Part shown: piece by piece, positions 1 to 64,000 of the stretch
How the letters are laid out: each line of letters begins with the position of its first letter
Position numbering within the stretch: position 1 is the stretch's first letter
Source: Caldisphaera lagunensis DSM 15908
GTDB taxonomy: Archaea; Thermoproteota; Thermoprotei_A; Sulfolobales; Acidilobaceae
Assembly (NCBI RefSeq): GCF_000317795.1
Contig: NC_019791.1
Coordinates: 310,001 to 374,000 of the forward strand
Direction: 5' to 3'
Length of the DNA: 64,000 nucleotides
The notes under the pieces: generated by a model
Told to the model about the DNA's origin: nothing
Seen by the model: only the letters and a program-made list of their open reading frames with translations
Databases searched by the model: none
Translations under genes and position numbers: made by a program

Positions 1-652
1 TCACTACTTCACTCTTGCAAAAATCATCCTTACATTCCTTTAAATAATTATGTAAATTTGCCAAGCTCTTTGCAATGTTATTACCTATTATATCCATGTT
101 TTTAATTTTTTTAATATATCTAATAGCTGAATTTACATAATATGTTGCAGCAGGTTCTCCCTCAATATATTCAGTAATCAATCCATAATAATAGTTATTA
201 TACTTTATTGAACAATAATACTTAGGAATGTTAACATATCCCACATCGGTCAAATACTTCAATATTATATCTTCAATATTATCATCTTCTAATCTCTTGT
301 TTATTTTTAATAAAAACTTGTCATTATATTCATTAAATATTTCATAAATAGCAGATCTATTTCCATAAGTTATAGGCTTTACATTTATAACTTTACCGAT
401 ATTATTTTTACATGAAAAATTGAATAGATTTATTTTATTATCTAACAAATTATTCAAAAATTCCATGTTTTCTTCAGCTAAAATGATGTTAGAGGATCTA
501 CTTAATAAAACAGAAAATAATGTTTCATTACATCCTCTCTCATTAACCAAAACATATCCATTTATATCGTAACATTCACTATCGATATATTCACAATTTA
601 GTTTCCATTGTTGATTATTTACATATTTTAATATTTCAGGTGAACATTTCAC
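1..652 (-). CDS. Maltokinase-like sugar kinase (partial, 3' end outside window)
   Basis: This is an open frame of about 217 codons running off the left edge, starting at GTG 652; an in-frame stop (TAA, 661-659) lies just upstream and GGTG sits about 9 nt before the start. The stretch around residues 95-150 has the pattern of maltokinase / aminoglycoside-phosphotransferase-like kinases: G-N-R-S, then LLKINKRLEDDN, a mid-helix LKYLTDVGYVNIPKYY and a hinge LITEYIEGEP, followed by a helix ending IAKSLANLHNYL. The family phosphorylates maltose or other sugars with ATP and is often linked to trehalose/glycogen genes, which fits the GH15 gene upstream. The catalytic loop is outside the window, so the substrate is uncertain. 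Confidence 0.6.
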   Translation of the reverse strand, partial: MKCSPEILKYVNNQQWKLNCEYIDSECYDINGYVLVNERGCNETLFSVLLSRSSNIILAEENMEFLNNLLDNKINLFNFSCKNNIGKVINVKPITYGNRSAIYEIFNEYNDKFLLKINKRLEDDNIEDIILKYLTDVGYVNIPKYYCSIKYNNYYYGLITEYIEGEPAATYYVNSAIRYIKKIKNMDIIGNNIAKSLANLHNYLKECKDDFCKSEVV

Positions 653-696
653 TAATTGTTACACCATTATTATTATTGCCAATAGATTTTAAAAAA

Positions 697-1305
697 TTAT
701 TTGAAAGTTTCTATTGTTTGATTCAAGAGTTTTAACATGTTATTCCCATAGTTATTATTTGAACCTAACAATATTAGATAATTTTTATAAATAGCAAGAA
801 TTGAATTACCTACTTGAACATAGCTAATATTTCCCATTGTATATGTCAAATTATTAGAATATAGACTTGCAACAGCCTGAATATCTTGTTTTAAAAATGG
901 AATACCATTATTATTTGTTTCTAGAACTTCAATTGCTATTACATTGCTAGAATTGCTTTTTTCTGAATAAAGGGTATAGCTCTCTAGGAGTGTATAATTA
1001 TAAAAGGCATTGCTGTAAATATTAGGATAACTAGATGCAGGATTTGATGTAATGGTACCATTAACATACGAAATTGTAATAGTGTCATTATTATGATTTA
1101 TTAAAATATAACCTGATTCATTTCCTATCACATTCCAGCTTCCTCCAAATATATTCCCTATTTCATTTGGATCTACATAGCCTGGATATAAAGATAAACT
1201 TGTTGTTGGGGTACCATGCTTATATATTCCATAATAGTAAGCCCCTATAGAAATAGCTACCGCTACTACGACTATTGCAATAATTACAGACAATTTCATT
1301 TCCAA
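697..1305 (-). CDS. Membrane-anchored extracytoplasmic protein of unknown function
   Basis: This 202-aa protein has one N-terminal hydrophobic segment (about residues 4-25) with few preceding charges, followed by a polar domain rich in Asn, Ser, Tyr and Ile with several N-X-S/T sequons. That indicates a signal anchor with the body outside the membrane. The start is TTG 1305, with GGTG seven nt upstream; an ATG two codons later (1299) is the alternative. I do not recognise the family. It lies between the GH15 gene and the maltokinase-like gene on the same strand. The 45-nt gap to the kinase suggests co-transcription, so a role at the cell surface in sugar handling is possible but unproven. Confidence 0.6.
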   Translation of the reverse strand: MEMKLSVIIAIVVVAVAISIGAYYYGIYKHGTPTTSLSLYPGYVDPNEIGNIFGGSWNVIGNESGYILINHNNDTITISYVNGTITSNPASSYPNIYSNAFYNYTLLESYTLYSEKSNSSNVIAIEVLETNNNGIPFLKQDIQAVASLYSNNLTYTMGNISYVQVGNSILAIYKNYLILLGSNNNYGNNMLKLLNQTIETFK

Positions 1306-1602
1306 ATATTTTCACCAAAATATTATTGCAGGCAAAAGTTTATAAGTTAAATTGATAATTAAGTTTTAATAAAAATTAATATAATCAATATCTTTATCAT
1401 TTCTTATAAATTAAAATGTGATATAAAAATTAAGGATAATGAATTTAACATAATAGAGATAAAACTAACTAATATTTTAAAATAAAATTTAATAAAATAT
1501 CATAATATGGTCTAATAAAGATGCTATTTTTAATTGTTAACCCCCCGGTTAACAATGTAGATAATTTTTAATTTAAATAAAGTAAACATAGAATTCCTCA
1601 TC
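1306..1602. other. Intergenic region, promoter of the 697-1305 gene
   Basis: This AT-rich spacer has no convincing ORF. The one visible structure is a perfect 10-bp inverted repeat (see 1533-1556). It should contain the promoter of the downstream membrane-anchored gene. Confidence 0.4.
1533..1556. repeat. Perfect 10-bp inverted repeat with CCCC spacer
   Basis: attgttaacc at 1533-1542 and ggttaacaat at 1547-1556 are exact reverse complements separated by cccc. It lies 47 bp past the GH15 stop codon and about 230 bp upstream of the next start. It could be an operator for a dimeric regulator, or an RNA hairpin at the 3' end of the GH15 transcript. It is much more GC-rich than its surroundings. 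Confidence 0.6.
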
Positions 1603-3435
1603 TTATTGAGTATTTATTAAATACAAATATGTCTTTAGGAACTCAGCATGACTCCATAACAAAGGTGTTACTGAAACTGGGGAACCATCAAAAGGACTAA
1701 TCTGTTCTGGCAATAATCCTGTTGGCGTTGAAACGCCTTCTACCCATTTAATTAACTTTCTTGCCTCATCTAGTTTCTTTATTTTAACATAGTATTGAGC
1801 TAACCACATTGTAGTAATAATCCAAGGGTTTCCTGGTATATTTTCATAGTTTCCTTGCAACCTTTGGTAATAGTCATTTTCGTATCTAGCAAGACCACCT
1901 GTTGTGTTTACCCATAAGGTTTCTTTTATCTTATCAATACTTGAGATAACTGTTTCATCATTCGGATCTAATACGTCAAAAATTGTTATACCCATTATGC
2001 TTGAATCAACTGTTTTATCATAATCTATTATTTTGCCATTATCTATAATTATGCTCTTATAGTATACTTTCCTTTCTTTATCAAACATATGTTCTTTTAA
2101 TGATTTAATCATATCCTTATAAACTCTTCCCCATTTCTCTTCATTATTCCAATCGCCTAAATACTTCGCAAGCAATGATGCAGATCTTAATCCGGCTATT
2201 ACCGATGAAACGGTATAGGTATGAACACCTAATCTTTCTTCCCATAAATCATAAGACATTAATGGTAACTTCAATTTTTCATCTATGAATTCTGATAAAA
2301 AGTTCGCACCATTTTCTATCGTTTCATAATAATCTCTTAAAGAATCAAAATCCTTGTTTTGTATGAAATGGATATAATATGCATATAAAGATGTTGAAGT
2401 TTCATCTTCCTGTATATTAAGAGAATTTTTAGTTTTAGAAGTCCATGGATGCCATGTGCTCCCATAAGTTCCATCAGCATTATATTTTTGATATAAGTAA
2501 CCTTCATCTGTAAATAATTTATTAAATAACAAGTCATAATATTTATTTGTAAAAGAATAATAACCTGCTATATCTAAAGATATTGCCGTTAAAGAGGCGT
2601 CTCTAGGCCATATGTATGCATATGTATCTAAGTTAAATTTCAGTATGCTTGTGTCCAATGAGGCAGGAATTTCTCCGCTTTTTCCTATATGACCTATAAT
2701 TATAGCTATGCTTTGTTTTACTAGCTTATTATCAAAAACATCTGATAAATCTTTCCAATATCTTATATCTCTTTCCATATGCTTATTTGCTTCATTTTTA
2801 ATTATTGTCAGTTTATTTAATACATCCTTATAATTATTTCCCGCAATAATATATACATAAAAGTCCTTCGATGCAATTGATATCGCAGAATCTACAGATC
2901 CTTGAGAAATTGGATTTTTTGATAAAATACCATCATTACAATCATTTATTACTGTGCCTTGATCTCTTCTCCCAGTTGTATATTCATATAATTGTTGTGA
3001 AGATGAAACAAGAAACCAAGTATTTTGTTTATAGTGTATAATCGAGTCGCTTGAGGGATCATAAAGAGCTGTATCACCTACATCATTTCCATTTAATCTA
3101 AAATCATTGTAAAATATAACCCTGTATAAACCATCTCCATTTATTTTAACCTTTCTAATAATGGCTGGGTGAGACATGGATATAACGTCTCTTATTTCAA
3201 CGTTTGTTCCATCCTTTATTGCCTTAACGCTTACGCTTAACCCTTCCATACTTATTGTTTTGTCCCAAGATTCAAGCCATTCAAAATTTCCATCTATCCA
3301 AATTCCCACTCTAAACAATCCATTTAGAGATTGGTTATATTGCTGTCCAAGATATGGATAATAAATGGATTTTATATAAAAATTTGAATCATAAAGAGCA
3401 GCAATTTTTCCATTACTTAAAAAACCTAATCTCAT
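1603..3435 (-). CDS. GH15 family glucoamylase / trehalase-like glycoside hydrolase
   Basis: This 610-aa protein has the two-domain layout of prokaryotic GH15 enzymes: an N-terminal beta-sandwich (about 1-240) and a C-terminal (alpha/alpha)6 barrel. The substrate-binding YIWPRDAS motif opens the barrel. The expected acid/base glutamates are in YDLWEER (near residue 400) and in LLPEQ (E577). The length is usual for archaeal GH15. It hydrolyses alpha-glucans, maltooligosaccharides or trehalose to glucose by inversion. Archaeal GH15 members include both glucoamylases and trehalases, which cannot be separated by eye. There is no signal peptide, so it is probably intracellular and acts on glycogen, dextrins or trehalose. 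It is the first gene of a run that continues to the membrane-anchored protein and the maltokinase-like kinase. Confidence 0.9.
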   Translation of the reverse strand: MRLGFLSNGKIAALYDSNFYIKSIYYPYLGQQYNQSLNGLFRVGIWIDGNFEWLESWDKTISMEGLSVSVKAIKDGTNVEIRDVISMSHPAIIRKVKINGDGLYRVIFYNDFRLNGNDVGDTALYDPSSDSIIHYKQNTWFLVSSSQQLYEYTTGRRDQGTVINDCNDGILSKNPISQGSVDSAISIASKDFYVYIIAGNNYKDVLNKLTIIKNEANKHMERDIRYWKDLSDVFDNKLVKQSIAIIIGHIGKSGEIPASLDTSILKFNLDTYAYIWPRDASLTAISLDIAGYYSFTNKYYDLLFNKLFTDEGYLYQKYNADGTYGSTWHPWTSKTKNSLNIQEDETSTSLYAYYIHFIQNKDFDSLRDYYETIENGANFLSEFIDEKLKLPLMSYDLWEERLGVHTYTVSSVIAGLRSASLLAKYLGDWNNEEKWGRVYKDMIKSLKEHMFDKERKVYYKSIIIDNGKIIDYDKTVDSSIMGITIFDVLDPNDETVISSIDKIKETLWVNTTGGLARYENDYYQRLQGNYENIPGNPWIITTMWLAQYYVKIKKLDEARKLIKWVEGVSTPTGLLPEQISPFDGSPVSVTPLLWSHAEFLKTYLYLINTQ

Positions 3436-3486
3436 GTTCTCATTCTCAACTATTATTAATTTAAAATAAACTTAAAAATTTATAGT

Positions 3487-4350
3487 TTATAAATTATTAC
3501 ACAATTTTTTACAATTTAAAGCTGGTAAACTTGATTTAATTCCTTCAGAATATGCATAAACATTATGGGGATGTATGCTTTCTAAGCTAATTGCTTCCGC
3601 TTTTATTACAGTATTTTCTGGTAATGATTCAGTTAAACATCTTAAACCTCCAATAGCATCTCTAACAACATCTTCCACAAACTTTGGATTCTTATGAGCA
3701 CTTATAACCAAATTCGCTTCTTGCATCCTCTTAAGCAATGTAAAAGATGGTGCAGAAAAGGCATTTGATAAACATCTTGCAATATCTTCAATTCTTATTA
3801 TATAATTTTCTTCAGTTTCTATCGTACCATAAAGTAATACTTTTTGACTATGGCTTGGAGATATTGTGTTAGAATTAATTATAGATGAAATTGTTGATTG
3901 TGCGCTTGGACATGCAGTCATTCCATATAAACCTACTGTTATAGACCATCTTTTATGATTTAAATCTCCATCTACACTTATTAAGACATCTACTGGCTCC
4001 ATTTCTGATAAATCATTGAATTTAATTTCTACCCCATATCTTGTTTTAGCCTCTACCCTTGCCGTTTTTGCATATGAATGCAATCTTAATAGTGAATTAT
4101 GAATCTTTTCCAAATAATATTCTATACTTTTCGCCTTTGTTGGAAATTCCATATCTTCTGGCAATGCTTCTACATTCCTAGATAAATGCGCACCTTTTTT
4201 ATCCTCAGGTATTTCTACATAAGCATTAATTTCTAAATCAATCGGCATAACACCTAAAGGAGATTCGATATAAGCTCTTTTCCATAAACCTTTGAAACCA
4301 ACCCTTTTTATTGGAATTGTATAATTTGGCTTCATATCTTGTATTTCCAA
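3487..4350 (-). CDS. mptA: GTP cyclohydrolase IV (MptA, FolE2 superfamily)
   Basis: It converts GTP to 7,8-dihydro-D-neopterin 2',3'-cyclic phosphate, the first step of archaeal pterin (methanopterin-like, tetrahydropterin) synthesis, using Fe(II) or Zn. FolE2/MptA hallmarks are visible: VGFKGL near the N-terminus, KGAHLSRN with a metal/catalytic His around residue 55, YGMTACPSAQ, and SAHKNPKFVED near the C-terminus. The longest frame starts at GTG 4359, but that GTG lies inside GGGTGA, which overlaps the pheT stop and looks like the ribosome binding site for TTG 4350 five nt downstream. I therefore prefer TTG 4350 (287 aa). It is the last gene of the pheS-pheT-mptA unit. Confidence 0.88.
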   Translation of the reverse strand: MEIQDMKPNYTIPIKRVGFKGLWKRAYIESPLGVMPIDLEINAYVEIPEDKKGAHLSRNVEALPEDMEFPTKAKSIEYYLEKIHNSLLRLHSYAKTARVEAKTRYGVEIKFNDLSEMEPVDVLISVDGDLNHKRWSITVGLYGMTACPSAQSTISSIINSNTISPSHSQKVLLYGTIETEENYIIRIEDIARCLSNAFSAPSFTLLKRMQEANLVISAHKNPKFVEDVVRDAIGGLRCLTESLPENTVIKAEAISLESIHPHNVYAYSEGIKSSLPALNCKKLCNNL

Positions 4351-4355
4351 AAGAT

Positions 4356-5966
4356 TCACCCTATTTCTATCTCTGCATAAACAATTGGATAATCTAAATT
4401 AAATTTCTCTAATATGTATGGACTCACTTCTCCGAAAGATCCAATAATTTTGTTGTTTACAATAATATCAGCAGATCTTCCTTTTATTAGGTATTTGCTT
4501 GTTGATTCATTTATTTTAAATTCAATATTCAATAGTTTTAATAAAGCATACACAATAGATTGCATATTTTCATAAGATAGGCTCTCATCCATTATAGCTA
4601 TGCCTAACTTTTCCTTATCTATTGGAATATTATCTATTTTTTCAACAACTTTACCTATTTCGAATATCTTAATTGGTTTACTAGACTTAACATTGTTCTT
4701 CATAGCCTGAATTATTGAGATAAATAAATTAGGCCTTAAAGAATTGAAATCTGCTGTAACTGGGTTTAAGACTTCAATATAATTCCGTTCTTTTAGATCT
4801 ACAAGATTTTTTAAGCTTACCAAGGTTAATGATTGAATTTCTGTAAAACCTAGGCCTATCATTATATCCCTTATTTTTCTCTTAAGCATTGTTACATCCA
4901 TTAACGATCCCTTAAGCATAATTTTAGGTCTATTTGGTATAATATTATTGTACCCTATAGACATAGCTATATCTTCGATAAGATCGACTTCACTAATTAT
5001 ATCGGCCCTAAATGGGGGAATAATAACCTTTAATTTTTCTTCACTAATCTCAACATTATATCTCATTCTTAATAAATGATCTGCTATTTCATTTTCACTT
5101 AATTTCTCCCCTAAAACATTGTTTACATAATTTTTATTGATTATGATTTCTTCTTTTGACATTAAAGGAGTAATTTTTGTTTCTTTCTTATTTATAATTT
5201 TAACCCTACCTATCTTTACATCATCTCTTTCTGCCAAATTAGAAACAATGATATCCATTGTTTTGTTAACATAGTAAAAATCTGTCCCAGTGACATCTAT
5301 AAAAAGATCTTTAGTTTTTTCTTCTAATCTAGTTATGTTAGAATTTATAACTGGAGGTAATGATATTATTTCATTTCCAGAAATTATTGCTGGATGCTTA
5401 TTATTTAAAAGGCTAATATCTCCATATTTAATCCCTTGCTCTGTTTCTTTTAATACTTCTTCAATTGTTTTATAATCGTTTGAATTTAAAGGAATCATTT
5501 TAGTATCTATTGGGACATCTTTATAAATAAGCTTATTAGAAGGGATTTTGCTAAGATCGTGAATCCCTATTGCGACCTTTTTCCTTTTTCTCCCAATTCC
5601 TTCGTGCAATTTTTCCTGAAACTGAATAAGTTCAATCAAAAATTCATCATCTAATTTTACATTATATAATATTGCGGCTGAAATTATTGGCCTAGAAATT
5701 GGTTCTTCGTTTATTAACTCAAAACTAGTATTTTCAATATAATAATTTTTAAATCCTTTTTCTTTATTACTTAACCCTTTTACAGCTCTAGCTATACCTT
5801 CACCTATATACATATCTGGTCTGTCAGGATTTATCTCAACCTCGAGTTGGTTCTGTTCATTTATGTTAGTTTCACATTTTAAAGAAAAAAGTAATTCCCT
5901 CAATGAATTCATGTCTAATCCAGTTAATTTTAAAATTCTATTTGGATTAAATTTTAAAACTGGCAT
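4356..5966 (-). CDS. pheT: Phenylalanyl-tRNA synthetase beta subunit
   Basis: This is the beta subunit of the alpha2-beta2 enzyme charging tRNA-Phe, in the shorter archaeal/eukaryotic form. It shows the N-terminal MPVLKFNPNRILKLTGLD, DRPDMYIGEGIARA, a B3/B4 editing-like middle region, a B5 domain around residues 270-340 (RADI, DLIEDIAMSIGYNNI), and a catalytic-like C-terminal part ending with FGEVSPYILEKFNLDYP. The longest frame starts at GTG 5975, but that GTG is part of AAGGTGA spaced five nt from ATG 5966, so ATG 5966 is the better start (536 aa). Its start overlaps the end of pheS, and its stop overlaps the ribosome binding site of mptA. Confidence 0.95.
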   Translation of the reverse strand: MPVLKFNPNRILKLTGLDMNSLRELLFSLKCETNINEQNQLEVEINPDRPDMYIGEGIARAVKGLSNKEKGFKNYYIENTSFELINEEPISRPIISAAILYNVKLDDEFLIELIQFQEKLHEGIGRKRKKVAIGIHDLSKIPSNKLIYKDVPIDTKMIPLNSNDYKTIEEVLKETEQGIKYGDISLLNNKHPAIISGNEIISLPPVINSNITRLEEKTKDLFIDVTGTDFYYVNKTMDIIVSNLAERDDVKIGRVKIINKKETKITPLMSKEEIIINKNYVNNVLGEKLSENEIADHLLRMRYNVEISEEKLKVIIPPFRADIISEVDLIEDIAMSIGYNNIIPNRPKIMLKGSLMDVTMLKRKIRDIMIGLGFTEIQSLTLVSLKNLVDLKERNYIEVLNPVTADFNSLRPNLFISIIQAMKNNVKSSKPIKIFEIGKVVEKIDNIPIDKEKLGIAIMDESLSYENMQSIVYALLKLLNIEFKINESTSKYLIKGRSADIIVNNKIIGSFGEVSPYILEKFNLDYPIVYAEIEIG

Positions 5967-5971
5967 TGTTT

Positions 5972-7408
5972 TCACCTTGCCTTAAATGATCTTAAGAAAT
6001 CATAGTTTGTTTCATATAACAGTCTTATATCGCTTAAACCCAATCTCGCCATAATTAGCCTTTCTACTCCCATTCCCCATGCACCAACTTTATAATCTAT
6101 ATTAGCCATCTCTAATACTTCGGGCCTAAATAATCCCGCTCCAAACAATTCAATCCATTTATCATTTATTTTAGCATATCCTTCAACGCTTGGTTCTGTA
6201 AAAGGGAAATAACCAGGCTTAAACTTGATTTCTATTCCTAATCTATCTCCAAACTCCTTCAAAATACCTAATAGATCCCTAAAATTATAATCGTAGTCTC
6301 CCATTATTCCATCCAATTGATGAAATTCTGGTAAATGAGATGCATCTATAACATCGCTTCTATATACTTTACCTATTGTAAAGAACCTTACTGGAGGCTT
6401 GGGTTTACTTATCAATAACCTAGCAGAGACTGAAGTCGTTTGGCTTCTTAAAACATATCTAGATGAAATTTCTGGGTTAAACTTATACTTCCAACCACGT
6501 TCATGTACACTTGATACCCTATTTATAATCTCCTTCATGTTATTTAAATCAGCATATCTTGGATCCTTAATCCAAAGCGTATCATGGATTTCCCTTGCTG
6601 GATGATCTTGAGGTTGAAATAAAATATCAAAATTGAAAAGCTCTATTTCTATTAATGGACCTTGTACTTCTTTAAATCCTAACTCTTTCATTATATCTTT
6701 TAATTCTTCTATGAACTCAACAAAAAAGTGTTTTCTAGCAGGATACACAATTGGGGGTTCTGATCTTATATCATATTCTCTTAATTTTAAATCCTTCCAT
6801 AAACCTTTTGCCAATAATTCATGACTAATCTTTGACGTTAACAATTCAACCTTATTTATTGCATCTTCTCTTACTATAACCTTAACTTCCTTAATATAAT
6901 CTTCCTTTATAAGCCCCCTAGATATGAACTCTTTTTCCAAGTTTTTATCAAAGCTCATGTTTTTTAATGAATCTACAATGCTATTAACCTTTCTTATAGC
7001 ATCATCAAAATCTACTTTTAATGTCACCTTGCCATCATTTAAATCAATAATTTTCAGTTTCTTTCCTTGCCCAATTGCTATATTTGTTTCCTCTCCTAGC
7101 TTTTCTTTAACAAAATTTATATCAAGGGATTTGTTATCTTTTAAAAATTTTATTAGCTTTTCTTCTGGTAATCCTTCCTCTAATGCCTTTTTGCCTTTTT
7201 CAGTTAATCTTAATATTTTTTTATTAGTTTCAATAATTTCTAACAATTTTTTTGATTCAAGTAATCTCAATATACTTGCTAATTTGCTCTTATCTATGTT
7301 AAGTATTTTTTCCCCATCTTCAATGTTAAATTCTTTTATTTTTTTATTGCTTAAAGTCTTTAAAATATAATATTCGCTTTCGCTCACCCCTATCTTTTCT
7401 TCCCCCAA
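5972..7408 (-). CDS. pheS: Phenylalanyl-tRNA synthetase alpha subunit
   Basis: This 478-aa catalytic subunit forms Phe-tRNA-Phe. The N-terminal about 90 residues are winged-helix-like (YYILKTLSNKKIKEF, KLLEIIETNKKILRLTEKG), as in archaeal/eukaryotic PheS. The class II aminoacyl-tRNA synthetase core follows: a motif 2 region with FFTIGKVYRSDVIDASHLPE and motif 3 GAWGMGVERLIMARLG close to the C-terminus. The start is TTG 7408, with GGTG about 8 nt upstream; GTG at codon 8 is an alternative. It is first in the pheS-pheT-mptA unit and the spacing shows translational coupling with pheT. Confidence 0.95.
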   Translation of the reverse strand: MGEEKIGVSESEYYILKTLSNKKIKEFNIEDGEKILNIDKSKLASILRLLESKKLLEIIETNKKILRLTEKGKKALEEGLPEEKLIKFLKDNKSLDINFVKEKLGEETNIAIGQGKKLKIIDLNDGKVTLKVDFDDAIRKVNSIVDSLKNMSFDKNLEKEFISRGLIKEDYIKEVKVIVREDAINKVELLTSKISHELLAKGLWKDLKLREYDIRSEPPIVYPARKHFFVEFIEELKDIMKELGFKEVQGPLIEIELFNFDILFQPQDHPAREIHDTLWIKDPRYADLNNMKEIINRVSSVHERGWKYKFNPEISSRYVLRSQTTSVSARLLISKPKPPVRFFTIGKVYRSDVIDASHLPEFHQLDGIMGDYDYNFRDLLGILKEFGDRLGIEIKFKPGYFPFTEPSVEGYAKINDKWIELFGAGLFRPEVLEMANIDYKVGAWGMGVERLIMARLGLSDIRLLYETNYDFLRSFKAR

Positions 7409-7611
7409 TTTTTAAACACCTTAATTCAATATATATCCTTGAATTTGTCCTATTAAATTATTTTTATCCTGTTATAATTTACTTACTTACTTTTAAATTT
7501 ATTATGATTATCTTATTTAAAAAACTTTGATAGAAAGAACAACAAACCTCGCCTTTTCAAGGAGGGGTAAAGTTTTTTTAAGTTTCTTTTCAAAATTTAT
7601 TTGTGGTATCC

Positions 7612-8849
7612 ATGTCTGGTCAATCTACTAAGATGTGGAGTGAGAGATGAAATACTCTCACAATACTAGATGTGGGTACTACACGTACTGTATCAGTTCG
7701 TCTTCTACCAAATGGTTCACAAGAAAGAAAACTAAGAAGGTGTGCAGATGCATCTTCCTCTTTATTTAATGAGATCAATTATGAGAGGAGGCAACAATTC
7801 TTGGTAAGGTAGATTTCAAAGAAACGTGGAATAAATACTATAAAAAATATAAAAGCATACTTAAAACGAACGCGCAAGCAGTTATACAGAAAAATAACGA
7901 AGCATGGTCATCATTTTTCCCTCCTGAAAGATGGTATAAAAGCCTCACTGCCAGGGTATTGGAAAAAGGAAGGAAAGAGAAAATTAATCCTAGTAGTTAG
8001 ACAAGATTGATACATCGTAGATATAGAAAATTACAAGCTAGTGTTAAAGGACTTTAATTTAGAGATTCAGTTTGCTGGTAAAGTGAGATGGTTTGGAAAA
8101 CAAGGTAGGCTGGAGATTCATTATGACGAAACGAGAGGAAGATGGTATGCATACATTCCAGTTGAAGTTGGCATTATAAAAGCAAGAACTGGAAAGAAAA
8201 GCAAGTATATAGTGAAGGGGGAAAGGAAAGAGGTTTAACTTTATCAGCCAAAGGGTAACAAAGTAGCTTCAATAGATTTGAGTATAAACGTTTTTGGCTA
8301 GTGTTGTAGTTAATGATGGTACCTGGATTCTCTACAAGAGCTAAGGAGGATTATTTCTATTTCCAAAAAAACAGAGGCTCAATCCCTAGCTGATAAAGCG
8401 AGAAACATTGGGGGGTTTGATGCTTATGAAGAGTCAAGAATTGAGAAAAGCAAATTATACAGAAGACTTATTCATTTATATAGGAATTTAACATCTCATC
8501 TAATGAAGACTTTGCACAAGATAAGGGTAACAAGTTCACATCAAATATGTGGTCTTATTCTAAACTTTTCAAAGCCTTACTGTTGAAAGCTCAAGATTAT
8601 GGCATTAAGGTTTTAAAGGTCATTGAATACAACACTTCTAGAGTATGTGCTTTTCATAATGTTGAAGTTGAGAGAAAGCCCCAAGGAATAATAACATGCA
8701 AGATGGGACATAAACTACATTCAGACTTGAATGGTGCAATAAACATTATGAAAAAAGCAATAGGAAAAATGGTAAAAGAAGTGAAAAAGCCCTTATCTTT
8801 CTTTGTTGATCATAATAGAGTAGCTCCCATAAAGGAGAGTAACACCTAA
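7612..8849 (+). pseudogene. tnpB: tnpB (OrfB) RNA-guided nuclease-like transposon protein, broken by stops and frameshifts
   Basis: Pieces of one TnpB protein can be followed through several frames. An N-terminal part (RTVSVRLLPNGSQERKLRRC, FNEINYERRQQFL) carries an early TGA. After a frameshift near 7800 comes GKVDFKETWNKYYKKYKSIL, then a middle segment open at 8041-8238 (FNLEIQFAGKVRWFGKQGRL). A broken RuvC region around 8250-8540 includes a degraded NKVASIDLSINV, and an open C-terminal segment runs from 8547 to 8849 with RVCAFHNVEVERKPQGIITC and HKLHSDLNGAINIMKKA (zinc finger and last RuvC motif). At least four disruptions make this non-functional as a protein. Confidence 0.88.
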
Positions 8850-8863
8850 GACCTCAGTGGAAT

Positions 8864-8883
8864 CCTCACCCTTTAGGGCGGGG
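8864..8883 (+). repeat. Right-end hairpin of the IS605-type element
   Basis: An imperfect stem-loop (cctcaccct, tt, agggcgggg; one A/C mismatch) lies 15 bp after the last TnpB frame. It is the likely 3' end hairpin of the element and of the associated guide RNA region. Confidence 0.5.
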
Positions 8884-8899
8884 AGGAGGTCAGAATATG

Positions 8900-9796
8900 T
8901 TAATCTTTTAAGTTTTCATTTATAACCCTATAGGCATTTTCCCATAATACCTTATCGGCCTTCTCTCCCAAATATTCTTTTAATTTATTTATTTGAGATA
9001 TTGATTCAAAACCATTGATTGTCTCTTCAATACCTAAAAAATCGGTCCCTATGCCAATATGATCCCAACCAAAGGTTTCTCCTAGCTCATTAATAACTTT
9101 AAGATAACTCTCAAAGGTCTTCTCTGGTAAAACTTTATACCATGCCATAACACCAATTATTCCTCCAGTTTTTATAACTGCTTCTATTTCTTCATCATCT
9201 ACATTTCTTGGATGATCCTTCATTTTTCTATATGCAGTATGTGAAACTATAACTGGCTTCTTAGTTATTTGCGTAACATCTAAAACTGTTTGCTTAGATG
9301 CGTGAGCAAGATCTATTATTATGCCTAAATCATTGGCTAGTTTTACTAATTCTTCTCCTTCTCCTGTTAAACCATAATCTTTTTTAGACATGCAAGATGC
9401 TGCGAATTTAGTATCATAATTCCATGTTAAACCTAAGGATTTAAAGTTAAGCTCTTTTAATAAAAGTATATCATAAGGATCATTTAACACATCAGTTCCT
9501 TCTAAGCTAATAAGAAACTTTATACCTTTTTTATTTAAATCTTCCTTATTTCTTATAATTTTTACCATACCTTCCTTTTCTAATCTATAATATATTTTAA
9601 CTTGATTTATGAGAGATTGAAAATACATTTTCGAATATCCAAATATAGACTCCATAGCAGGAAAGACAACAGAGAATATCATGACATCATCAAAATTTTT
9701 TAATTGGGTCAAATCTGATTGATAATTTCCATTAATCAAATCTTTTCCTAATGATACAGAATAACCAAAATCTTCATGCATATCAACAAATCTCAT
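8900..9796 (-). CDS. Membrane dipeptidase-like metallopeptidase (M19, renal dipeptidase family)
   Basis: This 298-aa amidohydrolase-fold enzyme hydrolyses dipeptides at a binuclear zinc centre. Metal-ligand motifs occur in family order: DMHED (residues 5-9), LEGTD (around 95), DLAHAS and VSHTAYR (the two His ligands, around 165 and 185), and GIGTDF (Asp, around 248). There is no signal peptide or anchor, so unlike the mammalian enzyme it is probably cytosolic. ATG 9796 has GGGAT six nt upstream. It would act on dipeptides supplied by the oligopeptide transporter at 53-60 kb. It is transcribed alone, just outside the IS remnant. Confidence 0.88.
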   Translation of the reverse strand: MRFVDMHEDFGYSVSLGKDLINGNYQSDLTQLKNFDDVMIFSVVFPAMESIFGYSKMYFQSLINQVKIYYRLEKEGMVKIIRNKEDLNKKGIKFLISLEGTDVLNDPYDILLLKELNFKSLGLTWNYDTKFAASCMSKKDYGLTGEGEELVKLANDLGIIIDLAHASKQTVLDVTQITKKPVIVSHTAYRKMKDHPRNVDDEEIEAVIKTGGIIGVMAWYKVLPEKTFESYLKVINELGETFGWDHIGIGTDFLGIEETINGFESISQINKLKEYLGEKADKVLWENAYRVINENLKD

Positions 9797-10038
9797 AAAT
9801 ATATCCCTTAATATTAGTATATCAAAAGATAAAAAAGGTTTTCTATTCTTATTAAATCAAATTTATTAGAATTAAGATATTTGTTATTAAGAATTATGAA
9901 AATTCAATCAATTAAATAATTAGCCTATAATAATTAATATTAAATTATTCTTATGCTATATCGGCATTTGATTCATTATCAAGAATTACTCATTTTAATT
10001 TATTCTTTTTTAACTCAATAATTATGAAAACTTTTATT

Positions 10039-10473
10039 TTATTTCTTTACTCTCTCCCAAGATTCTATTTCACCTTCTACAATTTGAAATATAGGATGAA
10101 CTTCAATCATTTTAATGTCTTTTATTTCCTCATATTTGTTTATATCTCTCGATTTAAGTTTTTTTAGAAGGTGATCAAATTCGTATTCGACTTGTTTATT
10201 TGTTACTAATAATTTCTTTTCTATTTTTTCTGATTTTACTTTATTTTTATTGAAATTATATCCTCTCCTTTGGGCTTCTAAATAAATTTCATAGAGATAA
10301 GCATTAATATATGCAATCGGGTTTTCAGATTTTTTAAACCTATCAAGCTGGGGATGATTTATATATCCTTTAGTTTTTCCTTCTAATACACTTTTTGCAA
10401 GAAGACCTTCTCTCCAAAGGGCAAGAAGACCTTTTGTATCTAAATATTTGGGATGAATAGACCATAAACGCAT
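10039..10473 (-). CDS. Pyrimidine-dimer DNA glycosylase / T4 endonuclease V-like protein
   Basis: This 144-aa protein starts MRLWSIHPKYLDTKGLLALW and continues REGLLAKSVLEGKTKGYINH, then HPQLDRFK and EAQRRGYNF. That is the pattern of the Pyr_excise family, to which T4 endonuclease V belongs (its LMAEYREL... and LKRGFN correspond). The family cuts the glycosylic bond of UV-induced cyclobutane pyrimidine dimers and nicks at the abasic site. The conserved Arg and Glu of the ALWREG segment match catalytic-face residues of the phage enzyme. It is a single gene with AT-rich intergenic DNA on both sides. Activity in archaea is inferred from family membership only. Confidence 0.72.
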   Translation of the reverse strand: MRLWSIHPKYLDTKGLLALWREGLLAKSVLEGKTKGYINHPQLDRFKKSENPIAYINAYLYEIYLEAQRRGYNFNKNKVKSEKIEKKLLVTNKQVEYEFDHLLKKLKSRDINKYEEIKDIKMIEVHPIFQIVEGEIESWERVKK

Positions 10474-10754
10474 TTTATATCACTAAATCATAGTCTTTAA
10501 GTATTTATAACTCATCTAATTATAAAATAAATAAAACAAAATTTAAAAGTTTTCTTATATGATTTACTTTTCAAAAGTTTATTTGGGATAAAATATTAAG
10601 TAGTTTTAATGGTATGTCAGAAATTTATTGTTGAGTTTAAGGATTTCTTAATCTTTTTTATAATAAACCTATCTTATAACTTTGATCGTAAGCCATTGAT
10701 ATTCATATGATTTTCATAATATTCTTATTTTTTAATTATAAAATAAATGTATAA

Positions 10755-12131
10755 CTATAATTCACATTTGCCTACCATTTCTTTATTTATAACAAAACTT
10801 TCTAATGTAAAAAGTCTATACTCCATCTTCACTGGCTTAACTAGAATTCCACTATTTTTATAATGTTTCACATACGCAATGTTATCATACAATGAAACCA
10901 ATGGAAAACTATATATATCTTTGTATTTTCCATTAACAATATAAAGTCCTGTTATGCTATTGGATGATCTTTTATTTATTAAATTTAGTTGAAGCATATT
11001 GAAAAGTTGCTGATCTCCCAATAAATTATATGCTAAATCAAGAGTTAAATCAATAATAATCGCTGGTTTAATATTTTCTTCTTGCTCATTTATGACATCA
11101 AAATAATCATTCAATGAAAATATATCCAAATCCATACCTAAAACATAGATGTTATTCATTATGTTTTCAATAACATCCTTCCCTAATGACATACTATTTA
11201 AGCATTCATTTAGTTTCTTCTTAAACTTATCAATATCACTAGATATAACCCTTATAATTGTTTTTTCTTTTCCACTTTGTAAAAAAGGATTTCCTAACAA
11301 AGCACCATAAATTCCTAAAAATATTAATCCTTCTCTATCAATTTTAGGATCTACCATTATTAAATTTTGTGTTCCTTTATAAAAAGCAAAAGTGGCGTCA
11401 CCAAGACCAACTTTATATATTGTATCAGATGATTTTTGATTATGAGTTTTAAAATATAGCAAGGATATTAATTCTCCAGATTTAATCCGAAAAGGTATAT
11501 CACCAATAGATATATCCGATCCCCTAAACTTCTTAATTTCCATTACCCTAACAATTCTACCTTTAACATTTAATACCTTTAATTGAATTATTACATCAAC
11601 TATGAATTCTTCTACTCCATATCCAAACTTTTCTTCACCATATGGAATTTCTTCTGTTAATATTAATGTTTTATTGCTTAACTTTGAAAGCCTGTAAAAG
11701 AAGTTATGTATTAATTCTCTTACTTCAACTTCGTTCCCAAATGCCTGGAATATTGGCGTAACACTGTCTATAACAACCATACTCACATTATATTTTTCTG
11801 AATAAGATAATATTTGATTTAGCAATTCATATACAGAATCCTTGTTAACTAATGTTATTCCTTCTATATAATAAAATTTATTTTCATTTTCTAATTTTTC
11901 GAAATCAACACCTAAAATCTTTAAGTTTTTAAAGTAATCCTTTTTTACTTCGCTCATATTTAAATATAAAACTGAACCTCCATTATTGACTATTTCATCT
12001 AATGAAAGCTTTGATGCAATAATTGTTTTACCTGCTCCTGGATTACCAACAATTAATATTACATTCCCTTTTTTAATTGGACCAATGAAGTTGCTTAAAC
12101 TAGTTGTTGAATTGCCTTGATATTCTTGCAT
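10755..12131 (-). CDS. KaiC-like RecA-superfamily ATPase
   Basis: This 458-aa protein has an N-terminal RecA-like domain: Walker A GNPGAGKT at residues 29-36 and Walker B MVVIDSV around 118-124, followed by QAFG and LTEEIPYGEEKFGYGVEEFI. It resembles the single-domain KaiC-like/RadB-like ATPases common in archaea. The C-terminal half (about 240-458) has no second Walker A and ends in a short beta-rich tail with two Cys-flanking residues (GKCEL). Crenarchaeal KaiC-like proteins often take part in signal transduction through protein-protein contacts; the partner here is unknown. ATG 12131 has TGGTG eight nt upstream. It appears monocistronic. Confidence 0.75.
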   Translation of the reverse strand: MQEYQGNSTTSLSNFIGPIKKGNVILIVGNPGAGKTIIASKLSLDEIVNNGGSVLYLNMSEVKKDYFKNLKILGVDFEKLENENKFYYIEGITLVNKDSVYELLNQILSYSEKYNVSMVVIDSVTPIFQAFGNEVEVRELIHNFFYRLSKLSNKTLILTEEIPYGEEKFGYGVEEFIVDVIIQLKVLNVKGRIVRVMEIKKFRGSDISIGDIPFRIKSGELISLLYFKTHNQKSSDTIYKVGLGDATFAFYKGTQNLIMVDPKIDREGLIFLGIYGALLGNPFLQSGKEKTIIRVISSDIDKFKKKLNECLNSMSLGKDVIENIMNNIYVLGMDLDIFSLNDYFDVINEQEENIKPAIIIDLTLDLAYNLLGDQQLFNMLQLNLINKRSSNSITGLYIVNGKYKDIYSFPLVSLYDNIAYVKHYKNSGILVKPVKMEYRLFTLESFVINKEMVGKCEL

Positions 12132-12189
12132 TAGTTTGCACCATGTTATTATAAAATATATCTACAATTTTAAATATATAAGTTTTATT

Positions 12190-12942
12190 TTATTTAGAAG
12201 TTAATTCTAGGTCAAATCCTAGTTGCTTTATTATATTTAGAAATTCTTCATTCCTTAAGCTAAATTTCCCTTTATCACTCATATATTTAGCTAAAAGTCC
12301 TTGAAAACCATTTTTACCTATATCAGCCATATAATCTAATAAGAAATTCAGATCTTTTTCACTATAATCATTATACCTGTTTTCATGGATTAGATAATTT
12401 ATTGGTAATCTTTTCCTTAAAGAAGGCGATTCGTCAGGAATTCCTATTATCAAACCAAATAGAGGATATGTCCTTTCGGGAAGGTCTAAAATTTCTATAA
12501 TCTCTTTTGGATTATCTTGAACGCCGCCAATAAAACAAATACCATATCCTAAAGATTCTGCAGCAATAGCCATTCTATCAGCTGCTAAAGCTGCATCTAT
12601 TGCAGCAAAAATTAATGGGACAAAATCATCTTTAGCCCTATTGATTTTTAAGTGTTTCATTAATGCAGTATTCCTATATAAATCTGCCAAAAATATAAAG
12701 AATTCCTGTGCTTCTTCTACATGCTTTTGCCTTATTAATTCTGCTATTTCTTTTCTTTTTTCTCTATCTGTTATCCTAATTGCAGACCATAAATGCAATG
12801 ATGCATCTGTAGGAGCCCTTTGAGCTGATTCCATAATCAGCTTTAAATCTTCATCAGGTATACTAACACCAGTCTTAAATTTCCTAATTGATCTATGGTT
12901 TAATATTACTTTAATTGTTTCTGTCTCCATATATCTCCCCAT
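12190..12942 (-). CDS. Nitroreductase-family flavin oxidoreductase
   Basis: This 250-aa protein has the nitroreductase N-terminal FMN-binding motif (NHRSIRKFKTG), the following PDEDLKLIMESAQRAPTDAS segment and the central DAALAADRMAIAAESLGYG plus FIGGVQDNPKEI pattern. Such enzymes use FMN and NAD(P)H to reduce nitro compounds, quinones or flavins; the natural substrate is not readable from sequence. The C-terminal about 50 residues (YNDYSEKDLNFLLDYMADIG...) are typical of NfsA/NADPH-dependent members. The longest frame starts at ATG 12942, but GGGGAG lies between it and a second ATG at 12930, which may be the real start. Confidence 0.85.
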   Translation of the reverse strand: MGRYMETETIKVILNHRSIRKFKTGVSIPDEDLKLIMESAQRAPTDASLHLWSAIRITDREKRKEIAELIRQKHVEEAQEFFIFLADLYRNTALMKHLKINRAKDDFVPLIFAAIDAALAADRMAIAAESLGYGICFIGGVQDNPKEIIEILDLPERTYPLFGLIIGIPDESPSLRKRLPINYLIHENRYNDYSEKDLNFLLDYMADIGKNGFQGLLAKYMSDKGKFSLRNEEFLNIIKQLGFDLELTSK

Positions 12943-13487
12943 TAAAGGATAAATTTTCGAAAGTTTAAGGATTATGTTCTATATTTTTACTTGTTGTCAA
13001 ACTATAACAAAGGTTTCATGATTCATAAATTTTACAAATTTTTGATGTCTATTATATGCCTAAATTCGCAAACTTAAACCGTCATTATCCTTTTTATATT
13101 AATAGAAAATCTTTTATTCATACAATGATTAAGAAAATTTAATTATATCATTTATTTTTAAGCTGAATAAATCATGCGACTATTAGTGAAATGCTAGAAT
13201 TTACTGTATATCATAAATAAAAATAGCAAACATCAAAAATTATCTTTTTATATTTAGACGAAATTAGTTTAATATCAAAACAAGATTAATATTATTAGGA
13301 AATTTTTTATTTTTACAATACATTTAAATTAAAAAATAAGATTTTGCCATATAGTTAAAAGACCCTCTTTTTTAAGTTGACTTTCTCATTATAAACGATT
13401 TTGCTTTCATTATGTTATAACGTATAATTGTTCTTTTAATCTATATAAGATTAATTATTTATTAAAATTTAATTCCTTTATTAAAGA
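12943..13487. other. Intergenic region without recognisable gene
   Basis: This 545-bp AT-rich stretch separates the nitroreductase start from the 2-hydroxyacid dehydrogenase stop. Only very short frames (under 25 codons) were found on either strand, and no hairpin, tandem repeat or tRNA-like fold. It should hold the nitroreductase promoter. Confidence 0.5.
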
Positions 13488-14504
13488 CTAATATAAGTAT
13501 TCCCAATAGTTTTCTATATCATGGCTCTCTTTGCATACATTATTTACAGGATTCCAAACACTTCCTTTTTCATAATAATGAATTAATTGTTTTAATGCCA
13601 TATATATAGTAATATGGCTTGTTTCTTTGCTAGGCCCTGACATATGCGGGGTTAATAATAAATTATCCCTGAATTTATTATTAAATAAAGGTGAATCTGG
13701 CGGTAAAGGTTCTGAATCAAATACGTCAAGTCCAAACATTATGTCATTCCTTTTATTAAGGGTTGAAACTATATCATCTGTTTTTAATACCTTTCCTCTA
13801 CCTAAACTTATAAGAATGCTTCCTTTTTTCATGCTCATTAACAAATCTTGGTTAATTAAATTTTGTGTTTCTTTATTATATGGCAATGTCAAATAAATTA
13901 TATCTGATTGCTTAAAAATTCTTTCAAGGCTTGCAGGTTCAGCCTTTAATAGTATCTCAATTTCTGGCTTCCTTTTCCTAGAATAATAAAGTATTTTACC
14001 TATCTTAAAATTACGCAAATAAGACAATATTAAAACCCCTATCCTTCCCATACCAATTACTGCAACATCCTTATTCCTAAGCAAATTCCCAGTTAAGAAA
14101 TAAGGGAATTCTTTCCATTGTCTATCCCATACATACCTATCTCCTTGAACTATCTTTTTTAATAATGAAATTGTCATTCCAATGGCATGCTCTGCAACTG
14201 AATGAGCTATTGCTTCTGGTTGATTAGCGACACATATCCCCTTTTTCTCTGCATATTCTACATCTATATGATCATAGCCGCTGCTAGTTGCAATTATTAC
14301 CTTTAAATTTTTTGCTTTATCTATTAATTCCTTATCAAAGTTAATAAAAGTTAAAAGAATGGATGTAGCATTATCTATATTTTTTTCTATCCATTCTCTA
14401 TTAGCAATCCTTTCTTCAGGAAGTATTGGTTTAATCTCTTTCGATTTAAGCAACGAAACCATATCATCACTTAATCTCATTGTTGAAAGCATTATTTTTT
14501 CCAT
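13488..14504 (-). CDS. D-isomer-specific 2-hydroxyacid dehydrogenase (glyoxylate/hydroxypyruvate reductase type)
   Basis: This NAD(P)H-dependent reductase interconverts 2-oxoacids and D-2-hydroxyacids. Numbered from the longest frame (GTG 14513), the Rossmann motif GMGRIG is at 154-159 and the catalytic triad is R239 (LISLGRGK), E268 (FDSEPLPP) and H290 (TPHMSG). Substrate loop SSGYDHID is at about 77-84. GTG 14513 and ATG 14504 lie very close to a box-A-like ttataaa centred near 14522, which would put the transcript start near 14496. A leaderless start at ATG 14492 is therefore possible. The substrate could be glyoxylate, hydroxypyruvate, pyruvate or phosphoglycerate. It stands alone upstream of the dehydrogenase locus. 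Confidence 0.85.
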   Translation of the reverse strand: MEKIMLSTMRLSDDMVSLLKSKEIKPILPEERIANREWIEKNIDNATSILLTFINFDKELIDKAKNLKVIIATSSGYDHIDVEYAEKKGICVANQPEAIAHSVAEHAIGMTISLLKKIVQGDRYVWDRQWKEFPYFLTGNLLRNKDVAVIGMGRIGVLILSYLRNFKIGKILYYSRKRKPEIEILLKAEPASLERIFKQSDIIYLTLPYNKETQNLINQDLLMSMKKGSILISLGRGKVLKTDDIVSTLNKRNDIMFGLDVFDSEPLPPDSPLFNNKFRDNLLLTPHMSGPSKETSHITIYMALKQLIHYYEKGSVWNPVNNVCKESHDIENYWEYLY

Positions 14505-14548
14505 TTGTATCACATAATTTATAAAAAACTACTATTAAATAAATTTTT

Positions 14549-15529
14549 CTATAGACTTTCTTTAAATAACTGATTCTTGGAAATAAATTCCATTATTTTA
14601 TTTATATCTAAAATTTTTGGCCCGTTTGGGTTTACATAGGAAATGACCTCATCTTCATAATCTACTGGATATAGTCTTTCTCCATCAGCTTCTATAAAAA
14701 ACGATTTCTCCATTAAAATTTTATTTCCAACATCAACAATTTTATAATAATTTATATCTATATTTTTTACAACTCCAGGCGATGCAATTGCTTTAATTTT
14801 GTATTTATTCCCATTGAAATTTATGTAAACAAATTTGCTAGAATTACATCCCATATCGTATATTAATCCACCAATAGAAGCAAGACCTATAGATGTTGGT
14901 TTCCCATAAATAACTACAGAATCTATTATCATTGATAAGTCTATTATACCTGTCCCTTTATATTTATAGTTAGTTGTAGAAACATCGACTAATGCTATTG
15001 ATTTGAATTCTTTATTAATATAAATATCAATCTTATTTAAATTACATAGTCCTTCTTTAATGTTATAATTAATAAAATAGCCTGCTGCTAAACCTGCAAC
15101 AGTGCCCTCAACTAAATATGGAATTGTATTATTCGTTCCAGTTGATAATGGAAGATAAGGTATATCTATTGACTCCTCAGCTGCTGCCCTAATAGTCCCG
15201 TCTCCACCAAGCAGTATTATCAACGGTGAATTTTCTTTTCTAAAAATCTTAATAGAATTTTTTGTGTCATTAAAATCTCCTTCAGGATCAATATCTATGA
15301 TTGATAAATCTACACCTTCGATCTTCAAATCCCTTATCAAATTGTACGCTATACCTAAATAATCCGGCATCACAGCTATATCATTAATACCTGTTGATAT
15401 TAAACCCATAATTACACTTTTTATTATTCTGAGTTTTTGTATACTATCCATAAATTGAGCATTAGAAGTTAGCCTTCTAGCATCGGTTCCTGAATTAGGA
15501 TTTATTATAATTCCAACTGGTCCTGGCAT
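14549..15529 (-). CDS. acoX: AcoX-like ATP-NAD kinase-fold protein
   Basis: This protein of about 326 aa has the NAD-kinase/diacylglycerol-kinase fold: VGIIINPNSGTD at the N-terminus and the nucleotide motif LLGGDGTIRAAAEE near residue 110, then LPLSTGTNNTIPY. This is the AcoX subfamily, known from acetoin dehydrogenase clusters where it sits beside the E1, E2 and E3 genes; its biochemical role there is still unclear. Here it is also beside fused E1 and a lipoyl protein, which strengthens the call. The longest frame begins at GTG 15538, overlapping the lipoyl gene stop; ATG 15529 behind GAGTGA is preferred. A paralogue-like protein lies at 52034-53131. Confidence 0.78.
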   Translation of the reverse strand: MPGPVGIIINPNSGTDARRLTSNAQFMDSIQKLRIIKSVIMGLISTGINDIAVMPDYLGIAYNLIRDLKIEGVDLSIIDIDPEGDFNDTKNSIKIFRKENSPLIILLGGDGTIRAAAEESIDIPYLPLSTGTNNTIPYLVEGTVAGLAAGYFINYNIKEGLCNLNKIDIYINKEFKSIALVDVSTTNYKYKGTGIIDLSMIIDSVVIYGKPTSIGLASIGGLIYDMGCNSSKFVYINFNGNKYKIKAIASPGVVKNIDINYYKIVDVGNKILMEKSFFIEADGERLYPVDYEDEVISYVNPNGPKILDINKIMEFISKNQLFKESL

Positions 15530-15534
15530 TATAT

Positions 15535-15768
15535 TCACTCAATTTCTGCTAAAGCGTCTCCAGGCTTAACCTTGGTACCCTTATTAGCAATTATTTTTAC
15601 CAATTTTCCACTTTGATTTGATTTAACTTCAACTCTAACCTTTGATACCATTATCAAGCATATAATTTCTCCTTCTTTTACACTTTCACCTTCTTTTTTA
15701 TACCAGTCTGCAACAATACCATAACCAAATTTATTAAAATCCCATGAATTAGGTACTTGTATTATCAT
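15535..15768 (-). CDS. Free-standing lipoyl-domain protein (E2 lipoyl carrier)
   Basis: This 77-aa protein consists of one biotinyl/lipoyl domain and nothing else. The two half-barrels are visible (GIVADWYKKEGESVKEGEII and GKLVKIIANKGTKVKPGDAL). The modifiable lysine is K43 in LIMVSKVRVEV, where most lipoyl domains have D-K-A. It is predicted to carry lipoate that shuttles acyl groups from E1 to E2; biotin is less likely because the usual A-M-K-M is absent and the gene is coupled to E1. ATG 15768 with GGTGGT upstream is preferred over GTG 15780. It is 28 nt after E1 and overlaps the AcoX-like frame. Confidence 0.85.
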   Translation of the reverse strand: MIIQVPNSWDFNKFGYGIVADWYKKEGESVKEGEIICLIMVSKVRVEVKSNQSGKLVKIIANKGTKVKPGDALAEIE

Positions 15769-15808
15769 CGCTACCACCACATAAAAAATAATTTCTAAAA
15801 TATTAAAT

Positions 15809-17833
15809 TTATTTACCTAACATGTTATGAACAGTCTCTATTATTTTCTTAGCTGAAGGCTGCACAAACTGTTCAAGAGGTCTACTATATGGTATAGGTA
15901 CATCAGGTACCGCTATTCTTCTATATGATTTTACATATGTTAAAGATTCTTCTGCTACTGATGCTATAACTTCCCCAGTTAGACCAAAGCTCATGTAATC
16001 TTCATCAACAACCAATAAATTCTTCGTATCCTTAACGCTTTCTATTATAGTTTTCCTATCTAAGGGTTTAATCGTTCTAAGATCTATAACTTCTGCTTCT
16101 ATTCCATCTTTAGATAAGCTATTTGCAGCCTCTAATGCTCTATGAACAGTTAAAGCGGCGGAAACAATAGTTATGTCTTTACCTTTCCTAACAATCTTAG
16201 CTTTACCTATTGGGACTTCATATTCTTCTTCAGGTACTTCTGCTATTGAAGTTTCTGGATAAGGCATCCATGGTAATCCCATTAAACCTTTATGAAACAT
16301 ATAAACCACAGGATTTTCATCTCTTATTGAACTTATCATAAGCCCCTTTGCATCAAAAGAATTTGATGGAACAACTACTTTAAATCCTGGAACATGAGCA
16401 AACAAAGCATATAAGACTTGCGAATGTTGAGCAGCATCATTATATCCTCCTCCAATAGCTGTCTGAAGGACTAATGGAACGTTAATATTTCCTCCACTCA
16501 TGTAATGATCTTTAGCTATATGATTAAACATTTGATCAAATGCTACACCAAGAAAATCAACGAACATTAATTCAACAATTGGCCTTAGTCCACTCATTGC
16601 AGCACCTAAAGCTCCTCCAATAAAAGCTGCCTCAGATATTGGAGTATCAATAACTCTTTCTGGACCAAATTTATCATATAAACCATATGTTGCACCAAAT
16701 ATCCCTCCATAAACACCAACATCTTCACCCATTACAATAACTCTTTTATCTCTTTCCATTTCTTGAGAAATTGCTTCAGAAATAGCCAAATACATGGGTA
16801 ACCTTCTGTTCCCTTTAACCTCAGGCTCCTTAATTTCTGGGGTGTATGCATAGACATCTTCCAAAGCTTCTTCAGGTTTAGGATATGGGCTTTCCAAAGC
16901 AAACTTTATTGCCTCGTCTACCTCTTTTTGAGCTTCACTTCTAATAGTCCCATCTAAATCTTCATCAAGCCATTTTCTTTTCATTAAATCTTCTCTCATT
17001 CTATTTATAGGATCTTTCTGTTTTAGCTTTTCTACCTCATCTTTAGGTCTATATACTTCAGGATCTCCTTCAAAATGGCCATAAAGCCTATAAGTCTCTA
17101 TTTCTATTAGAGTTGGCCCTTTACCTGATCTAGCTCTCTCTACGGCCTCTTTTGATGCTTCAAACATTGCAAACACATCATTATCAGGTATAAATACTCC
17201 GGGAATTCCATATGATACAGCTCTATCAGCATTCCTAGATATAGCTGTTGATTTAGACTTAGGAACACTTATTGCATATTTATTATCTTCAATTACAAAT
17301 ATAACAGGGAGCTTCCAAAGGGCTGCTAAATTCAAAGATTCATGAAAAGTTCCTTGATTTGCTGCACCATCACCACCATAAGCAACTGCAACGTTATCTT
17401 TATTTAAATATTTAAAAGCTAATCCAGCACCAACTGCTTGAGGAAATGCTGCTCCAACAATGCCGCTGCAGCCAAAGCTAGCATTTTTATCAAACAAATG
17501 CATATGACCTCCTTTGCCTTTACCCAAACCTGTTTCCTTGCCGAAAATCTCTGCTGCCATTTTTTTCAAATCTACACCCTTTGCAATGGCTATGTGATGT
17601 GGTCTATGAGTAGCTGCTACAAAATCATCATTTTTTAAATGTATTGCCAAACCAACAGCTGCGGGCTCTTGCCCTGCTGCTAAATGCATTTCTCCTGGTA
17701 TTGGACCGGCTGCAATATTAAATAATGGTTGTTTATCCTCATAATAATATTTTCTTATAGTATCTTCAAAATATCTGATTTTAATCATATCCTTATACAT
17801 CTTCAAAGCTACATCTCTATTTAGCTCTACCAT
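15809..17833 (-). CDS. 2-oxoacid/acetoin dehydrogenase E1, fused alpha-beta subunits
   Basis: This 674-aa ThDP enzyme joins E1-alpha (about 1-340) and E1-beta (about 345-674), which are usually separate genes in archaea. E1-alpha shows THRPHHIAIAKG, GKGGHMHLFD, GIVGAAFPQAVGAGLAFK and the ThDP/Mg motif from GDG (154-156) to the Asn in IEDNKYAIS (about 183). E1-beta shows VIVMGEDVGVYGG with the activating Glu, DTPISEAAFIGGALGAAMSG and VIDLRTIKPLD. It decarboxylates a 2-oxoacid, or cleaves acetoin, and passes the acyl group to lipoamide. The AcoX neighbour favours acetoin or pyruvate, but substrate is not fixed by sequence. ATG 17833 has AGAGGTGA upstream. It leads the E1 - lipoyl - AcoX operon. 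Confidence 0.92.
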   Translation of the reverse strand: MVELNRDVALKMYKDMIKIRYFEDTIRKYYYEDKQPLFNIAAGPIPGEMHLAAGQEPAAVGLAIHLKNDDFVAATHRPHHIAIAKGVDLKKMAAEIFGKETGLGKGKGGHMHLFDKNASFGCSGIVGAAFPQAVGAGLAFKYLNKDNVAVAYGGDGAANQGTFHESLNLAALWKLPVIFVIEDNKYAISVPKSKSTAISRNADRAVSYGIPGVFIPDNDVFAMFEASKEAVERARSGKGPTLIEIETYRLYGHFEGDPEVYRPKDEVEKLKQKDPINRMREDLMKRKWLDEDLDGTIRSEAQKEVDEAIKFALESPYPKPEEALEDVYAYTPEIKEPEVKGNRRLPMYLAISEAISQEMERDKRVIVMGEDVGVYGGIFGATYGLYDKFGPERVIDTPISEAAFIGGALGAAMSGLRPIVELMFVDFLGVAFDQMFNHIAKDHYMSGGNINVPLVLQTAIGGGYNDAAQHSQVLYALFAHVPGFKVVVPSNSFDAKGLMISSIRDENPVVYMFHKGLMGLPWMPYPETSIAEVPEEEYEVPIGKAKIVRKGKDITIVSAALTVHRALEAANSLSKDGIEAEVIDLRTIKPLDRKTIIESVKDTKNLLVVDEDYMSFGLTGEVIASVAEESLTYVKSYRRIAVPDVPIPYSRPLEQFVQPSAKKIIETVHNMLGK

Positions 17834-17916
17834 TTGCTCACCTCTTTATATGTATACAATCTAATATTAATAAATGCTTATAATTAAAAATACATTATTT
17901 ATTAAATATGCTTAAT

Positions 17917-17926
17917 ACTTATAAAC
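17917..17926 (+). promoter_or_regulatory. Box-A (TATA) promoter for the OsmC-E2 operon
   Basis: acttataaac is a good archaeal box A. A transcript starting 24-28 bp downstream would begin around 17945, just ahead of the ribosome binding site AAGGTGG and TTG 17959, and downstream of ATG 17908. It faces away from the E1 operon, so the two arms are divergently expressed. Confidence 0.5.
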
Positions 17927-17958
17927 TCGTTTATTTATTAAATGAAAAGGTGGAAAAC

Positions 17959-18375
17959 TTGAGTGAATTACCTCCATTACCTCCTGCAAAGATTTTAAGT
18001 AAAAGTTCTGAAGGTATGATAGTCTTTATTTCTAATCCTGAATTCAGCATTAAGGTAGGGGAAAGAAATGATAAAGATAGAGGTTTTCCAACACCTCTTG
18101 AAGTTTTTGTATCAAGCCTAGCTGCATGTGAAACAATCACATTTAAAGCCATAGCAAAAAACATGTTAAATGTTATTCCCGAAGTATCAACAGAAATAGA
18201 CGGAAATTTTGAATGGGGAAAAGGTTTACGTTCTGTAAACATATTAATGAAAGTCAAGGGCTTAAAAGAAGAAGATGCTAACATAATTTTTGAAATGACA
18301 AAGAATACATGCCCTGTTTATGTTACAGTAAAAAACTCTGGAGCAGAAATTAAAGAAAAGCTAATCGTTGAGTGA
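17959..18375 (+). CDS. OsmC/Ohr-family thiol peroxidase
   Basis: This protein of about 138 aa has the OsmC/Ohr hallmarks: P-L-E-V-F-V-S-S-L-A-A-C-E with the catalytic Glu and peroxidatic Cys (C57), and the resolving Cys (C118) in KNTCPVYVTVKNSG. Family members reduce organic hydroperoxides, and bacterial Ohr takes electrons from dihydrolipoyl groups of dehydrogenase complexes. That matches its place next to lipoyl-dependent enzymes. The longest frame starts at ATG 17908, but that codon lies upstream of the predicted transcript start, and TTG 17959 has AAGGTGG five nt before it. It is separated by only 6 nt from the E2 gene. Confidence 0.82.
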   Translation: MSELPPLPPAKILSKSSEGMIVFISNPEFSIKVGERNDKDRGFPTPLEVFVSSLAACETITFKAIAKNMLNVIPEVSTEIDGNFEWGKGLRSVNILMKVKGLKEEDANIIFEMTKNTCPVYVTVKNSGAEIKEKLIVE

Positions 18376-18381
18376 ATAAAA

Positions 18382-19095
18382 ATGGAAAAAAATAACAGCC
18401 TACCTATTAAAGAAATAATAGAATTTGATCCAATAAGGCAAACTATAGCAGAAAGAATGATGAGTAGCCTACAAAACTCAGCACAATTAACTCTTATGAG
18501 AGAAGCAAAGGTAAATGGTTTGGTTAAATTTAGAGAAAGCCTTCAAGACAGCGAATATAAACCAACATATACAGAAATTTTGGTAAAAATTGTTGCAAAA
18601 TTATTAACAAATGAAGAAAACAAACTACTAAATTCTTTTATTGAAGATAACAAAATTAAGGTAGTTTCAACTGTAAATCTAGGCGTTGCAGTAGCTACCA
18701 ATTATGGATTGGTGGTTCCAGTTATAAAAAATGCAAATAATAAGGATTTAGTTCAAATAGTAAAAGAATTAAGAGAACTGAGCAATAAAGCAAAGAACAT
18801 GCAGCTTACATTAGAAGATATAGAAGGAGGAACCTTTACTTTAACAAATTTGGGCATGTTTGGAATAGATTCATTTACTCCTATAATTAATCCTCCTCAA
18901 ACTGGTATTTTGGGGGTAGGAAGAATATATAAAAGACCAGAATTTGATGAAAACAATAATGTTATACCTTCTTATTTAACATGGCTGAGCCTAACCTTTG
19001 ATCATAGAGTTCTAGATGGAGCAAGTGCTGCGATATTTTTGAAAGAACTATCTGAAATATTAGATGATGATAAAAAAATTCAAGCTATTGTCTAA
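18382..19095 (+). CDS. 2-oxoacid dehydrogenase E2, catalytic domain only
   Basis: This 237-aa acyltransferase corresponds to the C-terminal catalytic core of E2. It begins with the core motif (IRQTIAERMMSSLQNSAQLT), has GVAVATNYGLVVPVI and FTLTNLGMFGIDSFTPIINP, and ends with the active site DHRVLDG (H208, D212). It lacks both the N-terminal lipoyl domain and any recognisable peripheral-subunit-binding domain, which normal E2 proteins carry in the same chain. The missing lipoyl function is presumably supplied by the 77-aa protein encoded divergently. Transfer of the acyl group to CoA is the expected reaction. It follows the OsmC gene at 6 nt, clearly co-transcribed. No E3 gene is in the window. 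Confidence 0.9.
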   Translation: MEKNNSLPIKEIIEFDPIRQTIAERMMSSLQNSAQLTLMREAKVNGLVKFRESLQDSEYKPTYTEILVKIVAKLLTNEENKLLNSFIEDNKIKVVSTVNLGVAVATNYGLVVPVIKNANNKDLVQIVKELRELSNKAKNMQLTLEDIEGGTFTLTNLGMFGIDSFTPIINPPQTGILGVGRIYKRPEFDENNNVIPSYLTWLSLTFDHRVLDGASAAIFLKELSEILDDDKKIQAIV

Positions 19096-19354
19096 TCGTG
19101 ACATTTTTAGCTTATTAGTCAAATGATTAGGAATAAAAGACAAACAAGTTCTTTTTGAAAAAGTTAAGGTATCTATTAAATATTGAAAATTTATAATTTA
19201 TATTTAAATTTATAAATTTAATTTAGAAATAATTATTTTAATAGCATGTAAATTGATTGATGCAATGAACAGTAAAAATTATCCTAATTTGGATAGAAGT
19301 CTTTATCAATACAACTTTAAAAATTTTCAAGGATTATTATTCTATGGGGATAAA

Positions 19355-19624
19355 ATGAAGATAAACATATTATTTGGGGGTATTTATTCTCAGATGGCTA
19401 AATTTGATAAGGCTACCATAGAGATAGATACAAATTACATAGATATGGAGAAATTAATCTATATAATAAAAGAAAATTTCAAAATTGATATAAAAAATGA
19501 CATAGAAAAGGGACAGGCATTAATTTTAGTTAATGGAAGAAATATAAAATATATAGATAAAATTAAATTAAATGAAGGAGATTTTATATCATTATTGCCC
19601 CCAGTAAAAGGAGGTAAATCATAA
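19355..19624 (+). CDS. Ubiquitin-like sulfur carrier (MoaD/ThiS/SAMP-like)
   Basis: This 89-aa beta-grasp protein begins MKINILFGGIYSQMAKFDKA and ends with LVNGRNI, KLNEGDFISLLPPVKGGKS. The NG-R, EGD-I-LLPPV-GG pattern is that of MoaD and archaeal SAMPs, which carry sulfur as a C-terminal thiocarboxylate or modify proteins. Oddly, Lys-Ser follows the Gly-Gly, so direct adenylation at Gly would need trimming. A longer frame from ATG 19253 adds 34 residues that do not look like a beta-grasp protein; ATG 19355 with GGGGAT upstream is preferred. It lies downstream of E2 on the same strand after a 157-bp or longer gap. Confidence 0.75.
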   Translation: MKINILFGGIYSQMAKFDKATIEIDTNYIDMEKLIYIIKENFKIDIKNDIEKGQALILVNGRNIKYIDKIKLNEGDFISLLPPVKGGKS

Positions 19625-19682
19625 TTTTTGATTTCATATGTATTTTTAATTTTAAAATCATAATATTTAAATGGGAATATAA

Positions 19683-20345
19683 ATGAAATATGAAACTATA
19701 GGTAGCGAGTTTCAATATCTTTTAGTAGACTTGCAACCCGGTGAAGAAATATATGTTGACGGTAGCCACGTAATATATAAAGATAAGAGTGTTACACTAA
19801 ATGCTAAAATGGTTGGTGGATTTTTATCAGCATTAAAAAGAGAAATAACCGGAACAACATTTTTCTTATTAGAAGCTATAGGTCCTGGTAAAATCGCATT
19901 ATCTTCACCTCTAGCAGGTAAAGTCGTTAAAATAGATCTAGGAAACAGAGGAATACTTGTAGAACATACATCATTCTTAGCAAGCGAAAATACTGTTAAA
20001 TATGAATCAAAGCTTGGAAGCCTAACAGCAGGATTATTTGGAGGAGAAGGTATATTTTTAGCTAAATTAGAAGGAAAGGGATCAGTATTTCTCCATGCTG
20101 TTGGGCAAGTAAATGAATTATATTTAAACAATCAAGAGTTACAGGTTGAAGCAGCACATCTATTAGCATTTGAAGAAGGATTAAATTATGGAATAACTAG
20201 AGTTGGAAATCTAAAAACTATGCTCTTCGGTGATGAAGGTCTATTTTTCGTAAACCTAAGCGGAACTGGAAAAGTTTGGGTTAAGAGCTCATCAAGAAGG
20301 GATGTTGCGTTATCTATATACAAGTATTTACCGAGAAGACAATAA
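19683..20345 (+). CDS. AIM24 / TIGR00266 family protein
   Basis: This 220-aa all-beta protein has the repeated strand pattern of the AIM24 (formerly DUF124) family: LQPGEEIYVDGSHVIYKD, GGFLSALKREITGTTFFLLEA, GSLTAGLFGGEGIFLAKLEGKG, VEAAHLLAFEEGLNYGI and MLFGDEGLFFVNLSGTGKVWVKS. The family name comes from a yeast mitochondrial protein; its molecular function in prokaryotes is unknown. There is no membrane segment. Its ATG is 58 nt past the sulfur-carrier stop on the same strand, so it may be part of the same transcript. Confidence 0.85.
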   Translation: MKYETIGSEFQYLLVDLQPGEEIYVDGSHVIYKDKSVTLNAKMVGGFLSALKREITGTTFFLLEAIGPGKIALSSPLAGKVVKIDLGNRGILVEHTSFLASENTVKYESKLGSLTAGLFGGEGIFLAKLEGKGSVFLHAVGQVNELYLNNQELQVEAAHLLAFEEGLNYGITRVGNLKTMLFGDEGLFFVNLSGTGKVWVKSSSRRDVALSIYKYLPRRQ

Positions 20346-20407
20346 ATTATTTTTAAGAAATAAAAAAGAGTTGAATAAATTTTAAAATGAAATGATTTTA
20401 TTAAATT

Positions 20408-22159
20408 TTAATATTTCCTTTCAACGGGCTTCCAAGTATTTATTGTAACAGGACAATATAATATTGAGACATCATCATTCCCATTTCTTATAACTAATGT
20501 ATGTTTAAGCCAATTGTTATCATCTCTCTTCGGGAAATCTGTTCTGAAATGAGCACCCCTACTTTCTTCTCTATTAATTGCTGATTTAGACACTATCAGC
20601 GCATTATCTAATAAGTTCATTGTTTCAATTGCAGCAACTAAGTCAGTATTATAAATATAACCCTTATCTTCAATGTATGCATTATTAATAAACCTCTTCC
20701 TTAATTCTAATATCTTTGATAGACCTTCTTTCATACCTTTACCATCTCTAAAAACATAGAAATCTTTAGACATCGTTTCTTGCAATTCATGTTTTATTCC
20801 ATATGAAGGTTCCCCTCTTTCCCTCTTTAACAACCCCCATACCCAGTCCTCTTCTTGTTTTGTCCTCTTAGGATCTGGACCATCTGGGAAATCTGAATTT
20901 AATGCATATTGAGCAGCAAGCTCCCCTGTTATTCTACCGCTTGTTAAACATTCTGCAGTACTATTGCTTCCCAATCTATTTGCACCATGTATTGATGCTG
21001 CACTTGCCTCTCCAGCTGTAAATAGACCTCTAATCCAATTTCCATGCTCATCTAAAACCCTATAATATGGATCTGCATTAATACCACCCATATGATAATG
21101 TGCAGAAGGAAATACAGGAATTGGTTGTTCAACAGGATCAATACCATCATATCTTATAGCTATTTCTCTTATAGATGGTAATTTATCATTTATTTTTTCT
21201 TCACCTAAATGAGTTAAATCCAATAATAAATATGGCATTCCAGAGGCTTCATCTATAAAAGCTCTCCCTTCTAAATACTCCTTTACCATACATCTGCTAA
21301 CAACATCCCTTGGTGCTAGTTCTTTCATTTTTGGAGCACAATCATTTCTTAACATAAACCTTTCTCCTTTATTGTTTAATAAAACACCTCCTTCCCCTCT
21401 AGCACCTTCTGTAATCAAGATACCTTGAGGGACAATTCCTGTTGGATGGAATTGAACGAATTCAGGATCCTTTACAGGCACACCTGCTCTAAAAGACATA
21501 GCTAAGCCATCTCCAGTTGCAGTATGAGAATATGTAGTAAAGGCGTAAAGCCTTCCTACTCCTCCTGTTGCAATTATTGCTGCTTTGCTCTTAAATAAAT
21601 ACAATTTACCATCTTTCATGTTTATCGCATATAACCCTTTATAAACTCCATCTTCAACAACAAAGTTTGTTGCAAACCATTCATCATATCTTTCCCATTT
21701 ATCATATTGCAACAATTTATTATATAAAGTTCTCATCTCATTATGACCTACTTTATCTGTAGACATAGTTGCTCTTGGATACGAGTGTCCTCCAAATGGT
21801 CTTTGAGCAATTCTACCATCTTCTCTTCTACTCCAAGGCATACCCCAATGATCTAATAAAAGAATTTCTTCCGGCATAAGTTTAACAAAGGTCCATACTG
21901 CATCTTGATCTGCTAAGAAATCACTACCCTTTATTGTATCCCATGCATGTAATGCTAAGCTATCCCCTTCTTCAGGATATAAAACGGCTGCAGTTCCTCC
22001 TTCTGCAGCTATGCTATGACTTCTCATTAAATGCACTTTACTAATAATACCCACATCTAATTTATCCCCATATTTTCTCTTTATTTCTGCAGCAGCCCTT
22101 AATCCTGCTATCCCACTTCCTATAATTAATATATCATGTTTAATTAATTCTGCTGGCAT
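20408..22159 (-). CDS. sdhA: Succinate dehydrogenase flavoprotein subunit
   Basis: This 583-aa FAD subunit oxidises succinate to fumarate (TCA cycle/respiration). The Rossmann motif GSGIAG is at 14-19. The covalent FAD-His motif is SHSIAAEGG (H48). The substrate and active-site segments are FGGHSYPRAT, GARGEGGVLLNNKGERFM, HYHMGGINAD and the Arg region HGANRLGSNSTAE. The length is standard. ATG 22159 has GGATGTGAT upstream. sdhB, sdhC and sdhD are not adjacent on either side, so the other subunits must be encoded elsewhere. Its promoter lies in the 205-bp divergent region shared with the glycosyltransferase. Confidence 0.95.
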   Translation of the reverse strand: MPAELIKHDILIIGSGIAGLRAAAEIKRKYGDKLDVGIISKVHLMRSHSIAAEGGTAAVLYPEEGDSLALHAWDTIKGSDFLADQDAVWTFVKLMPEEILLLDHWGMPWSRREDGRIAQRPFGGHSYPRATMSTDKVGHNEMRTLYNKLLQYDKWERYDEWFATNFVVEDGVYKGLYAINMKDGKLYLFKSKAAIIATGGVGRLYAFTTYSHTATGDGLAMSFRAGVPVKDPEFVQFHPTGIVPQGILITEGARGEGGVLLNNKGERFMLRNDCAPKMKELAPRDVVSRCMVKEYLEGRAFIDEASGMPYLLLDLTHLGEEKINDKLPSIREIAIRYDGIDPVEQPIPVFPSAHYHMGGINADPYYRVLDEHGNWIRGLFTAGEASAASIHGANRLGSNSTAECLTSGRITGELAAQYALNSDFPDGPDPKRTKQEEDWVWGLLKRERGEPSYGIKHELQETMSKDFYVFRDGKGMKEGLSKILELRKRFINNAYIEDKGYIYNTDLVAAIETMNLLDNALIVSKSAINREESRGAHFRTDFPKRDDNNWLKHTLVIRNGNDDVSILYCPVTINTWKPVERKY

Positions 22160-22329
22160 TAAGAATCACATCCATTATATAATTAAAGAAAAAAAGTTAT
22201 AAAAATTTAGTTTAAAAAATTAATATTTGCTAAATCATTATATAATGATAATTTATTTTATAAAATAATTATAATAAAAAACTTTTATTTTTTTATTTTA
22301 TAAAATTATTATATAATTTTTTTATTAAG

Positions 22330-22337
22330 TTTATAAG
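22330..22337 (+). promoter_or_regulatory. Box-A (TATA) promoter of the GT2 gene
   Basis: tttataag lies 26-40 bp upstream of the candidate starts GTG 22364 and ATG 22373, placing the predicted transcript start near 22360. The mRNA would be essentially leaderless. Confidence 0.5.
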
Positions 22338-22363
22338 GTAGTAATATCAACTTATAGTATAGC

Positions 22364-23671
22364 GTGAAAATTATGCAAGTACAATATATTGATTTAAACC
22401 AAATCCAAACATTGCTAAAGGTAATTAATGTTGAATACCAATCGTATTTGCCAAAATGGGCCATGATATATATAGCAGCAACTGGTACCATTGCAAGCCT
22501 ACTAGCAGCAGTTGAACTAGCTATATTTGTATCTCCAATGAACTCAACAAATAAATATAATGTTGATGATCTAAAGAAAAAATTAAGTTATTATCCATTA
22601 GTATCTATAATATTACCTTCCTATAAAGAAGGTGATTTATTAAAAAGGGCTTTAAAATCTATTAATGAACAAACATATCCTCATAATAAAATAGAAGTTA
22701 TTTTAGCAGTGGAAAAGGATGATAATACGATAGATAAGGCATTAGATATCGTTGGTTTATCAAACTGTAAAGAAAATTGTTGTAGTTCGTCTATGGGAGA
22801 TATAAAAACTAAGATCGTATATGGTAAAGGAAATGGTAAGCCTTCAGCATTAAATGAAGCACTAAAATGTGTTGAAGGTGAAATAATTGGGGTTTTAGAT
22901 GCCGATGATATATTAACAAAAAATGCTATTATAACAGCAGTTTCATATTTGGTTAATCAAGATATAGATGCTATTCAATTGCCAAGAGAAGTGATTCTAG
23001 ACAAAGAATCAAAAAAGACCTTTAAAGGGGCTCATATAAGAGCACAAGAGGCTGAGATGTTCCTTTATACCAAATTACTAGCTCCAGTAATGGAAAAATT
23101 ATCTGGAATTTCATGGGTTATGGGCTCAGGATACTTCGTCAAAAAAGATGTTTTAAATAAACTAGGCGGTTGGGAAGAAAAAGCAGCAACAGAAGATCTT
23201 GACTTAAGTATAAGGATGATAGCATCAGGATATAAAATAAAAGTTATCTCAGAAAGTCCAGTTTATACAGAACCTGTAAGAAATTACTCTCAACTAATAA
23301 CACAAAAAGAAAGATGGGTAAGAGGAATGTTATTATTAGTTCCTAAAGTACTTAGACATCCAAGAAAAAGCTGGCCATTATTATCTATTTATTTGATGCC
23401 TATAGCAGAATATGCAACAATTTTATGGCCTATTATGGCACCATATGCATTAAAATATGCAATCATAGCCTTCTTCATAGAATTTTTAATTGGATTTGCC
23501 TCATATTATACAATATATAAGAGAGTTGGAAAAACGATAAGACCTTTGCCAATAATTCTTGCAATATATGGAATAACATCGTGGATTGCCTTAGCAAAAT
23601 TAGTTATTGGTAGAGCTCATGAATGGAAAGGTACTAGATTGACAAAAGGAATAAAAGTAAGTAAGAAATAA
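22364..23671 (+). CDS. Membrane-bound family 2 glycosyltransferase
   Basis: This 435-aa processive-type GT2 enzyme has an N-terminal membrane helix (about 28-50), a GT-A domain with IILPSYKEG, the nucleotide-sugar DxD-like LDADD, TEDLDLS and the acceptor/processivity motif QKERW, and a C-terminal cluster of three or four membrane helices (about 330-420). Such proteins resemble cellulose/hyaluronan synthase or dolichyl-phosphate sugar transferases and build surface polysaccharide or lipid-linked sugars. The acceptor is unknown. Start is GTG 22364 or ATG 22373; the box A position does not separate the two. It is divergent from sdhA and is followed by an MFS transporter. Confidence 0.85.
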   Translation: MKIMQVQYIDLNQIQTLLKVINVEYQSYLPKWAMIYIAATGTIASLLAAVELAIFVSPMNSTNKYNVDDLKKKLSYYPLVSIILPSYKEGDLLKRALKSINEQTYPHNKIEVILAVEKDDNTIDKALDIVGLSNCKENCCSSSMGDIKTKIVYGKGNGKPSALNEALKCVEGEIIGVLDADDILTKNAIITAVSYLVNQDIDAIQLPREVILDKESKKTFKGAHIRAQEAEMFLYTKLLAPVMEKLSGISWVMGSGYFVKKDVLNKLGGWEEKAATEDLDLSIRMIASGYKIKVISESPVYTEPVRNYSQLITQKERWVRGMLLLVPKVLRHPRKSWPLLSIYLMPIAEYATILWPIMAPYALKYAIIAFFIEFLIGFASYYTIYKRVGKTIRPLPIILAIYGITSWIALAKLVIGRAHEWKGTRLTKGIKVSKK

Positions 23672-23725
23672 TTACAAATTAAAAACATTTTATGTTGATA
23701 CACTTATAATTTTCTAGGGAGTTCA

Positions 23726-24814
23726 TTGGAAGATATAAATAAATTGACAATAATAAGCTTCATAAGAACCTTTTCCATTTCAATAATAAACCCATATATT
23801 GGTTTAGCGCTTAATCAAAACTATAAATTACCAATTTATCTTGTTGGATTATATTATTTAGGATATACATTAGCAACTGCATTAGGATACATATTTGGGG
23901 GTTATCTTGCAGATTTTATTGGAAGAAGAAATGCAATGATTATATCTACAATTATGGCATCTATATTTTTAGCTTTATCTTTGTTTAATTTATCACTTTT
24001 TGTGGCATTTATGTTCTTCTTTAATAATGCATATGGTTCAGCTAATACAACAGCTGTTGGTGACACGTCTGACAATCTTAAAGGCCTTGTGAAATCTTTC
24101 AGCAGGGTAAGAATAGGAGCAAATGCAGGTTGGGCTATTGGACCTGCTATTGGTGGTTTTTTATATGAAAAATACGGCTTTAATAAAATTATTTTATTAG
24201 CAAGCATATTCTCTATAATAGCTGTTCCATTTCTTATTAAAATACCTAATATTAAAGGATCTAGGAAAATATTAATCAAACCATCTAAGAAATTCAGCAA
24301 ATTTTTAATTCCATCAACATTAACTTCAATAATTATGGGCCAGCTAGGACTACCTTTTGTACTGTATGTATCAAAAATTTTTTCCATATCAACTGCAGGA
24401 TATATGTTTACCATAAATGGATTAATGGTAGTTTTCTTTCAAGATTTTTTCGGAAGAAAATTTGCAAAATTTAACTATAAATATTCTTTAGCCTTAGGTA
24501 TGTTCATTTACTCCATTTCATATCTTAATTTAATATTTATTAACAAAATTATTGAATTGGCCTTAGATATTGTTTTATTAACAATAGCAGAAATGATAGT
24601 ATCTCCAATAAATAACGCTGTAGCAAATGCAATGGTTGAAAGCGGTGATAGAGGAAAATATATGGGTTTATTTGGATTAACTGTTGGTATAGGTAGAACT
24701 TTAGGTCAGTCTTTAAGCACAGAGTTATCTTTTTCAAAAAACATAGAGTGGGGCAATGTTTCTTTTATGGCTTTATTATCATCTATCCTTTACCTAGTAT
24801 TAATTGAAATATAA
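23726..24814 (+). CDS. Major facilitator superfamily transporter
   Basis: This 362-aa polytopic protein has about 11 hydrophobic segments. The MFS loop 2-3 signature is GGYLADFIGRRNAM (around residues 58-71), and a related loop (GDRGKYMGLFGL) occurs in the second half. The substrate cannot be read; the closest general type is drug/sugar efflux-like MFS. The start is TTG 23726, with GGGAG four nt upstream. It is 54 nt after the glycosyltransferase on the same strand, so the two may be co-transcribed. Confidence 0.85.
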   Translation: MEDINKLTIISFIRTFSISIINPYIGLALNQNYKLPIYLVGLYYLGYTLATALGYIFGGYLADFIGRRNAMIISTIMASIFLALSLFNLSLFVAFMFFFNNAYGSANTTAVGDTSDNLKGLVKSFSRVRIGANAGWAIGPAIGGFLYEKYGFNKIILLASIFSIIAVPFLIKIPNIKGSRKILIKPSKKFSKFLIPSTLTSIIMGQLGLPFVLYVSKIFSISTAGYMFTINGLMVVFFQDFFGRKFAKFNYKYSLALGMFIYSISYLNLIFINKIIELALDIVLLTIAEMIVSPINNAVANAMVESGDRGKYMGLFGLTVGIGRTLGQSLSTELSFSKNIEWGNVSFMALLSSILYLVLIEI

Positions 24815-24903
24815 ACCATACAATATGAACGGAAAATTATATTAATAAATGTATTATATAACAATTTATTATAAAATTGCAAATTCTATCATATAATAAT
24901 AAG

Positions 24904-25469
24904 ATGAAAGTCGAACTATTAATACGAAAAGTATTAACATGGAATATTTGGGAATTACAAATTGAAGGCTATCACTAATAATCCTGATCTCTATAAAGAT
25001 TTGGATTTAAAGAAATCTAAAAGTAATAAGAGATGGTAGAGCAAATTTGAAGGTAACTCTCTTAAAAATAATATACAACTAGAAAGTATAATGGTAATTG
25101 ATATTAACATAAATAATATTGTTTTAGGAAAAGATGATATCAAATTATGATAAAATTGCAATTAGATTAGATGATATTCATCATTATAAGTCCTTAATTT
25201 ATGAATTGCAGAAAAATATGAAAGAGATGGAAAGATAAAAATTCATAAGATAAAAAATAAAAAAGCTAAAAATATAATGCAGAATTTTGCTAGAAAAATA
25301 GGTATGCAAGGTGCTAATGAAGCTAAAAAAACAAGGTACTACTGTTATCATATCTGAGGAATTAAAAGAGATTATAAAAGGAGATGTAACTCCTAACCAA
25401 TTAGAGGAATCCTTGCCTTTTAGGATGAAAAGAAAGCATGAAATCTCTCTAACCAAATTAGGGACTTAG
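24904..25469 (+). pseudogene. Second decayed tnpB (IS605 OrfB) remnant
   Basis: Fragments in different frames recall a TnpB nuclease: MVIDININNIVLGK (first RuvC-like motif, around 25090), a helical KYERDGKIKIHKIKNKKAKN followed by MQNFARKIGMQGANEAKK, then VIISEELKEIIKGDV (the Glu-containing motif). The frames are broken by many stops and shifts. No zinc finger or terminal hairpins remain, so the element is more decayed than the one at 7.5 kb and belongs to a different TnpB subgroup. The stretch fills the 680-bp gap between the MFS gene and the next gene. Confidence 0.55.
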
Positions 25470-25495
25470 GATTAACTTAACTCTGGGGGATAAGG

Positions 25496-26056
25496 ATGCC
25501 AAGAATTGATAACGACTATTATGTTATTGATATTTCGCAAATATTTGAGTTAACAAATGAAGAAATAAAAAAAATTATTAATTGGATTTTAGATAAAAAT
25601 TCATATTTTGTAGTACAACCATCAATTGTTGTTGTTGATAAGGTAAAGAAAATTAGATATGCTTTAGGCATTGGTTCAATAGTTGTTGATTCAGAACCAC
25701 CAATAAATTATTTGAAAATATTTGGATCCGAATGGATTGATGCATGTAAAATTCAGGACAAAAGAATAAAAGAAGTTATCTATGCTAACGATTATTTTGA
25801 ACCAATAAAAGGATTATTAATTAGCCTTGAAACAAAAAGTCCATTTCTTGTTTTAAATGGCATTGTGTCGGAATTAAATATTAATAAAAACCAAAACAAA
25901 GGAATACCTTTACTTATTATTAAAGATGAGAATAGTTCATATACAGTCGTGTCAATGGATAAAGATCATTTTTATATAAATGTTAATGAATCAAATTATG
26001 GAAAGATAGTATATTACATAGCTGAGCTTTTTTCTCATTGTGAGAATCCATATTAA
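25496..26056 (+). CDS. Conserved-looking hypothetical protein
   Basis: This 186-aa soluble protein has mixed alpha/beta composition (YYVIDISQIFELTNEEIKKI; PFLVLNGIVSEL; KIVYYIAELFSHCENPY). I do not recognise the family, and it has no signal peptide or membrane segment. The ATG has a strong GGGGGAT and a second GGAT upstream, so it is very likely translated. The sequence gives no reliable hint of function. It converges with the Nudix gene, overlapping it by 4 nt, and follows the TnpB remnant. Confidence 0.65.
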   Translation: MPRIDNDYYVIDISQIFELTNEEIKKIINWILDKNSYFVVQPSIVVVDKVKKIRYALGIGSIVVDSEPPINYLKIFGSEWIDACKIQDKRIKEVIYANDYFEPIKGLLISLETKSPFLVLNGIVSELNINKNQNKGIPLLIIKDENSSYTVVSMDKDHFYINVNESNYGKIVYYIAELFSHCENPY

Positions 26057-26523
26057 TAAGGACTAGAAGTAATAACAGGTATTGGTCTTTCAAGGTTTAC
26101 TTCATTTGTTAGGATTTTAGTAATCAACCTTTGGGTTGTTATGGAAATATCATTCAATTTTTTTGTATCTTTTAAATCTACAAATTTTACATCTTCAGCA
26201 TCACTCCCTGCTTTAGGTGTTTTTCCGTTATCCTTCATTAAAACTGTTATTAACACATAATGGAATAAAACTTTGTTTTCTTGTTTTGTAATAATTTCAT
26301 CAACATTAACAACTCCTAATGGCTCGGTATCTATATTTGTTTCCTCAAGGAATTCTCTTTTCGCAGCATCCATCAATTTTTCACCTAATTCTACATGACC
26401 TCCAGGAATTGCCCACTTCCCCCTTTCAGGGTCATTTAGTCTTTTAATCAGCAATATTTTATTATCCCTTATTAACAATGTGCCAACTCCTACCAAAGGA
26501 TTATTTGGATATGTTCTTCCCAT
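26053..26523 (-). CDS. Nudix hydrolase (MutT / ADP-ribose pyrophosphatase-like)
   Basis: This 156-aa protein has a complete Nudix box from G42 to I64 (GHVELGEKL... with REFLEET), matching GX5EX7REUXEE. An Asn replaces the usual final Gly. Nudix enzymes hydrolyse nucleoside diphosphates linked to another group with Mg2+; candidates are oxidised dNTPs, ADP-ribose or NADH. The preceding KWAIPGGHVE is typical of MutT-like and ADP-ribose pyrophosphatase branches. It is on the minus strand, convergent with the hypothetical gene, and about 120 bp past the tRNA-Trp gene end. Confidence 0.88.
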   Translation of the reverse strand: MGRTYPNNPLVGVGTLLIRDNKILLIKRLNDPERGKWAIPGGHVELGEKLMDAAKREFLEETNIDTEPLGVVNVDEIITKQENKVLFHYVLITVLMKDNGKTPKAGSDAEDVKFVDLKDTKKLNDISITTQRLITKILTNEVNLERPIPVITSSPY

Positions 26524-26643
26524 TTTAAATCCCTATTTAGATTAAAACAATAAAAATTTAAAGCTATTAAAGAAAACCTCTTTAAAAATATATGAATTAC
26601 ATAAATGATGTATAGATGCAAAATCATTAAAAACCAGAAGATG

Positions 26644-26743
26644 TGGTGGGCCCGAGGGGACTTGAACCCCCGACCTACGGGTCTGGAGCATCGACCCAGT
26701 ATTAAACTGGTCCGCCGCTCTAACCTAGCTGAGCTACGGGCCC
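26644..26743 (-). tRNA. tRNA-Trp (anticodon CCA) with 22-nt intron
   Basis: The acceptor stem is GGGCCCG paired with CGGGCCC, discriminator A, and CCA is encoded in the genome. The D arm is GCTC/GAGC and the T arm is GGGGG-TTCAAGT-CCCCT. After removal of a 22-nt intron the anticodon arm is GCGGG-CTCCAGA-CCCGT, giving anticodon CCA (Trp). The intron interrupts the stem between positions 30 and 31, not at the canonical 37/38. Without splicing the stem would have a mismatch and position 33 would not be U. Confidence 0.93.
26690..26711 (-). other. Non-canonical tRNA-Trp intron (position 30/31)
   Basis: On the minus strand, exon ends ...GCGG and intron starts ACCAG..., ending ...GTCGAT before exon GCTCC. 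A full bulge-helix-bulge can be drawn: outer helix GAG/CTC, 3-nt bulge ATG, central 4-bp helix CGGC/GTCG (one G-U), 3-nt bulge GGA, and inner intron helix CCAG/CTGG closing a 7-nt loop. Cleavage after the second nucleotide of each bulge gives exactly this intron. The splicing endonuclease of Crenarchaeota (heterotetrameric type) accepts such sites. Confidence 0.88.
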
Positions 26744-26802
26744 TTCTATTTTAAATTTAAATAAGCAGAGTTTAAAATATGTTATGTATTTTTAAAATTA
26801 TT

Positions 26803-28725
26803 TTATATATTTTTTAAAATACTCTCTAATTTCTCTTTTATTATTTCAGAAACAATCTTTCCATCGATTTTGCCTCTTAGTTTATCCATAGCCCTTCCCA
26901 TTAAAATGCTCATAGCTTTTTCTTTTTTTGATACTATTATATCCTTATTAGATTCAATTATCTCGTCTATAATTTTTATAGCCTCCTCAACACTAATCTT
27001 TTTAATTCCCATTTCATTAACGATATCTTCAATAGTTTTATCTTGTTGCTTAACCGCTCTGTCAATTATATCTTCAATTCCCTCTTTTGCAATTTTTCCT
27101 TCAGCCAATAACCTTATAATACTTTCTATTTTATTTTCATCTAATAAATCAACATCGATACCTTTTGACTTAAGACCTTTAAGTATACTTACAAACAAAG
27201 AAGCTATAAATGTTGGCTGCACTTTATTCCCATATTTATTTATTAATTCTTCTATAAAACCTAAATTTATATCATTAATAACCTTTTCTGCTAATTCATT
27301 GCTAAAATTATATTTCTCCATAAACGTCTTTAATTTCTTTTCAACAGGTTCTGGCTTTAATTTTTCAGCTTCATTTATTATATAAGAATTTATATACAAT
27401 GGTTTTATATCAGTTTCAGGATACATTCTTTCTTTTCCAGGTCTAGGTCTTAAGTATTTAGTTGTACCATCTTCATTAGCTCCCCTTGTTTCTTCAGGTA
27501 CTCCATCAAATGCCTGCTTAATTCTTTCTAATATGACACTTATTGCCTTCTTGCTTTTTTCTTCTTCATCAGCAATTATTATAAACGCATCATCTTTGTT
27601 TGCATTGAGTATTTCATATATCTTTTCAACTTCCTCATTAGTTATTCCATAATTTGGTAATTCATCGCTATGGAAAAGACCCTCTATCCCTGCATAAAAC
27701 CTTGCATAATCTGCTAATTCTGTCCCAAACCTTCTATTGGGAGTCAATTGAAATCCTATCAAACCTTTCATGTTTTTCAGCTTAATTCCAAATACTTTAC
27801 CTCCTGCATTTAATTTATTCTTTATTATTTTACTTTTTGTATTAGAAAATATTTCTGTTAAGTCCACAATGTTTACATTATTAAAATCTTCTTTATTTAA
27901 GTTCCTTTTAATTAATTCATCCTTCAAATTTAGTAGATTTAGTTGGCGTAAGGCCTCATACTTAATAATTTTTTCTATTAAATCTAATTTTTGAACTCCC
28001 TTTATCTCTGTTTTTGCTCCACCTTTAATACTTACATTTAAGTCTTGTCTAATAGTTCCTAGACCCCTTTTCACCTTACCAGTTAATCTTAAAAGCCTTC
28101 CGATAGCCAATGCAACCTCTCTAGCCTCTTGAGGATCATGTATATCAGGAGAAGTTGATATTTCTATTAATGGTATACCTAACCTATCTAATCTATACGT
28201 TATTTCCTTACCTGATTCAGATATTTTTCTTGCCGCATCCTCTTCAACAGCTATAGTTTCAATCCCATATTCTTTGCCATGAATCCCAATAGATCCATTC
28301 ATTGCAACAATTGCAGTTCTTTGAAATCCTGATGTATTACTCCCATCAATAACAATTTTTCTCATAGTATGTACTTCTCCAACTATATCAGAGTTTAATG
28401 CCAAAGCTAAAGAAGTAGCAATTATTACTGCTTCTGTATTAATTTCATGTGGTGGTTCTTCATCTGTCTCAACTAAACAATAATGATTATGAGGTGCCTC
28501 ATATTTATAAATTCTTCCCTTTCTCCATTCAAATAAAGCAGCTATATCAACTTCTCCTGTTTCACTTCTTGTGGGCCTCAATTTTCTTTTAAATTCATCT
28601 CCAGTTTCATCAATTAAATTTGTTGGACAATTACAAAAGAGCTTTTTTTCTGTGTTTAACTGCTGATGAATTTCTAAGCCAACCTTAAGTCCAATTTTCT
28701 CATAGTCTATATCAAGTTCATCCAT
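26803..28725 (-). CDS. gatE: Glu-tRNA(Gln) amidotransferase subunit E
   Basis: This 640-aa archaeal-only GatB relative activates Glu-tRNA-Gln, which then receives ammonia from GatD to make Gln-tRNA-Gln. The N-terminal motif is KVGLEIHQQLNTEKKLFCNCP. HNHYCLVETDEEPPHEIN, EEDAARKISE and GTIRQDLNVSI are characteristic. The middle third is the AspRS-like insertion found only in GatE, and the C-terminus is the YqeY-like tail (AMSILMGRAMDKLRGKIDG). ATG 28725 has AAGGTGG upstream and overlaps the gatD stop by 8 nt. Its presence implies no direct GlnRS route for Gln-tRNA-Gln. Confidence 0.96.
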   Translation of the reverse strand: MDELDIDYEKIGLKVGLEIHQQLNTEKKLFCNCPTNLIDETGDEFKRKLRPTRSETGEVDIAALFEWRKGRIYKYEAPHNHYCLVETDEEPPHEINTEAVIIATSLALALNSDIVGEVHTMRKIVIDGSNTSGFQRTAIVAMNGSIGIHGKEYGIETIAVEEDAARKISESGKEITYRLDRLGIPLIEISTSPDIHDPQEAREVALAIGRLLRLTGKVKRGLGTIRQDLNVSIKGGAKTEIKGVQKLDLIEKIIKYEALRQLNLLNLKDELIKRNLNKEDFNNVNIVDLTEIFSNTKSKIIKNKLNAGGKVFGIKLKNMKGLIGFQLTPNRRFGTELADYARFYAGIEGLFHSDELPNYGITNEEVEKIYEILNANKDDAFIIIADEEEKSKKAISVILERIKQAFDGVPEETRGANEDGTTKYLRPRPGKERMYPETDIKPLYINSYIINEAEKLKPEPVEKKLKTFMEKYNFSNELAEKVINDINLGFIEELINKYGNKVQPTFIASLFVSILKGLKSKGIDVDLLDENKIESIIRLLAEGKIAKEGIEDIIDRAVKQQDKTIEDIVNEMGIKKISVEEAIKIIDEIIESNKDIIVSKKEKAMSILMGRAMDKLRGKIDGKIVSEIIKEKLESILKNI

Positions 28726-30088
28726 GATACCACCTTGGATATAATCTTAATTCATGCCTTAGGTTAATTTCGCCTGCTAAGTTAGTTAACATGTAATTTT
28801 TAATTTCATTCATGTTTCTTGTTCTAGATAAAACCCATGAAAGCTTTACATATGCCGTTTCAGGTAGCATATCTTCTCCTGGAATAACTCCTGCTTGAAG
28901 CATTTTTCTTCCAGTACTATATACGTTTAAATTGACCCTACCAAACAACGTTTGACTAGTTATAACAACTGGTATTTCTGATTCATAAGCTCTCTCCAAC
29001 GAATCAATAAGTCTATTAGATATATGACCAAAACCAGTCCCCTCTATAACGATCCCATGATACTTATTATCGACTAAAAAATCTATTATATCATTGCTCA
29101 TACCTGGATAGTATTTTATCAATGCTACTCTATCGTCAAATCCGAATTCTGGGTTAATATCTTTTTTTTCTTTATATGATTTATTTATAATTTCTAATTT
29201 CCCTTCAAATGGATAAATTTTAGCTAATGGAATATCATTTATCGATTGAAATGCGTCTCTCCTACTTGTATGCATTTTCCTAACTTTCGTTGCTCTATGA
29301 GCCAATGCATAAGAGTCTGACGTTTCACCGTGCATTACGACGCAAACTTCACCGAAAGGGGCTTTAGATGCCACAATTGCTGATGATATAATATTGAATG
29401 CAGAGTCGCTGCTAGGTCTATCACTACTTCTTTGGGAACCTGTAAATACAATGGGACCTTTCAATCCTTTATTAAAAACGAAGGCAACAGCTGAAGCGGT
29501 GTATGCCATGGTATCAGTTCCATGAGCTATTATCAAACCATCATAATCATTAAATTTTTTAAAAATATTATATGTTATTAAATCCCAATATTTAGGGTTC
29601 ATATCTTCGCTAAATATTGATAATATTTCTTCTGCCTCAATATTGGTATAATTTAATACTTCTGGTACCGCAGCTACCAATTCATTAGGGTCCAAATATG
29701 GTTTTACAGCTCCTGTTTCATAATCCACCCTACTAGCTATCGTCCCTCCAGTTCCTAAAACCAAAATCCTTTTATTTTCAGGAGGTGTTATTTCTTTTTC
29801 AACTAGTTTAACTGGTTCACCAGCATGAGTCGTTAATTGGCCTTTTTTTAATAATTGTATTTCGCTTTTTTCATTAATTTTTACTCCAATGTTATAACCA
29901 TTATCTAACTTAAGAACTATTATATCTTCTTTGGAAAATTCATTTTTTGGCATTAGAGTTCCATTAAATTGTTTATTTCCATTTTTTATAGATATATAAT
30001 CTCCAGGAGCCGCATTTATTTCCTTGAGTTTATCAGCTATCATTCCATAATAACCAAAGTAAAACTCGTTTATTTTCAATTCAAGCAC
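28718..30088 (-). CDS. gatD: Glu-tRNA(Gln) amidotransferase subunit D (asparaginase-like)
   Basis: This 456-aa subunit hydrolyses glutamine and channels ammonia to GatE. It has a GatD-specific N-terminal beta domain (about 1-90) followed by an L-asparaginase-type domain with the nucleophile T116 in GTGGTIASR and the second Thr in HGTDTMAYTASA, plus FTGSQRSSDRPSSD. GTG 30088 begins the longest frame, but it overlaps a GGTG that may serve TTG 30079. It lies between rps30e and gatE on the same strand, with 17 nt between rps30e and the GTG. Confidence 0.95.
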   Translation of the reverse strand: MLELKINEFYFGYYGMIADKLKEINAAPGDYISIKNGNKQFNGTLMPKNEFSKEDIIVLKLDNGYNIGVKINEKSEIQLLKKGQLTTHAGEPVKLVEKEITPPENKRILVLGTGGTIASRVDYETGAVKPYLDPNELVAAVPEVLNYTNIEAEEILSIFSEDMNPKYWDLITYNIFKKFNDYDGLIIAHGTDTMAYTASAVAFVFNKGLKGPIVFTGSQRSSDRPSSDSAFNIISSAIVASKAPFGEVCVVMHGETSDSYALAHRATKVRKMHTSRRDAFQSINDIPLAKIYPFEGKLEIINKSYKEKKDINPEFGFDDRVALIKYYPGMSNDIIDFLVDNKYHGIVIEGTGFGHISNRLIDSLERAYESEIPVVITSQTLFGRVNLNVYSTGRKMLQAGVIPGEDMLPETAYVKLSWVLSRTRNMNEIKNYMLTNLAGEINLRHELRLYPRWYHG

Positions 30089-30104
30089 CGGGATGTAATA
30101 AAAT

Positions 30105-30257
30105 TTAGCTTGAAGGTTTAGATGCTTTTTCTATTCTTTTTGTAAACTCTTTCCTATTTTTTACCCTAGGAGATAAATTTTTCTTTCCTTTAGGTTCAAT
30201 CTTCGGAGTAGCCTTTCTTACTTTACCTGCTTTAGTCATTGATCCATGTGTAGGCAT
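30105..30257 (-). CDS. rps30e: 30S ribosomal protein S30e
   Basis: This short gene of 50 aa begins [20 protein letters not shown], continues with [20 protein letters not shown] and ends in a basic tail; this is the archaeal/eukaryotic S30e protein of the small subunit. GGGTGA lies five nt before ATG 30257. It is 17 nt upstream of gatD, making an rps30e-gatD-gatE translation operon. The pI is very high, as expected for an rRNA-binding protein. Confidence 0.95.
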
Positions 30258-30474
30258 TTTTTCACCCAGTTTATTGTAACTTAAAAAATTTAAAAGCTTT
30301 AGGGATATATTTTATATTATGCCATCTAAATATCGTTTATGTAGCAAAAATTCTAAAAAATTTTTTATTATAAAAAGAAAATTGCGGGATTAGTCTAATA
30401 ATTTTGTTGTAGGTTATGAATTTATTAGGATGAACCAATAAAAATAATAGTGAAGAAAATAGGGGTATGAAAGT

Positions 30475-31713
30475 TTGAAGATCTATATAGTTGATACAAT
30501 CAATGGTAGCTATGGATTAAATGAAAAAGGTGAAATTGTTGCATATGAGTTCCTACCAAAAAATTATGATGAGGCTATTGAACAAATAATAAAAATTTAC
30601 AAAGGTGATGTATCTCAAACATTTATAAAATTATTGGATAAAATTATTGAGAAAAAACCAGAAGAGATCGTTGTAGAATCAGAAAGTGAGGCTAAATACA
30701 TTAACCAGAAGGGAATAAAAGCAATTGTAGAAGAGTCAAATCCTATAGCTATTAACTTTAGACATGAAATAGGAAAAAAAGCTGTTAATTATGAGTTCTC
30801 TAAGGATGAGCCGGAATTTTATAATTGGTATTTCAATATAGTATATGAATTTACGAGAAGAATGCTAAGAGGCGCAGCACAAAAACGTGATCTATTGGTC
30901 GCTCAAGCAATTAGAGCTATCGATGATTTAGATAAGAGTGTTAACTTATATGCAACGAGGCTTAGAGAATGGTACAGCGTCCATTTTCCTGAGTTAAATG
31001 ATTTGATTGAAGACCATGAACTATATTCAATGTTAGTAAGTGAATTAGGCCCTAGGAGTAATTTTACAGTGGAAAACATAATGAATCTAGGATTAAGCGA
31101 AAGTAAAAGCAAAAAAATAGAAGAGGCTGCAAAGAAAAGTATAGGTGCTGATGTTTCAGATAAGGATCTAGAGGCTATGCTAACTCTTGCTAAAATAACA
31201 AATCAAATGTACAATTTGAGAAAGGACTTGGATCAATACGCTACTAGCGTTATGAAGGAAGTGGCTCCTAACATAACGGAACTTGTTGGTCCTTTATTGG
31301 GGGCTAGACTAATAAGTATAGCAGGAGGACTTGAAAGATTAGCTACAATGCCAGCAAGCACTATACAAGTTTTAGGTGCAGAAAAGGCCCTTTTCAGAGC
31401 ATTAAAAACAGGAGGCAGACCTCCAAAACATGGGATTATATTCCAATATCCTGAAATATACAAAAGTCCTAAATGGCAGAGAGGAAAAATTGCAAGGGCA
31501 CTAGCAGCAAAACTAGCTATAGCTGCTAAGGTAGATGCATTTAGTGGAAGATTCATAGGGGATAAATTAAAAGAAGAACTAGAAAAAAGGATAGAAGAAA
31601 TCAAAAAAATATATGCTTCACCAAAGAAAAAAGAAACTCAGAAACAAAGCTTTCAGAGACCCCAAGGAAGAGGGAAACCCTCAAAGTATAAACATGGTAG
31701 AAATAGGAGGTAA
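30475..31713 (+). CDS. nop5: C/D box snoRNP protein Nop5 (Nop56/58 homologue)
   Basis: This 412-aa scaffold protein of the archaeal C/D guide RNP recruits fibrillarin and L7Ae to guide RNAs for 2'-O-methylation of rRNA and tRNA. It has an N-terminal fibrillarin-binding domain (about 1-110), coiled coil, and a Nop domain with ELVGPLLGARLISIAGGLER, ASTIQVLGAEKALFRAL, GRPPKHGIIFQYP and GKIARALAAKLAIAAK. A Lys/Arg-rich tail follows. The start is TTG 30475 (an ATG six nt upstream hits a stop at once). It is co-transcribed with fibrillarin, 6 nt apart. Confidence 0.95.
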   Translation: MKIYIVDTINGSYGLNEKGEIVAYEFLPKNYDEAIEQIIKIYKGDVSQTFIKLLDKIIEKKPEEIVVESESEAKYINQKGIKAIVEESNPIAINFRHEIGKKAVNYEFSKDEPEFYNWYFNIVYEFTRRMLRGAAQKRDLLVAQAIRAIDDLDKSVNLYATRLREWYSVHFPELNDLIEDHELYSMLVSELGPRSNFTVENIMNLGLSESKSKKIEEAAKKSIGADVSDKDLEAMLTLAKITNQMYNLRKDLDQYATSVMKEVAPNITELVGPLLGARLISIAGGLERLATMPASTIQVLGAEKALFRALKTGGRPPKHGIIFQYPEIYKSPKWQRGKIARALAAKLAIAAKVDAFSGRFIGDKLKEELEKRIEEIKKIYASPKKKETQKQSFQRPQGRGKPSKYKHGRNRR

Positions 31714-31719
31714 TGAATA

Positions 31720-32412
31720 ATGGAAATTAGAGAACATGAGAATTGGAAGAATGTATATATAATAGAGCAAGAGGATGGAACGTACAAGCTTGCAACAAAA
31801 AACCTTGTTAAGGGTCAAAGGGTTTATGGAGAAAAACTCTATCAATATAATGACGTAGAATACAGAGAATGGAATGCATATAGAAGCAAGTTAGCTGCTG
31901 CTTTGTTAAAAGGACTTGAGGAACTACCAATTAAAGAAAAAGATAGAATTTTGTATTTAGGAATTGCTAGTGGTACAACAGCTAGCCATATTAGTGATAT
32001 AATAGGAAATGAAGGTTTAATTTTTGGAATAGAATTTTCTCCAAGAGTTATTAGAGATTTACTTTTAATAGTTAATGATAGAAAGAATATATTTCCTATC
32101 CTTGCCGATGCGAGGTTCCCAGAAAATTATCGCCATATGATAGAAACAGTAAATGGGTTATATGCTGATGTAGCTCAACCAGAACAGGCTCAAATTGTAT
32201 CAAGAAATGCAAAATTTTTCCTCAAAGATGGAGGATATCTTTTACTAGCAATAAAAGCAAGGAGCATTGATGTTACAAAAGAACCTAATGAAATATATAA
32301 AATGGAAACAGAGGAATTGGTTAGAAATGGATTCGAAATAAAGGATATAATTCATTTAGATCCATTCGATAAGGATCATGCAATGATCTATGGTATTTAC
32401 CATAGGGTGTAA
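31720..32412 (+). CDS. flpA: Fibrillarin-like rRNA/tRNA 2'-O-methyltransferase
   Basis: This 230-aa SAM-dependent methyltransferase of the C/D box RNP has the fibrillarin N-terminal part (NVYIIEQEDGTYKLATKNLV, GEKLYQYNDVEYREWNAYRS) and the SAM loop YLGIASGTTASHISDIIG (about 79-96), with ADVAQPEQ and LLLAIKARSID in the catalytic domain (Lys of the K-D-K-H set). GGAGGT lies upstream of ATG 31720. Nop5 immediately precedes it, the usual archaeal pairing. Confidence 0.95.
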   Translation: MEIREHENWKNVYIIEQEDGTYKLATKNLVKGQRVYGEKLYQYNDVEYREWNAYRSKLAAALLKGLEELPIKEKDRILYLGIASGTTASHISDIIGNEGLIFGIEFSPRVIRDLLLIVNDRKNIFPILADARFPENYRHMIETVNGLYADVAQPEQAQIVSRNAKFFLKDGGYLLLAIKARSIDVTKEPNEIYKMETEELVRNGFEIKDIIHLDPFDKDHAMIYGIYHRV

Positions 32413-32419
32413 ATTAATT

Positions 32420-32842
32420 TTGGAATCAAATGATAAATCCATTAAATCCTTACAAAAAAAGATTTTAGATAAGATAAATGAAACCCAAAAATTATGGCCT
32501 AAAGAAACATTAAATTTAATTGAAGTATATAATGGAAAAACATCTGTATTATTAGAGAGCAATGAATATCATGAATTTGATAAAGAGGAAATTAAAACAG
32601 TTCTTGAAATTGTACCCCAATATTTTTGGAAATTTATTAAATTACCCATCTTATTAAGATATAATAAAGATTCAGAAGGTAGATCATGGTATAATGTTTT
32701 AGGAGATACATGGCAAAAAAGATTTGTAGAAATTCTTATAACCGGACAGTATAGCTTCGATGGAATTGAAGAATTAGACGTTGAGATGTTCCTAAAAATT
32801 CTTAAAAAATTTAAAAGTTTAATATTTGTTTCAGTGTTTTAA
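32420..32842 (+). CDS. DUF61-like archaeal protein
   Basis: This protein of about 140 aa ends with LPILLRYNKDSEGRSWYNV and a following GDTWQKRFVEILITG, with a C-terminal EMFLKILKKFKSLIF. The spacing resembles the archaeal DUF61 family (conserved LPI strand, V-G-x-W/E, ILG helix), whose function is unknown. A longer frame starts at ATG 32390 inside fibrillarin; TTG 32420, 8 nt after the fibrillarin stop and preceded by GGGTG, is more plausible. It is likely the third gene of the nop5-flpA transcript. The family call is by pattern only. Confidence 0.6.
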   Translation: MESNDKSIKSLQKKILDKINETQKLWPKETLNLIEVYNGKTSVLLESNEYHEFDKEEIKTVLEIVPQYFWKFIKLPILLRYNKDSEGRSWYNVLGDTWQKRFVEILITGQYSFDGIEELDVEMFLKILKKFKSLIFVSVF

Positions 32843-32885
32843 CAGTTATTTGCGATTTAATTCCACATAATTTTTTTAATAAATC

Positions 32886-32894
32886 TTATATATT
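32886..32894 (+). promoter_or_regulatory. Box-A (TATA) promoter of threonine ammonia-lyase
   Basis: ttatatatt lies about 36 bp before ATG 32926, so transcription would begin near 32914-32916, at or inside GAGGTGA. This makes it unclear whether GTG 32917 is a leaderless start or part of the ribosome binding site for ATG 32926. Confidence 0.45.
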
Positions 32895-32925
32895 CTTAAT
32901 TCCAAATACATAAGAGGTGAAAATA

Positions 32926-34155
32926 ATGAATTATTCAGAACAGGTTTACTTAGATTCCTTAAAAGCTTTAGAAATATTAAAAGATGTTATTCATATTACA
33001 CCTTTAGATTATAGCAGAACATTTTCAGAAATGACAAAAGGTAAAATATTTTTAAAACTTGAGAATCTACAAAAAACAGGCTCGTTTAAAATAAGGGGTG
33101 CATATTATAAAATATGGTCATTAGGTGATGAAAAATTTAAGGGTGTTGTTGCAGCAAGCGCCGGAAATCATGCTCAAGGAGTTGCATTGGCTGCAACCTT
33201 ACAAAGAACAAAATCTACAATAGTAATGCCAGAAACGGCGCCAATAGCTAAGATAAATGCAACTAAGGGTTATGGAGCAGAAGTAGTTTTACATGGTAAG
33301 ACATTTGATGATGCTATGTCTAAAGCAATAGAATTAAGTAAAGAGAAAGGATTTAACTTAATTCATGCCTATGATGATCTAAAAATTATTGCAGGCCAGG
33401 GAACAATCGCCCATGAAATCCTTCAACAATCTCCAGTTATTCCTGATATAGTTGTTATACCAATTGGAGGTGGTGGACTAATATCAGGAAATGCTATAGT
33501 ATTAAAGAAAAAATTAGGTAATAAAGTTAAAATAATTGGTGTAGAACCAAGTTATATTGCTAAATATTCCAGAGGGATTAAAGAAGGAAAACCAGTTAAT
33601 TTAAAAGAGGCCCCTCCTGGTTTAATGGATGGACTTATAGTTAAAGGTTCAGGAAATTATACATTTGAATTCATTAAAGAATATGTTGACGATATAGTAA
33701 AGGTTAATGACTCTGAAGTAGCAAGAGCTATGTTTATGCTTCTAGAAAGAGGTAAAACACTTGCCGAAGGAGCTGGCGCTGCTTCCCTAGCAGCTATTTT
33801 AGAGAATAAAATAGATGTAGAAAACAAAAATGTTGTTGCATTAATAAGTGGAGGAAATGTAGATATGACTAGAATTTCTAATATATTAAATTATGAATTG
33901 GCCAAAAGTGGTAGAATAATAAAATTAACCGGTATTATACCTGATATGCCAGGTTGGCTTGATAAGGTATTGGAAAAATTTGCCCTTGCAAAGCTTAATG
34001 TAATCGATATAAGACATGATAGAATGACACCATTAATTGATCCAGGAACGGCTTTGGTAGAAGTTATAGTTGAAACCCCTGATCCAAGCGTTATTGATGA
34101 AGTAATAAATGAGTTAAATTCTATTGGACTTAAGTTTTCTAAAGCCCTGCCTTAA
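32926..34155 (+). CDS. ilvA: Threonine ammonia-lyase (threonine dehydratase) with C-terminal ACT-like domain
   Basis: This PLP enzyme of about 409 aa deaminates threonine (and serine) to 2-oxobutyrate and ammonia. The PLP lysine is K55 in KTGSFKIRGA, the phosphate loop is IPIGGGGLISG (about 182-192), and AASAGNHAQGVA contacts the substrate. A C-terminal ACT-like domain (about 325-409: IIKLTGIIPDMPGWLDKVLE) suggests feedback control or resembles TdcB/IlvA catabolic forms. GAGGTGA precedes ATG 32926; the longest frame from GTG 32917 is an alternative. The 2-oxobutyrate product can feed isoleucine synthesis or the ferredoxin oxidoreductases nearby. Confidence 0.92.
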   Translation: MNYSEQVYLDSLKALEILKDVIHITPLDYSRTFSEMTKGKIFLKLENLQKTGSFKIRGAYYKIWSLGDEKFKGVVAASAGNHAQGVALAATLQRTKSTIVMPETAPIAKINATKGYGAEVVLHGKTFDDAMSKAIELSKEKGFNLIHAYDDLKIIAGQGTIAHEILQQSPVIPDIVVIPIGGGGLISGNAIVLKKKLGNKVKIIGVEPSYIAKYSRGIKEGKPVNLKEAPPGLMDGLIVKGSGNYTFEFIKEYVDDIVKVNDSEVARAMFMLLERGKTLAEGAGAASLAAILENKIDVENKNVVALISGGNVDMTRISNILNYELAKSGRIIKLTGIIPDMPGWLDKVLEKFALAKLNVIDIRHDRMTPLIDPGTALVEVIVETPDPSVIDEVINELNSIGLKFSKALP

Positions 34156-34157
34156 GT

Positions 34158-34910
34158 TTAATAATTTTTAATTATTTCCCAATATTTTTTATCATTATAT
34201 ATAGCATCTTGTTCTTCTTTTATCTTTTCTAGTAACCCCTTACCCCTTTTAGAAACAAATTCCGATATTTCTTTAATATCAATATCTCCATAAATATATG
34301 GCTTTGATATCAAACCAACTCTACCTATGCTTGCCTTAGATAATAACCAAAGACCAACGATGATTTCATTGGAATAATTTACGATCTCATTATAATCTAT
34401 TTTTCCAGATTTTGACCAATAAAGTTCTCTTACAAAGCTAACAGCTAATGCCCTTCTTATCTTATCTCTATATTCTTCAAATAAATTCTCTTTAATTTTT
34501 ATAATTTGGCTTTTAAATTCATTTAATTCTATATTAGAAAAACCATATCTAATTGATGCTTTAATGAACGAATTATTAATAACTGGCTGCAAATCTTTAT
34601 GCAAAATTGAAATTGATGAAGCATAAGAGCTGTGCAATATACTCATCATAAATGATTCTTTTGGATCATTTATATCTATTTTCTTATTTTCAATTATTTC
34701 AATTATTTCTTCAGAAGTTATTGGATCTGTACCTACTGGCTCTTTATTCACAATTAACCATGGCACACTCCATATGAAATTGTTTTCTAAAGGTGCAAGA
34801 GTATTATGAAGTTTTATGTTATCTAAGTACCCCTTTTCATAAAGACTCATAATAATTTCATGACTTGTTGCACAGGTTGGATGAAAATAAAGTTCGATTT
34901 CTGTATTCAC
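34158..34910 (-). CDS. Thioredoxin-fold protein with helical C-terminal domain
   Basis: The N-terminal part of this 250-aa protein (about 1-80) looks like a glutaredoxin/thioredoxin fold: EIELYFHPTCATSHEIIMSL with C13 in a C-A-T-S active-site position, cis-Pro-like SVPWLIVN, and GTDP. There is only one Cys in the motif, so any redox role would be monothiol. Residues 90-250 are alpha-helical (SYASSISILHKDLQPVINNS; RRALAVSFVRELYW) and unlike anything I recognise. It lies 42 nt downstream of the OFOR beta-1 gene on the same strand and is probably co-transcribed with it. It may modulate or mature that enzyme, but that is inference. Confidence 0.6.
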   Translation of the reverse strand: MNTEIELYFHPTCATSHEIIMSLYEKGYLDNIKLHNTLAPLENNFIWSVPWLIVNKEPVGTDPITSEEIIEIIENKKIDINDPKESFMMSILHSSYASSISILHKDLQPVINNSFIKASIRYGFSNIELNEFKSQIIKIKENLFEEYRDKIRRALAVSFVRELYWSKSGKIDYNEIVNYSNEIIVGLWLLSKASIGRVGLISKPYIYGDIDIKEISEFVSKRGKGLLEKIKEEQDAIYNDKKYWEIIKNY

Positions 34911-34952
34911 TTTATAGCACCAAAAATTATAATTATAGAAAAAATAAAAACC

Positions 34953-35909
34953 TTACTTCTTATTTTTAACTTTTATTATATAATTATCAAATGCCTTCCT
35001 GAAATCATCTATACCAATAATTGGTGTACCATCATCTTTTGCTATACTTTGTTTAGCAGGCGGTATCGTTGCATATAATGGATTTAGCTTTGAAATTGTG
35101 TCTGTATATGTTTCTACATAAGGATTAACATAGAATATTCCAACTGGTATTTTATCTCCCCATTCCTGAGACTTTATATAAGCCTTTGATAATTTTTCTT
35201 CTATTTCTTCTTTTGTTCCTTCTTTAACAATGGGATCCCAACTTTTATCAGCTTCTAATTTATATAACTTATCTTTATAAGTATCTGGGGTATACAAATT
35301 ATTATATGTTGGACATGGCTGTAATATATCTAATAATGCCGCCCCCTTGTGTTTTATAGCTGCCTTCATTAATTCCTTTAGATCATCGATCCATAATGCG
35401 TATCCTCTTGCAACAAAAGTAAATCCACTTGCGAGAGCAATTGATATTGGATTAACCCAATCTTGCATATTTGGAATTGGCATCGCCTTAACTTTTTCTC
35501 CTTTTCTTAATGTAGGAGAAGCCTGGCCTTTAGTTAAACCGTATACTTGATTATCATGAAGGAATACCTTTATATCTAAATTCCTTCTCCCAAATGCAAC
35601 AAAATGACCTGCACCTATACCTAAGAGATCTCCGTCTCCAGCATTTACAATAACTGTTAATTCTGGATTTGCAATTTTAATTCCTTCAGCAAATGGTATG
35701 CCTCTTCCATGGAGTCCATGAACTCCATTAGCATTTAAAAAGTGTGAAGTTTTTCCACTGCATCCAATTCCACTTACATCAACTACTTTTTCAGGTGGTA
35801 ACTCAAGCTCTGCTAAAGCCTTCTGTAATGCTAGCAATATACCGAAGTTACCACATGCTGGGCACCAATCTACCCAGAGATCAGTTTTATATTTTGCTTC
35901 ACTCGCCAT
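34953..35909 (-). CDS. 2-oxoacid:ferredoxin oxidoreductase beta subunit (copy 1)
   Basis: This 318-aa subunit binds ThDP and one [4Fe-4S] cluster and, with the alpha subunit, converts 2-oxoacids plus CoA to acyl-CoA with reduction of ferredoxin. Cluster cysteines are C16 and C19 (WCPACGN), C50 (GIGCSGK) and the one in LQPCPTYN. The ThDP motif is [13 protein letters not shown] (about 91-103) with [12 protein letters not shown]. The residue after GCSG is Lys, as in the Sulfolobus enzyme where this Lys affects 2-oxoacid recognition. GGAGGTG precedes ATG 35909. Its start overlaps the alpha gene by 11 nt. Confidence 0.94.
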
Positions 35910-37821
35910 AAACCAACACCTCCTTATCTGATTTATTATCTAAAATATTCCTTATGGCCTTTACCAATTCCATCCTATAAATTGGACGCCCTGTATATTT
36001 CAAAATAAATTTATTTATAATGTATCCTGTATTCGTGGTTATTGCTTGAGCTGCCTGACCCAATATATTGTGCTCTACGTCTATAATTTTATTATTATCA
36101 AATTTATCTAAAATACCCTTTACATATTTAGATGGGAATGGAATAAACATCTTCAAATGTAAATAAGCTCCATTAAGTCCGTGAGCTCTTAGTTCATCTA
36201 AAGCATCTAAAGCAACCCCTTTTACAAATCCCCAACCAATCAATAAGAAATCAGCATTTTCATCTCCATATAATACAGCTCTCTTTTCTGGGGGTATCTC
36301 TTTATCTGCAATTTCAAGTTTTTTCATTCTTTTTTCATACATAGCTTTTCTATTCTCAGGATCTTCACTTATATGGCCATATTCGTTATGTTCATCTCCA
36401 GTATGCCACATAACTACTCCGCTACCTAATGCTGGTCTCTCATTTATCACTTCTGATAAATCAAATCTCTTATAAGCACCTTTTGTTTTTGGATTGAATG
36501 TAAGTTTACCTCTATCCAACTTTATTTGGTTTAAATCTGGTAATGGGGTTGTTGATATAACGTTTGCTAAGAACTTATCCAAAAGGTGAATAACTGGTAA
36601 TTGATATTTCTCAGCATAATTAAATGCTTCTATTGAGTCATAGAATGCCTCCATATTATCGCCACTTGCTAACACTATCCTTGGAAATTCTCCATGGCTT
36701 GAATATAATGAGAAAAGCAAATCGCTTTGACTACCCCTTGTAGGTAATCCGGTACTAGGTCCACCCCTTTGATAATACGTTATAACTAATGGAACCTCAT
36801 TATGGCCAGCCCAACCTAATCCTTCAACCATTAAACTATATCCAGGTCCGCTTGTTGCAGTAGCGCTCCTAACCCCTGCTAGACCAGCTCCAATGGCAGA
36901 CGTTATAGCTGCTATTTCATCTTCAGTTTGAAATACTGCAATAGAAGATATGGGTTTTCCATTAACATTTATTGCCTGATGCGCCTCCAAAAATACTGAC
37001 TCATCAGCTGCTGGAGTTATTGGATAATAAGATTGGTATCTTACTCCTCCAACAATTTTACCCATACCAACTATATCATTACCACTAGCAACTATGAATT
37101 CATCCATATTTATTAAAGAATGATCTAGCTTAAGTGGAGATCCATATTGTTTTTGTATCATTTCTTTTACTGTTTCAGCAATATAATTGTTTGCTTCTAT
37201 AATTTTTTGTTTACCCTTAAACCTTTGTTCTATCCCTGTTGATATGGATTCAGAATCAATATCTGCTAAGCCTGCAACTGCACCAATTAAAATACTACTT
37301 TTATATTTTTGGGCCTCAACAGAATTAATTGAATACTTATCTCTTAATGAATTTAATATATTCCTATAATCTAATTTTATTGGTACAACCTTTGAATTAT
37401 TTTCAATATGGCCTATAAGGCTTTTAATATCCTGATTTATGTTGTTTTTCTTAAAATATTGAGAAATCCTATCATAAACCTCTTTTTCCATGCTAATAAC
37501 TTGTTGCATTTTTGTGTTTTCTACTCCTGAGTCATATATAATGAAGCCATCCTCGCTAAGATCATTAAAATGAGTAAAAATTGTTTCGGCATCCATGCCG
37601 CCAACTATATCAACAGGATATGTTAGGCTTCTAGGTATTTTAATTGAAGAGACTGTCGCATGTATATAGCTATGCCTGCCTATAATGTTTGAATAATATT
37701 CTCTATCAGATAAAACTGCATAGCCTTCTGAAGTAAAGGCACTTGTTAATACGCTAGAGCTTGTCTCAAGCCCCGCTCCTTGGGGGCCACCTAATATAAA
37801 ATATATTTCTTTCCTTGGCAT
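35899..37821 (-). CDS. 2-oxoacid:ferredoxin oxidoreductase alpha subunit (fused gamma-alpha, copy 1)
   Basis: This 640-aa crenarchaeal-type subunit has an N-terminal gamma domain ([15 protein letters not shown], about 1-200) and a C-terminal alpha domain with the [10 protein letters not shown] motif (about 275-285), [20 protein letters not shown] and [20 protein letters not shown] is the signature of 2-oxoacid:ferredoxin oxidoreductases with broad specificity (pyruvate, 2-oxobutyrate, 2-oxoglutarate). ATG 37821 has AAGGCGAT upstream. It pairs with beta-1. The 97-bp gap to etfA upstream leaves room for its own promoter. Confidence 0.94.
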
Positions 37822-37918
37822 ATTAATCGCCTTCTCAATAGAAAAAAAGTTTTAGGTGCTATTAAATCTAAATATGTATTTTAAATAAAAAGATAAAAAG
37901 ATATTAAAATTTTTATTT

Positions 37919-38824
37919 TTAATGTTTTTCTTTTAGTTTCTTTGTTAATATTGGGATAAATTGATATAAATCAGCAACTATTCCATAATCGGCGTTTTTG
38001 AATATAGGTGCTGTTTTATCATTGTTAACGGCTATAACCGTTTTTGCATCAGTTATTCCAGCTAAATGCTGTGGTGCCCCACTTATACCAAACATTAAGT
38101 ATACTTTAGGAGCAACTTTCTTACCGCTTAAACCTACCCAATGATCTTCTGTTAACCATTTGAGGTCAGCAGCTATGGGTCTAGAACAACCTATTTGTGC
38201 ACCCACTAATTCGGCTAGATCAAACGCAAGCTTTAGATCTTCTTTGCTCTTAAACCCTCTGCCAACACTTATTATAAATTCAGCTGCCTCTAGGTTAACT
38301 CCTCCTTTCACCTTTTCTTTCCTTTCCTTTATTACAACATTTGATGAATTTCCTACAGATAACTCCTCTATATTTCCATTATAATTGCCCTCAGATCTCT
38401 GAGTTTTTCTTGGTGATACCAAGAGAAGTAATGGCACTGATGCTTCTTCTGTTTCTATAGCTCTACCGCTCAAGAAACTTCTTTTATAAGTTACTTTAGA
38501 GCCAGATACATTAAAATCAAATATATCTGTTGCAAATGGAAGATCATAAATTCCTGCTAACCTTGAATATGCATCTTTAAGATTTTTACTAGTCATACCT
38601 ATAACAAGTTTTGGATTAAACTTTTCATATAAATATTTGATAGCAAAGAATATGCTATTAGGATCATCTTCTTTAATTTTATATACCTTATTAAAATATT
38701 TTGTAAGCTTTTCTGCTTCACTATTTCCATAAGTCAAAGCAATGGGTTCTCCAACCTTTTTAGCAATAGTCAAAAGCTCAGATGCATCAATTTCCTTTTG
38801 AACAACAACCAATACATCTACCAT
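37919..38824 (-). CDS. etfA: Electron transfer flavoprotein alpha subunit
   Basis: This protein of about 301 aa has the EtfA C-terminal FAD domain: ISVGRGF (about 210), GAQIGCSRPI, VGLSGKKVAPKVYLMFGISG, QHLAGI and VAVNNDKTAPIFKNADYGIV. ETF alpha-beta passes electrons between flavin dehydrogenases and an acceptor. GTG 38833 starts the longest frame, but AAGGTGA overlapping it points to ATG 38824 (MVDVLVVV). It follows etfB directly. No etfC/fixC-fixX quinone oxidoreductase genes are adjacent. Confidence 0.92.
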   Translation of the reverse strand: MVDVLVVVQKEIDASELLTIAKKVGEPIALTYGNSEAEKLTKYFNKVYKIKEDDPNSIFFAIKYLYEKFNPKLVIGMTSKNLKDAYSRLAGIYDLPFATDIFDFNVSGSKVTYKRSFLSGRAIETEEASVPLLLLVSPRKTQRSEGNYNGNIEELSVGNSSNVVIKERKEKVKGGVNLEAAEFIISVGRGFKSKEDLKLAFDLAELVGAQIGCSRPIAADLKWLTEDHWVGLSGKKVAPKVYLMFGISGAPQHLAGITDAKTVIAVNNDKTAPIFKNADYGIVADLYQFIPILTKKLKEKH

Positions 38825-38834
38825 ATTCATCACC

Positions 38835-39647
38835 TTAATGCTTTAAAACACCTTCTTGTTCAAGTATATTTATTAATTTATCAGCAACTTCCTCTAAAGA
38901 TTTACCTTCTATCATAGTTTGCTTTCTCTTGACTGCCAATACTTTAGCTTCTATTAACTTTTTCTTTTGCATTGTTACATTTTGCAATTCACTTATTTTT
39001 ACAACATGCTGAGGTTTTTTAGATGCCATTCTAATTTGAATTAATGTAGGGGGTTTGGGGGAATTTATTTCCCTTGTTACACTAATTACTACAGGTAATT
39101 GAGTCTCTACTACTTCAACATAATCTTCTAAATCTCTTTCTGCAACAACTTTGTTACCGTTTAAATCAATTTTTCTTGCAAAACTGATATATGGTAAGTC
39201 TAATTTAGCAGCAACCCTACCTGCTACTTGACCAGAAAATCCATCTATTGTTGCTTCCCCTGTTAAAATGATATCTGGCTTTATATTAAATTTATTTAAT
39301 ATAGAAACGATAGCTGATGCTGTAGTTACTTGATCTCCTGGTGTTATAGCATCGTCTTCTAATAAAATGGCCTCATCTACTCCCTTGGCTAGGCCTTCTT
39401 GTATTGCCATCTTTATATCTTTATCCCTTTTTGCAATTGGTCCCCATGTCGATATCGTAATAGAATATATCTTACCTTTTAATATCTCTTTTAGCCTATT
39501 AGCCTCCTCAATAGCATTTCTATCAATATCTGAGAGCTTTAATGGAATATTATCAAAATCCACTCCACCATCTGGTAAAGATCTTATCATTTCTGGATTT
39601 AAGGCAGGCTTTATTAACACAACTATATCTCCCAATGTGCTCACCAT
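38835..39647 (-). CDS. etfB: Electron transfer flavoprotein beta subunit
   Basis: This 270-aa EtfB has IVVLIKPALNPEM at the N-terminus, the beta-family core LSDIDRNAIEEANRLKE, and TGEATIDGFSGQVAGRVAAK with a following LDLPYIS; the C-terminal arm (SPKPPTLIQIRMASKKPQ) wraps over EtfA. Classical EtfB binds AMP, bifurcating EtfB binds a second FAD; which applies here cannot be told by eye. ATG 39647 starts the gene. It is first of the etfB-etfA pair, 80 bp after the DUF424 gene. Confidence 0.92.
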   Translation of the reverse strand: MVSTLGDIVVLIKPALNPEMIRSLPDGGVDFDNIPLKLSDIDRNAIEEANRLKEILKGKIYSITISTWGPIAKRDKDIKMAIQEGLAKGVDEAILLEDDAITPGDQVTTASAIVSILNKFNIKPDIILTGEATIDGFSGQVAGRVAAKLDLPYISFARKIDLNGNKVVAERDLEDYVEVVETQLPVVISVTREINSPKPPTLIQIRMASKKPQHVVKISELQNVTMQKKKLIEAKVLAVKRKQTMIEGKSLEEVADKLINILEQEGVLKH

Positions 39648-39727
39648 TATTAAAATTTACTAGAGAGAATTAAAAATAAAAGCATATAAATCCTATAATA
39701 TAAACTTATAATAAAAATAAAAAAGGT

Positions 39728-40036
39728 TTAAAAGGCAAATTTATAAACCTGAACGTGCTTTACCCCATTAATTTCTAATACTGAATCAGGATTTACTATA
39801 CCTTCTTTTATTGCCATATCAACTATTTTACTCCCTGTTAATATTAAAATATCTGCAGATTTTAGATAAATTAATGCCTCTTCATCATCAACTAATTTGC
39901 TACCATAAAAATTTTGGTCAACATCTATTACAATTCCATCGCGTTGTTCAAATTTTTTACCAATTATTTCTTTATCTGCCATTGAAATCATAATTTCTCC
40001 AGTTTCTAAATTTATGATGTTGATATAGTAACTCAT
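39728..40036 (-). CDS. DUF424 family protein
   Basis: This small protein of about 102 aa matches the archaeal DUF424 pattern: an initial strand (INIINLETGEIMISMADKEI), GKKFEQRDGIVIDV, NFYGSKLVDDEEALIYLKSA with ILTGSKIVDMAIKEGIV, and a final GVKHVQVYKF. The molecular function is unknown; the compact alpha/beta domain is archaeal-wide. ATG 40036 is preferred; GTG 40045 is the longest option. It begins about 13 nt after the OFOR beta-2 stop and is therefore in the same operon. Confidence 0.75.
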   Translation of the reverse strand: MSYYINIINLETGEIMISMADKEIIGKKFEQRDGIVIDVDQNFYGSKLVDDEEALIYLKSADILILTGSKIVDMAIKEGIVNPDSVLEINGVKHVQVYKFAF

Positions 40037-40048
40037 ATTATTCACTTG

Positions 40049-40981
40049 CTATGTTTGTACTATCCTATCTTTAAATTCAGTAAATGGATGGACCAAAGGC
40101 TTTGATTTTATTTCTATAGGCCTTTTAGCAGGCGGATACTGAAGGTATCCTGGTAAAATCTTTTCAATCCTTGTATCCAAAGGTTCTACTGACATGTTTA
40201 CATAGAATATCCCTAAGGGAATTTTATCTCCCCATTCAGTCATTTTATTCAGTATCTTTGGAGCTTTTGCATCAAAGTCTTCAGAAGAAGATACCAATGG
40301 ATCCCATGAAGGATCTTCTGATGTCAGATAATATATTCTCTTCTCATACCATTCCTTCGTCATAATATCATTATATGTTGGACATGGCTGTAATATATCA
40401 ATTAATGATGTCCCTTTGTGATTTATTGCTGCCTTTATAAGATCCTTTAATTGATCAACGTGATATGCATATGCCCTTGCTATAAATGTATATCCACTTG
40501 CAAAGGCTAGCAAGAGAGGGTTAACTTGAGATTGTATATTGGGTGAATCTAGCGCTTTTGTTTTTACCCATAACGGTAATGTTGGTGCGGCTTGGCCTTT
40601 AGTTAACCCATATACAGCATTATCATGTAATAATATTGCTATTTGCATATTTCTTCTCCCTAATGCAACGAAATGACCTGCACCTATACCTAAGAGATCT
40701 CCATCTCCGCTTGCAACAACGACTGTTTGTTCTGGGTTCGCCAGTTTTATACCTTCAGCAACAGGTATTGGTCTTCCATGTAATGTGTGTATGTTAGATG
40801 ACTTCACGTAATAAGGAATTCTACTTGAACAGCCTATACCTGATACTATTGATACTTTTTCAGGGGGCAAATTTAATTCTGCAAATGCTTTTTGTACAGC
40901 TAACAATATACCGAAGTTACCACATGCTGGGCACCATTGTACCCAGGAATTCGTTTTATAATCAGACCAATTACGCGCCAT
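40049..40981 (-). CDS. 2-oxoacid:ferredoxin oxidoreductase beta subunit (copy 2)
   Basis: This 310-aa paralogue of the beta subunit at 34953 has cluster cysteines C17, C20 (WCPACGN), C51 (GIGCSSR) and that in LQPCPTYN, and ThDP motif [19 protein letters not shown]. Where copy 1 has G-K after the third Cys, copy 2 has S-R followed by IPYYV, the arrangement common in 2-oxoglutarate and other ferredoxin oxidoreductases. The two copies therefore probably differ in substrate. GGTGGTGA precedes ATG 40981, and its start overlaps alpha-2 by 11 nt. Confidence 0.94.
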   Translation of the reverse strand: MARNWSDYKTNSWVQWCPACGNFGILLAVQKAFAELNLPPEKVSIVSGIGCSSRIPYYVKSSNIHTLHGRPIPVAEGIKLANPEQTVVVASGDGDLLGIGAGHFVALGRRNMQIAILLHDNAVYGLTKGQAAPTLPLWVKTKALDSPNIQSQVNPLLLAFASGYTFIARAYAYHVDQLKDLIKAAINHKGTSLIDILQPCPTYNDIMTKEWYEKRIYYLTSEDPSWDPLVSSSEDFDAKAPKILNKMTEWGDKIPLGIFYVNMSVEPLDTRIEKILPGYLQYPPAKRPIEIKSKPLVHPFTEFKDRIVQT

Positions 40982-42902
40982 CGCTAATCACCACCAAATC
41001 TTGTTTATTTTGAATTACAGACTTAAGAGCCCTATACAACTCATGCTCCATTATACTTCTACCAGTTAACTTAATAATCCTTTTCTTTATTTCGTATCCT
41101 GTATTCATCCTTATTAACATTGCTAGTTGTGATAAGGCGTTTGCCTCAACATCTATTACTAATTCTGAGGTATTCAATATATTAGATACATATTCTGAGG
41201 GGAATGGTGACATCATCCTTATTTGCAACAACCTTGTATTAATTCCTTCTTTTTTCAGGAGTTCCATAGCATCTAATATTGGGCCTTTAGCAGAACCCCA
41301 AGTAACTATCGTTATTTTTGCATCTTGGTCTCCATATAATGAAACTTTATCATTAATAGGTATTTCCTTGTTTGCATTTTCTATTTTCTTCGCTATCTTC
41401 AATAACATTTTTTCTCTAGTAATTGGATCTTCGGTAACAATACCATATTCATTATGTGTTAAACTGCTAACCCACATAAGCCTCTTTCCTAAGGGTGATC
41501 TTGGACTTACATAATCATCTGTTATTTCATATCTCTTATAGTCTTCGCCCTGATTATTATTAAATTTACCTCTATCAATTGGGACTAATTGTGGATCTAC
41601 ATCTTCTCTATCAAAGCTCATCATACTAGATGCAATATATTTATCTACCAAATGGATAACTGGTGTTTGATACTTTTCTGCCCAATTTAACGCCTTCATA
41701 GCATCATAGTAAGCCTCTATATGATCCCCACTTGCAATAACAATTTTAGGAGTGTCTCCATGTCCAGCGAAGACCGAATGTAAAAGATCTTGTTGTCCTT
41801 GTCTAGTTGCTTCTCCAGTACTTGGCCCTGCTCTCATCCAAACTGTAATAACAACTGGTACCTCTGCCATTACAGCAAAGCTAATCGCTTCGTTCATCAA
41901 TGATAAGCCTGGACCACTGGTTGTAGTTGCAGTTCTTGCTCCAGCTAATGCGCCTCCAATAGCCATATTAAGCGCAGCTAATTCATCTTCAGCTTGAAAT
42001 ACTAATACACCTAATTTATCAACGCCAAGTTCTTTTGCTGCCCAATCATCCAATTTAAAGTGCCTATGCTCACCTAAATAAAATGCCTCATCTTGAGAAG
42101 GTGTTATTGGGTAATATGTTTCCAATGTTAGCCCTCCAGCCAGTTTTCCCATAGCAACTATATCATTTCCTGTTGCAACCATTCTAGTTCTGTTTTTATT
42201 TGGACCATCATCAATGGGTTTCCCTATACCAAAATTATCCTTTACGAAATCGTATGCTATCCTTGCAGCCATAACGTTGGAATCTATGATTGCTTTTCTC
42301 CCATAAAAATAATAATTAATAGATTTCTCGATTGTTTCTACATCAACGCCCAATAATGCGACTGAAGCTGCTATACTCATTGTATTAACTGTTTTCGCTA
42401 CAGAAACTACATTTGTTTTAAGCTTTTCCGCAGTGGTCTTTAATAAATTCTTAAGGGGAAGTCCAACAGTTTTTATTCCATTATTAGACAAATATTTAAT
42501 AACTTCAGATACAATAGGTTCAACTCCTAGTTTCTTTAATTCATTGCCAATCCTTTCCTTTACCTCAGGTTCCATAGGGGCTATTTTATCCATATTAGTA
42601 TTAAGCACATCAATATCATAAATTATAAAACTGTTTGGTGAAACCTCATTATAATGGGTAAATATAGTTTCCGCATCTAACGCAATTAATCCATCAACTG
42701 GTAATCTAACGCTTCTCGGCCTTGTTTTTTTAATCCTTACATTATAATAACTATGAGCCCCCATAATATTACTATGATATTCTCTTATTCCAAATACATC
42801 ATATCCTTTGATCATAAATGTTCTTACTAGCATTTGCCCCGAGGATTCTATTCCACCTCCTTGGGGTCCACCAATCATTACTGAAATATCGACGTCGTTC
42901 AA
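40971..42902 (-). CDS. 2-oxoacid:ferredoxin oxidoreductase alpha subunit (fused gamma-alpha, copy 2)
   Basis: This 643-aa protein begins with the gamma domain (VMIGGPQGGGIESSGQMLV) and carries the alpha domain with TYYPITPSQDEAF (about 265-277), TTTSGPGLSLMNEAISFAVM and GPSTGEATRQGQQDL. It has the same fused architecture as copy 1 but a different residue after YPITP (S-Q rather than A-A). The start is TTG 42902, with GAGGTG seven nt upstream. It leads the run alpha2-beta2-DUF424-etfB-etfA. Confidence 0.94.
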   Translation of the reverse strand: MNDVDISVMIGGPQGGGIESSGQMLVRTFMIKGYDVFGIREYHSNIMGAHSYYNVRIKKTRPRSVRLPVDGLIALDAETIFTHYNEVSPNSFIIYDIDVLNTNMDKIAPMEPEVKERIGNELKKLGVEPIVSEVIKYLSNNGIKTVGLPLKNLLKTTAEKLKTNVVSVAKTVNTMSIAASVALLGVDVETIEKSINYYFYGRKAIIDSNVMAARIAYDFVKDNFGIGKPIDDGPNKNRTRMVATGNDIVAMGKLAGGLTLETYYPITPSQDEAFYLGEHRHFKLDDWAAKELGVDKLGVLVFQAEDELAALNMAIGGALAGARTATTTSGPGLSLMNEAISFAVMAEVPVVITVWMRAGPSTGEATRQGQQDLLHSVFAGHGDTPKIVIASGDHIEAYYDAMKALNWAEKYQTPVIHLVDKYIASSMMSFDREDVDPQLVPIDRGKFNNNQGEDYKRYEITDDYVSPRSPLGKRLMWVSSLTHNEYGIVTEDPITREKMLLKIAKKIENANKEIPINDKVSLYGDQDAKITIVTWGSAKGPILDAMELLKKEGINTRLLQIRMMSPFPSEYVSNILNTSELVIDVEANALSQLAMLIRMNTGYEIKKRIIKLTGRSIMEHELYRALKSVIQNKQDLVVISDGA

Positions 42903-43091
42903 TTTATAGCACCTCGTATAGTATATTAAAAAGACTTTTTATATATAATCATATTATTTTATAATAACATCTAAAGTAAATAAAAGCTAAACTATTGAAA
43001 TTTTAAAAGATTAAATTTAATAACATATGAAATAATACTAATTATTATCAAAATTGCTATGATTTGATTTATTTTCCAAGAATGATTAATA

Positions 43092-43099
43092 TTTATAAC
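43092..43099 (+). promoter_or_regulatory. Box-A (TATA) promoter of the pantoate-kinase gene cluster
   Basis: tttataac is centred about 34 bp before TTG 43129, predicting a transcript start near 43121 and an almost leaderless first gene. Confidence 0.45.
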
Positions 43100-43128
43100 T
43101 TGTAAATTTAATGTGAAATAAGGAGAGG

Positions 43129-43953
43129 TTGAGGCTTACGAAACTACTAAACTATAAAGGTTTCAAGCTAATTTTATCTGTTATATTGGGATTAATAACA
43201 TTTGCAGTGGGTATTAGCCTAGCTATAGCTCTAAAAAGGCCTTTATATTTATCTATTATACCAGCTTTAATGGTTGGTATATTAACTTACGTCTCTTCTG
43301 ATGCTGCATCCAAGGAATTGATGAATTATGTCAATAATTTATATCAGAAAGTTAATGAACTTAGCGATGATATGGATTTTGATACAACACAGAATGAAGA
43401 AGAGACGGTAAGCAATGATGAAGAAGATTTATTTATTGTATACAATTTAATAAAAGGTATAGTAAAACAGATAAGTAAAGAAGCTAAAGACATTATTATT
43501 GAAATATATAAAGGAGACTTTGCTCTCGTGTATCCAGAGGTTAGCTTATTTGATGATGAAACTGATATAGATAATGAGATATCTTATGATTATCCTGAAG
43601 ATGGATCAGATGCAAAATATCATAATGGCAAACTTATTATAAGAATGAGATATGAAGATTTCTATAACTTACTCTCTAGTTTAAAAAAAGGAGATGGAGA
43701 AGTAGCAGTTTTTTCTACGATAAACGAGCTAAGAACCCTATATAATATAACTAAAATAATTACTATAGCATTGCTTGATGAAGATTCAAACGAATTGACC
43801 TCTTATATAACATATAAAGCAATTATGTCTCTCAAAGAAAAAGGCATACTAAATATTTATGATAATATCATAGAAGAATTACCATTTGAAAGCAAGGATC
43901 TTAAGAAGAAAATTAAAGAACAAGTAAAAGAAGAAAGTGGAACATTATATTAA
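43129..43953 (+). CDS. Membrane protein of unknown function with two N-terminal helices
   Basis: The start of this 274-aa protein (residues about 12-55: FKLILSVILGLITFAVGISL, LYLSIIPALMVGILTYV) forms a helical hairpin. The rest is acidic and soluble, with a short coiled coil (MNYVNNLYQKVNEL) and a Glu/Asp-rich linker. The start is TTG 43129, with GGAG three nt before (too close for a good site; the transcript may be leaderless). I do not recognise the family. It lies 10 nt before the pantoate kinase gene, so it is probably in the same operon, but a link to CoA synthesis is not evident. Confidence 0.6.
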   Translation: MRLTKLLNYKGFKLILSVILGLITFAVGISLAIALKRPLYLSIIPALMVGILTYVSSDAASKELMNYVNNLYQKVNELSDDMDFDTTQNEEETVSNDEEDLFIVYNLIKGIVKQISKEAKDIIIEIYKGDFALVYPEVSLFDDETDIDNEISYDYPEDGSDAKYHNGKLIIRMRYEDFYNLLSSLKKGDGEVAVFSTINELRTLYNITKIITIALLDEDSNELTSYITYKAIMSLKEKGILNIYDNIIEELPFESKDLKKKIKEQVKEESGTLY

Positions 43954-43963
43954 GGTGCATTAA

Positions 43964-44797
43964 ATGGTTTTTTGTGCATCAGTTCCATACCATATTACCG
44001 CCTTATTTATACCAAAAATTAAGGAAGATCCGATTTATTCAGGTTCAATTGGGATTGGTATAGCAATTGAACCTAGACTAAAATTGTGTGTAGGAGAAGA
44101 AATAGATAATAATGGAATCCTTCCTTTAACTGCAAAAAACGTACTAGATAAGCTAAACATACATGAAAATTTTAATTTGAATATGCCTTTACCCATAAAG
44201 ATTGGTTATGCGAGTAGTGCATCATCAACAATAGCGGCTGAACTAATAGGTTTTCTTTATGGAAAAACAAGCTATATTAAAGCCCTGCAAGAGGCCCATA
44301 AAATAGAAATCGAAAATAAAACTGGACTTGGTGATGTGTTAGCAATTTCATGTGGGATAGGAATAATATTAAGGAAAAAAGAAGGGGCCCCCGGAATTGG
44401 AGATGTTGACTGTATTTCTTTTCCAAAAGATATATCAATAGTTACGTTAGAATTTGGCTCTATGGAAACAAAAGAATTACTAAATAGCTATGATTCAAAA
44501 ATTTTAAATGAATCCCAAAGAGTTTTAAATAAAATTGAAGAAAATTTTACTTTCGAAACTGTCTTATATGAAATTAAGGACTTTAGTGAAAAAACAAAAA
44601 TGATAAATTTATTAAATCACAACGACGAAATATTGAAAACCCCAGGATTATTAAGCTATTATATAAAGAAAAAAATGATTGTATTATTAATAGAAAACAA
44701 TAAAATAGAGGATGCATTGCATAAATTAAAAGGTATAGGTTTAAATTTAAGAATTTTGAGACCCTCATCACATGGACCGGAGGCTTGGCAAGAATGA
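43964..44797 (+). CDS. Pantoate kinase (archaeal GHMP family)
   Basis: This 277-aa GHMP-fold kinase phosphorylates pantoate in the archaeal CoA pathway. The start (CASVPYHITALFIP), the phosphate-binding GYASSASSTIAAELIGFLYG and GLGDVLAISCGIGII are typical, and the next gene encodes the following pathway step. ATG 43964 follows the membrane protein by 10 nt. Its stop overlaps the phosphopantothenate synthetase start as ATGA. Bacterial pantothenate kinase is not expected in this pathway. Confidence 0.9.
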   Translation: MVFCASVPYHITALFIPKIKEDPIYSGSIGIGIAIEPRLKLCVGEEIDNNGILPLTAKNVLDKLNIHENFNLNMPLPIKIGYASSASSTIAAELIGFLYGKTSYIKALQEAHKIEIENKTGLGDVLAISCGIGIILRKKEGAPGIGDVDCISFPKDISIVTLEFGSMETKELLNSYDSKILNESQRVLNKIEENFTFETVLYEIKDFSEKTKMINLLNHNDEILKTPGLLSYYIKKKMIVLLIENNKIEDALHKLKGIGLNLRILRPSSHGPEAWQE

Positions 44798-45576
44798 ATA
44801 TAGAAGACATACCTAAAAACCATCCAAGATATCAATCATTGGTAACTAGAGAAAAATTAGTTGATTTTTTTAATAAAGGAATTGTGGTGGCACATGGGCT
44901 TGTTGCTCAAGGTAGAGGTGAAGCGTTTGATTATATATTGGGAGAAAAATCTCATGATTTTGCTTTAGATGCAGAGAAAGTTACTGTCGCATATTTATTA
45001 TTATCACAATCACCCATCATCTCAGTAAATGGAAATTATGCAGCCCTCGCAGGAGAAGAAATAGTCGAGTTATCTAATAGCTTGAACGTTCCAATAGAAG
45101 TTAATCTATTTCATAGATCCGAAGAGAGAATTAAAAAAATTGAAAATTATTTAAAAGATATAGGAGCCAAAAATATTATGGGCAGCGAATGCAATAAAGT
45201 GAAATTACCTAATCTAGAAGGACCTAGAGGTATTGTATGTGAAAACGGAATTTATAAATCAGACTTTGTATTGCTAGCTATCGAGGATGGTGATAGAACC
45301 CAAGCTTTAAGAAATCTAGGAAAAACTGTTTCCGCTATAGATTTGAACCCATTTAGTAGAACAGCACAGGCCGCATCTATTACTATTGTTGATGAAGCAA
45401 TTAGAGCAACTAAAAATATGATAGAGTTTAGTAAAGAATTATCCCAATTAAGTAGATGTGAATTACTAAAAATAACCTCGATGTATGATAATAAATCTAT
45501 ATTATCAAAGGCTTTCAATCAAATGTTTGTTAATCTAAAAAACGCATATGAAAAAGGAATCATTTTTAATTTATGA
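44794..45576 (+). CDS. 4-phosphopantoate--beta-alanine ligase (phosphopantothenate synthetase)
   Basis: This protein of about 260 aa joins 4-phosphopantoate to beta-alanine with ATP to give phosphopantothenate. NHPRYQSLVTREKLVDFFNK, GLVAQGRGEAFDYILGE, NGNYAALAGEEIVEL and DLNPFSRTAQAASITIVDE are characteristic of the archaeal enzyme. The longest frame starts at TTG 44785; ATG 44794 overlaps the pantoate kinase stop as ATGA and is preferred. The two genes are therefore translationally coupled. Confidence 0.92.
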   Translation: MNIEDIPKNHPRYQSLVTREKLVDFFNKGIVVAHGLVAQGRGEAFDYILGEKSHDFALDAEKVTVAYLLLSQSPIISVNGNYAALAGEEIVELSNSLNVPIEVNLFHRSEERIKKIENYLKDIGAKNIMGSECNKVKLPNLEGPRGIVCENGIYKSDFVLLAIEDGDRTQALRNLGKTVSAIDLNPFSRTAQAASITIVDEAIRATKNMIEFSKELSQLSRCELLKITSMYDNKSILSKAFNQMFVNLKNAYEKGIIFNL

Positions 45577-45719
45577 CATTTATTTTGATATAAGACCATA
45601 AGTTTCAAAATATTTTAACATATGATATCAAACTAATCATTTAAAATGAATTATTCTTTAATAACATCCTTCGATATCAAGTAAAATACTTTTTACTTTT
45701 TATTAAATACTAATAAATT

Positions 45720-46577
45720 GTGAATAAAATGGAAATAGCTGCCATAATTTTAGCAGGTGGAAAGTCAACAAGGTTTGCTGAAGATAAATTAATATATCTA
45801 TATAATAATAAGCCCATAATTTCTTATCCTATTAATGAATCCGAAAAAATTACTGATAACGTTTTCGTAGTTACAAATGACAAAGAGTATGAAAAATTAA
45901 GAAAAGTAATTAATGTTGAATTTATTTTCGATGATCCTTCTTTTAAGTGTGAAGGATCATCTAGAGGAATAGCCTCTGCGATAAAAGCTATAGATGCAAA
46001 TTATTATCTAATCATGCCTGGTGACATTCCATGGATACATTATATTGCTTTAAAAAATCTTTTAGAATATGCTAAAAGAACACAATATTTGGTTTCCCCT
46101 ATAATATATTCAGGTATAGTTTCCCCCTTATTTTTAGCATTTCCAAAAAGCTACAAAGATAATATATCCAGAATTTGTGATGAATATTCTGTTTTAGCAT
46201 CAAGGCCAAGCAATTTCATAAGAGGAAATAAATCGTTATTGATAGGATCTTATCATCTTACTGACAATCCCAGGGTGTTCTATGATGTAGATACAAAATT
46301 AGATTTAACAACTCATACTAGAGGTTTGCCAAGAAAAATAGTTTACCTAGAATCTTATAAATACTTCATTGATGGTATTGAGAATTTAAAAAATGGAGAA
46401 AACGATGAAGCTTTTAAAGATTTTATAAATGAATCTAAGATCTATAAGATTAACAAGTTAAATTCATTAGAGCTCTCCTGCTTAATTGATGCATTTTTAA
46501 TTAATAAAGATGAAAAAATACAAAAAAGAATAAACGTTTTGAGAAAGAAATTAGGAAGGAGACCAAAAGAATATTAA
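45720..46577 (+). CDS. MobA-like nucleotidyltransferase with extra C-terminal domain
   Basis: This 285-aa protein has an N-terminal NTP-transferase domain: LAGGKSTRFAEDKL (about 11-24) and the metal-binding MPGDIPW (about 95-101). MobA-type enzymes transfer GMP or CMP to molybdopterin; related enzymes use other cofactors. Residues 200-285 are helical (DGIENLKNGENDEAFKDF, LSCLIDAFLINKDEKIQKR) and outside the MobA fold, about 80 residues longer than simple MobA. Start is GTG 45720 or ATG 45729; a TATA-like tttattaaat suggests a leaderless mRNA. The substrate remains open. Confidence 0.72.
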   Translation: MNKMEIAAIILAGGKSTRFAEDKLIYLYNNKPIISYPINESEKITDNVFVVTNDKEYEKLRKVINVEFIFDDPSFKCEGSSRGIASAIKAIDANYYLIMPGDIPWIHYIALKNLLEYAKRTQYLVSPIIYSGIVSPLFLAFPKSYKDNISRICDEYSVLASRPSNFIRGNKSLLIGSYHLTDNPRVFYDVDTKLDLTTHTRGLPRKIVYLESYKYFIDGIENLKNGENDEAFKDFINESKIYKINKLNSLELSCLIDAFLINKDEKIQKRINVLRKKLGRRPKEY

Positions 46578-46751
46578 TAAACTAATAAAATTTATAGAAA
46601 CAATTTTCTTTAAAATAATGATGATCTTCCAATAGAAATTTCTTTGCTAGAAACTTTATAATTTTGTTATTAAAATATTTGAATTCATAAAACTATTAAA
46701 ATAAATAAAATTATTTAAATCTTATCAACACATAGATATTGGACGATAACG

Positions 46752-47399
46752 ATGAATATAAAGGGAATTATCAGTGATTTAGATGACACTCTAGCACAAA
46801 CTCAAGCCCTTCATTTCAAGGCATGGGAAAATACTGCAGAAAAATTTGGAGTTAAAATTAATTTAAATAATAAAATTGATTTAAATAAATTTTGGGGGCT
46901 AAGAGATATTGATTTTTTAAAAGGCTTTGCAAAAGAAAAAAACATATCTTTAGATCAAAATCAAATAACATATATATTATCTGTTAAAAACGAAGAATAC
47001 AAAAAATTGGTTTTATCATTAAAGCCTGATTATTGTACATTATATTTAATTAATATTATAAATAAATACAAACTAAAGTTTGCCATAGTTACTTCAAGCA
47101 TGAGAAACGATGCATTAGCAGTACTAAATAGATTAAATATAAGGTACGATTTGCTTATAACAAGTGATGAAGTTAAAAATGTAAAACCTGATCCTGAACC
47201 TGTTAATTTAGCAATAAATGGGCTGAATTTATCTAGTAATGAGATAATAGCTGTCGGAGATAGCATTTTTGATGCAATCTCTTATAAAAAAGCTGGGTTA
47301 AGTAAAATCTTTTTATTAAATATAGATTATGAAGATACTATTAAAATATCATCATTGTGTGAATTATCTGATATTATCTCTAAAGAAATGACTTCTTAA
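46752..47399 (+). CDS. HAD-superfamily phosphatase
   Basis: This 215-aa protein has HAD motif I DLDDT (D9 nucleophile, D11 acid/base), motif II VTSS (near 113), motif III Lys in VKPDPEP and motif IV VGDSIFDAISYKKAG (about 170). The cap insertion after motif I (QTQALHFKAWENTAEKFGV) is the C1 type found in beta-phosphoglucomutase and phosphoglycolate phosphatase. The substrate is unknown. ATG 46752 has GGACGAT and a box-A-like tatttaaat about 35 bp upstream. Its 3' end overlaps the convergent GTP cyclohydrolase III gene by about 20 nt. Confidence 0.85.
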   Translation: MNIKGIISDLDDTLAQTQALHFKAWENTAEKFGVKINLNNKIDLNKFWGLRDIDFLKGFAKEKNISLDQNQITYILSVKNEEYKKLVLSLKPDYCTLYLINIINKYKLKFAIVTSSMRNDALAVLNRLNIRYDLLITSDEVKNVKPDPEPVNLAINGLNLSSNEIIAVGDSIFDAISYKKAGLSKIFLLNIDYEDTIKISSLCELSDIISKEMTS

Positions 47400-48087
47400 C
47401 AATTCTTTTGTTTCTAGTTACTCTTATTTCATGCAAAGCCTCTGCTGCTAATTTCATTGCATCTCTAGCTTTATTTGCTATCGCTATTCCAGCCTTTAGG
47501 TCATCTGTAGAAATCATTTTTGTGACTAGGTCTTCATAATTTGAATCGGGCAGAAGAACAAGTATGTTATCTCCGCCTAAATATTGGGCAACACCACCAT
47601 TTCCCTGTGCTATAGAGTTAATTTTTTCTAGAATTTGTAAAATTTTACCATATGTTCTGAAGGTACCAATTTTTTGAGTAATTGGCGTTAAACCATTTAA
47701 ATCTATATGACTTACAATTACAAATTCTTTTCCATTGCCAAAATGGCCCAATTTTCCTGGCTCTATGCTAGATATATGAGACCATGCATTATTTTCTGAT
47801 TCTAATGGTGTGGTCCCTAAATCACTTGATAATCTAACTGCAACTGGGGACAATGAAGAAACAACTTCCAATATTTCCTTTTCCTCATCTTCAGTAAGAT
47901 TGCTTGATATAATCGTCATATAATCATATCTTAATGGCAAGACAAACCCTCCAAATTTTGTTGCTATTCTTTGTGCTTCTTGATAAATTTTTGCTTGAGT
48001 TTCCTGTATTTTCCATTCCCTATCAGTGCCTATGGTTTCTGTCCATTCTCGATAACCTATCTGCTCTATTATTGATATTCTTATCAT
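47380..48087 (-). CDS. arfA: GTP cyclohydrolase III
   Basis: This 235-aa enzyme converts GTP to 2-amino-5-formylamino-6-ribosylamino-4(3H)-pyrimidinone phosphate (FAPy), the first archaeal step toward riboflavin and F420 (F0). The archaeal GCH III pattern is visible: ETIGTDREWKIQETQAKIY, QRIATKFGGFVLPLRYDYMT and GGVAQYLGGDNILVLLP (GGDN resembles a cyclase-type motif). ATG 48087 has GGGAG six nt upstream. It is 21 nt after ribH in the same operon, so the two make an early and a late riboflavin enzyme. Confidence 0.93.
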   Translation of the reverse strand: MIRISIIEQIGYREWTETIGTDREWKIQETQAKIYQEAQRIATKFGGFVLPLRYDYMTIISSNLTEDEEKEILEVVSSLSPVAVRLSSDLGTTPLESENNAWSHISSIEPGKLGHFGNGKEFVIVSHIDLNGLTPITQKIGTFRTYGKILQILEKINSIAQGNGGVAQYLGGDNILVLLPDSNYEDLVTKMISTDDLKAGIAIANKARDAMKLAAEALHEIRVTRNKRIVKKSFL

Positions 48088-48108
48088 GTTTGACTCCCAT
48101 ATAAGTTC

Positions 48109-48564
48109 TTATCCTATAGTTAAAAGTTTTCCTTCATACTTAACCTCATCTAGCATTTTAGATCTTAATACTAATTTAACAGCTGCTTCTACAGCTCTTC
48201 TTGAATATTCTTCTGATCTCTCTAAAGCCTGCATTCTTGATGCTCCAGGCCCTATAATGCCTAAGGTGACAGGTTTACCATACTTTTCGCTTAAATCAAT
48301 TAACATTCTAGCGGCTTGATTTGCTACTAATTCATCGTGTTTTGTTTCGCCTTGTATTACTGCTCCTAATACTGATACGGCATCGATATAATTGAGCCTT
48401 AATAACTTAGAAACTGCAAAGGGTGAATCATATACACCAGGTACTTTAAATACAATAGGAACCTCAGCATTCAAAAACCTTGCATGACTTATTGCTTTTT
48501 CTTCCATTATTTTTGTTATATCATAGTTGAACTCTGCAATTACTAGACCTAATCTTACGTTCAT
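48109..48564 (-). CDS. ribH: 6,7-dimethyl-8-ribityllumazine synthase
   Basis: This 151-aa protein condenses 5-amino-6-ribitylaminouracil with a 4-carbon phosphate to lumazine, the precursor of riboflavin. Archaeal RibH features are [45 protein letters not shown] (with the catalytic His in TKHDE) and [20 protein letters not shown]. It is not the RibC-type archaeal riboflavin synthase, whose N-terminus differs. GGTGA precedes ATG 48564. Its neighbour is GTP cyclohydrolase III downstream. Confidence 0.93.
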
Positions 48565-48621
48565 TTATTTCACCAGATAACTTTAGGTAATAGTTACTTA
48601 TAAATATTGTTTAATTAAAAA

Positions 48622-49350
48622 TTAATTATTATATTCCATCATTCTTTTTGCAAAAAATTGATTTTTTTTCATCAAAAACTCTATTGCTTCATCTAAAGGT
48701 TCATCAAACGGAACCTCGTATTTTAAAAAAACCCCAGTCTTTCCTATTTCTTTCCTTCTAGATAAAACCCTTTCCCTTTCTAACACTGTTTCTAACTTTA
48801 TGTTTAATATTCTAGATACTTCAGATTCCCTCCCAAATATAGGATATTCAATATGACCGAAGTCTGTAGGAATAATCAATTTTAATTCTTTATTTACTCC
48901 CGGAACTCTTTTATTTAATAATATCTCATTTTTACTTATCTTCCCTCCCCATCCATAAAACTCCAATTCATTGTTGTTGAGCTTAGCTAGGGGAAAACTG
49001 ATAACTTCTTTATAATCGCTATCTATATAATAGTAAGCCTTTGGAGCATAATTTGGAGTTGCTTGAATAATTTCTTTGTTATATATCTTGTATCCTTTGT
49101 TTTCTAGAATATATTCCAACTTATAAGATTGGATAGAGCCTAGAATAAAAATATCAATATCACTATTTTCCCTTACATCCCCTCTAGCTACACTTCCTAT
49201 AACTATTATCGATTCTCCTAATTCTTTCAAAGAATCCAATATTTCTAATGATCTTAACCTTTTCTTTTTAAATATACGCCATCTATATTCATCGTAATGA
49301 ACTTCTTGGCCTAAATTCTCATGATTAATTTTATCAAAACTATTGTTCAT
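48622..49350 (-). CDS. MNT-type nucleotidyltransferase
   Basis: This 242-aa protein has a nucleotidyltransferase core GSVARGDVRENSDIDIF (about 52-68) with metal-binding D64 and D66. The rest (PTDFGHIEYPIFGRESEVSR; LSRRKEIGKTGVFLKYEVPF) is shared with a small archaeal group of predicted nucleotidyltransferases. It could be an antitoxin-type MNT or a ligase; no HEPN partner is adjacent, so a toxin-antitoxin role is unlikely. AAGGTG lies upstream of ATG 49350, ten nt after the stop of a small membrane ORF. Confidence 0.78.
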   Translation of the reverse strand: MNNSFDKINHENLGQEVHYDEYRWRIFKKKRLRSLEILDSLKELGESIIVIGSVARGDVRENSDIDIFILGSIQSYKLEYILENKGYKIYNKEIIQATPNYAPKAYYYIDSDYKEVISFPLAKLNNNELEFYGWGGKISKNEILLNKRVPGVNKELKLIIPTDFGHIEYPIFGRESEVSRILNIKLETVLERERVLSRRKEIGKTGVFLKYEVPFDEPLDEAIEFLMKKNQFFAKRMMEYNN

Positions 49351-49360
49351 GAATTACACC

Positions 49361-49489
49361 TTAACTTATTATAATAAAATAATCTAATAACATTTTAAAA
49401 TTTAATAGACTATAAATTACAATTATAGCAAAGCTCATTACCATTGTATTATTTTCTCCATGCATTAAGCTGCTTTTCATCATTTCCAT
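49361..49489 (-). CDS. Possible 42-aa single-helix membrane protein
   Basis: This short open frame from ATG 49489 encodes MEMMKSSLMHGENN followed by a hydrophobic helix (TMVMSFAIIVIYSLL). It ends with TAA ten nt upstream of the nucleotidyltransferase start, whose ribosome binding site AAGGTG follows the stop directly. The compact arrangement and the helix suggest a real gene; there is no clear ribosome binding site, so it may be spurious. Confidence 0.3.
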   Translation of the reverse strand: MEMMKSSLMHGENNTMVMSFAIIVIYSLLNFKMLLDYFIIIS

Positions 49490-49542
49490 TCAATAAAAAT
49501 AGTTAAAAATTAATGCTTAAAAAATTATCTCATATTCATATA

Positions 49543-51309
49543 TTATGAAAAATAGGCCAAATTTATTGAATCATTTGTAAGATTGTTAAAACAAACATAA
49601 ACATAGAGCCCATTATTAAGATTTGCCAAAAAATTTTTTCCATATACGAATTCATTTTGTAATTCAAATTCTCCATTATTATTAATTAAACTATAGAATA
49701 TATTCTGATTACAACTTGTGTTATAATCTAAACCATTTATAAATTCATAAATAATGCTTTGATTAAGATTAACATTATTATGTTTTATTTTTGGACTAAA
49801 ATTATCATTAGATATAAAATATGTAATATTATTAATATTTGTAAACAATACTGGGTTTATTATAGAAGGTGTTGTATTTACCGGATTCAAAATTAGATAA
49901 TATGTGAGCTGGGTTTCTTTATTTATGTAAAAACTCGGTAGAGAATTATAATATAATAAAATATAAGGGAAATATATTAGATAAGATATATTATATGGAG
50001 CTTGAAATATTTGGTAATTGGTATATAAATTTCTGTCTACGTTACCTAATGGGGTTACGAACATCAAATAAGGATATCTTATATTAATCATTGAGATTGC
50101 TTTATATAAATCAATTATTGGTCTATATGTTTCATTAGATAATATTATATTGTATTTCAAATAATTATAATAGGGTAATGTATATTTAAATTCAGAATAA
50201 TTATAATTTATTATCTCTTTTAAAATTAATGATAGATTTATATTAAAATTCTGCGTGATTCCTATGTTAGAAAAATAGAAAATAAGTGGACCCGAGATGA
50301 TAGCACTACCATTAATTTTTCCATTGCCTACATACGTTGCTATATTATTAGCCCCATTTATCAGCGTATTAGTATAATTTAATGTTCCAAAATAATTATC
50401 CTCATCACCTATAAATGTTAATATAGGTGCATTATGAAGTATTATTGGCATTGCCATTACTGATGCTGTAAAAGTAATTGTACCTTTTATGTTTGAGCTT
50501 AGAATATAAAAAGAGGTGTTATTGGAATAAAAATATAGATATACAAGGGTATATGGAGAGTTATAATAACCTCCTCCATAAAGGTATATCTTTGAATCAT
50601 TAACATAAATAGTTGAGAGTAATGAAATTCCATTATTATTTAATTCTATAGTTTCTCCATTAATATAGAAGATTAAATTCAAATTATTATTCAAATTCCC
50701 ACTAACATTAATGTTTATTTCTTTATTAGTTTTAATTGTATAATAATTAATATCAGGGGGATTAATTGCATTAAAATATGTTTCATTATATAATAATTTT
50801 GTGTCTTCTTGATGATTAGAAAAACTATTTGATGAATTATTTTTATAGAGAAACATACATGAAAAATAGCCAAAGCTAGGATTTAATAAATTTTTATTTA
50901 TATTAGGATCATAATATGGATTATAAGGAATTATTGCACCATCACTAGTAACTAATAAAAGGCTTACATTTTGAGAACAATTATAATTTTTTATTAGCTG
51001 AACTTCATAATGAGATGTAACAAATTTATTTATGTTATCTATAATTGATCGATTACCATACTTAATTATTAGATAAGATATATTTATTGGATAGTTTACC
51101 TCAATTAAAGAATATAAACCACTACTGTTGTATATCATTGAAATCAAAGGGGGATCATAAGTTTCAATAATTTTCTTTTGATACATATTTAATAATTTTG
51201 ATGAATCGTTTATACTCTTATAATAAAAATTGTATATAATTGCTATAGAAGCTATCACTATGGAAATTACAATAATACTTCCAATAATTTCACTTAAAGA
51301 CCTTTTCAT
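49543..51309 (-). CDS. Large type IV pilin-like surface protein
   Basis: The first 35 residues (KRSLSEIIGSIIVISIVIAS) look like an archaeal class III signal peptide: two basic residues, a small residue, then a hydrophobic helix that would be the pilin assembly core after PibD-type cleavage. Residues 36-588 are a long extracellular domain rich in Tyr, Asn, Ile and Ser with many N-X-S/T sequons. Ordinary pilins are 120-200 aa, so this is unusually large. The function could be adhesion, S-layer association or assembly of a thread. I recognise no domain. It lies 54 nt upstream of the 42-aa ORF on the same strand. Confidence 0.65.
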   Translation of the reverse strand: MKRSLSEIIGSIIVISIVIASIAIIYNFYYKSINDSSKLLNMYQKKIIETYDPPLISMIYNSSGLYSLIEVNYPINISYLIIKYGNRSIIDNINKFVTSHYEVQLIKNYNCSQNVSLLLVTSDGAIIPYNPYYDPNINKNLLNPSFGYFSCMFLYKNNSSNSFSNHQEDTKLLYNETYFNAINPPDINYYTIKTNKEININVSGNLNNNLNLIFYINGETIELNNNGISLLSTIYVNDSKIYLYGGGYYNSPYTLVYLYFYSNNTSFYILSSNIKGTITFTASVMAMPIILHNAPILTFIGDEDNYFGTLNYTNTLINGANNIATYVGNGKINGSAIISGPLIFYFSNIGITQNFNINLSLILKEIINYNYSEFKYTLPYYNYLKYNIILSNETYRPIIDLYKAISMINIRYPYLMFVTPLGNVDRNLYTNYQIFQAPYNISYLIYFPYILLYYNSLPSFYINKETQLTYYLILNPVNTTPSIINPVLFTNINNITYFISNDNFSPKIKHNNVNLNQSIIYEFINGLDYNTSCNQNIFYSLINNNGEFELQNEFVYGKNFLANLNNGLYVYVCFNNLTNDSINLAYFS

Positions 51310-51455
51310 ACTTATCCCATTTTAAATTTAAAAAATAAATAGCACTCTCCTAGATAAAATTTATCTAAATTTCTTAAAACTTATTTATAGTTTTTATCAT
51401 TTAATAAATAATTAAATTTACATATTAATATGGATAAATATAAATTTTATTACAG

Positions 51456-52031
51456 ATGTTAATTAATGGTGGAAAATTGGATAGAGCATTATATATAATT
51501 GAAAACAATAAATATAGTGTTAGCGATTTAGATAGATTAAAAGAAAGATTAATGGATTTAGGATGCCCCCATGGAATCAGAATTTCTATTACACATATAG
51601 AAGTGGTTGTTTTTTGCAAAGATAGTAAAATCATTAGAGATAAAATAACAAAAGCTTTGGGTTCAAGAATTATTGATGTCTTTATTGGGGAACCTGAAGT
51701 TAAAGAAGGAAAAGAATTAAGTAATTTCATTGATTTCCTTGATAATGAATTATTTTGGTTAGCACACACATTTATGGAAACTCCATGGAAAAATCATAAC
51801 GATAAAAGATTACAATCCCTAGTATTATATGCAGGAGCATTAGCTAAAGCACAAGAAAATGAATTGAAAGCCTCACTAAATCTGCTTAATATGGCTAAAG
51901 ACTTTGGAGCAGAGGAATTAATAGATCTAAATTGTGCTAAAAAACAAATTGATCTAATTTTAAAAAATAAAAGAACTAATGCTTCTAGTTGCTTAAACTT
52001 AGAAAAAATTAGGGAGTTGTTGAGGAATTAA
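51456..52031 (+). CDS. DUF309-like helical protein
   Basis: The second half of this 191-aa protein (about 85-160) has the DUF309 pattern: ELFWLAHTFMETPWK, then QSLVLYAGALAKAQENELKAS and LLNMAKDFG, corresponding to the HEaHE...W helical motif of that family (here less canonical). The N-terminal half (LDRALYIIENNKYSVSDLDR; THIEVVVFCKDSKIIRDKI) is a different alpha/beta domain. Function unknown. It is followed 2 nt later by the NAD-kinase-like gene, so the two are co-translated. Confidence 0.5.
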   Translation: MLINGGKLDRALYIIENNKYSVSDLDRLKERLMDLGCPHGIRISITHIEVVVFCKDSKIIRDKITKALGSRIIDVFIGEPEVKEGKELSNFIDFLDNELFWLAHTFMETPWKNHNDKRLQSLVLYAGALAKAQENELKASLNLLNMAKDFGAEELIDLNCAKKQIDLILKNKRTNASSCLNLEKIRELLRN

Positions 52032-52033
52032 AA

Positions 52034-53131
52034 ATGAAAATTGGATTAATAATAAATCCAATAGCAGGTATGGGAGGTAGGGTGGGATTAAAAGGAACTG
52101 ACGGTAATTTGTATCAGAAGGCTTTAAAACTAGGGGCTCAACCCATTTCTATAAATAGGACTTTAGATTTTTTAAATAATCTAAGTTTAGTCAATGAGTT
52201 ATTCTTTATAGTACCTAATGGAATTATGGGTGAATATGTAATAAAAGAAAGTAAAATAAAAAATTATAAAGTTATACAATGCTCGCAAGATAATTATAAC
52301 ACTAATAGATATGATACAATAAATTGCTCCAAATTAATAGCAAAAGAGGTCAATATATTGGTTTTTTCAGGAGGTGATGGAACAGCTAGAGATATTTATG
52401 ACTCAATAAAAGATTCAATACCTGTTATAGGCATACCATCTGGAGTGAAAATGTATAGCCCCTTATTTGCTAAAAATCCGAAAGATGCAGCTAAGGTTAT
52501 TGAATCATATTTTTATGGAAATTCAAATATTACATTAAAGGAAGTACTTGATATAGATGAAGATGAATATAGAAATAATAAGCTTAAAATCAAATTATAT
52601 GGATATATGAAATCAATCTCATCAGAAGGTATGATTAATGTTGGAAAACAAGCAGTTTATAGTGTAGATGAAGATGAAATAATGGGAATTTCAAACTACA
52701 TTAAGGAGATAATAAAGCAAGACGTTTTTTATATTGTTGGTCCTGGCTCAACTACGTACAATGTTTTTAAAAATTTAGGGTTGGAAAAGACACTTTTAGG
52801 AGTAGATTTAATAAAAAATTATGAAATTATAAAATATGATGCTAATGAAAATGATTTATTAAATTATATTAATAATCAAAGGGTAAAAATAATAGTATCT
52901 CCTATAGGAGGGCAAGGTTTTTTATTTGGAAGAGGTAATCAACAAATAAGTCCTAAAATATTAAAGATTGTTGGTAAAGATAATATATTGGTAATATCAA
53001 CTATTTCTAAGCTCTCATCACTAAAATATCTTTTAGTTGATACAGGTGATGAAAATGCGGATAACATGCTTAAAGGTTATATAAAGGTGATTATAGGGTA
53101 TAAACAAGAAAAAATTATGAAAATAATCTAA
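52034..53131 (+). CDS. NAD-kinase-fold protein (ATP-NAD kinase / predicted sugar kinase)
   Basis: This 365-aa protein begins IGLIINPIAGMGGRVGLKGT and has FSGGDGTARDIYDSI (about 113-128) and VIGIPSGVKMYSPLF, the pattern of the ATP-NAD kinase relatives of COG3199. The insert between the first and second motif, and TTYNVFKNLGLEKTLLGVDL followed by SPIGGQGFLFGRGNQQI, fit that group. NAD kinase makes NADP; the substrate of COG3199 members is not certain. It differs from the AcoX-like protein at 14549, which shares only the fold. It follows the DUF309-like gene at 2 nt. Confidence 0.78.
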   Translation: MKIGLIINPIAGMGGRVGLKGTDGNLYQKALKLGAQPISINRTLDFLNNLSLVNELFFIVPNGIMGEYVIKESKIKNYKVIQCSQDNYNTNRYDTINCSKLIAKEVNILVFSGGDGTARDIYDSIKDSIPVIGIPSGVKMYSPLFAKNPKDAAKVIESYFYGNSNITLKEVLDIDEDEYRNNKLKIKLYGYMKSISSEGMINVGKQAVYSVDEDEIMGISNYIKEIIKQDVFYIVGPGSTTYNVFKNLGLEKTLLGVDLIKNYEIIKYDANENDLLNYINNQRVKIIVSPIGGQGFLFGRGNQQISPKILKIVGKDNILVISTISKLSSLKYLLVDTGDENADNMLKGYIKVIIGYKQEKIMKII

Positions 53132-53134
53132 CAT

Positions 53135-54403
53135 TTATTTTATTTGAGGCTTAGAAAAAAGTAAACACTCAACTTCTCTACCATTTTCTAGTTCAATTAA
53201 TTCAGGAGTTTCATATTGATATAATTTTATTGTTACATTTCCATTCTCCTCAATTACATCTTTTATTGACATCAATGGCCTTAAGTTCTCTTTTTCAACG
53301 TTTATTATTTCTTTTAATTTATCAGCCTTTGCATTATATACAGCTAATTCTAGCTCATTTCTAACTTCGACTTTGGTATTACTAAATTCAGTAAAATATT
53401 TTGTATCTATTAAATAATCTAGGGTTGGCTTTACTTCATCAGCTGTCCAACCACAAACAGGTAAAGCGACTGGACATCTAGGGTGGAACCTGCATCCTTT
53501 TGGAGGATTAATTAAGTTTGGCGGATCTCCTTTTAATATAATTCTAGCCTTCACCCTTTTGATTTGAGGAACTGCAGAAATCAAAGCTTGTGTATAAGGA
53601 TGCTCGGGATTCTTTATAATATCAATCTTATTTCCTTTCTCCATTATTTTCCCTGCATACATGACAAATACTCTATCAGCCATATATGAAATAACTGATA
53701 TATTATGAGTTATTAATAACATAGCCATGTTATATTTCTTCCTAAGTCCTTTCAGCAATTCTAGTATTTCAGCTTGTATTGAAACATCTAATGCGCTTGT
53801 CGGCTCATCTAAGATAACAAGCTTAGGATTTGTTGCTATTCCCCTAGCTAACGCTATTCTTTGCCTCTGTCCCCCACTCAATTCATGAGGATATCTAAAG
53901 CTAAATTCTCTGGGCAATTGAACTTCATCTAATAATTCTAGTACTCTTTCTTTTACCTTTTCTCCATTTAGATATCCAGTCTCCACTATTGGTTCGGCTA
54001 TTATATCTTCAATTTTCATTCTTGGATCTAATGAAGAATATGGATCTTGAAATACTATCCCTACATTTCTTCTAAATGTTTTTAATTCTTTTCCGTGCAA
54101 TCTCATTATAGAATATTTATTAGCAATTTTTTCAATTGCATTGCGATCATTACTCTTTAGCGCATTATCAAATTCATCTAATTCATCATCTGGAATGTTA
54201 TATAATATCTCCCCTGAAGTTGGTTCAATTAATCTGATAAGTAATCTACCCAATGTTGACTTTCCTGATCCACTTTCTCCAACAAGACCTACAATTTCTC
54301 CTTCTTTTATTTCAATGTTAACATTTTCTACTGCCCTTATTTTTGCATTTTTAACTCCTTTGACATCAAAAAATTTACTTAATTCTCTTGCTGCTATTAT
54401 CAT
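53135..54403 (-). CDS. Oligopeptide/dipeptide ABC transporter ATP-binding protein (DppF-like)
   Basis: This 422-aa ATPase has Walker A GESGSGKS (42-49), signature LSGGQRQR and Walker B VILDEPTSALD, and the oligopeptide-type C-terminal extension with Cys-rich GCRFHPRCPVALPVCG. It has a charged insertion after the P-loop (DDELDEFDNALKSNDRNAIE) and a longer C-terminal tail than bacterial DppF (about 60 residues). GAGGTGG precedes ATG 54403. It overlaps the DppD-like stop. It energises peptide uptake together with the second ATPase. Confidence 0.93.
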   Translation of the reverse strand: MIIAARELSKFFDVKGVKNAKIRAVENVNIEIKEGEIVGLVGESGSGKSTLGRLLIRLIEPTSGEILYNIPDDELDEFDNALKSNDRNAIEKIANKYSIMRLHGKELKTFRRNVGIVFQDPYSSLDPRMKIEDIIAEPIVETGYLNGEKVKERVLELLDEVQLPREFSFRYPHELSGGQRQRIALARGIATNPKLVILDEPTSALDVSIQAEILELLKGLRKKYNMAMLLITHNISVISYMADRVFVMYAGKIMEKGNKIDIIKNPEHPYTQALISAVPQIKRVKARIILKGDPPNLINPPKGCRFHPRCPVALPVCGWTADEVKPTLDYLIDTKYFTEFSNTKVEVRNELELAVYNAKADKLKEIINVEKENLRPLMSIKDVIEENGNVTIKLYQYETPELIELENGREVECLLFSKPQIK

Positions 54404-55785
54404 GGCTTTTCCACCTCATACAAGAAGCAGGCAACAAAATGATCTTCTCCAACCTTTCTTAGATCAGGTCTTTTTTCAGCACATATAGGCATGGCATATG
54501 GACACCTATCTCTAAACATGCAACCTTTTGGAGGATTCCTCATATCAGGAACTTCTCCTTTTATGCCTTTTAACTCGTGAGCCTCAATAGTTGGTATTGC
54601 CTCCATAAGCATTTGAGTATATGGATGCTTTGGTTGGTCGAAAATGTATTCCTTCCTTCCAACCTCAACGACTTGACCTGCATACATTATTGCTATTCTA
54701 TCAGAAACCTCTGCTAATACTGATAAATCATGTGAAATGAACATATAAGATGAATTTGTACTTTCTTTTAATTCTTTTATTAACTCTAAAATTTGTGCTT
54801 GTATCGTAACATCTAATGCGCTAGTTGGCTCATCTAAGATAACAAGTTCTGGATTATTAATCATTGCTGTAGCAATAACTATTCTTTGCCTCTGTCCCCC
54901 ACTCAATTCATGAGGATACATATAAACCATTTTATCAGCATTAGGTATTCCTAATAATCCTAAAAATTCTGATGCCTTTTTATAGCCTTCTTTAAACAAT
55001 TCTCTCTTTACCATCCTTCCTATTATAGGAATCCTAGAAAAGTTAGGTAATTTATTTTCCTTTTCAATTACTTCTAAATATTTCTTAGTAAAAGAATTTA
55101 TTGGTTCACAGCATAACTTTTCAATTATTTGCTCCTTCTTTAAATCGTGCAAATCTTTTCTTCTCCAAATCGATGCAACTTGATCTTCTAATCCTAGAAT
55201 ATTTCTATTTTTCAAATAATCTTTAAATGCTTCATTAATACCATTTTCTTTAAGTATCTTAATTATATTTTTCATATCTTCTTTAGTTGCTCTATGCCTT
55301 GATAACCTTCTACTAGCTAATAAACCAGGGTTATGATAATATAAAACTTCTGCTATTTGATAACCAACTTGCAATAAAGGATTCAATGTTGTCATAGGTT
55401 CTTGAAATACCATTGATAATTTTTGACCTCTTACATTGGACATTTCTTCATTAACTTTTTTAAGAACATCTGCATTTTTAGCAGGTTTAAATTTCTTGGC
55501 TTTTTTATAGTATTCATTTAATGGCTTCAAATAATCTTTTCCATCAACTAATATTCTTCCATCAACGACTGCAGCATTTCTTGGGATTAATCCCATTATT
55601 GCCCTTCCCAGCGTTGATTTACCACAACCACTTTCTCCTGCAACTCCTAATACTTCTCCCTTTCTTATTTCTAAGTTAACTCCATTTAATGCCTTGTATA
55701 CCCCTCTTCTAGTATAGTAATGCAAATGAAAGTTCTCTACCTTAACAATTGGTGCAAGATTGCTTGATAAGCTATTGGACTCCAT
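54400..55785 (-). CDS. Oligopeptide/dipeptide ABC transporter ATP-binding protein (DppD-like)
   Basis: This ATPase of about 461 aa has Walker A GESGCGKS, LSGGQRQR, VILDEPTSALD, and the oligopeptide C-terminal region MFRDRCPYAMPICAEKRPDL. Between the Q-loop (VFQEPMTTLNP) and the signature there is a long helical insertion of about 100 residues (RRLSRHRATKEDMKNIIKIL through YKKASEFLGLLG), longer than in bacterial DppD. ATG 55785 with GGAGTGA upstream is preferred over GTG 55797. Its start overlaps the DppC-like gene end. Confidence 0.93.
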   Translation of the reverse strand: MESNSLSSNLAPIVKVENFHLHYYTRRGVYKALNGVNLEIRKGEVLGVAGESGCGKSTLGRAIMGLIPRNAAVVDGRILVDGKDYLKPLNEYYKKAKKFKPAKNADVLKKVNEEMSNVRGQKLSMVFQEPMTTLNPLLQVGYQIAEVLYYHNPGLLASRRLSRHRATKEDMKNIIKILKENGINEAFKDYLKNRNILGLEDQVASIWRRKDLHDLKKEQIIEKLCCEPINSFTKKYLEVIEKENKLPNFSRIPIIGRMVKRELFKEGYKKASEFLGLLGIPNADKMVYMYPHELSGGQRQRIVIATAMINNPELVILDEPTSALDVTIQAQILELIKELKESTNSSYMFISHDLSVLAEVSDRIAIMYAGQVVEVGRKEYIFDQPKHPYTQMLMEAIPTIEAHELKGIKGEVPDMRNPPKGCMFRDRCPYAMPICAEKRPDLRKVGEDHFVACFLYEVEKP

Positions 55786-55786
55786 A

Positions 55787-56698
55787 CTAAAGCTCACTCC
55801 TCCTTCTTGGATCTATAACGTCTCTAAATCCATCCCCCATTAAGTTTACTGCTAGAGCAAATAAAACAATAAATAAACCTGGAATTATCATTGCCCAAGG
55901 TGCTGTTTGTATATATTCATAGCCAAGACTCGTTAAATACCCTAATTCAGGTAAGTTTGCAGCAGGTAAAAATCCTATAAATGCTAAGGCAGATATCGTT
56001 AGCATAATTGTACCTAAATCCAAAGATATTTGGACGAAAACTGGAGGTAATGAGTTAGGTAATATGTGTTTAAACATTATCTTAAAATTGCTTGTGCCTG
56101 AAGCCCTTGCTGCTTCAATAAACGTTAATTCTTTAGTCTGCAATGTAACACTCCTCGCATATCTTGCATATAAAGGCCACCAAACTAATATTAAAGCTAT
56201 CATCATACTATTAAGGGTTCTGCCTAAAACATATCCTATTGCTATAGCCAATACTAAATAAGGTATACTAAATACTATGTCAGTTATCCTCATTAATACC
56301 TCATCAACCCAGCCCCCAAAATATGTAGCTATTATCCCTATAACTAAGCCTATTATTGCCCCAGGTATGACTATTTCTAATGATAACCAAAAATCAAGTC
56401 TTATTGATTTTATAACGGCTCTAAGTAAATCTATTCCCGGATATGTTGTTCCAAATGGATGCTTCCATGAAGGAGCTTGTGGAATTGGATTAGCATAATT
56501 TGGAGTTAATAAATAGGGATGTTTGAAGGGCATAATTTGAGGGAAGAATTGCAAAATTAATGCATCAAAGAAATAAAATAGAAAAATTATTAAACCAGCT
56601 ACTGCAGCTTTATTTGAGAAAAACACTTGAAGTGAAAGCCTTAATTCCCTCCACCTATCAGGTTTTACTTCATTTTTATTACTCATTTTCTTTTTCAC
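55787..56698 (-). CDS. Oligopeptide/dipeptide ABC transporter permease (DppC-like)
   Basis: This 303-aa membrane protein has about six helices and the EAA loop EAARASGTSNFKIMFKHILP (about 195-214), which couples to the ATPases. HPFGTTYPGIDLL is the usual DppC N-terminal segment. The start is GTG 56698 or ATG 56686 with GAGGTG upstream. It lies 3 nt after the DppB-like gene, and its stop overlaps DppD. Substrate: small peptides or possibly oligosaccharides, as in some archaeal systems of this family. Confidence 0.92.
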   Translation of the reverse strand: MKKKMSNKNEVKPDRWRELRLSLQVFFSNKAAVAGLIIFLFYFFDALILQFFPQIMPFKHPYLLTPNYANPIPQAPSWKHPFGTTYPGIDLLRAVIKSIRLDFWLSLEIVIPGAIIGLVIGIIATYFGGWVDEVLMRITDIVFSIPYLVLAIAIGYVLGRTLNSMMIALILVWWPLYARYARSVTLQTKELTFIEAARASGTSNFKIMFKHILPNSLPPVFVQISLDLGTIMLTISALAFIGFLPAANLPELGYLTSLGYEYIQTAPWAMIIPGLFIVLFALAVNLMGDGFRDVIDPRRRSEL

Positions 56699-56701
56699 AC
56701 C

Positions 56702-57772
56702 TCAATACCTTATTCTTGGATCTATTTTTGCATAAATCAAATCAAGTATGAGACTTGTTACAACCAAGATTATTCCAAATAATAAAGTACCTCCCATAAT
56801 ACCTCCCATATCATTATTTATCATGGCATCAGTTAACCACATTCCAATACCGGGATAAGAAAATACATCTTCTATTACAACAACTCCTCCTAACAAGCCT
56901 GCGACCAAATAACCAAAGTTTGTTATAACAGGCAATAGGGCATTATTTTTAGCATAAAGATTTATTACTACTTTTTCCGGAACACCTTTTGCTCTTGCAA
57001 AATTTACGAAGTCTTGATCTAGCGTTTCAAGCATTGTACCTCTCATTAATCTTACTAAAGCTGCCATAACTCCTAGAGCTAGCGTAAGGGAAGGCATAAT
57101 TAAATGTAAAAATGCATTTCCAGCAACAACAAAGTCTCCATGTATTAATGCATCTATTAATAAAACATGAGTTGGATAAGATATTCCGTTTTTATACCAT
57201 GATAAACCAGCGACCAGAGAAGGATTGACTGTTCCACTTATTGGCAAAATCTTAAGCCAAACTGCGAATATGATTATTAAGACAATACCAATAAGATACC
57301 AAGGCATAGCATAGAATGTAAGGCTTGCTACTCTTATAGTATTATCAGAAGGTTTATCCCTATTTACTGCTGTATGCACACCTAATGGTATTGAAATAAA
57401 CCATATCAATATAGCAGCAACTATAGTTAGCATTAGGGTATTTGGGAAAAATATTTCTATAGCTTGAGTTACTGGACCACTAAAGATGGGGGTATTTGTG
57501 ATTCCCCAATTACCCTCAAATATTTGTCCTAACCAATAAAAATATTGTATATAAATAGGATCATTAAAGTGAAATTTTTGATCTAGCTCAGCTATTATTT
57601 GTTGCCTAGCAGCTCCAGTTAACCTAGGACTTAAATACATAGCAAGAAGCTTATTTGTTCCTCCTATGTGAATCAAAACAAAGACTATTATTGTCAATCC
57701 TAACAATGTTGGTATAAATAACAATACTCTTCTTAAAACATACTGCCAAAGTTTAATATCCCATCCCCCCAC
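56702..57772 (-). CDS. Oligopeptide/dipeptide ABC transporter permease (DppB-like)
   Basis: This 356-aa permease has LWQYVLRRVLLFIPTLLGLT at the N-terminus, about six membrane segments and the EAA loop FARAKGVPEKVVINLYAKNN (about 255-275), ending with LIYAKIDPRIRY, the DppB signature. A longer periplasmic-side loop (KILPISGTVNPSLVAGLSWY) separates helices 3 and 4. The longest start is GTG 57772. It is the first permease gene downstream of the binding protein. Confidence 0.93.
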   Translation of the reverse strand: MGGWDIKLWQYVLRRVLLFIPTLLGLTIIVFVLIHIGGTNKLLAMYLSPRLTGAARQQIIAELDQKFHFNDPIYIQYFYWLGQIFEGNWGITNTPIFSGPVTQAIEIFFPNTLMLTIVAAILIWFISIPLGVHTAVNRDKPSDNTIRVASLTFYAMPWYLIGIVLIIIFAVWLKILPISGTVNPSLVAGLSWYKNGISYPTHVLLIDALIHGDFVVAGNAFLHLIMPSLTLALGVMAALVRLMRGTMLETLDQDFVNFARAKGVPEKVVINLYAKNNALLPVITNFGYLVAGLLGGVVVIEDVFSYPGIGMWLTDAMINNDMGGIMGGTLLFGIILVVTSLILDLIYAKIDPRIRY

Positions 57773-57862
57773 ACAAGATTAAACACTCTCTGGGGTTTAT
57801 AAAGAAATACAAAAAAAATAAACATATCGTTTAGATTTAAAAATATAAATTAGTATATGTAT

Positions 57863-60586
57863 TTATCCTTTAACCCACCAGTAATATAGAGAATCTGCTG
57901 CTCCTCCTATCATTGGGTTCTCTTCATAGCTTATCTGATTATTAAATCCGTGCATATATGGTTTAATTACCCAATATGCATTTGGCATTTGCGTGTATAC
58001 ATAGAAATACAAATTAATTGCTATTTGTTCAGCTTGTTTATAAAGTTGTGCTGCTTCTGTTGTGTTACCTACTAAAGCTGCATTATCAGCCATTATTATT
58101 AAATTATTTAATTCAGCATATTCATTAGACTCATTAGCATATAATTGTGCTAAGAATGTATTTCCTTGTGAAGCATAATATTTGCTTAGATTAGCAAAAT
58201 ATGATACATTCCATCCATTTGGTCCAGGATAGGTACCTCCTGTTTCGTACATAGCATTAACAAAGTCGCTTGCTAATGGATAATCAGCTATCCAACCTAG
58301 ATAGTATATTGGCATTGGATTTTCTCCTGGAACCTCATATGATATTATAGTTGAGAATGGTACATATAAGGGAACAGCATTTATGTTTGGATCCATATCA
58401 TGCAATGCTTGTGCCCACATTGATGCTGCCGTGAAATCAACTGTATCACCACTTGATACAATTATTGGGAAGTATACTGATATGTTATAATATCCAGATT
58501 CTTCCATTAATTGTTTTGCATATGTTAAGTTAAATGTTGGGCAACCTGTTAGCTCTGTTGGTGGAATGTAATATGGTAAACCAGGTATTATAACTCCACA
58601 ATAGGGACTTGCAAAGTCAAAGTGATATTTAACATTACCTACTATATCATTTAGGTATTGTGTATAGTTAAATGCATATGCAAATGCCTCTCTAACCAAT
58701 GGGTTTGCGAAGTAATATGATGGAATATGATAAGATGGGTTTAGGCTATGTAATGCTGATTGTGATATGTTATCGACAAACGTGAAGAAAAATTCTGATA
58801 ACGTTGGGAATTCATATAATGATGCCTGTCCTTTGCTTTCTAATTGCTCAACTAAGGGTATATAGTTAGATGGTAAACCAGTTACTATATCAGCTTGTCC
58901 AGATGCAAACATTTCATATGCAGTGTTTGGATCTTTAACCCAATATATTATAACAGTATCATTTGGTTTTGGTATGTATGAAATATTTGTAGGCCAATAT
59001 GGATTTGGTGATAAAACAACGCTTTCTCCAGGGGTATAAGATTTGATCATGTATGGTCCAGATGATATTGGGTTCCATTGTACTTGTGTATTATAATTAC
59101 CTTCATTTGCTTGTTGTTGATATGAATAAAATCCAGCTGGCGTGAAATTAATTCCTGCCCCTATTTGTTCTAACCATTTAGCATCCAATATACCAGCACC
59201 TAATGGATCAGCTAATGCAGTAAATAAGAATTGTGGAGCTGTTGGTTTATATAGATGGAAAGTTACTGTATTTGTTTGATTATTATAAGTTATTGCATTC
59301 ATTATTTCTTCAAATCCTTGTGTATCATTTGGTGCAGTTATAACAAAAGTAAATGGTGTATAATTTGGTATAAGGTACTGTGTTAATATCCAACCTGGTG
59401 TACCTGGTGATCCTCCTGAGAATAACATATCTCTTATCAATGAATACCATACATCATATGCTGTTAATGGATCTCCATTAGAGAAATACAAACCAGGTCT
59501 TATTTTAAATGTATATTCAGTATAGTTGGAGTTTATGCCACCATTCTGTTGTGTTGGTATGTATTCAGCTGCGACTGGAATGAATGAAGTAGTTGAAGAA
59601 CCATTGTATACAAGTAACGTTGCAAATATATTTGATATAACCTCAAAACCTACAGATTCATAGTCTATATCTGGATCAAAGCTGTATGGACCTCCTGGAA
59701 CATTTTCTGAAACAATTATAGAACCTGGGTTAGGTACTTGCAAGTTTGATGAATATATTGCAAATGGTGAAGTAGATGATGATACTGCAATAGTTTGATA
59801 TGTTGTATAGTTATATGTTTTCCCAGATGAAACGTTTTTAGTTATTACTGTTAATGATACAGCATATAATCCTGGTGAAGAATAAGTTACATTAACTGGG
59901 TTTTCTTCAGGTAATAATGTTGTTTGGTTTGCCATAACAGTCATTGTTTGACCATTACCAAAGTTCCATACATATTCATATATTGTCATGTTTTGACCAG
60001 ATGGTGGTTGCAAAAATCCTCCTGATAAATAAACTGTTTCACCTGTTGAGAAAATTGGTGCTGTTGGATTTCTTGTTATGTTAAATGTAATTGTTGGAAC
60101 TGTAACTAAATCTGATAGGCTTGATGGTACATTTGGTGCTACTGTTATTTCTATTAAATTACTTAATGAAGATCCTATTAATGAACCGCTTTGATATACA
60201 TTATAATAAACTAAATAATGACCTGGATAATTATAGGTTATATTAACGTATTGTGATGTTGTGTTTATTATTTTCCCATTACCTGCATAGAATAATGCAT
60301 ATCTATTGCTTGATGGGGTAAATGATGATAATACAAAGTTAATTGGTGTTCCTGCTACTGATGCATATGTTGATGTTGCAACTGGACTTAATGTTGAAAA
60401 TGTTGTTGGAGTTGTTGAGGTTATGGATGTAGTTGTTGTTGTAGTTGTTGAGGTAGTTGTGGTTGTAGTTATAGGCTTTTTAGTTGCATAATATGCTGCT
60501 ACTCCTCCAACGATTATTACCACGATAATTACGATTATTATTCCATATAACGCGCCTTTAGACAAGGATCTATCTTTCCTACTCAA
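57863..60586 (-). CDS. Stalked oligopeptide-binding protein of the ABC transporter
   Basis: The layout of this 907-aa surface protein is an N-terminal membrane anchor (about 12-32: LYGIIIVIIVVIIVGGVAAY), a Thr/Ser-rich stalk (about 37-70), two PKD-like beta-sandwich domains (about 75-150 and 155-270, each with YVWNFGNGQ/YPGHYLVYY-type cores), then a family-5 extracellular binding domain (SYDP near 300, VPVAAEYIPTQQNGG, TFKIRPGLYFSNGDPLTAYD, AYAFNYTQYLN). Crenarchaeal binding proteins often have such a glycosylated stalk. The start is TTG 60586, with GGGAG upstream. It is first in the transporter operon. Confidence 0.92.
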   Translation of the reverse strand: MSRKDRSLSKGALYGIIIVIIVVIIVGGVAAYYATKKPITTTTTTSTTTTTTTSITSTTPTTFSTLSPVATSTYASVAGTPINFVLSSFTPSSNRYALFYAGNGKIINTTSQYVNITYNYPGHYLVYYNVYQSGSLIGSSLSNLIEITVAPNVPSSLSDLVTVPTITFNITRNPTAPIFSTGETVYLSGGFLQPPSGQNMTIYEYVWNFGNGQTMTVMANQTTLLPEENPVNVTYSSPGLYAVSLTVITKNVSSGKTYNYTTYQTIAVSSSTSPFAIYSSNLQVPNPGSIIVSENVPGGPYSFDPDIDYESVGFEVISNIFATLLVYNGSSTTSFIPVAAEYIPTQQNGGINSNYTEYTFKIRPGLYFSNGDPLTAYDVWYSLIRDMLFSGGSPGTPGWILTQYLIPNYTPFTFVITAPNDTQGFEEIMNAITYNNQTNTVTFHLYKPTAPQFLFTALADPLGAGILDAKWLEQIGAGINFTPAGFYSYQQQANEGNYNTQVQWNPISSGPYMIKSYTPGESVVLSPNPYWPTNISYIPKPNDTVIIYWVKDPNTAYEMFASGQADIVTGLPSNYIPLVEQLESKGQASLYEFPTLSEFFFTFVDNISQSALHSLNPSYHIPSYYFANPLVREAFAYAFNYTQYLNDIVGNVKYHFDFASPYCGVIIPGLPYYIPPTELTGCPTFNLTYAKQLMEESGYYNISVYFPIIVSSGDTVDFTAASMWAQALHDMDPNINAVPLYVPFSTIISYEVPGENPMPIYYLGWIADYPLASDFVNAMYETGGTYPGPNGWNVSYFANLSKYYASQGNTFLAQLYANESNEYAELNNLIIMADNAALVGNTTEAAQLYKQAEQIAINLYFYVYTQMPNAYWVIKPYMHGFNNQISYEENPMIGGAADSLYYWWVKG

Positions 60587-60791
60587 TATTCTCCCACCTT
60601 GCTATGTAGTTTATGCTAAAACACACTTATATAAATTAATGATAGGCAAAAAATAGCATATAAAATAAACTAGATTACTAATTTATCAGTGTTTTATTTT
60701 ACATTAATTAAATCCCACAAATTCAAACTCCGCATTACGATATAATAAAGAATTTTTCTTATTTTTAATTAATTAAAAATTTATATTAAAA

Positions 60792-61712
60792 CTACATATT
60801 AGGAAGTCCCTTAATTACTATTTTCTTGTCTAGCGTAATATAACCCCATGGCATTGCCTCGGTATTATATATTCCATATACATTTTTCTTATAATCTATT
60901 CCTATAATTCCAACTACATCCTTTCCAAAACCTTTGTTTATATATTCAATAACATTGTTCATCGATTCCATTAAATTACCATTTATCTCATAAATTTCAG
61001 AAACCTTATATGAAAGGAGAGTAGTCATTATAACTTCTCCAATACCTGTTGCAGCTACTGCAATTTTTTTATTTGCATAATATCCAGCTCCAAAGATTGG
61101 GCTATCTCCTACCCTACCAGGTAATTTTAAGCTTACCCCTCCAGTACTAACTCCTGCTGAAAGGCAACCATCCTTATCAATCGCAACTGAACCAACAGTA
61201 TCATAGCCAATTTGTTTTGCAGCGTTTATCCTTTCTAAAACAAAATTCTCAACATTTGGATTATTTTTTAATTTGTTCCATAAATAAATAGAATTCTTTG
61301 AAGGACCTGGGTGTTTTTCAAGATTAATTTTTTTAGCTAGTTTATCTGCGTATTGCCCGGCTATGAGTAAATGAGGAGTTTTTTCTAAAACAAATCTGGC
61401 CAATTTAATTGGATTTTTTGGATAGGTTACTGCTGCAACTGCTCCTGCTTTTAACGAATTCCCATTAACAATTCCCGCATCCATTGTTACATTACCAACA
61501 TAATCTAAAGTACTGCCTAGTCCAGCATTTAATATTCCTGAGTTTTCCATAACTTCTATAGCACTTGTAACCATATCCAAACAATTTCCATTTTTATATG
61601 AATTATAACCTGCTTCTAATGATTCTTTCAAAATATCAACTATTTGATTTATATCTTCAACATTCTTCCATGTACCTGCACCTGCATGAACTACAATTAT
61701 TGGCTCCGACAT
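60792..61712 (-). CDS. iaaA: Isoaspartyl peptidase / plant-type L-asparaginase (Ntn hydrolase)
   Basis: This precursor of about 306 aa autocleaves to expose a catalytic Thr. The predicted nucleophile is T172 in YDTVGSVAIDKDG. VHAGAGTW at the N-terminus, LNAGLGSTLDY, GRVGDSPIFGAGYYAN and ATGIGEVIMTTL are typical. It releases aspartate/ammonia from isoaspartyl peptides and asparagine. ATG 61712 behind AAAGGTGA is preferred over GTG 61721. It lies 205 bp upstream of the peptide-binding protein gene on the same strand, fitting peptide catabolism. Confidence 0.92.
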   Translation of the reverse strand: MSEPIIVVHAGAGTWKNVEDINQIVDILKESLEAGYNSYKNGNCLDMVTSAIEVMENSGILNAGLGSTLDYVGNVTMDAGIVNGNSLKAGAVAAVTYPKNPIKLARFVLEKTPHLLIAGQYADKLAKKINLEKHPGPSKNSIYLWNKLKNNPNVENFVLERINAAKQIGYDTVGSVAIDKDGCLSAGVSTGGVSLKLPGRVGDSPIFGAGYYANKKIAVAATGIGEVIMTTLLSYKVSEIYEINGNLMESMNNVIEYINKGFGKDVVGIIGIDYKKNVYGIYNTEAMPWGYITLDKKIVIKGLPNM

Positions 61713-61721
61713 GAAATTCAC

Positions 61722-62083
61722 CTTTTTAAATTTGTATTAATCAATTTATTAAATTTATTGTTAACCTTTTTGTTGCATTCAATTTTATTTGACTCTCTAT
61801 CTCAAAAGGAATCATCTAAATAGATCATTGTTTTCAATTGATTTTTACCTTATATATAAATAAGGTTCAAAACTTAAGAACTCTCTAAATCTCTTAAGAG
61901 AACATAACTAAGTAACAAAAAACGATTAAAAGTATAATTATCCCTCACACTTTACTATCTTATCTTTGCTCAACGAAGTCTTATTAGAATTAAAGAAGGG
62001 AAAGAGATTTTAAACTTTTTGAATTAATCTATGAGGTCTTAAAAAGGTAGGATTTCAATTTGATTTTATGAAATTAATTCGTA
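61722..62083. other. Intergenic region between iaaA and tRNA-Arg
   Basis: This AT-rich stretch has no ORF of useful length. The only structure is a palindromic TATA-like element at 61847-61866. It contains the promoter of the iaaA operon and the 3' flank of the tRNA. Confidence 0.45.
61847..61866. promoter_or_regulatory. Palindrome around a TATA-like core
   Basis: accttat (61847-61853) and ataaggt (61860-61866) are exact reverse complements around atataa. A box A that is also a dimer binding site would suit a repressor-controlled promoter, but it is about 135 bp upstream of ATG 61712 and would imply a long leader. Confidence 0.25.
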
Positions 62084-62159
62084 TGGACCCGCCGGGATTT
62101 GAACCCGGGACCTCCGGCTCCGAAGGCCGATGCTCTGATCCTGGCTGAGCTACGGGTCC
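62084..62159 (-). tRNA. tRNA-Arg (anticodon TCG)
   Basis: The acceptor stem is GGACCCG/CGGGTCC, discriminator A, D arm GCTC/GAGC, and anticodon arm TCGGC-CTTCGGA-GCCGG with anticodon TCG. The T arm is CCGGG/CCCGG around a GTTCAAAT-type loop. It has no intron and CCA is not encoded, in contrast to the tRNA-Trp in this window. Confidence 0.95.
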
Positions 62160-62230
62160 AATTTAATAATAGCACAATTTGTTATTAATGCTTTTTAATT
62201 TAATTTGTCTTTTTAAATTTGGGATTAATA

Positions 62231-62980
62231 ATGGGTGAAGATTTAGAAAAAATTAAAAATAAAATCAAAGAGACTTTAAAATTAAATAAATATGAAACAA
62301 ATGCATATTTTACATTGTTAAAACTTGGAAAATCGAGACCAACTGATATAGCAAAAAATTCCAACATACCAATTCAAAGAATATATGATGTGCTGAAAAG
62401 CTTGGAAAAAAAGGGATTAATAACGACAAAGGATCAAATATATTATGAAATTCTAGAACCCTCATTATCTTTTCAAACAATTGCCCAAAATTTAATAGCT
62501 GATGCAAATATTAAAGCAAGGGAAATAGAAAACATAGGCCAATTCTTGTCAGGTATTACAACTATTAAGACGATTGATGAAATAAAAATAATATATGGAG
62601 TTAAGGAAACCATAGGAAATACAATAACATACGTCAAAAATTGTAATGAAAAACCATATTTTATGGTTTATAAAGTTCTTGATAAACTGCTTGATCTTTG
62701 GCCATTATTATATGAAATAATTTCAACAACCAAAAATGGAGCTTATCTTCTACTTCCTTATGATGCAAAAATCGGTGAAAAATATATTGAAGAATCGAAA
62801 AAACATAACTTTGAAATAATTAAGAGCAGGGCAGTATTTATGGACCTTTATGTAGGATGCAAAACAGTTATAATTGGATTACCTAGCAAAATTTATGAAG
62901 TTATAAGCATTGTTATAAATAACGAAGAATTTTCAAATGCACTTAAAGAAAGAATGAGAGAAATAATTAACAAATTTTAA
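62231..62980 (+). CDS. TrmB-family transcriptional regulator
   Basis: This protein of about 249 aa has an N-terminal winged helix (about 10-75: KLNKYETNAYFTLLKLGKSR, IAKNSNIPIQRIYDVLKSLE, GLITTKDQIYYEILEPS) and an effector-type C-terminal part with about 170 residues of alpha/beta structure. Many TrmB proteins bind sugars and repress or activate transporter or glycolytic genes; the ligand here is unknown. TTG 62219 gives the longest frame; ATG 62231 with GGGAT upstream is preferred. It is divergent from the tRNA-Arg gene and is followed by PadR. Confidence 0.8.
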   Translation: MGEDLEKIKNKIKETLKLNKYETNAYFTLLKLGKSRPTDIAKNSNIPIQRIYDVLKSLEKKGLITTKDQIYYEILEPSLSFQTIAQNLIADANIKAREIENIGQFLSGITTIKTIDEIKIIYGVKETIGNTITYVKNCNEKPYFMVYKVLDKLLDLWPLLYEIISTTKNGAYLLLPYDAKIGEKYIEESKKHNFEIIKSRAVFMDLYVGCKTVIIGLPSKIYEVISIVINNEEFSNALKERMREIINKF

Positions 62981-63029
62981 TTAAAAAACTTATTTATTCT
63001 CTAGTTATAATAGAAAATTGTGAAAAAAT

Positions 63030-63494
63030 ATGTCATTTTGGGAGTGGAGAAGAAGATCTCAACCAAGATGGGCAAAGGCATGGAGACATAGAGGATGGCT
63101 ACGCCCAATGATAATTTCTTTGCTATACAAAAAACCCTTAAATGGAGTGGAGCTAATGAATGAAATAGAATTATTGACCAATGGAATTTGGAGGCCCTCC
63201 CCAGGTAGTTTATATCCTATAATAAATGAGCTTATTAGCGAAGGGTTAGTTTTTAAAAATCAGTATGGAAAATATGAATTAACAAATGAAGGCAAAGAAT
63301 TTGCAAAAGCTACCTTAACTGCTTTCTATTTATCACCAGATCCAAATTATATAATTGATAGAATTACAGATTTACTAAACTTTCTTGAAAGCTTAGAAAA
63401 AGAAAATAGGGAAATAATCAAATCTAATAAAGATAAATTAATCTCAATTAAAAATAAAATTGAAAATATATTAAGATATACAGATAGTTCTTAG
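63030..63494 (+). CDS. PadR-family transcriptional regulator
   Basis: This 154-aa winged-helix protein has MIISLLYKKPLNGVELMNEI, GIWRPSPGSLYPIINELISE and GLVFKNQYGKYELTNEGKEF, the PadR HTH and wing, followed by a dimerisation helix (about 100-150: IIDRITDLLNFLESLEKENR). The N-terminus is Trp/Arg-rich (SFWEWRRRSQPRWAKAWRHR), unusual and possibly DNA-contacting. PadR proteins are usually ligand-responsive repressors. The start is ATG 63030, near the end of a 49-bp gap after TrmB. Confidence 0.85.
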   Translation: MSFWEWRRRSQPRWAKAWRHRGWLRPMIISLLYKKPLNGVELMNEIELLTNGIWRPSPGSLYPIINELISEGLVFKNQYGKYELTNEGKEFAKATLTAFYLSPDPNYIIDRITDLLNFLESLEKENREIIKSNKDKLISIKNKIENILRYTDSS

Positions 63495-63572
63495 CTTTAT
63501 TTTGAAATAGATAATCTCTGAGCAATTATAAAAATGTTTTATAGACATATAATTTAAAACTTGAAAATACTA

Positions 63573-64000
63573 TTAAATGCCAGCAAAGCCTTTACCTTTA
63601 TTATATGATTGAGGATTAATATAGTAAGGTTGAAATGCATTATTATCTTGAATATAATTTTGTTGTGAAAATAATCTATTATATTCTCTCCTAACATCAT
63701 CATTTACTAGATGCAAATAAAGTTGTGTAATTTTTATATCGCTATGTCCTAGCAATCTTTGCAATGCAGGTAAACTCATACCTCTTCTTAACGCTTCAGT
63801 AGCAAAAGTATGTCTTATTATGTGAGGCCTAACTTTTCTTGGATCTAATCCTGCTCTTACAGCTAAACTCTTTAATCTCTTATAAACGGCTTGATAAGTT
63901 AAATCTATGATATTCTTTCTCTTGTTTCCATATAGATTATATGCCTCTATTAAAGCCTGTCTACTTAAAGGACCTATGAAAACTATTCTTTCTTTATTAT
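63573..64000 (-). CDS. xerA: XerA-type tyrosine recombinase (partial, 5' end outside window)
   Basis: This is the C-terminal about 142 residues of a tyrosine recombinase; the frame continues beyond 64000. Catalytic motifs visible are [13 protein letters not shown] (H-x-x-R), LLGHSDI (His) and the nucleophile in ITQLYLHL (Tyr); the first catalytic Arg lies outside. The tail after the Tyr is long (about 50 residues) and Asn/Gln-rich. Archaeal XerA acts at dif to resolve chromosome dimers. An internal ATG (63779) gives a false shorter frame. Confidence 0.88.

What the first reader, a model, noticed from the sequence alone, without database searches (positions are those of the whole stretch)
26644..26743. 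tRNA-Trp with a 22-nt intron at position 30/31 and a complete bulge-helix-bulge
Seen: a 22-nt insertion interrupts the anticodon stem, and exact outer, central and inner helices with two 3-nt bulges can be drawn, with the central helix CGGC/GTCG crossing both splice sites. Removal restores stem GCGGG/CCCGT, U33 and anticodon CCA. Known: archaeal tRNA-Trp genes often carry a canonical 37/38 intron, in Euryarchaeota with a C/D guide; introns at other sites occur in some Crenarchaeota. The short stem-site intron and the absence of any guide RNA in it are notable.
Basis: partly seen in the sequence, partly recalled or inferred. Interest (0 to 1): 0.7.

Follow-up and report, generated by a model that had tools for sequence, protein, structure and literature searches.

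The report
Known-type stem intron in archaeal tRNA-Trp
The tryptophan tRNA gene of this archaeon really carries a 22-base intron inside its anticodon stem, but it is an ordinary member of a family-wide intron whose splicing at the same site was already proved by cDNA sequencing in the related Aeropyrum pernix.

Summary
On the minus strand, 26743-26644 is the genome's only tRNA-Trp(CCA). It is interrupted between positions 30 and 31 by ACCAGTTTAATACTGGGTCGAT (26711-26690), and a full 3+4+4 bp bulge-helix-bulge can be drawn. An enumeration of all intron positions and lengths chose the same site unprompted. Intronless relatives carry exactly the predicted spliced anticodon arm GCGGGCTCCAGACCCGT, and sixteen genomes of the family, this one included, carry an 18-37 nt intron at precisely this site, most with divergent sequence but the same structure. 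One of these (G027) has the genome size of Aeropyrum pernix K1, where splicing of the tRNA-Trp intron after nucleotide 31 was confirmed by cDNA (PMC4307357); that is the homologous site. The genome encodes both EndA subunit types and RtcB. Site 30/31 is a listed non-canonical site (PMC4090602). Lack of a C/D guide is expected in a 22-nt intron. A GatE tree suggests an ancestral intron lost cleanly three times, the one mildly interesting point. Verdict: real and correctly read, but a known kind of intron in a known place. Interest is low.

The parts
26712..26743 (-). 5' exon of tRNA-Trp(CCA), Sprinzl 1-30 (32 nt)
   Evidence: identical arm in intronless relatives
26690..26711 (-). 22-nt intron ACCAGTTTAATACTGGGTCGAT at 30/31
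26644..26689 (-). 3' exon, Sprinzl 31-73 plus encoded CCA; anticodon CCA at 26686-26684
26714..26717 (-). central helix of the BHB, 5' strand CGGC (Sprinzl 25-28)
26692..26695 (-). central helix of the BHB, 3' strand GUCG (in the intron)
   Evidence: GCCG or GCUG in most relatives, still pairing
26711..26713 (-). 5' three-base bulge GG|A with the 5' splice site
26689..26691 (-). 3' three-base bulge AU|G with the 3' splice site
26696..26710 (-). inner (intron) hairpin CCAGUUUAAUACUGG
26718..26720 (-). outer helix, 5' strand GAG (shared with the D stem)
26686..26688 (-). outer helix, 3' strand CUC (Sprinzl 32-34)

Best explanation
This is the sole tRNA-Trp(CCA) gene of an Acidilobaceae-type crenarchaeon. 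It is transcribed as one piece. The 22-nt intron at 30/31 folds with the flanking exons into a bulge-helix-bulge. A heteromeric (alpha-beta)2 EndA cuts in both three-base bulges, RtcB joins the exons, and the intron is discarded. The intron has no guide RNA and no known other role. Shown: sequence, boundaries against intronless relatives, conservation of site and structure, presence of the enzymes' genes, and (published) splicing of the A. pernix homologue. Inferred: that cleavage and ligation happen in this species, and by these enzymes.
For: Only one CCA tRNA among 46 tRNAs in a 99.7% complete genome, so the gene must work. Unbiased enumeration gives 30/31, 22 nt. Intronless tRNA-Trp in G046, G037, G054, G165, G147, G099, G158 equals the spliced anticodon arm. 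Sixteen genomes carry an intron at the same site, 18-37 nt; central helix complete in all but one (G138); inner helix pairs change in step (C-G/T-A, A-T/C-G, C-G/G-C). A. pernix cDNA confirms the site: the G027 gene has its intron after nucleotide 31 by my count (L168), as the paper reports. EndA alpha (5.9e-47 to 3p1z_B) and beta (6.2e-26 to 3p1z_A) subunits, both matching the two chains of one solved structure; RtcB 1.9e-178.
Against: No RNA data for this organism here. Thermodynamic folding prefers a slightly shifted pairing (outer helix GAGCG/UGCUC) over the exact BHB by 3.4 kcal/mol at 70 C, though the same kind of gap is seen in three homologues.
Confidence: 0.97

Rival explanations
1. 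The gene is a degenerate tRNA with a neutral or disruptive insertion; translation uses another tRNA-Trp.
For: The gene scores lower than most tRNAs in the genome as it stands (51.7 bits).
Against: No other CCA anticodon among 46 tRNAs; all exon features intact; same-site introns with the same structure in fifteen other genomes.
Confidence: 0.01
2. The intron lies elsewhere (for example canonical 37/38) or the tRNA has another identity, as ARAGORN's gttt anticodon would imply.
For: ARAGORN output.
Against: The enumerator over all positions ranks 30/31 with CCA best; intronless relatives fix the boundaries; ARAGORN's reading leaves a four-base anticodon and no identity.
Confidence: 0.01
3. The intron has an extra role, such as a folding checkpoint (the BHB uses D-stem and anticodon-loop bases, so splicing must precede cloverleaf folding) or protection of the gene against integrating elements, and is kept for that reason.
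For: Site kept across at least six genera while intron sequence diverges; outer and central helices use Sprinzl 22-28 and 32-34, so the precursor structure excludes the D stem.
Against: Apparently clean loss in three genera; conserved site with free sequence is what ordinary BHB introns show.
Confidence: 0.05

Closest known systems
tRNA-Trp(CCA) intron of Aeropyrum pernix K1 (PMC4307357)
   Different: Intron 37 nt in the genome taken as A. pernix (G027), 22 nt here; sequence diverged; splicing shown there by cDNA, not here.
Non-canonical archaeal BHB tRNA introns in general (sites 20/21, 22/23, 25/26, 29/30, 30/31, 45/46 ...; PMC4090602)
   Same: Site 30/31 is on the published list; such introns are found mostly in Crenarchaeota, which have the alpha2-beta2 endonuclease.
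   Different: Nothing essential.
Split tRNA-Lys(CUU) of Staphylothermus and Nanoarchaeum, joined at 30/31 (PMC3218864)
   Same: Same junction site and hBHBh' structure.
   Different: Here both exons lie in one gene, 22 nt apart (cis).
Euryarchaeal tRNA-Trp intron with intron-encoded C/D guide
   Same: Same tRNA.
   Different: That one is at 37/38, long, and carries a C/D RNA (own knowledge); this one is 22 nt at 30/31.
Sulfolobaceae-type tRNA-Trp intron (family f11, L165-L167)
   Same: Same tRNA, same order.
   Different: Insertion follows CTCCAG, the canonical 37/38 site, and is much longer.

Membership tests
Archaeal BHB tRNA intron at a non-canonical site | Removal restores a normal tRNA with a functional anticodon | tested here: met
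   intronless relatives have the identical spliced arm
Archaeal BHB tRNA intron at a non-canonical site | Bulge-helix-bulge (3-nt bulge, 4-bp helix, 3-nt bulge) at the junctions | tested here: met
   Exact pairing by sequence; shuffle fraction 0.00015; conserved in relatives
Archaeal BHB tRNA intron at a non-canonical site | BHB is the energetically favoured fold in isolation | tested here: inconclusive
   Not the minimum energy fold here or in three homologues
Archaeal BHB tRNA intron at a non-canonical site | Heteromeric EndA and RtcB ligase encoded | tested here: met
Archaeal BHB tRNA intron at a non-canonical site | Precise splicing in vivo | not testable with these tools
   Shown for the A. 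pernix homologue only
tRNA-Trp intron with C/D guide RNA (Euryarchaeota) | Intron long enough to hold boxes C and D and guide regions, at 37/38 | tested here: not met
   22 nt at 30/31; position 39 is C
Split (trans-spliced) tRNA | Halves in separate loci | tested here: not met
   Both exons within 100 nt, same strand

The most novel reading that the evidence does not exclude
The 30/31 intron was present in the common ancestor of the family and has been lost exactly, without scar, at least three times (genera g5, g8, g62), which would make this tRNA a clean natural series for studying how archaeal tRNA introns are lost, or hint that it is kept as a folding checkpoint in the other genera.
Probability: 0.35. 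Interest if true: 0.3.

Novelty: already known. Interest (0 to 1): 0.13.

Why it matters
It adds species to a known intron and gives a worked case in which tRNA software misreads a functional tRNA-Trp because the intron sits in the stem. The distribution across the family (site fixed, sequence free, precise losses) is useful material for the intron gain/loss debate, but it does not change current understanding.

Tried and rejected
Trans-acting C/D guide for C34 of tRNA-Trp: a pattern for a guide ending at box D (TCTGGAGNNCTGA, up to 1 mismatch) gave five one-mismatch hits, none exact, against five for the reversed control, so nothing above chance. tRNA-Trp of the genera g6 and g9 and of the outgroup families (other than f11) was not recovered with sequence patterns; whether they carry introns at 30/31, 37/38 or both is unresolved. 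Canonical intron, other identity, pseudogene and split gene were considered and rejected. Minimum-energy folding was tried as a proof of the BHB and is not decisive.

Full report
What is there. The minus strand of 26743-26644 reads GGGCCCGTAGCTCAGCTAGGTTAGAGCGGCGG | ACCAGTTTAATACTGGGTCGAT | GCTCCAGACCCGTAGGTCGGGGGTTCAAGTCCCCTCGGGCCCACCA. Rfam's tRNA model matches it with 51.7 bits and places an insertion in the anticodon arm. ARAGORN finds the gene but misreads it as 'tRNA-???' with anticodon gttt. I fetched all 46 tRNA genes of the genome and let a script try every intron position and length against cloverleaf and BHB criteria. For this gene it chose 30/31, 22 nt, anticodon CCA, and no other gene in the set has a CCA anticodon.

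Is it more than chance. In the intron as found, all four central pairs (CGGC/GUCG), both three-base bulges and a five-pair inner helix are in register. Of 20,000 shuffles of the intron, a fraction of 0.00015 did as well. The outer helix is 3 bp (GAG/CUC). The strongest evidence is comparative. Genus g5 (G046, G037, G054, G165), g8 (G099, G158) and g62 (G147) have an uninterrupted tRNA-Trp whose anticodon arm GCGGGCTCCAGACCCGT equals the predicted spliced product. Sixteen genomes of genera g1, g2, g3, g4, g7 and g65, this genome included, have an insertion of 18-37 nt at exactly this point. Its sequence has diverged (for example ACCCCACAGGGGGCCGAG, ACCACGCCGGGGCGTGGGCTGTG, TCGAGGCCTTTCATGGCCGAGGTCGAG), yet the intron side of the central helix always reads GTCG, GCCG or GCTG (all pairing with CGGC), except ACCG in G138. 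The inner pairs also change in step.

How it works. By homology and anatomy: the precursor forms a BHB, EndA cuts in the bulges after the second base of each, and RtcB joins the exons. The genome has two PF01974 proteins. One (181 aa) matches chain B of 3p1z at 5.9e-47 and keeps the histidine that reads alanine in the otherwise matching chain of 3ajv; the other (179 aa) matches chain A at 6.2e-26. That is the two-subunit kind of enzyme found in Crenarchaeota, the group rich in non-canonical introns (PMC4090602). RtcB is present. Because the outer and central helices use Sprinzl 22-28 and 32-34, the BHB and the D stem cannot coexist, so splicing should precede final folding (inference). Energy folding alone puts the exact BHB 3.4 kcal/mol (70 C) or 6.5 (37 C) above the minimum, with gaps of similar or larger size in three homologues, so I do not use folding energy as proof.

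What is known. PMC4307357 reports that A. [quoted passage not shown] G027, whose single contig of 1,669,696 bases agrees with A. pernix K1 (from memory), has its intron after nucleotide 31 (L168), which is Sprinzl 30/31. The same paper lists the other A. pernix non-canonical introns: Thr(UGU), Pro(CGG) and two Lys. This genome has exactly that set: Thr-TGT 22/23, Pro-CGG 32/33, Lys-TTT and Lys-CTT 45/46. PMC4090602 lists 30/31 among known sites, and PMC3218864 describes split tRNA-Lys joined there. So this is a known intron in a further species. A search of the held library for Caldisphaera lagunensis with tRNA and intron gave only one paper, on a protein-gene intron.

The guide RNA. A C/D guide is a feature of the long euryarchaeal tRNA-Trp intron. 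A 22-nt intron cannot hold one, and PMC3218864 gives a median archaeal tRNA intron of 15 nt. A search for a separate C34 guide found nothing above its control. This is no anomaly.

Evolution. A GatE tree (28 rows) places the three intronless genera in three separate places among intron carriers, with three changes forced by well supported branches. Together with the shared A. pernix set, an ancestral intron with repeated exact loss is the simplest reading, though this is one gene tree and some genera could not be scored. Of the gene's neighbours, GatE was found beside tRNA-Trp in other members of the genus but in no other genus; the NUDIX protein likewise, apart from one weak partial match in g3.

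Verdict. Observation confirmed, interpretation correct, novelty slight.

Noticed in passing
L032, L040, L024, L028 (own genome): Four other non-canonical tRNA introns in this genome: Thr-TGT 22/23 (20 nt), Pro-CGG 32/33 (17 nt), Lys-TTT and Lys-CTT 45/46 (35 nt each); with tRNA-Trp they are the same set reported for A. pernix.
   Followed up: partly
L017, L022, L030, L037, L039, L044, L045, L046 (own genome): Eight tRNAs with introns at or near the canonical 37/38 site (Met, Thr-CGT, Tyr, Pro-GGG, Cys, Asp, Gln-CTG, Gln-TTG); for Tyr and Cys the simple BHB register was poor and the exact boundaries were not resolved.
   Followed up: partly
L079, L080, L082, L093, L100, L101: tRNA-Trp without intron in genera g5, g8 and g62, scattered among intron carriers on a GatE tree: apparent repeated exact intron loss.
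   Followed up: partly
G105 (g9), G062 and G153 (g6), G161 (g3): tRNA-Trp not found by 3'-exon patterns in these nearly complete genomes of the same family; possibly additional introns.
   Followed up: no
window 26644-26743: ARAGORN labels this gene tRNA-??? (gttt): stem introns defeat it, so automatic annotation of such genomes may lack tRNA-Trp.
   Followed up: yes
window 26803-30088: Two ORFs next to the tRNA on the same strand read as GatE and GatD (archaeal Glu-tRNA amidotransferase), judged from the sequence only.
   Followed up: no
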